From Bacteroidia bacterium (GTDB lineage Bacteria > Bacteroidota > Bacteroidia > CAILMK01 > JBBDIG01), in contig JBBDIG010000020.1 in assembly GCA_040880525.1 (NCBI GenBank), positions 1 to 35,697 of the forward strand: 35,697 nt of DNA. Reading direction: 5' to 3'. A model generated the notes under the pieces. It ran no database searches and was not told the DNA's origin. It saw only the letters and a list, made by a program, of their open reading frames with translations. A program made the translations under genes and the position numbers. Of the stretch, positions 1 to 35,697 are shown piece after piece; the first letter of the stretch is position 1, and the number at the start of each line of letters is the position of its first letter.

Positions 1-120
1 AGTGTAAAAAAATTATTCACTTCTCAAAAGACAGAGTTTAAATTACACCCTCGTTATTTCAGAAAAAAACTTAGCAACCAGAAATGCCTGTCCTCGGAGC
101 AACCTAATTTAATAAAAGCT

Positions 121-597
121 TTATAATTTAATCAGCTTATAAGTATAGGTTCCCCCGTCTTTTTCTTCAATACAGGTAATTTTTCTTTTTGTAACCATCA
201 GGTTTTTCCAGTTCAGTAATTCCAGTTCGTCAGTTACAGGATGTATTAATGAGGCATTAAGCCGCTCCCTATATTGTGCCTGGCTCCCTTCCGCCTGGTA
301 CCGATAATATGTATCTTCCTCCAATGACCAAATCCCTGTCTTTTCCAAACCGCTGATACGGTCAACCTGCTTAAGAGAATTATCGCTGTTAAATTCAATT
401 ATCAAATTCTCATATTGCTCCGTCAGGTTTTCTCCTGATATCGCCCAGTCCTTGCAGTACCTGACTTTCTCATATTTCCACTGTCCTTCTAATTTATTTT
501 CTGTTGAGGGAAACAGGCTGTTGTCTTTGGAACAACCTGACAAAATTAAAATAGAAATTATGGCCAACCATCGGTGTTTAAATGTAAAAGTTTTCAT
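121..597 (-). CDS. Small lipocalin-like lipoprotein
   Basis: Predicted 158-residue exported lipoprotein. The N-terminus has a basic stretch (KHR), a hydrophobic core and an SPII lipobox LSGC, with the lipidated Cys at residue 22 when the ATG at 597 is used. The frame extends to a TTG at 612, but the ATG places the signal peptide properly. The mature part begins with a GxWK-type strand (EGQWKYEKVRY), followed by alternating strands (LIIEFNSDNSL, TGIWSLEED), which resembles the small lipocalin-like/DUF lipoproteins common in Bacteroidota. No catalytic residues are evident. It stands alone and points away from the antiporter gene, with a long non-coding gap upstream. Ligand and role are unknown; the fold assignment is an inference from pattern only. 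Confidence 0.7.
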   Translation of the reverse strand: MKTFTFKHRWLAIISILILSGCSKDNSLFPSTENKLEGQWKYEKVRYCKDWAISGENLTEQYENLIIEFNSDNSLKQVDRISGLEKTGIWSLEEDTYYRYQAEGSQAQYRERLNASLIHPVTDELELLNWKNLMVTKRKITCIEEKDGGTYTYKLIKL

Positions 598-1044
598 ACG
601 TTTTGAATTCAATTATTTTATTCGCTTAGTGCCCTTCATTACAATATTAGTTGTTCTTTTTTTAACTAAAAATTTAAGGTAAATATATTCCTCAAACTTT
701 GCATTGAGTTTCTTCGGCACTATTGCCTTTACTTTTTTTACCGGGCAAAAATTATTCTGATCTGTGGTTTAAACCTTAAGATATAGTGAACAATTCATAA
801 CCGGGAAGTTTTGTGCGCCAGCGTATTCTTTTATGCAATATCCGGTAAATGGCAATTTAAGGAGTAGTTTGAGATGGCTTTTAGGCAAAAGAGCATTGTG
901 GTGATTTAATTCACTTTAGCCTGAAACTCAATATCAGAATGTTATTACATCCCTTCTGGATTTTTCTAACCGGGAGAAAAACAAACACCTGATATGTCGT
1001 TGCTGCTCAGGAGAAATAGTTTAGCCATTAAATTAAAAATGATC
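598..1044. other. Intergenic gap, nothing recognised
   Basis: About 450 bases lie between the lipoprotein start and the stop of the antiporter gene. It is AT-rich and has no convincing ORF on either strand (a 76-codon plus-strand frame at 452-682 overlaps the lipoprotein and looks like a shadow). There is no strong hairpin with a T tract and no exact TAnnTTTG box placed to serve the lipoprotein gene. It must hold the promoter of the lipoprotein and the 3' end of the antiporter transcript, but I cannot place either. Confidence 0.5.
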
Positions 1045-3021
1045 TTATCCTTTTACGGCTTTTCCGAATTTCCTCACTGATTCCGGACTTCCGAAAACGT
1101 ATACCAGATCTCCGTGTTTCAGGTGTGTAGTCGGATCCACCACGGTTTGCACCTCCTCACCCCGGTATATTGCCATTACGCTGATTCCAAAGCGGCTGCG
1201 CAACTTGCTTTCGCTCAGGGGAATATTCACGATTGCAGGATCGGTGGTTTCTACCCGCAAGGAAAGAACCTTGAAATCCTGCCAACTGGGCAGCCCCAGG
1301 CTCATGCTCTGACTAAAGAAAGGACGCAGCATTTCATAGTTTTCCTTCCGGATTCCTTCTACGTAATTCTTTATATCGCCTTCCGGCACAAGATACTGGT
1401 GCAATACACGTGTGAATATTTCCACCGAAGTCTCAAATTCTTCGCTGATCACTTCGCTTGCCCCAAGTTTAAGATAGTCGTTCGTTTGGCTGAGAAAACG
1501 GCTTCGCACCAGGATGTGAGCGGTGTTGCAAATGCTGCGGACAGAAGCAACGATCTTCTCAGTGGCAGGCGGATCAGAAATAGCAACGACCACAACACGG
1601 GCATGATACACATGCAAATGCTCCAGCATATAAGGATTAGAGGCATCTCCGAAATAAATCGGCTCACCAGTGGATTTTCCCAATGCCACGTTTTCAGTAT
1701 TAATATCTAAAATAGCATAAGGAATTTTAGCTGCTCTGCATATACGTGCCAACTGCTGGCCGTTGAAACCATAACCAATTATGATGAGGTGGTCCTTGAG
1801 CGTGCTCTGCACATCAGCCAGATCCTTATCCTTCTGTATGGCTGCTACCTTCTGCCGCTTTTTGCTCAGCAACAGCATCGAAAGTTTATCTGAGGCCTGA
1901 AACACAAAAGGTGTGGCGGCCATAGTAAGGATGGAAACCGACAGGAAATACTGATAAGGATCATTGTCCAGTAAATTGTGGCTCATGCCCACAGCCGCCA
2001 GTATAAACGCAAATTCACCCACCTGGAAAAGCGTGAAACCGTTGAGCAAATTCGTTCGGGTTGGATAGCGCAGGATTGCACTTGAAATAAAGAGTACCGT
2101 AAACTTTATCACGAAAACGGCAGCCACCAGCACCAGCACCAGCCATACGTGAGACAGGAAGAACTGTATGTCCAGCAGCATCCCGATGGACACGAAGAAA
2201 AAGCTGCTGAATATTTCCCTGAAAGGAATAATGAGCCCGGATGCCTGGTGGCTGTATTCCGACTCGGAGATGATGAGGCCCGCCAGGAATGCGCCCAGTG
2301 AAAGCGAAAGGCCAATAACCGAAGTGCCCCAGGCAATAGCAAAGCAGATGACCACAATTGAAATGATGAACAACTCCCGGCTGCGGGTAAGGACAATAGC
2401 TTTCAGAAGCCGTGGTACAAGATAGCGCGCTGAAATGAGCGTGATAGCAATCACGCCCACCACCTTCAGTGAAAGGATTCCCAGTTCGTACCAGAGATCG
2501 CCACCTTCGCCCGCCAGCATGGGCGTGAGAAGCATCATCGGCACAACAATAATGTCCTGAAAGATGAGAATGCCTAGGGCTATTTTCCCATGCGGACTGT
2601 TCATCATCCCACTGGATTGCAGCAAATTAAGCACTATGGCCGTGCTGCTCAATGACACCAGGAATCCAAAAAACAGCGCCTGGTTCATAGGAAAGCCGAG
2701 GAGTACCGTAACTCCGTAAACTGCTCCTATGGTCAGCAATACCTGGCTTGCGCCTCCAATCAGTACTACATTTTTGATCCGTGCCAGCGCACCAAGCGAA
2801 AATTCAAGCCCGATTATAAAGAGCAGCAGGATAATGCCGATCTCAGATAAAATCTCAATATCATGTGAAGCTTCAATAAGGCCAAAGCCAGACGGGCCAA
2901 ATGCGATGCCCGTCACCAGGAAGCCAAGTATAGTGGGAAGTTTGAGCTTCTGAAAAATAAAAATAACACCGACCGAAAGGCCGAGTAAAATCACGATATC
3001 CTTGAGCAACGGTATTTCCAT
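1045..3021 (-). CDS. Kef-type monovalent cation:proton antiporter (CPA2)
   Basis: Inner-membrane cation:H+ antiporter of the CPA2/KefB-KefC type, 658 aa. Residues about 5-375 form a hydrophobic Na+/H+ exchanger domain with some 11-13 membrane segments; the FQD motif at 154-156 and the GLEFSLG and SEYSHQ segments are typical. Residues about 410-530 form a TrkA-N (RCK) Rossmann domain with the nucleotide-binding glycines in IIGYGFNG (413-420), and 570-655 is a TrkA-C domain (strands VNIPLSES, GDLVYVFGSPE). Architecture and length fit the KefB/YbaL group, which exchanges K+ or Na+ for H+ under nucleotide or ligand control. The ATG at 3021 is the first plausible start. It is transcribed alone. 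Which cation it carries cannot be read from sequence. Confidence 0.93.
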   Translation of the reverse strand: MEIPLLKDIVILLGLSVGVIFIFQKLKLPTILGFLVTGIAFGPSGFGLIEASHDIEILSEIGIILLLFIIGLEFSLGALARIKNVVLIGGASQVLLTIGAVYGVTVLLGFPMNQALFFGFLVSLSSTAIVLNLLQSSGMMNSPHGKIALGILIFQDIIVVPMMLLTPMLAGEGGDLWYELGILSLKVVGVIAITLISARYLVPRLLKAIVLTRSRELFIISIVVICFAIAWGTSVIGLSLSLGAFLAGLIISESEYSHQASGLIIPFREIFSSFFFVSIGMLLDIQFFLSHVWLVLVLVAAVFVIKFTVLFISSAILRYPTRTNLLNGFTLFQVGEFAFILAAVGMSHNLLDNDPYQYFLSVSILTMAATPFVFQASDKLSMLLLSKKRQKVAAIQKDKDLADVQSTLKDHLIIIGYGFNGQQLARICRAAKIPYAILDINTENVALGKSTGEPIYFGDASNPYMLEHLHVYHARVVVVAISDPPATEKIVASVRSICNTAHILVRSRFLSQTNDYLKLGASEVISEEFETSVEIFTRVLHQYLVPEGDIKNYVEGIRKENYEMLRPFFSQSMSLGLPSWQDFKVLSLRVETTDPAIVNIPLSESKLRSRFGISVMAIYRGEEVQTVVDPTTHLKHGDLVYVFGSPESVRKFGKAVKG

Positions 3022-3120
3022 CCGGGCAAAGTTCGTCTTAAAATTCTTTAAGGATTGTCTTCCTGATTCTGTCGTACAGACTTTAAAAAGAGCCGTGCGA
3101 TTCCACGATCGTCAAAAGTA

Positions 3121-3154
3121 AACAGCCTTGCCGGGAATTCCCGGCAAGGCTGTT
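3121..3154 (-). terminator. Palindromic terminator downstream of the YceI gene
   Basis: A perfect inverted repeat with 15-bp arms (AACAGCCTTGCCGGG and its complement) around an AATT centre, 32 nt after the yceI-like stop codon. On the minus strand it is preceded by A-rich sequence and followed by TTTACTTTT, as expected of a Rho-independent terminator. On the plus strand it is also followed by T-rich sequence. The minus-strand tract directly after it (3120-3113) reads TACTTTTG, an exact match to the Bacteroidota -7 box, so it could also help start the antiporter transcript; no good -33 box accompanies it. Confidence 0.8.
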
Positions 3155-3186
3155 TTGTAAAAAAGTATAGAAACTAAAAGCCGCTT

Positions 3187-3816
3187 TTAAAGGCCGCTTT
3201 CATTGGTAACTAGTTTCACGGTAAGCTCAAAGTCATCATGGATCATTTTATCTCCGAGTCCATCGAAAAAGCTGCCTGAGCCATATTTAACATCATACAG
3301 GCTTCTGTCAATAGTGATCTCAGCCGTTGCGGTAGTTTGCCCTTCAGATGTTTCCACTTTTGCAGGAAAAGTCACCTTGTTTATTTTGCCCCGGATCGTC
3401 ATGTTACCGGTAACGTCATAGCTTCCGTTTCCATTCTCCTTTACGTCCAGAATGATGAAAGTAGCTTTCGGATGTTTTTCCACATAAAAGAAATCCTCGG
3501 ACTTCAAATGACCTACCAGTTTTCCTCTGGAACCATCATCGTTAATATCAAGGTTTTCAATGGAATTCATGTCCACGGTAAATGATCCGCCCATCAGTGT
3601 TTCATTGGCCATCATAAGGTAACCCTCCTGAAGATTGATGGTGCCATTATGCTTGCCGGTAACTTTTTCGCCCCGCCAGTCAATGGTGCTCTTTTCAGTA
3701 TTGACTTCCTGGCGTTCTGCCTTAGCCTTAAGACCTACTGCCGTTTGAGCATGAGAAAAAGTAGCTGCTGAAAACAGCAACATGATTAAAAGCGATAGTT
3801 GTTTCAAATTCTTCAT
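3187..3816 (-). CDS. YceI-like family periplasmic protein
   Basis: Secreted YceI-domain protein of 209 aa. YceI proteins have a lipocalin-like beta-barrel that in known members binds a long isoprenoid or amphiphilic molecule in the periplasm. The ATG at 3816 gives a clean Sec signal peptide (MKNLKQLSLLIM, then FSAATFSHA-Q); the frame runs 21 codons further upstream, but that stretch has no signal character. Family features in the mature chain are STIDWRGEKVTGKHNG near the start, the GGSFTVDM strand, LVGHLKSEDFFYVEKHPKATF in the middle and a DDFELTVKL final strand. It is followed by a strong palindromic terminator and is divergent from the RNA methyltransferase gene. The bound ligand cannot be predicted. 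Confidence 0.92.
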   Translation of the reverse strand: MKNLKQLSLLIMLLFSAATFSHAQTAVGLKAKAERQEVNTEKSTIDWRGEKVTGKHNGTINLQEGYLMMANETLMGGSFTVDMNSIENLDINDDGSRGKLVGHLKSEDFFYVEKHPKATFIILDVKENGNGSYDVTGNMTIRGKINKVTFPAKVETSEGQTTATAEITIDRSLYDVKYGSGSFFDGLGDKMIHDDFELTVKLVTNESGL

Positions 3817-4032
3817 TGATCTAAATTTTAAATTCCAGAGCGTGTTTTCGATAACCATGCCAATTATATGTATATACATTTAATGTTGATACCTGATTAT
3901 TTAGTACAGCACTCTTTAAAATGGTTTTCGGTTTACCAGGGTATCAATTTTCCGGCTACAGATGGTTTTTTAAAGCTCCGGGAGCATCCGTTCCCCCAGA
4001 ATGCCGCTGTATGCCAGGCTGCCAATCCCGCT

Positions 4033-4040
4033 TACCTTTG
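4033..4040 (+). promoter_or_regulatory. -7 promoter box for the RNA methyltransferase gene
   Basis: TACCTTTG matches the Bacteroidota -7 consensus TAnnTTTG exactly and ends only 4 nt before the ATG at 4045, so transcription would begin at or next to the start codon (leaderless or nearly so). No clear TTTG is seen 19-21 nt upstream, which lowers confidence. It supports 4045 rather than 3868 as the start. Confidence 0.5.
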
Positions 4041-4044
4041 CGGT

Positions 4045-5454
4045 ATGCAATCCTACCCGTTTCCGAAGGCATTTATCGCCAGGCTGCAGGCACATTTCCC
4101 TGATCAGGCAGAAACCATTCTTGACGCCATGCAGGAACCCCCGGTCCTGTCCATCCGTCAGAATCCGCTGAAAGGAAGTGCGTGTTTCGAATCAGAAGAG
4201 CCGGTGCCCTGGAATCCGCATGGCCGCTATCTTCAGGACCGTCCACCGTATGTGCTCGATCCGCTGCACCATGCTGGAGCCTACTACGTGCAGGAGGCTT
4301 CATCCATGCTATTTGCCAATGCCATTGATTTTAAACCCGGAATGCTGATGCTGGATCTTTGCGCTGCCCCCGGAGGCAAAAGCACACTGCTCCTCTCGCA
4401 ACTACAGCCCGAAAGCCTGCTCATAAGCAATGAACTGGTGCATGAGCGGGCGCAGGTGCTGAAGGAAAACCTGGTAAGATGGGGATATCCACAGGTGATG
4501 GTAACGAATAACCGCACGGACGCTTTTACAGCTTTCAATGGAATTTTTGACGTGGTAGTGGTGGATGCGCCCTGCAGCGGAGAAGGCATGTTCCGGAAAG
4601 ACTCAAAGGCCGCAGAGCTTTGGAGTGAAGGCCTCGTGAAACGTTGTGCGCATGATCAGCGTGAAATGCTGCAACATGCCGTGGACCTGGTAAAACCTGG
4701 CGGAATGCTCATCTTTTCCACGTGTACTTTCGAGGCGGAAGAAAACGAGGCAAATGTGCAATCGCTGTACGAAGTATTCGGGAATATCCTCCAGCCTGCC
4801 TTGCTGCCACTACAACCCGACTGGGGCGTAAAAGAACGCCTGGTGGAAACCGCGCAGGGAGGGCATCCGGTATATTATTGCCTGCCTGGTCTGGTGCGGG
4901 GCGAAGGAATGTTCATTTCCTGTTTCCGCAAAACCGGAGAGGGAATGATGAGCCGGCCCCGCCCGAAAGGACGTTCATTGATGGCATTGTCTTCCGCTGA
5001 GATGGAGACCATACAGGAATATTATTCGGAATCAGAGGCACTGAGCGTTGTCAAAGAGGAAGATGAAGCTTATGCTTTGCCGGCAGCATTTCTCCCGCTG
5101 GTAAGCCAGATGTGGCAAAAGCTAAAAGTGCTGAAACCGGGCCTGCACCTGGGAAGCTTTAAACACGGCAAATTTGTACCTTCACATGAACTGGCCATGA
5201 GTTTATCGCTTTCAGAAAAAATACCGGTAGTTGCACTGGACAAAGAGCAATCATTAAAGTACCTGAGCCGCGAAAGCTTTCCGCTGCCTGACCTCGGCTT
5301 CAAAGGTTGGGGAATAGTGCGCTATGAACATTTGCCGCTCGGATGGATCAAAAATCTTGGCAACCGCTTCAATATTCATTTCCCTGCACAATACAAAATC
5401 CGGCTGGATGTGGAGCGGTATCAGGAGCATTTGGATGATAAAAGAAAAGGTTAA
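4045..5454 (+). CDS. RsmF/NOP2-family RNA (cytosine-C5)-methyltransferase
   Basis: SAM-dependent m5C methyltransferase of the NOL1/NOP2/Sun family, 469 aa from the chosen start, probably modifying rRNA. Visible are the SAM-binding motif I (LDLCAAPGGKS), the motif IV catalytic region DAPCSGEGMF and the motif VI region FSTCTFEAEENE; the two Cys residues (PC and TC) are the base-release and nucleophile pair of the family. After the catalytic core, about 150 C-terminal residues resemble the RsmF-type C-terminal region. The frame is open from 3868, but the extra 59 codons would cover the divergent yceI upstream region and lie before a -7 promoter box, while MQSYPFPKAFIARL is a typical family N-terminus. 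Closest to RsmF by layout; the exact target base is not deducible. Confidence 0.9.
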   Translation: MQSYPFPKAFIARLQAHFPDQAETILDAMQEPPVLSIRQNPLKGSACFESEEPVPWNPHGRYLQDRPPYVLDPLHHAGAYYVQEASSMLFANAIDFKPGMLMLDLCAAPGGKSTLLLSQLQPESLLISNELVHERAQVLKENLVRWGYPQVMVTNNRTDAFTAFNGIFDVVVVDAPCSGEGMFRKDSKAAELWSEGLVKRCAHDQREMLQHAVDLVKPGGMLIFSTCTFEAEENEANVQSLYEVFGNILQPALLPLQPDWGVKERLVETAQGGHPVYYCLPGLVRGEGMFISCFRKTGEGMMSRPRPKGRSLMALSSAEMETIQEYYSESEALSVVKEEDEAYALPAAFLPLVSQMWQKLKVLKPGLHLGSFKHGKFVPSHELAMSLSLSEKIPVVALDKEQSLKYLSRESFPLPDLGFKGWGIVRYEHLPLGWIKNLGNRFNIHFPAQYKIRLDVERYQEHLDDKRKG

Positions 5455-5668
5455 TTGCTGTGTTTTTACATTAATAATTCAGCATTAAGAAAATGATAAG
5501 AAGTTGATTTTTAGAAAATTTAAATTACAAAAAATAAAAGCCTGATAAAAAGAACACAGCCGAATCAGGAATGAATATTCTTTTTAATTAAAACTATATT
5601 ACCAAACAAAACAAATTTTTAAACCAAATACCATTTTAATTAAATAAACTTTTTGTTATTCTAAAAAA
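5455..5668. other. Strongly AT-rich intergenic region
   Basis: This stretch between the RNA methyltransferase and the glycosyltransferase genes is much more AT-rich than its surroundings, with many A/T runs and no ORF. It has no exact TAnnTTTG box and only a weak six-base inverted repeat (CCTGAT...ATCAGG, about 5543-5570). It presumably carries the glycosyltransferase promoter. Confidence 0.4.
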
Positions 5669-6520
5669 ATGAAATTCTCAATCATCACTGCATGCTATAA
5701 TGCTGAAACCTACCTTGAGGATACCATCAGAAGTATTCTTCAGCAGCATGGTAATTTTGAAATTGAATACACCATCCTGGACAATTGCAGCACTGACCGG
5801 ACAGGTGAGATAATTCAGCGCTATTTGAAATTACAAGAAGCCGGGCAGCTTAAATATGACTGCCGCAGCCTGGAAATTCACTACCTCTGCGAGCCGGACA
5901 GCGGTCTCTATGATGCATTGGTCAAAGGATTTGAAATGGCGACAGGAGAGATCATTGCTTATATCAATGCGAATGATTTTTACTTTCCCGGTGCATTTGC
6001 TACGGTACATGAAATTTTTGAGGAAAACCGGGAAGTGCAATGGCTGACAGGGATTCCGGTTTCCACTAACGAAACGGGGCAGCCGGTATATTGGGTGCTT
6101 CCGTTGCGCTATAATATTTCCATGATCAGGCAGGGATACTACGGCAGGCGCCTCTACTATGTGCAGCAGGAATCTACGTTTTGGAAGAAAGAATTGCTAA
6201 AGGCTGCAAATTTTGAAACCTTGCGGAAAATGAAACTTGCGGGAGATTATTATCTCTGGTTTTCGTTTGCAGCCGTAGCCAAACTTTACCAGGTGCGTTC
6301 CTTTCTGGCTGCCAGCCGCCAGCACGCTGATCGCCTGTCAGCCGACCGTGCCGGTTACGAAGCAGAGATCAGGGCTTTTTCAAATAAGAAGGGCGTAAAA
6401 AATCACCTGCGGGCTTTTGCACAATATGGCCTGACCTATTTATTACCCGATAAAATAAAAACTATATTAAACCCACGAATATTTTTTTACAGTAATAATA
6501 AGTGGAAAAAGGGAAAGTAG
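5669..6520 (+). CDS. Family 2 glycosyltransferase
   Basis: Cytoplasmic GT-A fold (GT2) glycosyltransferase of 283 aa, of the kind that adds sugars from nucleotide-sugar donors to envelope or exopolysaccharide acceptors. The N-terminus carries the family signature ITACYNAETYLEDTIRSIL and the nucleotide-binding strand YTILDNCSTDRTGEII. Then CEPDSGLYDALVKGFEMATGE matches the conserved region preceding the DXD loop. The loop itself reads INANDFYFPG, where relatives usually have NSDD; one acidic residue is therefore replaced. No membrane segment is evident. The gene is not in a polysaccharide cluster, follows a very AT-rich spacer and is followed by a heptamer repeat, so it may be an acquired or relocated gene. 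Substrate unknown. Confidence 0.88.
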   Translation: MKFSIITACYNAETYLEDTIRSILQQHGNFEIEYTILDNCSTDRTGEIIQRYLKLQEAGQLKYDCRSLEIHYLCEPDSGLYDALVKGFEMATGEIIAYINANDFYFPGAFATVHEIFEENREVQWLTGIPVSTNETGQPVYWVLPLRYNISMIRQGYYGRRLYYVQQESTFWKKELLKAANFETLRKMKLAGDYYLWFSFAAVAKLYQVRSFLAASRQHADRLSADRAGYEAEIRAFSNKKGVKNHLRAFAQYGLTYLLPDKIKTILNPRIFFYSNNKWKKGK

Positions 6521-6523
6521 GAA

Positions 6524-6551
6524 ATTGGCTATTAGCTATTGGCACTTGGCT
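6524..6551. repeat. Tandem heptamer repeat (4 units)
   Basis: Directly after the glycosyltransferase stop codon are four consecutive, slightly degenerate 7-base units: ATTGGCT, ATTAGCT, ATTGGCA, CTTGGCT. Period 7 is maintained throughout, and the units differ by one or a few bases. It lies in the short spacer before the TfoX-N gene. Confidence 0.6.
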
Positions 6552-6626
6552 TAGGATCGAACAGATTTGCGAACTGAAGAGTTAAGCAAGAATAAAATTA
6601 AGCATCCAGCAAACTATACGGAAAAC

Positions 6627-6926
6627 ATGACGAAAGCAGAAGAACTTTACGATGAAATAGCAGCGGAATTAGGTGCCACGAAAGACCAAATGTTTGGCAC
6701 ACCCTGCCTGAAAGCGCCTAATGGCAAAGCCCTGGCGATGTTGTACGACAATGAAATGGTCTTTAAGCTGAGGGGCGGAGAAGAATCAGAAGCTACCGGC
6801 CTTCAGGGTGCGCATCTTTTTGATCCGATGGGCAACCGGCCCATGGGAGGTTGGGTGCAGATACCTTTCAGGCATGCCGGAAAATGGAAAGAATTTGCAA
6901 AAAAAGCGTATGAAAATGTTAGCTGA
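6627..6926 (+). CDS. TfoX N-terminal domain-like protein
   Basis: Small cytosolic protein of 99 aa resembling the TfoX/Sxy N-terminal domain. The pattern DQMFGTPCLK followed by GKALAMLYDNEMVFKL matches the family's start (MFGG...., a hydrophobic strand, then xxLxLKL). It lacks the C-terminal TfoX domain, so a role in competence regulation is not implied; stand-alone versions are common and uncharacterised. The ATG at 6627 (MTKAEELYDEIAAELG) gives the usual helical N-terminus; the frame can be extended to a TTG at 6567, but those residues do not look conserved. It follows the glycosyltransferase by about 100 nt and precedes a VOC protein gene. Confidence 0.75.
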   Translation: MTKAEELYDEIAAELGATKDQMFGTPCLKAPNGKALAMLYDNEMVFKLRGGEESEATGLQGAHLFDPMGNRPMGGWVQIPFRHAGKWKEFAKKAYENVS

Positions 6927-6999
6927 CTTTCATTTAGATTACATATTTTAATAATCTTTAAATCTTTATAAATCAAATTTCTTAATCCGGGTATTCGCA

Positions 7000-7007
7000 T
7001 AAATTTG
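7000..7007 (+). promoter_or_regulatory. -7 promoter box for the VOC protein gene
   Basis: TAAATTTG matches the Bacteroidota -7 consensus exactly, 36 nt upstream of the ATG at 7044. The expected -33 position holds AATTT rather than TTTG, a weak match. It argues that the TTG-initiated extension at 7005 is not used. Confidence 0.5.
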
Positions 7008-7043
7008 TATACAACAATTTTCAAATTTAATATAACAAAAAAA

Positions 7044-7421
7044 ATGAATTTACCAAAAGATTATCAACAGGTAATGCCCTCTTTAATTGTAAACGGGGCA
7101 GCGGCTTTTCAGCAATTTATGACCAAAGTATTCGGAGCCAGGGAAAAGATGATCGTACCGGATGGGGATTCACAAATTATGCATGGAGAAGTGTTGATTG
7201 GGGACAGCATGATAATGTTTGCTGACAGTACGAATGAATTTACACCCAAACCCGCAGCGCTTATGATTTACGTAAAGGATGCCGATGCTACCTACAAAAA
7301 AGCATTGGACGAAGGTGCCGAAACTATTTTTGCGCCTGCCGACAAAGAATATGGACGTAGCGCTGGCGCCAAAGATAAATGGGGCAATTCCTGGTATATC
7401 ACTTCCATCCCTAAACCGTAA
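7044..7421 (+). CDS. VOC/glyoxalase superfamily (PhnB-like) protein
   Basis: Cytosolic 125-residue protein of the vicinal oxygen chelate superfamily, closest to the PhnB-like/glyoxalase subgroup. It shows the two-half beta-alpha-beta pattern: QQVMPSLIVNGAAAFQQFM, the AFGA-like VFGAREKM, MHGEVLIGDSMIMFAD, then LMIYVKDADATYKKALDEGAE and the C-terminal KDKWGNSWYI, which corresponds to DPFGNxW. The His in MHGE and the acidic residues could bind a metal, but enzymatic function varies widely in this family and no substrate is assigned. The ATG at 7044 is chosen over a TTG at 7005 because it removes a non-conserved leader and fits the promoter box. It ends 37 nt from the convergent recN stop. Confidence 0.85.
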   Translation: MNLPKDYQQVMPSLIVNGAAAFQQFMTKVFGAREKMIVPDGDSQIMHGEVLIGDSMIMFADSTNEFTPKPAALMIYVKDADATYKKALDEGAETIFAPADKEYGRSAGAKDKWGNSWYITSIPKP

Positions 7422-7458
7422 TTCTTTTATTAAATATTCGAGCTTAGCGGAGAAGTCA

Positions 7459-9123
7459 TCAGATTCTTCCCTTGAGTTCGCGGGCGCTGGCTATGGCGGT
7501 TTCGCTGGGCGTTTTGCCGGCCAGCATTTGTGCTATTTCCAGCAGGCTCTGCTCCTCTTCCAACCGGGTGATTATGGTATGGGTGGCATCCAACCCTCTT
7601 TTCTTGGATACCATAAAATGATGATCGGCCAAAGCCGCAATCTGGGGCAGATGGGTAATGCAGATCACCTGATGCTTTCCTGAGAGTTTGCGGATCATTT
7701 GCCCGACTTTCTTGGCTGTTTCGCCTGAGACACCGGTATCAATTTCATCAAATATCATGGTGGGCAAAAAGCGGGTCCCGGCAAGCAGGTATTTGAGCGC
7801 CAGCATTACGCGGGATAATTCGCCACCGGATGCCACCGTACCAATTTTTCCTGGATTGCTCCCCCTGTTGGCCGAAAAAAGTATTTCCACTGCATCACAG
7901 CCTGTTAATGTGAGTTGACTCTCAGGCAATTGTTGAAGGTCTATCTTTATTACTGCATCAGGAATGCCTGCCTGCTTCAATAAAGTTTGTAACTCCTTTT
8001 CAAGGCCTGGAATGTTTTTCTGGCGATTTACAGAAAGTTTGGCTGCCAGTTCTGAAATCTCTTTTTTCTTGCACTGAAGATCCTTTTCTGCTGTCCTTAT
8101 TTCGTCATTCAATGAAGAAGCGGCTGTTAATTTCTGGCGCAGAGAATCTGCAAAGTCAAGTAACTCAGGCAAAGCAGAGAACTGGTGCTTCTTCAGCAGC
8201 ATTTGCATAAGCTGCAAGCGGCTGTTCACTTCGTTTATCCGCTCTTCATTCACTTCCACTGCGTGCAGCCTGGTGGATAATTCCGCGTGTATATCTTTTA
8301 GTTCTACCAGCAGGGCCTGTACGCGTTCATGCAATTGCTGCAGCGGGGCCTCGAAACGACTGATCCCGGAGAGGGCCTTTTTCACTTCCATCAAAAACGC
8401 AAAAGCACTCGTTTCGCCATCATAGCTCAGAAACATAGCCTGCTCCAGGCTCTGCTGAATATTCTCAGCATTCGTCAGTAATTCCTGCTCCTGGTCCAGT
8501 TGCTCCTTTTCCTGTGGCTTAAAGGCAGCCGTTTCTATTTCATTAAGCTGAAATTTAAGATACTCCTGATCGCGCGAAAGTTCAGCTTCCTGCTTTTTTA
8601 ATTGCTCTGTCCGGGTAAGCGCCTGCTGGTATTCCCGGAATTTACTACGATACACTTCCAGAGCTTTTTCGTGGCCGGTAAAAGCATCCAGTATCTCCAT
8701 CTGGAATGAAGACTGGCTGAGCCGCAAGGTCTGGTGCTGAGAATGAATATCCACGAGCTTTTCTCCCGCTTCGCGCAATGCGGGTAGATTTACCGGAGTA
8801 TCGTTGATAAAGGCGCGTGATTTCCCGGAGGCACTGATTTCCCTTCTCATAATGAGTTGAGGTTCCACATCCAGGTCATGTTTTTTCAGGAAGGAATGCA
8901 GATAATTGCCGGAAAACGCGAAGGTTCCTTCAACAATGCACTTTCGACCGGGATCCAGAAGAGCCGAGGTATCAGCGCGATTGCCGAGGATGAGGCCCAG
9001 GGCCCCCAGGAGAATAGATTTACCGGCACCCGTTTCACCGGTTATGATGTTCAGCTTATCCCTGAAGGAGATATCAAGTTGATCTATCAGGGCGTAATTG
9101 GAAATAGTGAGGTGCGTGAGCAT
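7459..9123 (-). CDS. recN: DNA repair protein RecN
   Basis: SMC-like ATPase of 554 aa that acts early in recombinational repair of double-strand breaks. The N-terminal half-ATPase starts ISNYALIDQLDISF and has the Walker A motif GETGAGKS at residues 29-36. A long coiled-coil region rich in Glu, Gln, Lys and Leu fills about 155-365. The C-terminal half has the ABC signature VASGGELSR and the Walker B/D-loop MIFDEIDTGVSG, followed by VICITHLPQIAALADHH. Length and order match RecN. It is the last gene of the bamD-rpoZ-coaBC-porD-recN run, 14 nt after the porD-like stop, so it is probably cotranscribed with these genes rather than solely damage-induced. Confidence 0.97.
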   Translation of the reverse strand: MLTHLTISNYALIDQLDISFRDKLNIITGETGAGKSILLGALGLILGNRADTSALLDPGRKCIVEGTFAFSGNYLHSFLKKHDLDVEPQLIMRREISASGKSRAFINDTPVNLPALREAGEKLVDIHSQHQTLRLSQSSFQMEILDAFTGHEKALEVYRSKFREYQQALTRTEQLKKQEAELSRDQEYLKFQLNEIETAAFKPQEKEQLDQEQELLTNAENIQQSLEQAMFLSYDGETSAFAFLMEVKKALSGISRFEAPLQQLHERVQALLVELKDIHAELSTRLHAVEVNEERINEVNSRLQLMQMLLKKHQFSALPELLDFADSLRQKLTAASSLNDEIRTAEKDLQCKKKEISELAAKLSVNRQKNIPGLEKELQTLLKQAGIPDAVIKIDLQQLPESQLTLTGCDAVEILFSANRGSNPGKIGTVASGGELSRVMLALKYLLAGTRFLPTMIFDEIDTGVSGETAKKVGQMIRKLSGKHQVICITHLPQIAALADHHFMVSKKRGLDATHTIITRLEEEQSLLEIAQMLAGKTPSETAIASARELKGRI

Positions 9124-9137
9124 GAGATGCCACGAAA

Positions 9138-10034
9138 TTACCTGATTTTCTCCTCATACTTTGTGATGTGCCTGACATCCACTTTTCGCAGAATATTCAA
9201 AACCTTGAATTTTTCTGAAGGCGTTGATGCGCTGAAAATATTATTGATCTCGTCTACTTTGGCGTCAAAAAATACTTGCAGCGAGTATGAGTTTGGCCGG
9301 GCTTCCTGCACTTTCTGAAGATTTTCGAGGCTGCCTAAAATGGTTGCTCTGCCTTTGTCAGTATCTGTGGACATTATATCAAGCCCAAGCCGGTGGTACG
9401 TATACATGGTTTTTCGCAACGGCTCAAATCTCGGATCCAGCAATTCCGTAACCAGCCAGTAGCGGTTGCGATCGCTTTCTGAAGGAGACCAGCCTGCTCC
9501 ACCTCCGAGCGAACCGGCTGCAGAGGTTATATTCTTAGCTTTTTGATAATACTGAGTGCCGCCCATTTCTTTATAAGAATCATAATCAAATCCTAATATT
9601 GTGTATGCATAATAAGCCAGGATAGATGTGAGATTGGAAACACTGCTGCCTTCCATAAAGTCCATTGCCTGGAATTCAACATATTCAAAACCAATATCTT
9701 TATCCAACACATTCAGCAGCGGAGACCTGTATCCGGTGCTATAGACGGGGCGGCCAATCTGCACCTGCATAGTTCCACTGAAAACATCACCCTGCATGGA
9801 GGAGAGATTTATTACCATGCTGCACTCAATGCGCTCCCCCGGTAGAAATTCATCATCCGTCCATTGCCGGTTGTTCATAAATTCCTTGATACTGGTTTCC
9901 ATTGAATTAAAAATGCGCCTGTCACTTGTTTGAATCTGATCAGTGATTACCCGCACATCACAGTTCAACTCCTGCCCCCACGCATAACCTGTCATTGCAT
10001 AAATGAATATTAAAACCAACCCTGAGCACTTCAT
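9138..10034 (-). CDS. porD: DUF4835 family protein, PorD-like (type IX secretion)
   Basis: Exported protein of 298 aa with a Sec signal peptide cleaved near residue 20 (LVLIFIYAMTGYAWG, then QELNC). The mature chain opens with NCDVRVITDQIQTSDRRIFNSM and contains RPVYSTGYRSPLLNVLDKDI, ILAYYAYTILGFDYDSY and GGTQYYQKA, which I recognise as the DUF4835 family, annotated in Bacteroidota as type IX secretion protein PorD. The name is a family annotation; its biochemical role is poorly defined. It overlaps the coaBC stop by 4 nt (ATGA) and precedes recN, the usual order in the phylum. A T9SS cargo gene at 20147-22066 shows that the system is present. Confidence 0.85.
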   Translation of the reverse strand: MKCSGLVLIFIYAMTGYAWGQELNCDVRVITDQIQTSDRRIFNSMETSIKEFMNNRQWTDDEFLPGERIECSMVINLSSMQGDVFSGTMQVQIGRPVYSTGYRSPLLNVLDKDIGFEYVEFQAMDFMEGSSVSNLTSILAYYAYTILGFDYDSYKEMGGTQYYQKAKNITSAAGSLGGGAGWSPSESDRNRYWLVTELLDPRFEPLRKTMYTYHRLGLDIMSTDTDKGRATILGSLENLQKVQEARPNSYSLQVFFDAKVDEINNIFSASTPSEKFKVLNILRKVDVRHITKYEEKIR

Positions 10035-11248
10035 TTTGCCTTTCCTCTTTTTTCTTCTAAAATCTTAATAATTACCTGTACTATGTCCTGTGCAGCTTTC
10101 CTTTTCGATTGTAAATCAAATTTAAAGTGTTCTCCCTTTGCTGTGAAAATAGCAATCTTATTTGTGTCATATCCAAAGCCCGTACCTTCATCCTTCAGAG
10201 AGTTCAACACAATTAAATCAAGGTTCTTATTTTTCAGCTTTTTCAGTGCGAACTCTTCTTCATTGTTCGTCTCAAGGCTAAACCCGGCAAGCACCTGGTT
10301 TTGCTGTTTTAAACGGCCCAATTCCAAAAGTATGTCGCGGGTCTTAACCAACTTTAGCACCAATGAATTATTTTCATTCTTATCCTTTTTAATTTTCCGC
10401 TTTGCGGGAGCTTCGGGAGTGAAGTCTGCAACAGCCGCAGCCATGACCGCACCATCACAATTTGGGAAAAGTCGGTTGCAAACTTCATCCATCTCTGCGG
10501 CACTTATAACGCGATGGAGCATGATCCCTGGATTATTGGTCGAAAGCTGGACCGGCCCAGTTATCAATTCCACTGCTGCTCCTTTTTGTGCCAATGCCTC
10601 GGCCAGCGCAAAACCCATTTTGCCGGAAGAGTGGTTGCCGATATAGCGTACAGGATCAATGGCCTCGTAAGTGGGGCCGGCCGTAACAAGAAATCTTATT
10701 CCGGCCAATTGCTCATTTTGAGTTTGAGGAAGCAGGGAAATTATGGTTTCCGGTTCTGCCATTCTGCCGATCCCTGAAATGCCACTCGCCAGTTCTCCTT
10801 CTTCGGGCGGGATCATGAAATGCTGGCTCCGTTCCTTCAGCAGGCCAAGATTGGATTGTGTAGCAGGATGAAGATACATGTCCCGGTCCATAGCCGGAGC
10901 AAAATAAACCGGACAGGTAGTTGACAGATAAACGGCCAGCAAGAGGTTATCGCACTGTCCTTTCGCCATTTTCGCCAGCGTGTTGGCCGTGGCTGGTGCT
11001 ATTAAAAGGAGATCCGCCCAGGCAGCAAGTTCCACATGGTTTACCCACGTACCATCCTTTTCATAAAAACGGGTATAAACCGGATTTTTGGAAACTGTGG
11101 AAAGCGTAAGCGGAGTAATAAAAGCAGCACCATCATCTGTAAGGATCACTTTTACCTCATGCCCCGCCTTAACAAGCAGGCGGCAGAGAGAAGCAGACTT
11201 GTATGCCGCAATGCTTCCGGATACACCGATGAGGATCTTCAGGGGCAC
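10031..11248 (-). CDS. coaBC: Bifunctional phosphopantothenoylcysteine decarboxylase/synthetase CoaBC
   Basis: Cytosolic bifunctional coenzyme A biosynthesis enzyme, 405 aa. The N-terminal flavoprotein (CoaC) domain has GVSGSIAAYKSASL, the catalytic His at about residue 71 (VNHVELAAWAD), the FAPAMDRDMY substrate clamp and GIGRMAEPE. It decarboxylates 4'-phosphopantothenoyl-cysteine. The C-terminal CoaB domain, from about residue 185, has GPTYEAIDPVRYIGNHSSGKMG and the late K-NKNLDLIVLNSL segment, and joins cysteine to phosphopantothenate. Usual length. Start ATG at 11248, 5 nt after the rpoZ stop; its stop overlaps the next start, implying translational coupling within the operon. Confidence 0.97.
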   Translation of the reverse strand: MPLKILIGVSGSIAAYKSASLCRLLVKAGHEVKVILTDDGAAFITPLTLSTVSKNPVYTRFYEKDGTWVNHVELAAWADLLLIAPATANTLAKMAKGQCDNLLLAVYLSTTCPVYFAPAMDRDMYLHPATQSNLGLLKERSQHFMIPPEEGELASGISGIGRMAEPETIISLLPQTQNEQLAGIRFLVTAGPTYEAIDPVRYIGNHSSGKMGFALAEALAQKGAAVELITGPVQLSTNNPGIMLHRVISAAEMDEVCNRLFPNCDGAVMAAAVADFTPEAPAKRKIKKDKNENNSLVLKLVKTRDILLELGRLKQQNQVLAGFSLETNNEEEFALKKLKNKNLDLIVLNSLKDEGTGFGYDTNKIAIFTAKGEHFKFDLQSKRKAAQDIVQVIIKILEEKRGKAK

Positions 11249-11253
11249 GCGCC

Positions 11254-11598
11254 TTATGTGAGTTCTATCTCTTCAGGAGGTTTCTGCTCCCGGTTTGGGT
11301 TGCGATAATATATCTCCCCGGCCAGGAATTCTTCTGTTGCTACTACCGTAGTTTTCGGTAGCCTTTCGTAGTGCGTGGAAATCTCAATTTGCTCGCGGTT
11401 CTCGAATACTTCCTCCAGACTGTCGGTACTAGGGGCGAACTCCTCGAGCTTGGACTGCAGTTCGTCCTTTTGCTGAAGCGAAAGCTGGTTGGCGCGCTTG
11501 CTTATGATCACCAGCGTCTCATAAATATTTCCTGTAGGCTCCTGAAGGATCTTCAGGTCTCTTGCTATTATTTCGCTTGGAATTTCTTTATTAATCAT
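11254..11598 (-). CDS. rpoZ: RNA polymerase subunit omega (Bacteroidota Rpb6-like type)
   Basis: Small 114-aa protein matching the Bacteroidota omega/Rpb6 subunit, which helps assemble RNA polymerase by holding the beta-prime C-terminus. The segment IYETLVIISKRANQLS corresponds to the conserved omega/Rpb6 helix (YExVxxxxKRAxQL). The C-terminal tail is acidic and phylum-specific. It begins only 2 nt after the bamD stop and is followed 5 nt later by coaBC; omega next to dfp/coaBC is a widely conserved arrangement (rpoZ lies near dfp in several phyla), which supports the call for a divergent small protein. Confidence 0.88.
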   Translation of the reverse strand: MINKEIPSEIIARDLKILQEPTGNIYETLVIISKRANQLSLQQKDELQSKLEEFAPSTDSLEEVFENREQIEISTHYERLPKTTVVATEEFLAGEIYYRNPNREQKPPEEIELT

Positions 11599-11600
11599 TT

Positions 11601-12425
11601 TTAGATTTTTTTAGAATTAATGTCATCAAGATTCTGGAGTGCCTTTTCATATATGTCCGTGGCTTCTTTACGAAATTTTGAATCCGGATAACGTTCGATA
11701 AACTCCTGATACACTTCAATTGTATCCATGTAGCGCTCGGCTTGTTTGGTCTCCACGCTGTTTTCTGCGAGTTTGTAATATGATTCAAGAATTAAGATTT
11801 CCACCTCATCCCGGTTTTCTATAGCAGGGTATTCTTCCAGGGCTGCTTTCAGTGAAAATGCAGCGGCCTTGTAATCCATTATCTGATAATAGGCCATAGC
11901 GGCATTAAACGTCTTGCGCTGAAGTTTATCTCTAAAAACATCCATGTAACGGTTGGCTTCATCTACTCTGTCACTGTCAGGAAAACGGTTAACAAAAAAC
12001 TGAAATGCCTCTATTGCACCGCGTGTATTGCTTTGGTCAAGATCTGCCTGGGGGGAGTTGAGATACTGAGTGTAAGCATACATATACATGCTTTCTTCAG
12101 CGTGTTCCCCACGGGGATAAGAATCGGCCAGCTTCTTAAAATAGTAGGAAGCCAGGAGAAAATTCTTGAGATGGTAATTTGAGTAAGCCAGATAGAAGGT
12201 AACTTTCTCGCCTTTTTCCGTACCTACATAAAAGCGATATATTTCATCAAGCAATGCCAGTGCCCGGCTGTGCTGATTGTTTTCGTAATAGGTTTCAGCG
12301 TATTCCAGCTTCTGTTCCATGTCATCCCCGTTCAGTACCTTTTGATACTTACTGCAACTGGGAAAAATAGCAACGGAGATAAAAAGGATGAGGAAAAATC
12401 CGGCTGATCGTTGGATGGTATTCAT
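11601..12425 (-). CDS. bamD: Outer membrane assembly lipoprotein BamD
   Basis: Lipoprotein of 274 aa, part of the BAM complex that inserts beta-barrel proteins into the outer membrane. The signal peptide ends in the lipobox FPSC with Cys at residue 24. The mature protein starts SKYQKVLNGDD and is built of about five TPR-like helical repeats (for example AETYYENNQHSRALALLDEIY, FYLAYSNYHLKNFLLASYYFKKLADSYP and a final VYQEFIERYPDSKFRKEA). This is the YfiO/BamD pattern, at family length. It heads the operon with rpoZ, coaBC, porD and recN. An exact -7 promoter box lies 10 nt before its ATG. Confidence 0.94.
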   Translation of the reverse strand: MNTIQRSAGFFLILFISVAIFPSCSKYQKVLNGDDMEQKLEYAETYYENNQHSRALALLDEIYRFYVGTEKGEKVTFYLAYSNYHLKNFLLASYYFKKLADSYPRGEHAEESMYMYAYTQYLNSPQADLDQSNTRGAIEAFQFFVNRFPDSDRVDEANRYMDVFRDKLQRKTFNAAMAYYQIMDYKAAAFSLKAALEEYPAIENRDEVEILILESYYKLAENSVETKQAERYMDTIEVYQEFIERYPDSKFRKEATDIYEKALQNLDDINSKKI

Positions 12426-12435
12426 AATAAGCGTG

Positions 12436-12443
12436 CAAAATTA
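12436..12443 (-). promoter_or_regulatory. -7 promoter box for the bamD operon
   Basis: Read on the minus strand this is TAATTTTG, an exact TAnnTTTG match, ending 10 nt before the bamD ATG; transcription would start only a few bases before the start codon. No clear TTTG lies 19-21 nt further upstream. The divergent SPT-like promoter lies about 55 bases away. Confidence 0.55.
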
Positions 12444-12497
12444 CTGATATATACGCTAATATTGGTAAAAAAATTACAAACGACCGTCAGTTTAATG

Positions 12498-12530
12498 TTT
12501 TGCAAATACTTGCCATTTGCTTTAGCTTTG
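12498..12530 (+). promoter_or_regulatory. Complete Bacteroidota promoter for the SPT-like gene
   Basis: A TTTTG -33 element at 12498-12502 is followed after 20 nt by TAGCTTTG at 12523-12530, an exact -7 box. Spacing and both elements fit the consensus TTTG-N19-21-TAnnTTTG. The predicted start of transcription (about 12535) precedes the ATG at 12560 and excludes the longer reading frame from 12500. Confidence 0.8.
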
Positions 12531-12559
12531 TCCCCTTATTACGAATCAACCTGAATTTC

Positions 12560-13810
12560 ATGGATATTTTTGAAAAGATATTGCTCAACAGAGGCCCTTT
12601 AGGCCAACATGCTAAGGACATTCATGGATACCTGACTTTTCCTAAACTTGAAGGAGAAATAGGTAATCGCATGAAATTCCGTGGCAAAGAGAAGCTCGTA
12701 TGGAGTCTTAACAATTATCTGGGACTTGCCAATCACCCTGAAATAAGGAAGGTAGACCAGGAAGCTGCCGAAGAGTGGGGCCTTGCCTATCCGATGGGCG
12801 CAAGAATGATGTCTGGAAATACCAATCATCATGAACAACTGGAACATGAACTTTCCGACTTCGTAAAAAAGGATGATACCTTTCTGCTGAACTACGGCTA
12901 TCAGGGGGTTTTGTCCGCAATTGATGCACTGGTTGATAGGCATGACGTAATCATATATGACGCTGAATCTCATGCCTGTATAATTGATGGCGTGCGGTTA
13001 CATTATGGTAAGCGCTACACCTACCTTCATAATGATATTAACAGCCTTGAAACGCAATTGAAGCGGGCTCAGCGCATTGTCAATAATTCTAAAGGCGGTA
13101 TTCTGGTCATAACCGAAGGCGTGTTCGGAATGTCTGGAGATCAGGGCAATTTGAAGGAAATAGTTGCGCTGAAACAGAAATATGATTTCCGCCTGCTGGT
13201 AGATGATGCTCACGGTTTTGGAACCATGGGTGAGAGCGGAGCCGGTACAGGCGAACTGCAGGGTGTTCAGGAAGATATTGATATTTACTTTTCCACTTTT
13301 GCCAAGAGCATGGCCAGTATAGGAGCATTTATTTCGAGCAATGAACAGGTAGTTGAATATCTGCGCTACAATATGCGCTCACAGATTTTTGCTAAGTCAT
13401 TGCCAATGCCTTTGGTAATCGGAGATTTAAAGCGCCTTGAACTGCTGCGCAAACAGCCGGAACTCAGAGAACGTCTCTGGACCATTGTAAATGCTTTGCA
13501 AAAAGGATTGCGGGACAGAGGCTTCAAACTCGGCAATACCAATAGTCCTGTTACTCCGGTGTTCCTAAGCGGAAATCCCACAGAGGCTACCAATTTGATT
13601 GTGGATCTCAGGGAGAACTATAATATCTTCTGCTCTATCGTAGTATATCCCGTAGTGCCCAAAGGCGTGATGATGATCCGCCTGATCCCCACTGCCGCCC
13701 ATACACTGGAAGATGTTGATGAAACGCTTGAAGCATTCTCTCACGTTGCCATGAAACTGCAAAACAGCCATTATGCAACTGAGAAGCTTTACAGCATGCA
13801 TTCAAGCTAA
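12560..13810 (+). CDS. spt: Serine palmitoyltransferase-like alpha-oxoamine synthase
   Basis: PLP-dependent class II aminotransferase-fold enzyme, 416 aa. The closest recognisable group is the Bacteroidota serine palmitoyltransferase, which condenses serine with a long-chain acyl-CoA as the first step of sphingolipid synthesis. The start MDIFEKILLNRGPLGQHAKD and the segments KLEGEIGNRMKFRGKE, AYPMGARMMSGNT and RSQIFAKSLPMP are typical of it. PLP residues visible are DDAH (215-218), with the His stacking on the ring, and Lys249 in STFAKSMASIG, the Schiff-base lysine. The ATG at 12560 is chosen because a full promoter lies just upstream. Glycine C-acetyltransferase (Kbl) is the main alternative, but the N-terminus and substrate-pocket sequence favour SPT. 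Confidence 0.82.
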   Translation: MDIFEKILLNRGPLGQHAKDIHGYLTFPKLEGEIGNRMKFRGKEKLVWSLNNYLGLANHPEIRKVDQEAAEEWGLAYPMGARMMSGNTNHHEQLEHELSDFVKKDDTFLLNYGYQGVLSAIDALVDRHDVIIYDAESHACIIDGVRLHYGKRYTYLHNDINSLETQLKRAQRIVNNSKGGILVITEGVFGMSGDQGNLKEIVALKQKYDFRLLVDDAHGFGTMGESGAGTGELQGVQEDIDIYFSTFAKSMASIGAFISSNEQVVEYLRYNMRSQIFAKSLPMPLVIGDLKRLELLRKQPELRERLWTIVNALQKGLRDRGFKLGNTNSPVTPVFLSGNPTEATNLIVDLRENYNIFCSIVVYPVVPKGVMMIRLIPTAAHTLEDVDETLEAFSHVAMKLQNSHYATEKLYSMHSS

Positions 13811-13867
13811 ATTTTCCTTTTAACAACAACACTAAACATTTTAATCACCAATTAAATCGAATAGCTT

Positions 13868-14044
13868 ATGAACAGATTTGCAGAAGTAAAAGAGATGGTC
13901 AACGCCTTGGAAACTGATTTCAAAAAGTTTTACGAGAAAGAAAACAAAGCAGCCGGAACACGCGTGAGAAAAGGCCTGCAAGACCTGAAGAATCTTTCCC
14001 AGGACATAAGGATGGAAATCCAGGACAGGAAAAACGGTGGATGA
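13868..14044 (+). CDS. Histone H1-like small DNA-binding protein
   Basis: Short gene for 58 residues, MNRFAEVKEMVNALETDFKK at the start, then YEKENKAAGTRVRKGLQDLK and a basic helical end. I recognise it as the short histone H1-like (Hc1-type) protein found across Bacteroidota, usually next to or near housekeeping genes. The central KAAGTRVRKGLQDLK segment resembles the helix of eukaryotic H1 tails and chlamydial Hc1; it probably coats or bends DNA in the nucleoid. The ATG is 57 nt after the SPT-like stop, on the same strand, and a bidirectional terminator follows 40 nt after the stop, so the two may share a transcript. Function in this phylum is not established in detail. Confidence 0.85.
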   Translation: MNRFAEVKEMVNALETDFKKFYEKENKAAGTRVRKGLQDLKNLSQDIRMEIQDRKNGG

Positions 14045-14083
14045 CTAATTTAACACTTCATTAAGCATTGCAATACCATCCAC

Positions 14084-14127
14084 AAAAAAATGGCTGTACC
14101 AGATAACCGGTACAGCCATTTTTTTTT
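14084..14127. terminator. Bidirectional Rho-independent terminator
   Basis: Stem ATGGCTGTACC (14090-14100) pairs with GGTACAGCCAT (14109-14119) around an 8-nt loop, flanked by seven A bases on the left and nine T bases on the right. It can end the plus-strand H1-like transcript and the minus-strand M16 transcript that converge here. Confidence 0.92.
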
Positions 14128-14143
14128 AGCGAATTGACCTGAA

Positions 14144-16249
14144 TTATTCGATCGCAAATTCTGAATCAGGGATTCCCTCATTTACCTCCGCTTGTTTTAA
14201 GATAAATTTAATCGGCATCGGAGGGGCATTTATGGTCATCTCTTTTGGGATTTTAATACCCTCCACTTCCTTGTAATCACTATAATCCGTAGCGATTGTG
14301 ACCGTGCCTCCAGGTGTTTCTTCATTTTCGCTGCTGCGGATTTTCAGCCCGGTATTTACGTCATAGTACTCCATTGAGGTTTTACCGGCCGGATTAACAA
14401 CTTCAATCCTGTATGCATCAGTGCCATCAATATTTTCTATCCCCTGAAGTTCCAATTGATATCCCTCATCGCTGTAATGCATTTCTTCAACGATACGGGT
14501 ACCATACCTGAACCTGTCCAGCTCGCTGCCGGTAATTTCACGTGTTCCCTGCATTCCGCTTTCCCTGGCTTTTTCTCCATTAAAAACCTGCTTCTGCATT
14601 TCCATTCCTCCCATGCTCATGGATGATAAAAATTTATTGGGTGCTTTCTGCTTTAATGTTAACTGAAGCTCCCGGCCCTGGATAGAGCCCATATACGTAT
14701 AATTAATATCCCTTACATTCTTAATGCTGGCTTCACCACCTATTGCATTCAGATAACGGCTTATGACATCTTCCGCCTTCATACCCTCAGGAACTTCAGC
14801 ACTCATTAATTCAACCTTATTACCCGCATAGTCATAGTACAATATTTCATTGTTCCCGCTAAAGCGCTGCACTTTATCCCTGACTACTTCCCTGTCTCCC
14901 ACAATCAGAATGTAAGAATTATCCGGCTTCATGTATTTACGGGCGGCCTGTTGCACCTCAGCGGCTGAGACCTCTCCAAGATTCTTCAGGTAGTTCGCAT
15001 AATAGTCAGCCGGCAGATCATAGCGCTCTGTGTTTATTGCAAAACGGGCGATGGTCTGCGGATCCTCGGTTCTGATGGCAAAACTTCCGGTCATATTATT
15101 CTTGATGCGATTCAGTTCCTCCTCCGGTATCGAATCTTCATACATCATTCTTATTTCAGACAACATTTCATGGATGGCGCTATCGGTCACTTCCGTTTTC
15201 ACCTTGGCGAAAGCGTTGAAGGATCCTACCCTGGGATCTATGTTAATGTTGGAATAGCTGCCATAGGTATAAGCATGTTTTTCCCGAAGGTTATTGAAAA
15301 GTCTTGCAGAAGATCCGCCCCCCAGAATATTGTTGGCCACTTCTGCTGCAATAGCATCCGGGGCACCGGGTTTTAATTGAATGGGATAGGTAATATTTAC
15401 CACACTTTGAACTGCACCGGATTTATTCACCAGCGCAACCTGCGTATTTTCGGGAGCCTGGGGTTCAGGATAATTGTATTCATAAACATCCCCCCGTTTC
15501 CAATCTCCAAAATGTTTCTCAATCAGCGGCCTGACTTCTTCCACGGAAATATCACCCACCACTGCAAGATAAGATACATTCGGCCGCATATAGCTTTCGT
15601 AGTATTTCCGGCACATTTCTGCGGTCACATTTTCAATTGTTTTTTCAGTAACCACCTCGCCATAAGGATGATGCTTTCCATATACAAGCACTGCACGAAC
15701 ATTTCTCGCCATAGCATCGGGGTCATCCTTTTGCGTAGCCAGGCCTGACCGCACCTGAGTCAGAATCTTTTCAAGGTCTTCCTCCTTTAATGAAGGATTA
15801 AGCACTACGTCCGCCATTAGTTCCAGCAGTTTTTCCTGGTGCTTCTTCAGAGAAAAGCCGTAGACATTTTCAGATGATGTTCCCAGGCGTGCTCCGATAA
15901 AATCAACCTCTTTATCCAGTTGCTCCTTTGAGCGTGTCTTTGTTCCATAGCTCAGCAAATCTCCCGTTACATTTACATATCCTGCCGCTTCACCCTCGAG
16001 TACGGGATCATTATCAAAATAAAGATTATAGGCAACTGTGGGCATTTTACTGTTCTCCACTACAAATACCTTCAACCCATTCGCAAGAGAGAAGGAATCA
16101 ATTTCACCCAGTTGAATTTCAGGTGCCGGACCGGCCTCTGGCCGAATGCTGCGGTCAAGGCCGGATTCCGCTGTTTGTTCACCTTTTTTCTGCGAACCAC
16201 AAGCAGCTAAAAAAGCAGTCAGTACAATATAAAGCAGTACATTTTTCAT
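14144..16249 (-). CDS. M16B-type peptidase partner subunit, lipoprotein with extra C-terminal domain
   Basis: Lipoprotein of 701 aa (lipobox LAAC, Cys at 17), thus periplasmic or outer-membrane anchored. Residues about 50-470 are a two-module M16 fold, but the zinc site HxxEH is absent: the expected position reads GYVNVTGDLLSYGT (90-103). It retains the Arg/Tyr substrate-binding pair characteristic of the non-catalytic subunit of heterodimeric M16B enzymes (R316 in SSARLF, Tyr in HAYTYG, 326-330). Residues about 490-701 are an additional beta-rich domain (SRYLNAIGGEASIKNVRDI, MEYYDVNTGLKIRSS) resembling LolA/LppX-like lipoprotein-sorting folds. It starts 27 nt after the catalytic subunit gene and surely works with it. 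Substrate unknown. Confidence 0.9.
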   Translation of the reverse strand: MKNVLLYIVLTAFLAACGSQKKGEQTAESGLDRSIRPEAGPAPEIQLGEIDSFSLANGLKVFVVENSKMPTVAYNLYFDNDPVLEGEAAGYVNVTGDLLSYGTKTRSKEQLDKEVDFIGARLGTSSENVYGFSLKKHQEKLLELMADVVLNPSLKEEDLEKILTQVRSGLATQKDDPDAMARNVRAVLVYGKHHPYGEVVTEKTIENVTAEMCRKYYESYMRPNVSYLAVVGDISVEEVRPLIEKHFGDWKRGDVYEYNYPEPQAPENTQVALVNKSGAVQSVVNITYPIQLKPGAPDAIAAEVANNILGGGSSARLFNNLREKHAYTYGSYSNINIDPRVGSFNAFAKVKTEVTDSAIHEMLSEIRMMYEDSIPEEELNRIKNNMTGSFAIRTEDPQTIARFAINTERYDLPADYYANYLKNLGEVSAAEVQQAARKYMKPDNSYILIVGDREVVRDKVQRFSGNNEILYYDYAGNKVELMSAEVPEGMKAEDVISRYLNAIGGEASIKNVRDINYTYMGSIQGRELQLTLKQKAPNKFLSSMSMGGMEMQKQVFNGEKARESGMQGTREITGSELDRFRYGTRIVEEMHYSDEGYQLELQGIENIDGTDAYRIEVVNPAGKTSMEYYDVNTGLKIRSSENEETPGGTVTIATDYSDYKEVEGIKIPKEMTINAPPMPIKFILKQAEVNEGIPDSEFAIE

Positions 16250-16276
16250 GATCTGTTTTTTAAAATGAATAAAGGA

Positions 16277-17602
16277 TTACTGGTTGTTTTGCTTAGGAAG
16301 ATAGTAGAGTACTACGCGGTTTTCCTTTACAAAATATTGTTTGGCGGCTGCCTGTAAATCTTCACGTGTTACGCTCATATAGCGATCCAGTTCATTGTTG
16401 ATCAGGGCTGCATCACCATAATATACGTGGTAATTAGCCAGGTTTTCAGCAATGCCGGCCACCTTGGCATTTTCCGATATGAAATCAGTTTCCACCTGAT
16501 TCCTCATTTTTTGAAATTCCTCTTCACTGATCTTTTCCTTCTGAAGCTTTTCAATTTCTGCTTCTATGGAACCTTCCAGATCGGCCGGATCTACACCGAG
16601 ATTGGCAACTGCCAGGAAAAATGTGAGGCCAGGATCCTCGGTGGGCAACGGAAAGGCCCCAACAAAGGCTGCTTTTTGCTGATCGTCCACCACTTCTTTC
16701 TGCAACCGGGAGCTGCCACCCTGCGAAAGAATGGTGGCCAACATGCTCACGGCATAATAATCCTCCGTTCCCATGGCCGGTGTATGATATGCCATAACAA
16801 CAGCAGGTAGTTGTATATTATCAAAAACGGTATCACGAACTTCTGCAGTCTTGGCGGGCTCCGTTATCTCTGGCCGGGGAATTACATGGGTTCCCCGGGG
16901 AATATCACCAAAATATTTCTCAACAAGCTTTTTTGTTTCTTCAATATCAATATCACCCGCAATGGAAATTGTAGCGTTATTGGGAACATAAAAAGTTTTG
17001 TAGAATTCCATGAATTCCGTTAAGGTCGCCTGGTCAATGTATTGTTCGGAACCAATCGGCACCCACTGATATGGATGAACTTCATAGGCATGGCTGTACA
17101 CCTCCTGGAGCAACGTACCATAAGGGGTGTTATCAATACGCTGCTTTTTTTCTTCCTTTACTACGCCACGCTGGGTTTCCACTCCAATAGAGTCAATTTT
17201 AGCATGTAGCATCCTTTCTGACTCAAGCCAAAGCCCAAGCTCCAATTGGTTGGAGGGAAGCACTTCATAGTAAAAGGTCCGGTCAAACGAAGTATTTGCA
17301 TTTAACTGGCCGCCAGCTTCCTTTACGATTTTCATGTACTCTCCGCGTCCAATGTTTTCTGTGCCTTCAAAAAGCAGGTGCTCAAAGAAATGGGCAAAAC
17401 CGGTGCGTTGCGGATCTTCATTTTTGGAGCCTACATGATAAAGCACGGAAACAGCCACAATCGGGGTAGAATGATCTTCATGCAGGATGACATGAAGGCC
17501 GTTATCCAGATCATATGCAGTGAATTTAATGCGGCCTTCCTGGGCCAGCAAATTCCCAGTGAACAGCATGGCTGCCAGTGCCAGGCATTTCAATAAATTC
17601 AT
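16277..17602 (-). CDS. M16 family zinc metallopeptidase, catalytic subunit
   Basis: Secreted zinc peptidase of 441 aa with a Sec signal peptide (MNLLKCLALAAMLFTGNLLA, then QEGR). It has the inverted zinc motif HFFEH at residues 71-75 and the distal Glu ligand in VVKEEKKQR about 76 residues later (E151), so it should be active. The second module holds LPAVVMAYHTPA and GGSSRLQKEVVDDQ. Its length, about 440, is that of the single-half M16B subunit which pairs with an inactive R/Y subunit; that subunit is encoded immediately downstream. Known relatives degrade short, unfolded peptides. A -7 box lies 33 nt upstream of the ATG. Confidence 0.95.
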   Translation of the reverse strand: MNLLKCLALAAMLFTGNLLAQEGRIKFTAYDLDNGLHVILHEDHSTPIVAVSVLYHVGSKNEDPQRTGFAHFFEHLLFEGTENIGRGEYMKIVKEAGGQLNANTSFDRTFYYEVLPSNQLELGLWLESERMLHAKIDSIGVETQRGVVKEEKKQRIDNTPYGTLLQEVYSHAYEVHPYQWVPIGSEQYIDQATLTEFMEFYKTFYVPNNATISIAGDIDIEETKKLVEKYFGDIPRGTHVIPRPEITEPAKTAEVRDTVFDNIQLPAVVMAYHTPAMGTEDYYAVSMLATILSQGGSSRLQKEVVDDQQKAAFVGAFPLPTEDPGLTFFLAVANLGVDPADLEGSIEAEIEKLQKEKISEEEFQKMRNQVETDFISENAKVAGIAENLANYHVYYGDAALINNELDRYMSVTREDLQAAAKQYFVKENRVVLYYLPKQNNQ

Positions 17603-17635
17603 AGGTTATTGATTTTAGGATTGGTGTTGAAGCTG

Positions 17636-17643
17636 CAAAAATA
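17636..17643 (-). promoter_or_regulatory. -7 promoter box for the M16 peptidase pair
   Basis: Minus-strand TATTTTTG, an exact TAnnTTTG match, 33 nt before the ATG of the catalytic subunit. The -33 region shows no clear TTTG. The next gene upstream (17751) is on the same strand but about 150 nt away, so an own promoter is plausible. Confidence 0.45.
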
Positions 17644-17750
17644 AAAATACTTCGCGGCTCGTGATTAAGCGCTAAATGGATAATCCAATTTGATGGCTTC
17701 GTGAAATTTACGGGAGAAGATTCCGCAGGATTCTAAGAACGCTGCCGAAT

Positions 17751-19157
17751 TCAGCCCTGTGCATCCGGGGAAGATTGCATTGATGCCAGTTGGTGAAGCT
17801 CCTGCTTTAATTGTTGCAGGCGGCTGGATAATATTGGCTTGTTCATTTGCTCAAGTATTTCCGCAATTTCGCTCAACTGGAAGGGCTGAAGGTTTGCCAG
17901 TTCTCCGGCACCGGCCATTTTATGATAATGTTCTACGGCTTGCTGCACGCCCTGATAAAGCGCCACCTCAGCGAGCACCTTTGCAGGATTGAATTGTTCC
18001 TGCTGAAAAAGTACAGTTTCTATTTGACGAACCAGATTGTTTTTCCCTTCACAATTCGAATGGCTGAGTACAATGATAGTAGCTGAATCTTCTACGTAGC
18101 GCATGAAGCTGGTTCTGAAGCCATGCCAAAGCCCATTGTGATACACCACCTTTTTATCATCCCTTTCACTCAGGCGAAACCCAAATCCATAAGGAATATT
18201 CCTGCGGTTGTTGAGCGTACCGGGTGTAAAGGCTTTTTGGAGTGTGGCTGAACTCACGATCTTTTCGGAATAGAGCGCCTGATCCCATTTATACAGATCT
18301 TCAATTGTACTGTATATTCCTTTATCTCCTACGGTTCCGTTGTGAATATCTTCCTGTACGGAGCGAAATCCCCAGCGGTAGCGGGTAAATCCTCCCAGCC
18401 GGCAACCATAATTGTATTCGCGGGCGCTGCTGTAAACAAAACTGCTTTCCATATCAAGCGGTTTGAAGATCCGCTCCTCAACATAATCATGAAAACTTAC
18501 TCCTGAAACTTTCTCTACAATGGCGGCAAGCAACATGTATCCGGTATTGGAATAGTCGAACCTGCGGCCCGGACGAAAATATACACCCATTGGCGTGGTT
18601 GCCATAAGGTTTATCACTTCGTCATTGTAAGGAGCACGTTCCTGCTTCCAGCTATTCTCTACGAGCCACATGTAGTTCGGTAAGCCTGAAGTATGGTTTA
18701 ACAGATGGCGGATCGTTACATTCTGATACGGGAGTTGCGGGTAAAATTTAGTGAGTTGGTCATTATAATCCAGTTTTCTCTCTTCGAGCAACATGCATAC
18801 TGCCAGGGCTGTGAATTGCTTGCTGATGGAGGCCAATTGAAAAACCGCATCAGTAGTAAGTGGTGTTTTTTCCCTCAGTTCAGCATACCCGATCCCGCTT
18901 TCATACAGAATATTTCCTTTGGAAGCAATGAGGACATTGCCATGAAATCCATAGTAGCGATTGTATCGTTCAAGAAGCTGATCAAGTTGTGTTGCTTTCT
19001 CGCGTGCAAAATACTGAGCCAGTACATTCTGCTCAGAAGGAGATAATTTCTCAGGTTGCGGAACGAAACCCGAATGCTCCCGGACTATCCGGTTCTCTGC
19101 ACAAGAAATAAGAAATAAAAAGAGGAAGGCGTAGAGGAATCTAAACCGTGCTGCCAT
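17751..19157 (-). CDS. Serine beta-lactamase-fold hydrolase lipoprotein
   Basis: Lipoprotein of 468 aa (lipobox LISC, Cys19) with a class C beta-lactamase/D-Ala-D-Ala carboxypeptidase domain from about residue 60 to 390. The nucleophile motif SxxK is S110-I-S-K113 in FQLASISKQF; the second motif YxN is Y202-S203-N204 in RRFDYSNTGYMLL; the third (KTG-like) reads HNG in VVYHNGLWHGFR. The family also has HLLNHTSGLP here. About 80 C-terminal residues (395-468) are helical and of unknown role. Such proteins are penicillin-recognising or esterase-like enzymes; the HNG motif and the lipid anchor do not by themselves mean antibiotic resistance. It stands alone. Confidence 0.9.
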   Translation of the reverse strand: MAARFRFLYAFLFLFLISCAENRIVREHSGFVPQPEKLSPSEQNVLAQYFAREKATQLDQLLERYNRYYGFHGNVLIASKGNILYESGIGYAELREKTPLTTDAVFQLASISKQFTALAVCMLLEERKLDYNDQLTKFYPQLPYQNVTIRHLLNHTSGLPNYMWLVENSWKQERAPYNDEVINLMATTPMGVYFRPGRRFDYSNTGYMLLAAIVEKVSGVSFHDYVEERIFKPLDMESSFVYSSAREYNYGCRLGGFTRYRWGFRSVQEDIHNGTVGDKGIYSTIEDLYKWDQALYSEKIVSSATLQKAFTPGTLNNRRNIPYGFGFRLSERDDKKVVYHNGLWHGFRTSFMRYVEDSATIIVLSHSNCEGKNNLVRQIETVLFQQEQFNPAKVLAEVALYQGVQQAVEHYHKMAGAGELANLQPFQLSEIAEILEQMNKPILSSRLQQLKQELHQLASMQSSPDAQG

Positions 19158-19374
19158 TTAGTATAATCTAAAAATTTCTGAAACTGCCGCTGAATGCGCC
19201 TTTCGGCAATAACTATTCCTTTATGCCGTGGGATCAACGATGCAATTTTAAGTGAAATATTTTTCTCAGGCTGGTTCTTGAGGTCATGAATTGATCATTT
19301 GTAAGGTTATCCAAAATTTGCCCGAAATCCCCCCGAAAACCAGATAGCGGGCTTTTATTGTATGTAGTTTCCAT

Positions 19375-19998
19375 TTATCCGGCTGCCATCATCCAGATAA
19401 GGCGGCCACCCAATAGCAACAACGAACCTCCGGCAACCATATTTATCCACCATAATACACGGCTGTTCAGGTATTGCTTCAGGCGAATGGCAATGAAACA
19501 GATGAAAGTTTCAGTACCAAAAATTGCGGCAATTGCACTTCCAAAAAAGAGAATCTGTTCCCGGAGGGCATATCCGTCCACCTGTGTGAGATAGGTGGAA
19601 ATCGAAAACCAATAAAAGAGGTTGATCGGATTTAGCGTATTCAGGACGAAACCTGTACTTCCGTAGTAAATAAAACTACCGGCTGGCGTACTTGGATACA
19701 TGAGATGGGGATTTCCCTTAGTAATGATCAGAATTCCAAAAATAATGAGCAAAACCCCACCTGCTCCTGCAATTATCATTTCCCCTTTGCGGATTTCAGG
19801 CAGAAGCTGATTAGCAAAAATCGCCAGACTAATGAGCAATATGTCAGACAGGATCACACCGCCTGCTATTGTAATCCCCGCCTTCATCCCATTTTGAACG
19901 CTGGTCTGAATCAAATAAAAAAATACAGCACCCAGAAGTATGCTTAGCAGAAACCCGAGCAAAAGGCCATTAAAGATTGGAAAGAAGTAATTGTGCAA
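19375..19998 (-). CDS. LysE family transporter
   Basis: Inner-membrane protein of 207 aa with about six hydrophobic segments, matching the LysE/RhtB exporter superfamily, whose members export amino acids and related small molecules. Typical features are the glycine-rich first helix (GLLLGFLLSILLGAVFF), QTSVQNGMKAGITIAGGVILSDI, and the central LNPINLFYWFSI segment. The only initiator is a TTG at 19998: in frame upstream a TAA precedes it, and the first internal ATG would delete the first helix. No partner gene is adjacent; the substrate is unknown. Confidence 0.87.
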   Translation of the reverse strand: MHNYFFPIFNGLLLGFLLSILLGAVFFYLIQTSVQNGMKAGITIAGGVILSDILLISLAIFANQLLPEIRKGEMIIAGAGGVLLIIFGILIITKGNPHLMYPSTPAGSFIYYGSTGFVLNTLNPINLFYWFSISTYLTQVDGYALREQILFFGSAIAAIFGTETFICFIAIRLKQYLNSRVLWWINMVAGGSLLLLGGRLIWMMAAG

Positions 19999-20082
19999 GG
20001 GAAAATCAGAATGGGTGAATTAAACAGAAAACCTCAAGATTCAACAAAAAAGCTAAATAAACGAGAAGACATACCATTAAAA

Positions 20083-20114
20083 AAGGGCTTCACCTGAAAT
20101 AAAGTGAAGCCCTT
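20083..20114 (-). terminator. Terminator of the T9SS cargo gene
   Basis: AAGGGCTTCAC (20083-20093) pairs with GTGAAGCCCTT (20104-20114) around a 10-nt loop. On the minus strand the stem is followed by a run of six T, 33 nt after the stop of the gene that ends at 20147. Confidence 0.9.
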
Positions 20115-20146
20115 CTAATATAATTATTATTATGATTGAGAAATGC

Positions 20147-22066
20147 TTATCTCACCATCATTCTGCGGGTAGCGCTAAAGTCGCCAGCCTCAACTGTGTA
20201 AAAATATACACCGGCATTGAGTCTCTCCGCTGACAGGGAAATGTTATGCGTCCCGCTACTAAGATTGCGGGTTTCAGTGCTTATCATTTTACCCACCATA
20301 TCTGTAACTGTGATGGTAGTAACAGCAGGTTTATTCATTTCCAGCTCCACAGTAGTATTGCCGGAAAATGGGTTTGGGAAATTCTGGCCGAGGCTAAAAA
20401 CATTGTTGATTGACTTTTTGACTATACCCACTCCGGTTTCTCCGAATTCATTATTGAGAATACGATCTACATCAATGGATGCAAACATGATATAGCTGCC
20501 ATCACTCACTCCGTGTTGGTTCTGAGCGGAAGTACCGACCTCTGCATCTTCCTGCCAGATCAATTTGGCCTCTCCATTTACCGTTCTTCTTGCCACGCTT
20601 GGGAATACCGATTCACCCAATGGGAATGGATTATTTTGATTACCCCATTCAACGGCAGTTTTTGTCAGGTTCTGTTCATTGCTCCAGGTAGCCCCTCCAT
20701 CCTCTGAATATACCACATAAATATCTGAGTAGTTGGCATCTAGTAATGCATCATCCAGCATCACCCTGGCACTGTAAAAACAATAAATATTGTCATTCTC
20801 ATCAATAGTGGAAGTAGGAAAGGTTACGAGCATATTATTGCCGTATTGAATTCCACCGTTCGTAGGGAAATTACCCCTTATCATGCTGGTGGGAATACCA
20901 CCACCAATTTCATCCACCAATTCAGCTATTCTTGTATGGGTCTGGGTAACTTCATTCCAATATCCCATGCCATTATTGTCGAAGAAATAGCTGAATGTAA
21001 GGCTGGTGTCAACGTCTTCATCATTCTGAATAGAGCGAATTCCATAAAAAACATGCGCGTTATTCTGATCATCGAGAACAACATCTACGCTGCCGTCATA
21101 AAAGGAAATCGAATCGAAGATTTCATCCTTGTCTCTAGGTGCAATAGGGAATTCATATATTACGGTTTTGGTCCAGTTGTCACCATAGTCGGTTGATTTC
21201 CACATAGCCAGGTCCTGAGAGCCGCTGCCAATCAGCATGACTACTACATTGTCCTGTGCATCAATTGCGTAAGAATCGGCTGCTCCAAAACGGTAGCGGC
21301 TGGTATCGTATCCCGGCAGGAGTTCTTCTGAATTGATCCAGGCCTGGCCATTGTCATCGCTTCTGAAATACACTGTGGGATTGGTGATGCCATCAATAAT
21401 TTTATCGCCTCCCCCGGTTAGAGTGCTATAGTTGGCAAGCATATATACATAGTCATTGCCGCCTTGTGCGGTACGCGCCCAAATAGGCCCGTTCTGAAAA
21501 ATTTCCCGTGAAGACCAATTGGTTCCGCCTATTGCATCGTTTTCTGTTAAAACAAAACCACCATTAGTCGCGGAGTGGGTGATTGTATATTCATTGGACG
21601 AAGTGTAATTGATGTTTGGCCATCCGATCCGATTCGGGAGTTGAATATCATCTGCCACTTCTATGCGTTCCTCAATGCCTGCAAGCGGAAGCCAGCTATT
21701 GCCATTGAAATGGTTGTAACCTGTACCTCTCTCGTTAGAGTTAACATCTGCTTCATGCGAAGTAGTCCATACCACGGAAACTTTGCCATTGTCATAGGCG
21801 ATAACCCTGCGTCCGGGTGCACCGTTGGTCTGGAGGTCAGCATAGGTAAAACCTACCTGCACCATATCTGTAGCTTCATTTAACTTCTTATAAGCAACCG
21901 GAGGTTTAGGCCCTTTATGCTCCGAAGCAGTTTGTTGGGGATATACCTTATTGGGAAGGTTGGCTTCTTCTTCCACACTCACCTTTTGTGAACTCTTTAG
22001 TGTCGTAGTTTCCTGAGCCATAGTTAGCAACGGCAGGCACAGAAACAGTGTTAAAATCCTTTTCAT
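20147..22066 (-). CDS. Secreted Asp-box (sialidase-like propeller) protein with T9SS sorting domain
   Basis: Extracellular or surface protein of 639 aa. It has a Sec signal peptide (ILTLFLCLPLLTMA, then QETTT) and a C-terminal type A T9SS sorting domain of about 75-80 residues (LGQNFPNPFSGNTTVELEM, DMVGKMIS, LNAGVYFYTVEAGDF, final RRMMVR), which directs export across the outer membrane by the Por machinery. The body contains at least three Asp-box repeats of the SxDxGxxW type (RSDDNGQAW, KSTDYGDNW, SEDGGATW), the mark of a sialidase/BNR-like beta-propeller. I see no complete sialidase active site (arginine triad unproven), so a binding or structural role is as likely as enzymatic activity. 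Monocistronic, with its own terminator. Confidence 0.92.
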   Translation of the reverse strand: MKRILTLFLCLPLLTMAQETTTLKSSQKVSVEEEANLPNKVYPQQTASEHKGPKPPVAYKKLNEATDMVQVGFTYADLQTNGAPGRRVIAYDNGKVSVVWTTSHEADVNSNERGTGYNHFNGNSWLPLAGIEERIEVADDIQLPNRIGWPNINYTSSNEYTITHSATNGGFVLTENDAIGGTNWSSREIFQNGPIWARTAQGGNDYVYMLANYSTLTGGGDKIIDGITNPTVYFRSDDNGQAWINSEELLPGYDTSRYRFGAADSYAIDAQDNVVVMLIGSGSQDLAMWKSTDYGDNWTKTVIYEFPIAPRDKDEIFDSISFYDGSVDVVLDDQNNAHVFYGIRSIQNDEDVDTSLTFSYFFDNNGMGYWNEVTQTHTRIAELVDEIGGGIPTSMIRGNFPTNGGIQYGNNMLVTFPTSTIDENDNIYCFYSARVMLDDALLDANYSDIYVVYSEDGGATWSNEQNLTKTAVEWGNQNNPFPLGESVFPSVARRTVNGEAKLIWQEDAEVGTSAQNQHGVSDGSYIMFASIDVDRILNNEFGETGVGIVKKSINNVFSLGQNFPNPFSGNTTVELEMNKPAVTTITVTDMVGKMISTETRNLSSGTHNISLSAERLNAGVYFYTVEAGDFSATRRMMVR

Positions 22067-22189
22067 ACTGTCGGTTTTGATGTTTTATGTTAAAATAAAG
22101 AATGTTAAGAATTGCAAATATCTCTAAAAAAAGAGAATTGTGCTGTTTTCCTTACTACCAATTGAACAAGACAGTTGTTTTTATTCTGA

Positions 22190-22197
22190 TAATTTTG
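22190..22197 (+). promoter_or_regulatory. -7 promoter box for the rfbC-like gene
   Basis: TAATTTTG, exact TAnnTTTG match, 23 nt before the GTG codon at 22221. The nearest TTG boxes upstream are at 12 and 25 nt, both off the ideal 19-21. It shows that the reading frame upstream of about 22200 is unlikely to be translated. Confidence 0.5.
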
Positions 22198-22220
22198 CAC
22201 TCTTAATAAAATGCCGCATT

Positions 22221-22766
22221 GTGGAAATACAAACAACCAATCTCCCAGGTGTTCTTCTTATAAAGGCAAATGTCTTTCAGGATAACCGTGGGTATTTCTT
22301 TGAAAGCTTTAATGCCAGGCTGTTCAGGGAAGCCGGACTGCCTACTGAATTCGTACAGGACAACCAGAGCAAATCTGTGAAAAATACGCTGCGGGGATTG
22401 CATTTTCAGGCTCCTCCTCATGCCCAGGGCAAGCTAGTCAGGGTAATTCGCGGAAAGGTTTACGATATAGTGGTTGACATCAGGAAAAGCTCTGACACCT
22501 ATGGCCAATATTATGGAACTGAACTCAGTGAAAGCAATTTTCACCAGCTTTGGATTCCTGAAGGTTTTGCCCACGGATTTTTAACCCTGGAGGACGATAC
22601 CATCTTTGCTTATAAATGTACAGACTTTTACAACAGCGCCTCCGAACGCGGACTGATGTGGAACGACAAGGACCTGAATATTGACTGGGGAGCGGCAAAC
22701 CCCATTATCTCTGAGAAAGACAAGAAGAACCCGCTTTTTAAAGATTTCGATTCCCCTTTCTCCTGA
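22221..22766 (+). CDS. rfbC: dTDP-4-dehydrorhamnose 3,5-epimerase
   Basis: Cytosolic cupin-fold enzyme (RmlC/RfbC), 181 aa from a GTG start, that epimerises dTDP-4-keto-6-deoxyglucose at C3 and C5 on the way to dTDP-L-rhamnose. Motifs seen are NRGYFFESFN, the substrate Arg/Gln region FVQDNQSKS, the catalytic His in NTLRGLHFQ, KLVRVIRGKVYDIVVDIR, IPEGFAHGFLTL and YKCTDFYN with the catalytic Tyr. There is no in-frame ATG; the GTG gives VEIQTTNLPGV, the family's usual beginning, and sits after a promoter box. The rest of the rml pathway (rfbA, B, D) is not nearby, unlike the usual cluster. Confidence 0.93.
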   Translation: MEIQTTNLPGVLLIKANVFQDNRGYFFESFNARLFREAGLPTEFVQDNQSKSVKNTLRGLHFQAPPHAQGKLVRVIRGKVYDIVVDIRKSSDTYGQYYGTELSESNFHQLWIPEGFAHGFLTLEDDTIFAYKCTDFYNSASERGLMWNDKDLNIDWGAANPIISEKDKKNPLFKDFDSPFS

Positions 22767-22971
22767 TCTGATAATCCGGCATCAAAAGTTTTTAATATCC
22801 AATCTCCGAAAGTATCCTACACTGCGCAATTGTTTTAACTTCACCTCCTGCGATATAATTACTTTAGGTTTCATCTGAGAATTTATAGATATGTTCTCGA
22901 TTGCCTTCGGGTTCCTGAATTTTCTGCCCATATTGCATGAAAATGAAAAATAAGACACTAAGCCTGATTCC

Positions 22972-23916
22972 ATGACGCCAGAAAATGATATTGAAGTTCA
23001 GATACAAAAACTACAGGAAAAATTTGCAAAGGAAGGACAAGATCTTGCGCCTTATCTGGAAGGGCTTTACCACAGCAGACACGTGGATTACTGGGAATAT
23101 TTAAATATTGATGCACTGCTCAATCTTCAGAATCCACGAACGGCCTTTCCGGATGAAATGGTATTCATTATTTACCATCAGATCACGGAGTTGTACTTCA
23201 GGCTCACATTATGGGAACTGAATCAGATCACTGCAATACCGCTTCCCACGCCTGCCTTCTTTAAGGAGCGGCTGAAAAGAATGATCAACTATTTCACTAA
23301 TCTCACCCATTCTTTCACAATAATGATAGATGGAATGGATCCTGAGCAATTTAAAAAGTTCAGGCTGGCACTGTATCCCGCAAGTGGATTCCAATCTGCA
23401 CAATACAGGATGATCGAACTCAGCAGCACTGACGTCCTGAACCTGTTGCACATTGATTATCGTGAAGGCATGAAAGGAAAGCCGGTAGCTGAGCAGGTAA
23501 ACTATATCTATTGGCGCTATGGCGCAACGGAAACGGCAACCGGCAAAAAGAGCTTAACGCTTCAAAGATTCGAGGAGAAATACAATGATCAGTTGCTGTC
23601 ACTTGCGCAGGAAAGGCAAAAAGATAATCTCTGGCAGAAATTCCTTCAATTAAAAAATGGGGGGAAAACCGATGATGAACTGGAAAACCTGCTGCGCGAC
23701 TATGATCATCTTGTAAATGTAGAGTGGCCGATGCAGCATTATAAATCGGCAGCGCGTTACCTGAGTTCAATCGGGGGAAAGGCTATACCGGCAACGGGCG
23801 GCACCAACTGGCAGAAATACCTGCCACCACGTCATCAGAAACGAATGTTTTATCCGGAATTGTGGAACGCTGAGCAGACAGAGACGTGGGGCGTTCCTAA
23901 GAAGATTACGCGCTGA
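22972..23916 (+). CDS. Tryptophan 2,3-dioxygenase family protein
   Basis: Heme-dependent dioxygenase family member of 314 aa; characterised members open the indole ring of L-tryptophan to N-formylkynurenine. Family features present are the distal His in IIYHQITELYFR (H69), the substrate carboxylate-binding Arg in FRLALYPASGFQS (R131, SGFQS 138-142), the proximal heme His candidate H256 in WPMQHYKSAARYL, and the ATGGT loop (274-278). So the active site looks intact. The sequence between 160 and 250 is divergent from classic TDO. No kynurenine-pathway gene is beside it, so the substrate is likely but not proven to be tryptophan. Its 3' end overlaps the convergent gene by 11 nt. Confidence 0.87.
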   Translation: MTPENDIEVQIQKLQEKFAKEGQDLAPYLEGLYHSRHVDYWEYLNIDALLNLQNPRTAFPDEMVFIIYHQITELYFRLTLWELNQITAIPLPTPAFFKERLKRMINYFTNLTHSFTIMIDGMDPEQFKKFRLALYPASGFQSAQYRMIELSSTDVLNLLHIDYREGMKGKPVAEQVNYIYWRYGATETATGKKSLTLQRFEEKYNDQLLSLAQERQKDNLWQKFLQLKNGGKTDDELENLLRDYDHLVNVEWPMQHYKSAARYLSSIGGKAIPATGGTNWQKYLPPRHQKRMFYPELWNAEQTETWGVPKKITR

Positions 23917-24430
23917 GGAAATCCTGGCTATGGCTGGCTGGCGGTTCGTCATCAGGATCAATTACGAACGAAACATGGCCTGTTCTCTCGTCCAGCTCTT
24001 TCCAGCTATTTATCTTAAGTTCTATGCATGCAATAGCACCCGGCTCAAGTTCCTCCATTTCTTCTCCCGCCAGTTGGTTGGCGAGTTCTGTAAAGGAAGT
24101 CTGCTGGCCGCAAAGAAGCACCGTGTTGGAATCAGGAGAAATGCCCCTCAAAATCTCCACGAGTTCATCGGCTTCGGCTCTGTGAATATATTCATCCACC
24201 TCCACCACAGACCGGGGCAAATCCAGTTCTTCTGCTAAATAAGAAGCAGTTTCAATGGCGGTTTCGGTGTTCTCTGAAATTATCAGGTCAGGCTTTATTT
24301 CTCTGATCTTAAGGCGCTTTCCAGCTTCCATTGCTTCCTTCACACTTTGTGAACTCATAGGAATATCTTCGGAGCGCAACTTAGGCTGGTTCAATGTGCC
24401 TGTCTCCACTATCATGAGAAGTGTCTTCAT
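23906..24430 (-). CDS. Degenerate SixA-like histidine phosphatase-fold protein, catalytic residues missing
   Basis: 174 aa. The overall pattern follows SixA-type histidine phosphatases: a start MKTLLMIV, a segment AMEAGKRLK, then IKPDLIISEN (the PDLIISSPA strand), TETAIETASYLAEEL, EYIHRAEADELVEIL, and NTVLLCGQQTSFTELANQLAG, which lines up with the VGHNP-xxxELANxL strand. But the RHA/RHG catalytic triad is IVETG (V8, E9 in place of Arg-His), the second His is Gln109 (GQQT for GHNP), and the Arg after the PDLIIS strand is also lost. Activity is therefore unlikely; a scaffold or binding role is an inference. It lies 50 nt after birA on the same strand. Confidence 0.7.
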   Translation of the reverse strand: MKTLLMIVETGTLNQPKLRSEDIPMSSQSVKEAMEAGKRLKIREIKPDLIISENTETAIETASYLAEELDLPRSVVEVDEYIHRAEADELVEILRGISPDSNTVLLCGQQTSFTELANQLAGEEMEELEPGAIACIELKINSWKELDERTGHVSFVIDPDDEPPASHSQDFLSA

Positions 24431-24480
24431 TTTCTGCGGCTTTTACGTTTCCTCAATAATGCAGCTTTTCAAAGCTTTGT

Positions 24481-25236
24481 TCAGAGCGGGAAGGCGATCT
24501 CTTTGAATCCAAAGTACCTAATGTTGTCTCCAATCTGCATTCTAAGATGGCCGTCCTCCTCCACGCCCAGGATCTTGCCTGTTTGCTCGCGTTCATAAGC
24601 CGGAATGCAACGCACCTCCTCATCTTTTTTATACAGAAATTGCTCATACTCTTCTTTGATCCGGTCAGAATCCATCTTCTTTAACCTAAGGTAGCGGGCT
24701 TCCAGGCAGCCAAAAAGCTGATCGAGGAGTTGCTGAAGATTATGCTGTTGTTGGGTAACTATGCTGAGGCTGATGGGATTTGGCAGATACAACGGAAACT
24801 GTTCCTGGTTGATGTTCAGTCCCAGGCCAATCACTGAAGACCGGAATCTGCCGGATACGATGGAGTTCTGAATGAGAATTCCGCCCAGTTTTCTCTCCTC
24901 ATAATAAAGATCATTCGGCCATTTAATGCGAACCCTTTCTGGAATATGCAGATCAAAGAAATCCTTAACAGCCAGTGACACCGACATGTTGAGCAGGAAG
25001 TGCCGGATGGCCGGTAAAAAGGAAGGATAATAAATGATGCTGACCAAAATGTTCTTGCCCGTATCACTTTCCCAGGAAGTATTGTGCTGGCCTTTTCCTT
25101 CTATTTGATGATAAGCAAAAATGCCGGTGCCCTCTGTAGGCCGCTCCCTTTTCAGAAGATCCAGCGCATGAGCATTTGTAGAGCGCGTTTCCTTTAGTAC
25201 TATCAGATTTTGCCCAGTAAATAATGGTGAATTCAT
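24481..25236 (-). CDS. birA: Biotin--[acetyl-CoA-carboxylase] ligase
   Basis: Cytosolic class I biotin protein ligase of 251 aa that attaches biotin to the biotin carboxyl carrier protein of acetyl-CoA carboxylase and similar enzymes. Visible are RSTNAHALDLL, the biotinyl-AMP loop QIEGKGQHNTSWES (position of the GRGRxGR motif), the KWPNDLYYEERKLGGILIQN motif and the VIGLGLNINQE strand, then a short C-terminal SH3-like domain (GKILGVEEDGHLRMQ). There is no N-terminal helix-turn-helix, so it is not the dual ligase/repressor. ATG at 25236. The following gene (SixA-like) is probably cotranscribed. Confidence 0.94.
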   Translation of the reverse strand: MNSPLFTGQNLIVLKETRSTNAHALDLLKRERPTEGTGIFAYHQIEGKGQHNTSWESDTGKNILVSIIYYPSFLPAIRHFLLNMSVSLAVKDFFDLHIPERVRIKWPNDLYYEERKLGGILIQNSIVSGRFRSSVIGLGLNINQEQFPLYLPNPISLSIVTQQQHNLQQLLDQLFGCLEARYLRLKKMDSDRIKEEYEQFLYKKDEEVRCIPAYEREQTGKILGVEEDGHLRMQIGDNIRYFGFKEIAFPL

Positions 25237-25554
25237 AGCAATTCCATGTTAAACTAATACATACCCGCCATTAATCGTTTTATATTAGAATAAAGTTCTA
25301 ATGGAAAATAATTAATGTTACTTCCTGATCGGAAAGACAGAGATGCTTGCTTAACCGCAAAGCCGGCAGAATGCGAAGGTTTTCAGTAATATCCATGACC
25401 GAATTGCAAAAAGTTTTACTGCGCCAGCCGCCAAACGTTTTGATCACATTTTCCATTTTTTGGCAAAAGCTCAAATTCCTAATGCACAGATGAAAATGAA
25501 TGGGATCATCCGTAGCGGCAGAGCAGAATGTTTAAAAGCAAGGGTTAATATTTC
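25237..25554. other. Divergent intergenic region between birA and glmM
   Basis: No ORF worth calling lies here. Near birA there is a 7-bp-arm inverted repeat ATTAGAA-taaag-TTCTAAT at 25284-25302. The middle part (about 25320-25460) is less AT-rich than normal spacers and holds only weak inverted repeats; it could be a decayed gene or a small RNA, but I cannot show either. The glmM -7 box is at 25555. Confidence 0.4.
25284..25302. repeat. Short inverted repeat upstream of birA
   Basis: ATTAGAA, a 5-nt spacer TAAAG, then TTCTAAT: perfect 7-bp arms about 48 nt upstream of the birA ATG, in the right place for an operator or part of its promoter. The sequence is AT-rich, so chance cannot be excluded. 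Confidence 0.4.
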
Positions 25555-25562
25555 TAAATTTG
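25555..25562 (+). promoter_or_regulatory. -7 promoter box for glmM
   Basis: TAAATTTG, exact match to TAnnTTTG, 27 nt before the TTG start codon at 25590; the -33 region has only TGTTT. It supports a start near 25590 instead of anything further upstream. Confidence 0.55.
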
Positions 25563-25589
25563 CACCCAAATTTTTAAACCCTGTACATT

Positions 25590-26984
25590 TTGACATTAAT
25601 AACATCCATTTCTGGAATAAGAGGAACCATAGGCGGAAGAAGGGATGAAGGTCTTTCACCCAATGCTATCGTTGAATTTACTGCTGCTTATGCCACATTT
25701 CTCAAAATGGAGGATAAAACGCCAAAGGTAATAGTAGGCCGCGATGCCCGCGTGAGTGGAGATATGGTAAACCGCATCGTGAGCGGAACGCTCATGGCAA
25801 TGGGCATAAACGTGGTGGATCTTGGGCTTTCGACCACTCCCACGGTGGAGCTTTCCGTAGCCAGCGAAAAGGCTGGCGGAGGGATAATTATTACGGCCAG
25901 CCATAATCCTGCTCAATGGAATGCCCTGAAATTACTGAATGAACAAGGTGAGTTTATTTCCGGGCAAGAAGGCGAAAAGGTGCTGAAAATAGCGAAGGAG
26001 CATCTGTATAAATTCGAGAAAAACGATAAACTTGGCAGCTATTCTACTGATGACACTTATCTGGACAAGCACATTGATAAAATACTGGCGCTGGAACTCG
26101 TGGATAAAGCGGTGGTCAAAAAAGCCGGATTTAGTGTGGTGATAGATTGCGTAAACAGTTCCGGAAGCTTGGTACTTCCTAAGCTGCTTCAGGAACTGGG
26201 GGTGGAAACTATACATGAACTTCATTGCACGCCTGATGGCCGGTTTCCTCATAATCCCGAACCCTTGCCCGAAAATCTCTCCAGCCTCTCCAACGAAGTG
26301 AAATTTCATAAGGCCGATCTCGGCATTTCAGTAGATCCGGATGTGGATCGCCTTGCGCTTGTGAGCGAGGACGGATCCTTTTTTGGCGAAGAATATACGC
26401 TGGTGGCGGTTGCCGATTATGTACTGAAAAATACACCAGGCTCCACGGTTTCCAATCTATCCTCTACGCGTGCCTTGAAAGATATTACTGAAAAACACGG
26501 CTCAAGGCATTTTGCCTCAGCGGTAGGCGAGGTAAACGTAGTGAAAATGATGAAGGAGCAAAATGCCGTAATTGGCGGAGAAGGCAACGGAGGTATTATA
26601 TTCCCGGAGCTGCATTACGGGCGGGATGCCTTAGTTGGCGTAGCACTTTTTCTTACTTATCTTGCCAAAACCGGCACCAAATGCTCCCAGCTTCGCAACA
26701 GCTATCCTGATTACTTTATTTCGAAAAATAAGGTGCAACTGGTTGAAGGTGCAGATACCCAGGGTATTCTGAAACAAATGCAGGAAAAGTATCAGCATTT
26801 GCCAACTAACGAACTGGATGGTGTAAAAATAGATTTTGACAACGACTGGGTTCATTTGCGCAGATCCAATACTGAACCCATTATCAGGATATATGCTGAA
26901 AGCGAATCCCAGAACACTGCTGAAAATTTAGCTAAAAAGATGATTGAGGATATCCGGGCACTGTTGCAGGAAAATAACAGCTAA
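25590..26984 (+). CDS. glmM: Phosphoglucosamine mutase
   Basis: Cytosolic alpha-D-phosphohexomutase of 464 aa; the Bacteroidota GlmM type that converts glucosamine-6-phosphate to glucosamine-1-phosphate for UDP-GlcNAc, peptidoglycan and LPS synthesis. The start MTLITSISGIRGTIGG is the family's standard N-terminus, encoded with TTG. The catalytic phosphoserine is S104 in TASHNP (102-107); the Mg2+ loop is DPDVDR; the sugar-binding loop is GGEGNGG; the phosphate-binding C-terminal loop is RRSNTEPIIRIY. Phosphomannomutase/phosphoglucomutase activity is a possible alternative. The first gene of a plus-strand run; the next gene begins 99 nt downstream. Confidence 0.92.
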   Translation: MTLITSISGIRGTIGGRRDEGLSPNAIVEFTAAYATFLKMEDKTPKVIVGRDARVSGDMVNRIVSGTLMAMGINVVDLGLSTTPTVELSVASEKAGGGIIITASHNPAQWNALKLLNEQGEFISGQEGEKVLKIAKEHLYKFEKNDKLGSYSTDDTYLDKHIDKILALELVDKAVVKKAGFSVVIDCVNSSGSLVLPKLLQELGVETIHELHCTPDGRFPHNPEPLPENLSSLSNEVKFHKADLGISVDPDVDRLALVSEDGSFFGEEYTLVAVADYVLKNTPGSTVSNLSSTRALKDITEKHGSRHFASAVGEVNVVKMMKEQNAVIGGEGNGGIIFPELHYGRDALVGVALFLTYLAKTGTKCSQLRNSYPDYFISKNKVQLVEGADTQGILKQMQEKYQHLPTNELDGVKIDFDNDWVHLRRSNTEPIIRIYAESESQNTAENLAKKMIEDIRALLQENNS

Positions 26985-27083
26985 AAACTTTCCAACCCGG
27001 CATCTTCACATATTTGAATTTAAACACAGCGCCCTCCTTTTTATCGGTATTTAAAAGCAAAAATTTAAAAAACAGTGTCAGCC

Positions 27084-28232
27084 ATGAAAAGAGTATATCT
27101 GGACAATGCAGCAACCACTCCTCTGGCTCCTGAAGTTATTGAGGTGATGCATAGTGCCATGAAGGAGAATTACGGTAATCCTTCATCCATTCACGCTTTG
27201 GGGCGGGAAAGCCGGACGCTAATTGAGCAGGCACGGAAAACCATATCAAAGCTGCTGGATGTTTCTCCGGGCGAGATATTCTTCACTTCTGGCGGAACGG
27301 AAGCGGATAACACCGTGCTTTCCTGCGGTGCAAGAGATTTAGGCATTCAGCGCATTATCACTTCAGCTATTGAGCATCACGCTGTTCTGTATTCTGCGCA
27401 GCGCCTTGAAGAGGCCAAACTGGCGCAGGTAGAATACGTGAAGCTGGATGATAAAGGTACTGTGGACTATGAACACCTTCGTGAGTTGCTGAGCAACGAC
27501 AATCAGAAAACGCTGGTTACCCTCATGCATGCCAATAATGAAATTGGCAATTTGACGGACCTCGTGAAAACAGGCGCGATTTGCAAAGAATATGGCGCAT
27601 ACTTCCATAGCGATACGGTGCAAACGATAGGACATCTGCCGGTTGACCTGAAATCCTCTCAACTTGATTTCATTTCAGCGTCCGCACATAAATTTAATGG
27701 CCCCAAGGGTATTGGATTTATGTACATTAATAGTAGCAATAAAATGAAGCCCTTTATACAGGGTGGAAGCCAGGAAAGGAATATGCGGGGCGGCACCGAA
27801 AATATTTACGGAATCATCGGAATGGCCAAAGCAATGGAAATGGCCTGGGAAGAGATGGATGAAATGCAGGCGAAACTGCAGGGATTGAAGAGCTACATGA
27901 TGGACCGCCTGCGCGAAGAAATTCCTGACATTGGTTTCAGAGGCGAAACAGATCCTGATAAAAGTCTGTACACGGTACTCAACGTTTCCTTTCCGCCAGG
28001 CGATGTGGGCGACATGCTGCTTTTCAGCCTGGACATCAAGGGAATATACGCATCTGGCGGCAGCGCCTGCTCTTCTGGATCGGATGTTGGCTCCCATGTG
28101 ATCAGGGCTTTGCCGGCAGAACCCGGCCGCATCTCGGTTCGTTTTTCCTTTGGAAAATACAATACCCGCGATGAGATTGATTATACCATTTCACAGCTCA
28201 AAGAAATTTTGAATGTAAAGACGCTGGTCTGA
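27084..28232 (+). CDS. Cysteine desulfurase (NifS/IscS-like)
   Basis: PLP enzyme of 382 aa that takes sulfur from L-cysteine for Fe-S clusters and thio-modifications. The start MKRVYLDNAATTPLAPEV and SGGTEADN are typical. The PLP lysine is K203 in SASAHKFNGPKG; the His stacking on PLP lies in AIEHHA (98-100); the persulfide Cys is C329 in SGGSACSSGSDVGSHV. The long loop around the Cys puts it in class I (NifS/IscS), not SufS. No iscU or nifU is adjacent, so its sulfur acceptor is unclear. The ATG at 27084 is preferred over an in-frame GTG at 27075 because MKRVYLDNAAT is the usual start. The next gene follows 11 nt after the stop. Confidence 0.93.
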   Translation: MKRVYLDNAATTPLAPEVIEVMHSAMKENYGNPSSIHALGRESRTLIEQARKTISKLLDVSPGEIFFTSGGTEADNTVLSCGARDLGIQRIITSAIEHHAVLYSAQRLEEAKLAQVEYVKLDDKGTVDYEHLRELLSNDNQKTLVTLMHANNEIGNLTDLVKTGAICKEYGAYFHSDTVQTIGHLPVDLKSSQLDFISASAHKFNGPKGIGFMYINSSNKMKPFIQGGSQERNMRGGTENIYGIIGMAKAMEMAWEEMDEMQAKLQGLKSYMMDRLREEIPDIGFRGETDPDKSLYTVLNVSFPPGDVGDMLLFSLDIKGIYASGGSACSSGSDVGSHVIRALPAEPGRISVRFSFGKYNTRDEIDYTISQLKEILNVKTLV

Positions 28233-28243
28233 TCAAAGTTTCA

Positions 28244-29395
28244 ATGCTAAAATTTCCTATGCGCCCAAACCGGTTTCTTCATGCACCTCATATCGCTGTT
28301 GCCAAACCGGTGCGCCTGCTGCTGTTTCTCATAATTACCCTTCCGTTTTCTCTGAAGGCGCAGAATGAGTATTATCAATCCGGAATAAAATCATACAATC
28401 GGGGAGAACTCACGGAAGCTGTACTGGCTTTTGATAAAGCGATCCTGATGGATCCTGACCACCTTAATGCATGGTACTACCGCGGATTTGCGCATTTCTA
28501 TAGTAACAACCTCTCAAAAGCCCTGAGAGATTTTAAGCATACGCTAAAGCTGGATCCGAACTTTTCGGGCGGAATGATGGGTACAGGCCTGATACACAAC
28601 CGGAACAAAAAGTATAAAAAAGGCATCCGGTGGTTTAACAAAGCCATCAAAGCAGATCCACTCAATCCTGACGCGTATAATAATCGTGGCACCAGTTACT
28701 ACCAACTGAATGATTTCGGCAGGGCCAGAGCCGATTATGATAAAGCCATTCAACTGGATTCAACCCATGCACAGGCTTATAATAACCGCGGATCCACACA
28801 TTACAATAATCAGCGACTTGCTGTACATGACCGTGACATACATTTGGCTATCAAGGACTTTACCCGCGCAATTGAATTAGACCCATCGCTGGAAATGGCC
28901 TGGCGAAATCGCAGCCTGGCCTGGTACAATCTCAATGAACATGATAAGGCCGTGGCGGATGCTACACAGGCGCTGGAACTGAACCCGGAAAACGCACAAA
29001 CATATTTTTACCGTTCAAGAGCATTGAACAGTTTGGAAAATCACAGCAAAGCCCTGGATGATCTTGGAATTGCCATTAAGCTGAATCCGGAAAACCCGCT
29101 GCCTTACATCGAAAGTGCCCGTGCCAAGAAGGAGTTGGGCTATTATCGCGAAGCAGAAAAGGATTTGGCGACAGCCATTGACCTTAGTTCCGCAGTTTCC
29201 GGAGAGGTGTACTATGAATGGGCGCTTCTTAATGCCAGACAAGATCAGAAACTCAGGATGTTAGATTATCTGAAAAAAGCCCGGAAAGCCGGTTATTTTG
29301 AAAATAAAGAGCACATTCAGAAGCTTCAATCGGCTCCTGATGTAAAGGATTTCCGATCGGATAAAGATTTCCGTCAATTTATAAAACAGTTATAA
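28244..29395 (+). CDS. Exported TPR-repeat protein
   Basis: 383 aa with a run of some eight tetratricopeptide repeats from about residue 40 to 330 (for example YNRGELTEAVLAFDKAILMDP, AYNNRGTSYYQLNDFGRA, TYFYRSRALNSLENHSKAL), which form a superhelical protein-binding surface. An N-terminal hydrophobic segment preceded by basic residues (VRLLLFLIITLPFSLKA-Q) is a plausible Sec signal peptide, so the repeats would be periplasmic. The ATG at 28244 is the first; another at 28259 is equally acceptable. The C-terminal motif APDVKDFRSDKDFRQFI is common in this phylum. It sits 11 nt after the desulfurase gene and 33 nt before the M48 protease gene. The binding partner is unknown. Confidence 0.88.
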   Translation: MLKFPMRPNRFLHAPHIAVAKPVRLLLFLIITLPFSLKAQNEYYQSGIKSYNRGELTEAVLAFDKAILMDPDHLNAWYYRGFAHFYSNNLSKALRDFKHTLKLDPNFSGGMMGTGLIHNRNKKYKKGIRWFNKAIKADPLNPDAYNNRGTSYYQLNDFGRARADYDKAIQLDSTHAQAYNNRGSTHYNNQRLAVHDRDIHLAIKDFTRAIELDPSLEMAWRNRSLAWYNLNEHDKAVADATQALELNPENAQTYFYRSRALNSLENHSKALDDLGIAIKLNPENPLPYIESARAKKELGYYREAEKDLATAIDLSSAVSGEVYYEWALLNARQDQKLRMLDYLKKARKAGYFENKEHIQKLQSAPDVKDFRSDKDFRQFIKQL

Positions 29396-29428
29396 TGGCC
29401 ACCACTGGCACTTTCTGCTGATCCCGAC

Positions 29429-30664
29429 ATGGAACAAACTTACTTTTATATTATACTGGGAATCCTGATATTCAATTTCGTGCTGGGCGAGTTGCTGGAT
29501 TATCTGAACAGCAAGCGATGGAGCAAAACTTTGCCGGAGGAACTTAAGGTATATTATGATGAGGAAAAATACCGAAAAGCGCAGGAATACAACCGGGAGA
29601 AAAGACGGCTGGGAATTATCAGCAGCACCCTCAGTTTTATCGCCATTCTGGTTGTCATTTTACTGGGCGGCTTTGGCTGGCTTCATACAGCTCTGATCCC
29701 ATATTTCGATAATCTTATACTCTTTACGCTCGTCTACTTTGGTGTGCTGGGAATCGCCTCTGATCTGCTGGGGCTGCCATTTTCTCTCTACAACACTTTT
29801 GTAATTGAGGAAAAATATGGTTTCAACCGCACCACTGTCAAAATCTTTATAGTTGATAAGCTTAAAGGATATCTGCTCGCCATACTGATCGGAGGTTTGC
29901 TGATGGCCGCGATACTCTGGTTTATTCTTGAGACCGGCCAGGATTTCTGGCTGTACGCCTGGTTGATTGCCGCTGCCTTTATCGTTTTTGCCAACTTCTT
30001 CTATACCAGCCTCATTATTCCGCTCTTCAACAAATTGAGTCCGCTGGAGGAAGGTGAACTTCGGGAAAAAATAGTGGCCTATGCAGAAAGTGTGAATTTT
30101 CCGCTGAAGAATATCCTGGTAATGGACAGCTCCAAACGCTCCAGCAAAGGCAACGCGTTTTTCTCAGGGTTTGGGAGAAGCAAAAAAATTGTTCTGTTTG
30201 ATACCCTTATTGAGCAAAATTCTCCTGAATCGCTGGTGGCTATTTTGGCTCATGAAGTAGGTCATTATAAAAAGAAACATATTGTGCTGAACCTGGTGCT
30301 GTCGCTTCTTCAGACCGGGATTATGCTGTTTATCTTCAGTCGCTTTGTTTTTTCGGAGGATCTGTCGGCAGCATTGGGAGCTCCTGAATGGAGTTTGCCT
30401 GTGAATATTATAGCCTTCGGAATACTTTATGAACCTATTTCACTCATTTTAGGGTTATTAATGAATTACCTTTCAAGAAAACATGAATACCAGGCTGATG
30501 CTTTTGCGGCTAAAACGGCAGACGGCACTGCGCTAAAGGAAGGATTGATAAAATTACATACAGATCATTTTGCCAATCTTCGTCCCCATCCCGCATACGT
30601 TTTCTTCCATTATTCGCACCCGCCACTTCTCAGCCGGTTGAAATCAATTGAAAATCCTGCCTGA
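29429..30664 (+). CDS. M48 family (Ste24-like) integral membrane metalloprotease
   Basis: Inner-membrane zinc protease of 411 aa with seven or so membrane segments, of the CAAX prenyl protease 1/Ste24 type (Peptidase_M48_N plus Peptidase_M48). The zinc motif HEVGH is at residues 275-279 within LVAILAHEVGHYKKKHI; the third ligand is E353 in RKHEYQADAFA. The conserved N-terminal LLGLPFSLYNTFVIEEKYGFN segment and SSKRSSKGNAFFSGFG match Ste24/YhfN homologues. In bacteria, which lack prenylated CAAX proteins, it probably takes part in membrane-protein quality control. It lies between the TPR gene and the lipoprotein/beta-barrel pair, all on the plus strand. Confidence 0.94.
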   Translation: MEQTYFYIILGILIFNFVLGELLDYLNSKRWSKTLPEELKVYYDEEKYRKAQEYNREKRRLGIISSTLSFIAILVVILLGGFGWLHTALIPYFDNLILFTLVYFGVLGIASDLLGLPFSLYNTFVIEEKYGFNRTTVKIFIVDKLKGYLLAILIGGLLMAAILWFILETGQDFWLYAWLIAAAFIVFANFFYTSLIIPLFNKLSPLEEGELREKIVAYAESVNFPLKNILVMDSSKRSSKGNAFFSGFGRSKKIVLFDTLIEQNSPESLVAILAHEVGHYKKKHIVLNLVLSLLQTGIMLFIFSRFVFSEDLSAALGAPEWSLPVNIIAFGILYEPISLILGLLMNYLSRKHEYQADAFAAKTADGTALKEGLIKLHTDHFANLRPHPAYVFFHYSHPPLLSRLKSIENPA

Positions 30665-30677
30665 CAATTTAAGTTTG
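30647..30677 (+). promoter_or_regulatory. Complete Bacteroidota promoter for the lipoprotein/beta-barrel pair
   Basis: A TTG at 30648-30650, inside the 3' end of the protease gene, is followed after 19 nt by TAAGTTTG (30670-30677), an exact -7 box, 17 nt before the ATG at 30695. Both elements and their spacing fit the phylum consensus, so the pair can be expressed apart from the upstream genes. Confidence 0.7.
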
Positions 30678-30694
30678 TAATTTAAAATTTAAGA

Positions 30695-32764
30695 ATGAGC
30701 AAGTTTCTGAATATAGCCTTAATCAGCCTTCTGGTGGTTTTGGCGATCGCATGCAAACGGGAAGACCCTGCATGGAATAGTGATCTCTCGGCACCACTGC
30801 TGAAGGGGCAACTCACGATATATGACCTTATTTCTGATTCTCTGATTGTGGCCAATTCAGATTCATCTGTGACTTTTGTGTACAACAAAAAGATTTATTC
30901 AGCGGGGCTTGATACTTTGCTGCAAATCCCTGATACCACCCTTCCAAAAACAGTCACCCTTAGCTCAATCAGCCTGGGAACACGTGTAATATCTCAGGAC
31001 ATAACACTGGGACAAGTGGCCCGTGGAGCCGGACCGCCTTTTGGATCGGTGATTTTGAGCAGCCATGGACAAAACTTCGTACTGCCTCCATTTGACAATC
31101 TTTCAGCGGGCGCGGTAGAAGTTGATGCCAATTCATTATTTCAAACAGCAACTTTCAAATCCGGGAACCTTGAACTGAAAATTAAAAATGGCTTTCCGGT
31201 AGATATTGAGGAGGTACACCTGACGCTTAGTAATAAGACGTCAGGCACCATCGTAATTCAGGATACGATACCGCTGATCGTGAGCGGGCAGGAGTTCGTG
31301 GAGAATTATCCCCTGGCCGGCAAAACCGTAGAAGGAACCCTGATTGCAGCAATTACCAACATAAACAGCCCCGGCAGTAATGGTAATCCGGTACCTATTG
31401 ATACAAATGATGCACTGGAAATAACCCTGACAGCTTCAGCGCTGCAAGTGCAATCTGCCACCGCAATATTTCCAGCTCAAAACCTGGTGGATACCAAAGA
31501 AGATATTGCCTACGACATTCCGGATGCGGAACTCACAAGTATGATACTTGCCGAAGGAACGATCAAGATGACTGTGGCTTCCACGATCCAGGATTCCGTT
31601 TATATCAACTATGAAATTCCTGAAGCTAAAAAAGGCGGCCGGTCCCTGGTCATTCGAAGAGTAATACCCCCTGCGCCTGCCGGGGATACCGTTTATCTTT
31701 CTGAAGATGTGGATGTAAGGGGCTATCGTGTGGACCTGAGGGGCCAGGACGGAACCAAATACAATACCTTCTATAATACTTTTGTGGTTAGCATTGATTC
31801 CACAGGCAAACTCGCCTCCCTTTCGCTTGATGACAGTATTTACGTTTTTTATGGATTAGTCAATGTGGTGCCTGAATATGTGGAAGGTTATCTTGGCCAA
31901 AAGCAGTTTGAGGTAGGACCGGAACAAATTAAGTTTGATTTTTTTGATCAGGTAGCTTCCGGACAACTGGAGTTTGAAGATGTCCATATGGAACTTCAGT
32001 TCGACAATACGGTGGGTGCGGACGGTGAGATACAGGTGAATACGGTATCATTTCAAAATCCGCCCAGTACCAGTTTGCTACAAAGCCCTCTGCTTGAGTC
32101 GCCTATCAATATTCCAAGAGCGACCGATGGACCTCTTGAAGCCGGAAATAAGACGCTCGAATTGTCGAAATCTAATAGCAATCTGCCAGAGGCACTAAAG
32201 ATCATCCCAAAGGAAGTGACTTACAGCCTGGATGTGGAACTTAACCCGAACGGGAATGTCAGCGGCCACAAAGATTTTCTTTACAGAACCAGTGAAATTG
32301 CGGTGATCATGGGATTGCAGATCCCGCTGGACTACTCAGCCACTAGGCTTACACTTCAGGATACACTTGAACTGAATCTGACAGAAGAAGAAGCGATTGG
32401 AAATATTCAGGAAGCTACGCTGAATTTAGAAGCGGAAAACATGTTCCCGATGGATATTGGCCTCACTTTCTATTTGCTGGAATCCTTTACGGGGCAAGTA
32501 ATTGATTCCATTTTTACCGCACCGGGAAATGTGATAAATGCAGCAACCAATTTCCAGCCCGATGGCAAAATCAGGAATCCTGTGCAGACCATGGTGCAGG
32601 CCAAACTGGATCAAGCGCAGATAATGAATCTTCAGCGTTCAGATAAGGTGCTGGTAAAGGCAATACTCCATACTCCCTTTTCTAATAAGGTAAAGGTTTA
32701 CGACCATTATACCCTGGACATGATCCTTACCACCGATTTCACCTATCGAATTGTGAATAAATAA
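30695..32764 (+). CDS. Large uncharacterised lipoprotein with LEA/WHy-like beta segments
   Basis: 689 aa, not assigned to a named family by me. The N-terminus MSKFLNIALISLLVVLAIAC is a lipoprotein signal with Cys20; the next residues KRED are charged and resemble the acidic/lysine-led surface export signals seen in some Bacteroidota lipoproteins (inference). The rest is predicted beta-rich, without Cys pairs or obvious catalytic residues. Two segments have the same pattern: LELKIKNGFPVDIEEVHLTL (159-178) and LNLEAENMFPMDIGLTFYLL (576-595), each a strand, N-x-FP-x-DI, then a strand, as in LEA-2/WHy-type sandwich domains. It is separated by 3 nt from an outer-membrane barrel gene, so a two-component surface complex is likely. 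Confidence 0.8.
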   Translation: MSKFLNIALISLLVVLAIACKREDPAWNSDLSAPLLKGQLTIYDLISDSLIVANSDSSVTFVYNKKIYSAGLDTLLQIPDTTLPKTVTLSSISLGTRVISQDITLGQVARGAGPPFGSVILSSHGQNFVLPPFDNLSAGAVEVDANSLFQTATFKSGNLELKIKNGFPVDIEEVHLTLSNKTSGTIVIQDTIPLIVSGQEFVENYPLAGKTVEGTLIAAITNINSPGSNGNPVPIDTNDALEITLTASALQVQSATAIFPAQNLVDTKEDIAYDIPDAELTSMILAEGTIKMTVASTIQDSVYINYEIPEAKKGGRSLVIRRVIPPAPAGDTVYLSEDVDVRGYRVDLRGQDGTKYNTFYNTFVVSIDSTGKLASLSLDDSIYVFYGLVNVVPEYVEGYLGQKQFEVGPEQIKFDFFDQVASGQLEFEDVHMELQFDNTVGADGEIQVNTVSFQNPPSTSLLQSPLLESPINIPRATDGPLEAGNKTLELSKSNSNLPEALKIIPKEVTYSLDVELNPNGNVSGHKDFLYRTSEIAVIMGLQIPLDYSATRLTLQDTLELNLTEEEAIGNIQEATLNLEAENMFPMDIGLTFYLLESFTGQVIDSIFTAPGNVINAATNFQPDGKIRNPVQTMVQAKLDQAQIMNLQRSDKVLVKAILHTPFSNKVKVYDHYTLDMILTTDFTYRIVNK

Positions 32765-32767
32765 TTA

Positions 32768-34030
32768 ATGACGAGACATTTCTACCTCCTCTCTCTGTAC
32801 GTTTTATTTCCCTTTCTTCTTGCATCCCAAACTCTTCCTTATGCGTCAGCTTATGACAATTGGCGCGCAGGTGCTGGGACCCAAAGCGTTTCTACGGAAT
32901 TAAATTTTCTTCTGGGAAGCAATACGGTGCAAAACAGCTTTATTTCTAACTACTATTTTGGCGGCTTCATTGAAGAAGATAAAATAGAAACGGCTGCCGG
33001 TAAACTGCTGATCAACAATACTGCTGGCCTGGATCTGAATTTTAGTACCGGCTATTTTAATAAAAAGGATACGGCTGCCGACAAAGGCTTTCATTATGGT
33101 ATTAGCGTCAATTACCTGCAACACTACTCCGTTGCCTTCCCTGATGATTTTTTCCGGCTTATATTTCAGGGAAACTCCCGGTTCAAAGGCGAGTCAGCCA
33201 ATTTATCTGAAACAGAATATGATGATTATGCTTATTCCTCGGTAAAATTTCATGGGGTTAAGCAGTTTTCTGGTGCAAATTCGAACTGGCTTGCCGGGGG
33301 TGCATTGGCATTTGTATCGGGCCATCTGTATAAGGATCTGAATATTTCGCAAGGGAACTTGTATACGAGCAGCAATGCGGATTCGCTTCAGTTATCACTT
33401 CAGATGAATTTTGAACAAACCGGCCAGCCAGGAAATCTTGATCTCAGAGGAGCCGGGGTCGCTGCAGATTTGTTCGTTTCTTGGGAAAAGGGAAATAGCA
33501 TAGTCTCATTCTATGGATTGGATTTAGGCTTCATCCGGTGGAATGATCAGTCGGAACTACTCAGTATTGATACATCAATAAGTTTTACGGGAGTAGATGT
33601 GCGCTCATTAATTTCCGGTGAAGCCAGCGCTGATCTTGAAACCTCGCTGGATAGCCTTGAGGCAAGATTGGGTGGCGTAGCGAAAGGAGAAGCCGTTTCT
33701 AAAATGCTGCCTTTCCGGCTGAAACTTAATTTTAAAAGGAAAATTGAGATCTGGAAAAGTGAGGTTGATATTGGTGCGTTCTACCAAAGAACAGATGGCT
33801 ATTTTCCGCTGATGTATGTGAATTTTGAGAAGCATTTGATGAATTGGTTGAAAATTCAAACAGGCTATAGCTATGGTGCTTATGGAATGGGCGGAGTAGC
33901 TTTAGGACTGAGCACTAATCTGAATGAGCGGTTTTTCTTCAGTGCCTCCACCTGGCATCTGGATGGCTTGCTGCTACCGCAAAATTTCCGAGGCCAAAGC
34001 CTCACTATCCGTAGCAGCTATCGCTTTTAA
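32768..34030 (+). CDS. Outer membrane beta-barrel protein (DUF5723-like)
   Basis: 420 aa with a Sec signal peptide (FYLLSLYVLFPFLLASQ, cleaved near residue 20) and a beta-rich body. The pattern resembles the DUF5723 and PorP/SprF-like outer-membrane barrels of Bacteroidota: aromatic, alternating strands (FHYGISVNYLQHYSVAF, LKIQTGYSYGAYGMGGVALGL, RFFFSASTWHLDGL) and a C-terminal strand ending in Tyr-Arg-Phe (SYRF), the usual BAM recognition end. A soluble insert at about 265-315 (SFTGVDVRSLISG, then LETSLDSLEARLGG) could be a periplasmic plug or extracellular loop. It begins 3 nt after the lipoprotein stop and certainly shares its transcript. Its stop codon interleaves with that of the convergent GH3 gene. 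Confidence 0.8.
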   Translation: MTRHFYLLSLYVLFPFLLASQTLPYASAYDNWRAGAGTQSVSTELNFLLGSNTVQNSFISNYYFGGFIEEDKIETAAGKLLINNTAGLDLNFSTGYFNKKDTAADKGFHYGISVNYLQHYSVAFPDDFFRLIFQGNSRFKGESANLSETEYDDYAYSSVKFHGVKQFSGANSNWLAGGALAFVSGHLYKDLNISQGNLYTSSNADSLQLSLQMNFEQTGQPGNLDLRGAGVAADLFVSWEKGNSIVSFYGLDLGFIRWNDQSELLSIDTSISFTGVDVRSLISGEASADLETSLDSLEARLGGVAKGEAVSKMLPFRLKLNFKRKIEIWKSEVDIGAFYQRTDGYFPLMYVNFEKHLMNWLKIQTGYSYGAYGMGGVALGLSTNLNERFFFSASTWHLDGLLLPQNFRGQSLTIRSSYRF

Positions 34031-35547
34031 GCCGGAGATTTCAGAAATTCATTGAGTTGCTCAATGATCTTTCGGTCATTCGCGAGACGGGGTACTTTGT
34101 TTTGCCCTCCGAGCTTCCCTTGTTGTTTCATCCATCGGTAAAAAGTACCGGGTTCCAACTTATGCATTACCGGCCTTTGAAGAGCCAAGTCATTAATCCG
34201 CTTTGCTTCATAGTCTGAATTTGTGCTGGTCAGCTTTTCATCGAGCAAATCAATAAAACGTTCAAAATCGTCCGGTTCAGTCTCAAATTCCAGGAACCAT
34301 TCGTGAGCTCCCTTTCCCTCTACAGAAAAATAAACAGGGCCGGCTGTGAAATCTGTCACGCTGCATCTCAATTCGTGACATGTTTCCGCAAGCGCCTTTT
34401 CTGCATCGCCTACCATCAGCTCTTCACCGAACGCATTGATAAAAGACTTTGTCCGACCTGTAATTTTTATGCGAAAAGGATCGAGGGAAGTAAAGCGAAT
34501 AGTATCTCCAATGTTGTAGCGCCACAACCCTGCATTCGTGGAAATGATCAGTGCATAATTGGTTTCGGTCTTCACATCCTCCAATGAAAGAGTCTGCGGA
34601 TCATCTTTCCCAATTTCGGTTTCCGGCAAAAATTCATAATAAATACCATTGTTCAGGAGAAGTAATAGTTCATCACTATCCCTCTGATCCTGAATTCCAA
34701 AAAAACCTTCTGAGGCATTATAAGTTTCCCAATAGTTCATTTTGCTGCTGCGTATCAATTCCTGGAAAAGATGACGATATGGGGAAAAACTCACTCCGCC
34801 ATGTACATATAGCTCAAGGGAAGGCCATACTTCACTCATATCGTTCTTACCCGTTATCTCAAATATTTTTTTGATCAATACAACCGTCCAGGTCGGCACT
34901 CCCACCATTTGTGAAACATCTTCCTGAATTGCCTGCCGCGCCATTTGCTCAATTTTATTTTCCCATTCGTCCATCAGCGCAATCCGCAAGTCCGGAGTTC
35001 GGTGAAGATTTGCCCACCATGGAACATTCTGAATAAGTATAGCCGATATATCTCCATATGAAAGCTCGTTGCTCACTTCACGAAGCTTATGGCTTCCCCC
35101 CATCACCAAGGCTTTTCCGGTAAATATCTGGGATTCCGGATATGCATTATAATAGAGCGCGTAGAGGTCCTTTCCGCCTTTATAATGACATTCTTCAAGC
35201 GCCTCAGCAGAAACAGGAATAAATTTGCTCTTATCCTGTGTAGTGCCTGAAGATTTGGAAAACCATTTAATTTTAGAAGGCCAGAGCAGGTTATTCTCTC
35301 CGTTCATCAGCCTTTCAATATAGGGCTTGTGCGATTCATAATCCTGTAAAGGCACCCGTGCTTTAAATTCCCTGGAAGTTTTGACAGATTGATATTGATA
35401 CTTTTTGCCCCACTCTGTATCGGATGCAGTCGAAATCAGGTTTTTCAGGAGATCACTCTGAGTCTCAATAGGATTATTGATAGCCTGGCCAAGCTCATTC
35501 AGGCGTTTTCTGATGAACCAGGAAAAAAGAGAGTTTATGATCTCCAT
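34027..35547 (-). CDS. GH3 family (acyl-acid amido synthetase-like) protein
   Basis: Cytosolic 506-aa protein of the GH3 superfamily, known in plants for adenylating jasmonate, auxin or benzoates and joining them to amino acids. Its N-terminal domain shows FSKSSGTTQDKSKFIPV, the ATP-binding motif 1 (SSGT) of this ANL-type enzyme, and later YNASEGFFGIQ and GLWRYNIGDTIRFT, corresponding to motifs 2 and 3. The C-terminal domain includes RTKSFINAFGEELMV. Bacterial GH3 proteins are widespread in Bacteroidota, usually as stand-alone genes, and their natural substrates are unknown. The ATG at 35547 is supported by a -7 box 29 nt upstream. Confidence 0.93.
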   Translation of the reverse strand: MEIINSLFSWFIRKRLNELGQAINNPIETQSDLLKNLISTASDTEWGKKYQYQSVKTSREFKARVPLQDYESHKPYIERLMNGENNLLWPSKIKWFSKSSGTTQDKSKFIPVSAEALEECHYKGGKDLYALYYNAYPESQIFTGKALVMGGSHKLREVSNELSYGDISAILIQNVPWWANLHRTPDLRIALMDEWENKIEQMARQAIQEDVSQMVGVPTWTVVLIKKIFEITGKNDMSEVWPSLELYVHGGVSFSPYRHLFQELIRSSKMNYWETYNASEGFFGIQDQRDSDELLLLLNNGIYYEFLPETEIGKDDPQTLSLEDVKTETNYALIISTNAGLWRYNIGDTIRFTSLDPFRIKITGRTKSFINAFGEELMVGDAEKALAETCHELRCSVTDFTAGPVYFSVEGKGAHEWFLEFETEPDDFERFIDLLDEKLTSTNSDYEAKRINDLALQRPVMHKLEPGTFYRWMKQQGKLGGQNKVPRLANDRKIIEQLNEFLKSPA

Positions 35548-35576
35548 ATAGAGTTATTGAGGTTGGTGTTGCGTGG

Positions 35577-35584
35577 CAAAAATA
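35577..35584 (-). promoter_or_regulatory. -7 promoter box for the GH3 gene
   Basis: Minus-strand TATTTTTG, an exact TAnnTTTG match, 29 nt before the GH3 ATG. No good TTTG at the -33 spacing. Confidence 0.45.
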
Positions 35585-35642
35585 CAAACAGGGGGCAAGG
35601 TTGTTTTGGTAATCAAATCAACGTGCCTACTAAATGAAACAC

Positions 35643-35678
35643 AAAAAAAGCTGCCTGTTTACCGAGGCAGCTTTTTTT
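35643..35678. terminator. Rho-independent terminator at right edge
   Basis: AAAAAAAGCTGCCT (35643-35656) pairs with AGGCAGCTTTTTTT (35665-35678) around an 8-nt loop. It reads equally in both directions. As the GH3 gene points away, it most likely ends a minus-strand gene lying just beyond the window. Confidence 0.9.
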
Positions 35679-35697
35679 ATGCTTTAAGACTAAGACC

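Follow-up and report, generated by a model that had tools for sequence, protein, structure and literature searches.

A DUF5723 barrel of predicted FadL-like fold and its adjoining lipoprotein: a conserved, co-duplicating gene pair of Bacteroidota

Barrels of the FadL family share a lateral opening at a kinked strand, and an NPA motif marks the hatch of FadL, which to our knowledge has no lipoprotein partner. Lipoprotein partners of Bacteroidota barrels are often found outside the cell. The SusC-SusD pair includes a large, plugged TonB-dependent barrel, SusC. In the Bacteroidota BAM complex, BamG is reported to belong to the FadL family of barrels and to carry BamH, a lipoprotein of the cell surface (PMC12578637; PMC12611786). 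BamG and BamH are reported to be universally conserved (PMC12611786), and B. thetaiotaomicron has a putative BamG2-BamH2 operon to which no role is assigned (PMC12578637).

The window analyzed here (the whole 35,697-nucleotide stretch of a contig from a Bacteroidia bacterium) carries a pair of adjacent genes on its plus strand. The first (30695..32764) encodes a 689-aa lipoprotein that resembles BDI_1231/4H3W and is without a Pfam family. The second (32768..34030) encodes a 420-aa outer-membrane barrel of the DUF5723 family, with a predicted FadL-like fold and a C-terminal Phe. Both genes are as an earlier note on this DNA had described them, 3 nt apart, and they are read in the same frame. 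Upstream on the same strand lies an M48/Ste24-like peptidase gene (29429..30664; PF16491 and PF01435), and a GH3-family gene (identified with Pfam) converges on the pair from downstream. We read the barrel and its dedicated lipoprotein as one outer-membrane unit that would probably handle hydrophobic or lipid cargo, and put the probability of this reading at roughly 0.45.

The earlier note had also given the pair its own promoter inside the 3' end of the M48 gene. The promoter-like string TTG-N19-TAAGTTTG can be read directly at 30648..30677 (plus strand), with its TTG half at 30648-30650 and TAAGTTTG at 30670-30677. Since the M48 gene ends at 30664, only the TTG half lies inside it. Such strings are not above chance across the window: TTG-N17-23-TANNTTTG has five matches against about 5.0 expected, one of which falls within the lipoprotein gene. 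The chance expectation for any given 100 nt of one strand is about 0.007. The string is a putative promoter. In L003, L004, and L006, three relatives that belong to one family and share this gene order, the M48 stop and the lipoprotein start overlap by 4 nt, which makes an operon of the two genes at least as likely as a separate promoter. Judging from this arrangement, the M48 peptidase and the lipoprotein likely share one operon in some relatives.

The same adjacent pair recurs across genomes, and homologues of the lipoprotein are not regularly found without the barrel. Scanning genome contigs with the lipoprotein alignment alone gave 47 loci, 43 of which have the barrel gene on the same strand, no more than 700 nt after the lipoprotein gene. 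Three of the four unlinked loci (L087, L094, L098) have other genes instead, with no barrel in about 4-6 kb of flanking sequence; at the fourth (L106) the stretch ends. In a sample of 100 genomes that includes the window's own, 74 gave a match to the lipoprotein and 63 to the barrel. Among the matches listed for this sample, the barrel is downstream at 90 of 104 lipoprotein places, 85 of them by listed barrel matches and five by the barrel profile (L006, L016, L017, L020, L023). At least three of the other fourteen places are at contig ends. In a wider sample of the class, 220 of 295 genomes have a member of the lipoprotein family, and none was found in the other 75. DUF5723 by itself is commoner than the lipoprotein (96/100 genomes), and some barrels have no lipoprotein next door (L113, L115-L117), so the dependence runs mainly from the lipoprotein to the barrel. 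This linkage, together with paired duplication of the two genes, strongly supports a dedicated pair.

For the duplication analysis we kept 85 pairs with non-identical lipoproteins from 95 adjacent pairs, all 85 having been picked for adjacency and for lipoprotein coverage of at least 350 residues. The lipoprotein and barrel trees show the same bipartition into clade A (thirty-nine pairs) and clade B (forty-six pairs), with support of 1.0 and zero exchanged partners. Simple distance clustering puts the barrels of L018 and L022 on the opposite side, a placement with which the trees disagree. Distances among lipoproteins and among barrels have a correlation of 0.79 (highest of 500 shuffles: 0.10), which is partly a product of species phylogeny. 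The window genome carries both clades (the window pair, of clade A, plus L114), as does L067. Because both types occur together in this way, the A/B division is a paralogue split, and because both gene trees show that split without a partner swap, the pair duplicated as a unit. No other evidence speaks as strongly for a functional pair as this matched split. The clades also differ in the barrel: NPA occurs within the first 110 aa in 38/46 clade B barrels (2.7 per cent in shuffles) and in 1/39 clade A barrels. Lipoprotein reading frames longer than 640 aa are found in 21/39 clade A and 9/46 clade B pairs; as they occur in both, length does not define the clade.

The window lipoprotein starts with a signal peptide and lipobox (30695..30754, plus strand; helix at residues 2-19 in the model) that would leave a mature N-terminus of C20-K-R-E-D. 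All forty-three rows of the family alignment (A3) have a Cys at the position of C20 in the lipobox. The window protein is a long form of the family: about 170 residues, at roughly 88-257 (30956..31465, plus strand), are missing from the ~540-aa homologues in our alignments. The two copies of N-x-F-P-x-D-I that had been pointed out before are both present, and exactly two are found (0.0006 expected per shuffle). The first, at residues 165-171, is within the long-form region. The second, at residues 582-588 (32438..32458, plus strand), is the family's conserved motif, with N582 and P585 invariant in A3 and a similar stretch aligned in 4H3W. K667 and Y672 are prominent in the alignment as well, partly through the locus scan having selected on that stretch. 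The N-terminus was considered as a specially conserved docking segment and rejected, its mean majority fraction being 0.44 compared with 0.29-0.45 elsewhere. Internal repeats are partial at best. Residues ~88-257 match the following domain weakly (D1-D2: hhalign E 1.7e-4, probability 49 per cent), D1-D4 gives E 4e-4, the remaining domain pairs are weaker, and the score for D3-D4 is artificial because the two segments overlap.

Searches of Pfam, NCBIfam, and PHROGs at E ≤ 1 returned no family for the lipoprotein. Its AlphaFold2 model (pLDDT 88.5, pTM 0.70) matches 4H3W, the structure of Parabacteroides distasonis BDI_1231, with Z 17.9 and 291 of 313 residues aligned (rmsd 7.3); the next-best fold match has Z 8.5. 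The A3 profile likewise finds 4H3W in the PDB (E 7e-4) and no other chain at E ≤ 10, BAM chains included. Fold and profile thus both place the protein among the BDI_1231/4H3W-like lipoproteins. No BAM-complex entry is among its fifty listed fold matches, which rules out nothing. A relative of 4H3W in one further genome (G116; 48 per cent identity over 181 residues), the single match across 395 genomes, has a DUF5723 gene directly downstream, 30 nt away. The likeness to LEA/WHy sandwiches that the earlier note had seen in the lipoprotein did not hold up in sequence: LEA_2 (PF03168) has no Pfam match in twenty-six lipoprotein homologues at E ≤ 1, and an LEA_2 profile, made from up to twenty-nine LEA_2 loci of relatives, gives a probability below 1 per cent against each lipoprotein segment tested (hhalign, profile-profile). 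In the fold search with the whole model, the list is filled by beta-sandwiches other than LEA_2. The window genome's own LEA_2 matches are on other contigs.

The window barrel matches DUF5723 (PF18990) over residues 74-391 with 71.1 bits, well above the curated cut-off of 26.8, and belongs to that family. Of eight other barrels that were scanned, seven reach 290-331 bits. The window barrel is a divergent member, as is L066 (61 bits), a relative from clade A. A Pfam scan at E ≤ 1 gave DUF5723 only, with no match to PF03349, and a PDB sequence search found no convincing relative. FadL chains top the VIA-align list for its AlphaFold2 model, which was built from a 43-row alignment (pLDDT 81.3, pTM 0.79), at Z 17.6 with 308 of 421 residues aligned (rmsd 5.2). 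CymA (Z 17.0) and an OmpG-type barrel (Z 16.8) are less than one Z below. Further matches include a type 9 secretion barrel (8gl6_F, Z 15.9), which we take to be PorV, and chains of BAM complexes (Z 15.4 for 9n2d_B of F. johnsoniae, 14.4, and 13.8). The Foldseek list mixes TodX/FadL chains with unrelated barrels. Because of this mixture and the proximity of CymA and OmpG, the model singles out FadL only moderately well: FadL leads and the barrel is FadL-like in a loose sense, and a FadL-type route is not proven from the modeled fold alone.

FadL mutants at N33 and P34 and with the NPA deleted are named in the PDB titles of the barrel's fold matches, and the N-terminal NPA hatch motif is missing in the window barrel. 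In the corresponding N-terminal part, the model has two helices after the first strand (residues 52-82; 32921..33013, plus strand). This segment and residues 275-303, the latter partly of low confidence, are the longest internal stretches free of strands, at ~30 aa each, and the plug-sized soluble insert that had been attributed to the barrel is not clear in the model.

In our preferred reading, the DUF5723 barrel would sit in the outer membrane in the manner of FadL, with the multi-domain beta-sandwich lipoprotein anchored beside it on the outer face, where it may cap or feed the barrel. The two proteins would bind each other, the barrel moving hydrophobic or lipid cargo by a lateral route like that of FadL while the lipoprotein holds the cargo or serves as a gate. 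In clade B, the unit could reach through the periplasm by means of a DUF3352/beta-propeller-like protein and, in some members, of an OmpA-type tail attached to the barrel. The clade A unit of the window would be a two-part version, without NPA and with a long lipoprotein. A broader proposal is more tentative: that DUF5723 and the BDI_1231-like lipoprotein, with an inner-membrane-anchored DUF3352/beta-propeller-like third part in clade B and the two-part NPA-less form seen in the window, make up an undescribed envelope system, present in much of the class, for moving a lipid or other hydrophobic molecule through the outer membrane.

The additional clade B parts are visible in the gene neighborhoods. 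A DUF3352-like gene directly precedes the pair at 27/32 clade B loci, at distances from a 91 nt overlap to a 240 nt gap, and encodes a protein of about 900 aa with an N-terminal hydrophobic segment; seven of the twenty-seven proteins had seeded the profile used to find them. The gene is missing at the clade B pair of L067 and at every clade A locus whose flank is long enough to hold it (0/8; L066 and L071 are represented by L003 and L030, whose contigs are identical to theirs). DUF3352 has no match in the window genome. When three of these upstream proteins were scanned with Pfam, two matched DUF3352 and all three matched beta-propeller models, not all over the cut-off. Four of eight barrels scanned have an OmpA domain, and three of these four have TSP_3 repeats over the cut-off. 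Presumably both the DUF3352-like partner and the OmpA-type tails are periplasmic. By BLAST clusters, an MlaE-type permease and an ABC ATPase adjoin the clade B pair in nine loci (six labelled Bacteroidales), with gldM-type genes nearby in nine of those loci and gldN-type genes in eight. One protein of each of these four kinds was confirmed by Pfam. The lipid-gene neighbors are lineage-specific, and at the window none is seen except an OlsH-like gene.

The main rival is that the pair is a specialised scaffold like BamG/BamH, in which the barrel serves as an anchor and the lipoprotein forms an extracellular arch that helps in assembling particular outer-membrane proteins or surface lipoproteins, without transport. 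It has precedents in the BamG barrel with its surface BamH and in the putative BamG2-BamH2 operon, as well as in the BAM chains among the barrel's fold matches; the missing NPA in clade A would also suit a barrel that no longer transports. Against this, neither the lipoprotein (A3) nor the barrel (A4) profile finds a BAM chain by sequence at E ≤ 10. Since BamG and BamH are reported as universal and the lipoprotein was not found in about a quarter of the class genomes (75/295), the pair is unlikely to belong to the BAM core. Nor is the lipoprotein a simple BamG replacement, because by hand count PF03349 is matched in 49 of the 74 lipoprotein-bearing genomes. Across the 100 genomes there is no exclusion between the two: both are present in forty-nine, the lipoprotein only in twenty-five, PF03349 only in twenty, and neither in six. 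The best PF03349 match of the window genome (E 0.001, 18.2 bits) is under the cut-off. We consider the scaffold unlikely, if the best placed of the alternatives.

Another possibility, to which we give somewhat less credence, is that the lipoprotein faces inward and, with the DUF3352-like protein in the case of clade B, either makes a link to the inner membrane or feeds the barrel from inside. The DUF3352-like protein and the OmpA-type tails would fit such an arrangement, while the frequent outside location of barrel lipoproteins in Bacteroidota speaks against it. The export signal can be argued both ways. The lipoprotein export signal (LES) has been defined as K-(D/E)2 or Q-A-(D/E)2, with K-D or K-E alone very weak (PMC5080379; see also PMC11885536). 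By these rules the signal is weak in the family, whose consensus after the lipobox is C-x-K-(D/E): in the A3 rows, K is found at +3 in 38/43, D/E at +4 in 35/43, and D at +5 in 3/43. The C-K-R-E-D of the window protein, in contrast, carries a positive charge just ahead of acidic residues at both +4 and +5, and is only LES-like. Going by these residues, surface exposure of the lipoprotein is plausible. Finally, an adhesin, a secretion part, or some other surface device without hydrophobic cargo, such as a PorV-like shuttle, is improbable: it would draw on the fold match to the type 9 secretion barrel and on the GldM/GldN genes near clade B pairs (eight to nine loci), but no gldM or gldN was seen beside the window pair, and neither protein has a match to an adhesion or secretion domain in Pfam or NCBIfam.

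Returning to the pair as an outer-membrane unit, its conservation and co-duplication across many Bacteroidota suggest an outer-membrane machine. The earlier note regarded it as a candidate undescribed system. That stands in so far as no function was found in the literature searched, and is tempered by the barrel being a named Pfam DUF and by a solved homologue of the lipoprotein (4H3W). In the open-licence literature searched, which includes few subscription papers or preprints, DUF5723, DUF3352, PF18990, PF11832, and BDI_1231 are not named and 4H3W is named only in a paper on ice. Searches on LEA_2 lipid transfer and on FadL with lipoproteins gave nothing on the pair among the matches listed. 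With this pair, DUF5723 and the orphan structure 4H3W acquire a partner and a genomic setting, and the lipoprotein family occurs in roughly three quarters of the genomes sampled from the class. If the pair is a transporter of lipids or other hydrophobic molecules, it adds an outer-membrane part to the envelope biology of Bacteroidota; if it is a scaffold similar to BamGH, it bears on how surface complexes of lipoproteins and barrels are assembled.

Compared with known systems, the pair resembles SusC-SusD in that genes for a barrel and a lipoprotein adjoin, but the window barrel has no Pfam match of the SusC type. DUF5723 barrels are like FadL, TodX, and PF03349 members in fold and length and, in most of clade B, in the N-terminal NPA; the window barrel differs in having neither a PF03349 sequence match nor NPA. 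BamG-BamH and BamG2-BamH2 share with the window pair the combination of a FadL-like barrel and a multi-domain lipoprotein, and BamG2-BamH2 is also a two-gene arrangement. They are set apart from it by the patchy distribution of the window lipoprotein's family, and the profile searches at E ≤ 10 found no BAM chain. 4H3W/BDI_1231 is about half the length of the window lipoprotein and only 13 per cent identical, yet it is the sole clear structural match, and in G116 a DUF5723 gene likewise comes after the 4H3W relative.

A ~900-aa DUF3352/beta-propeller-like protein is encoded upstream of the lipoprotein-barrel pair (among loci L076-L112) in 27 of the 32 loci that carry clade B, one of the two paralogue groups of this pair. 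Together, the DUF3352-like gene, the clade B lipoprotein gene, and the barrel gene make up a three-gene cluster. Text searches of an open-licence library of papers found no paper on such a cluster with the DUF3352-like protein. Genes for an MlaE-type permease and an ABC ATPase, along with gldM/gldN-type genes, also adjoin the clade B pair at L080 (9795-13454) and similar loci.

The window genome carries a second copy of the pair (L114, 2827-5808), with a clade B lipoprotein and no DUF3352-like gene upstream. Its third DUF5723 gene (L113, 4005-9226) has no adjoining lipoprotein partner, and its neighbours look, from their sequences, like glycerol-3-phosphate dehydrogenase, efflux-adaptor and TolC-type genes. 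Among the scanned loci, one clade A and one clade B pair lie back to back in L067 (2202-9296), with divergent transcription, and L011 (3-3585) has two tandem lipoprotein genes, with no barrel found within the stretch of that locus examined.

Downstream of the window pair, which belongs to clade A, a GH3-family gene (34027-35547, minus strand) is convergent to the barrel gene and shares 4 nt with its 3′ end. In NCBIfam this gene scores best against OlsH, a lyso-ornithine lipid synthetase, though its 431 bits fall under the cut-off of 620. The same gene order as in the window, M48 peptidase-lipoprotein-barrel-GH3, was found at L066.
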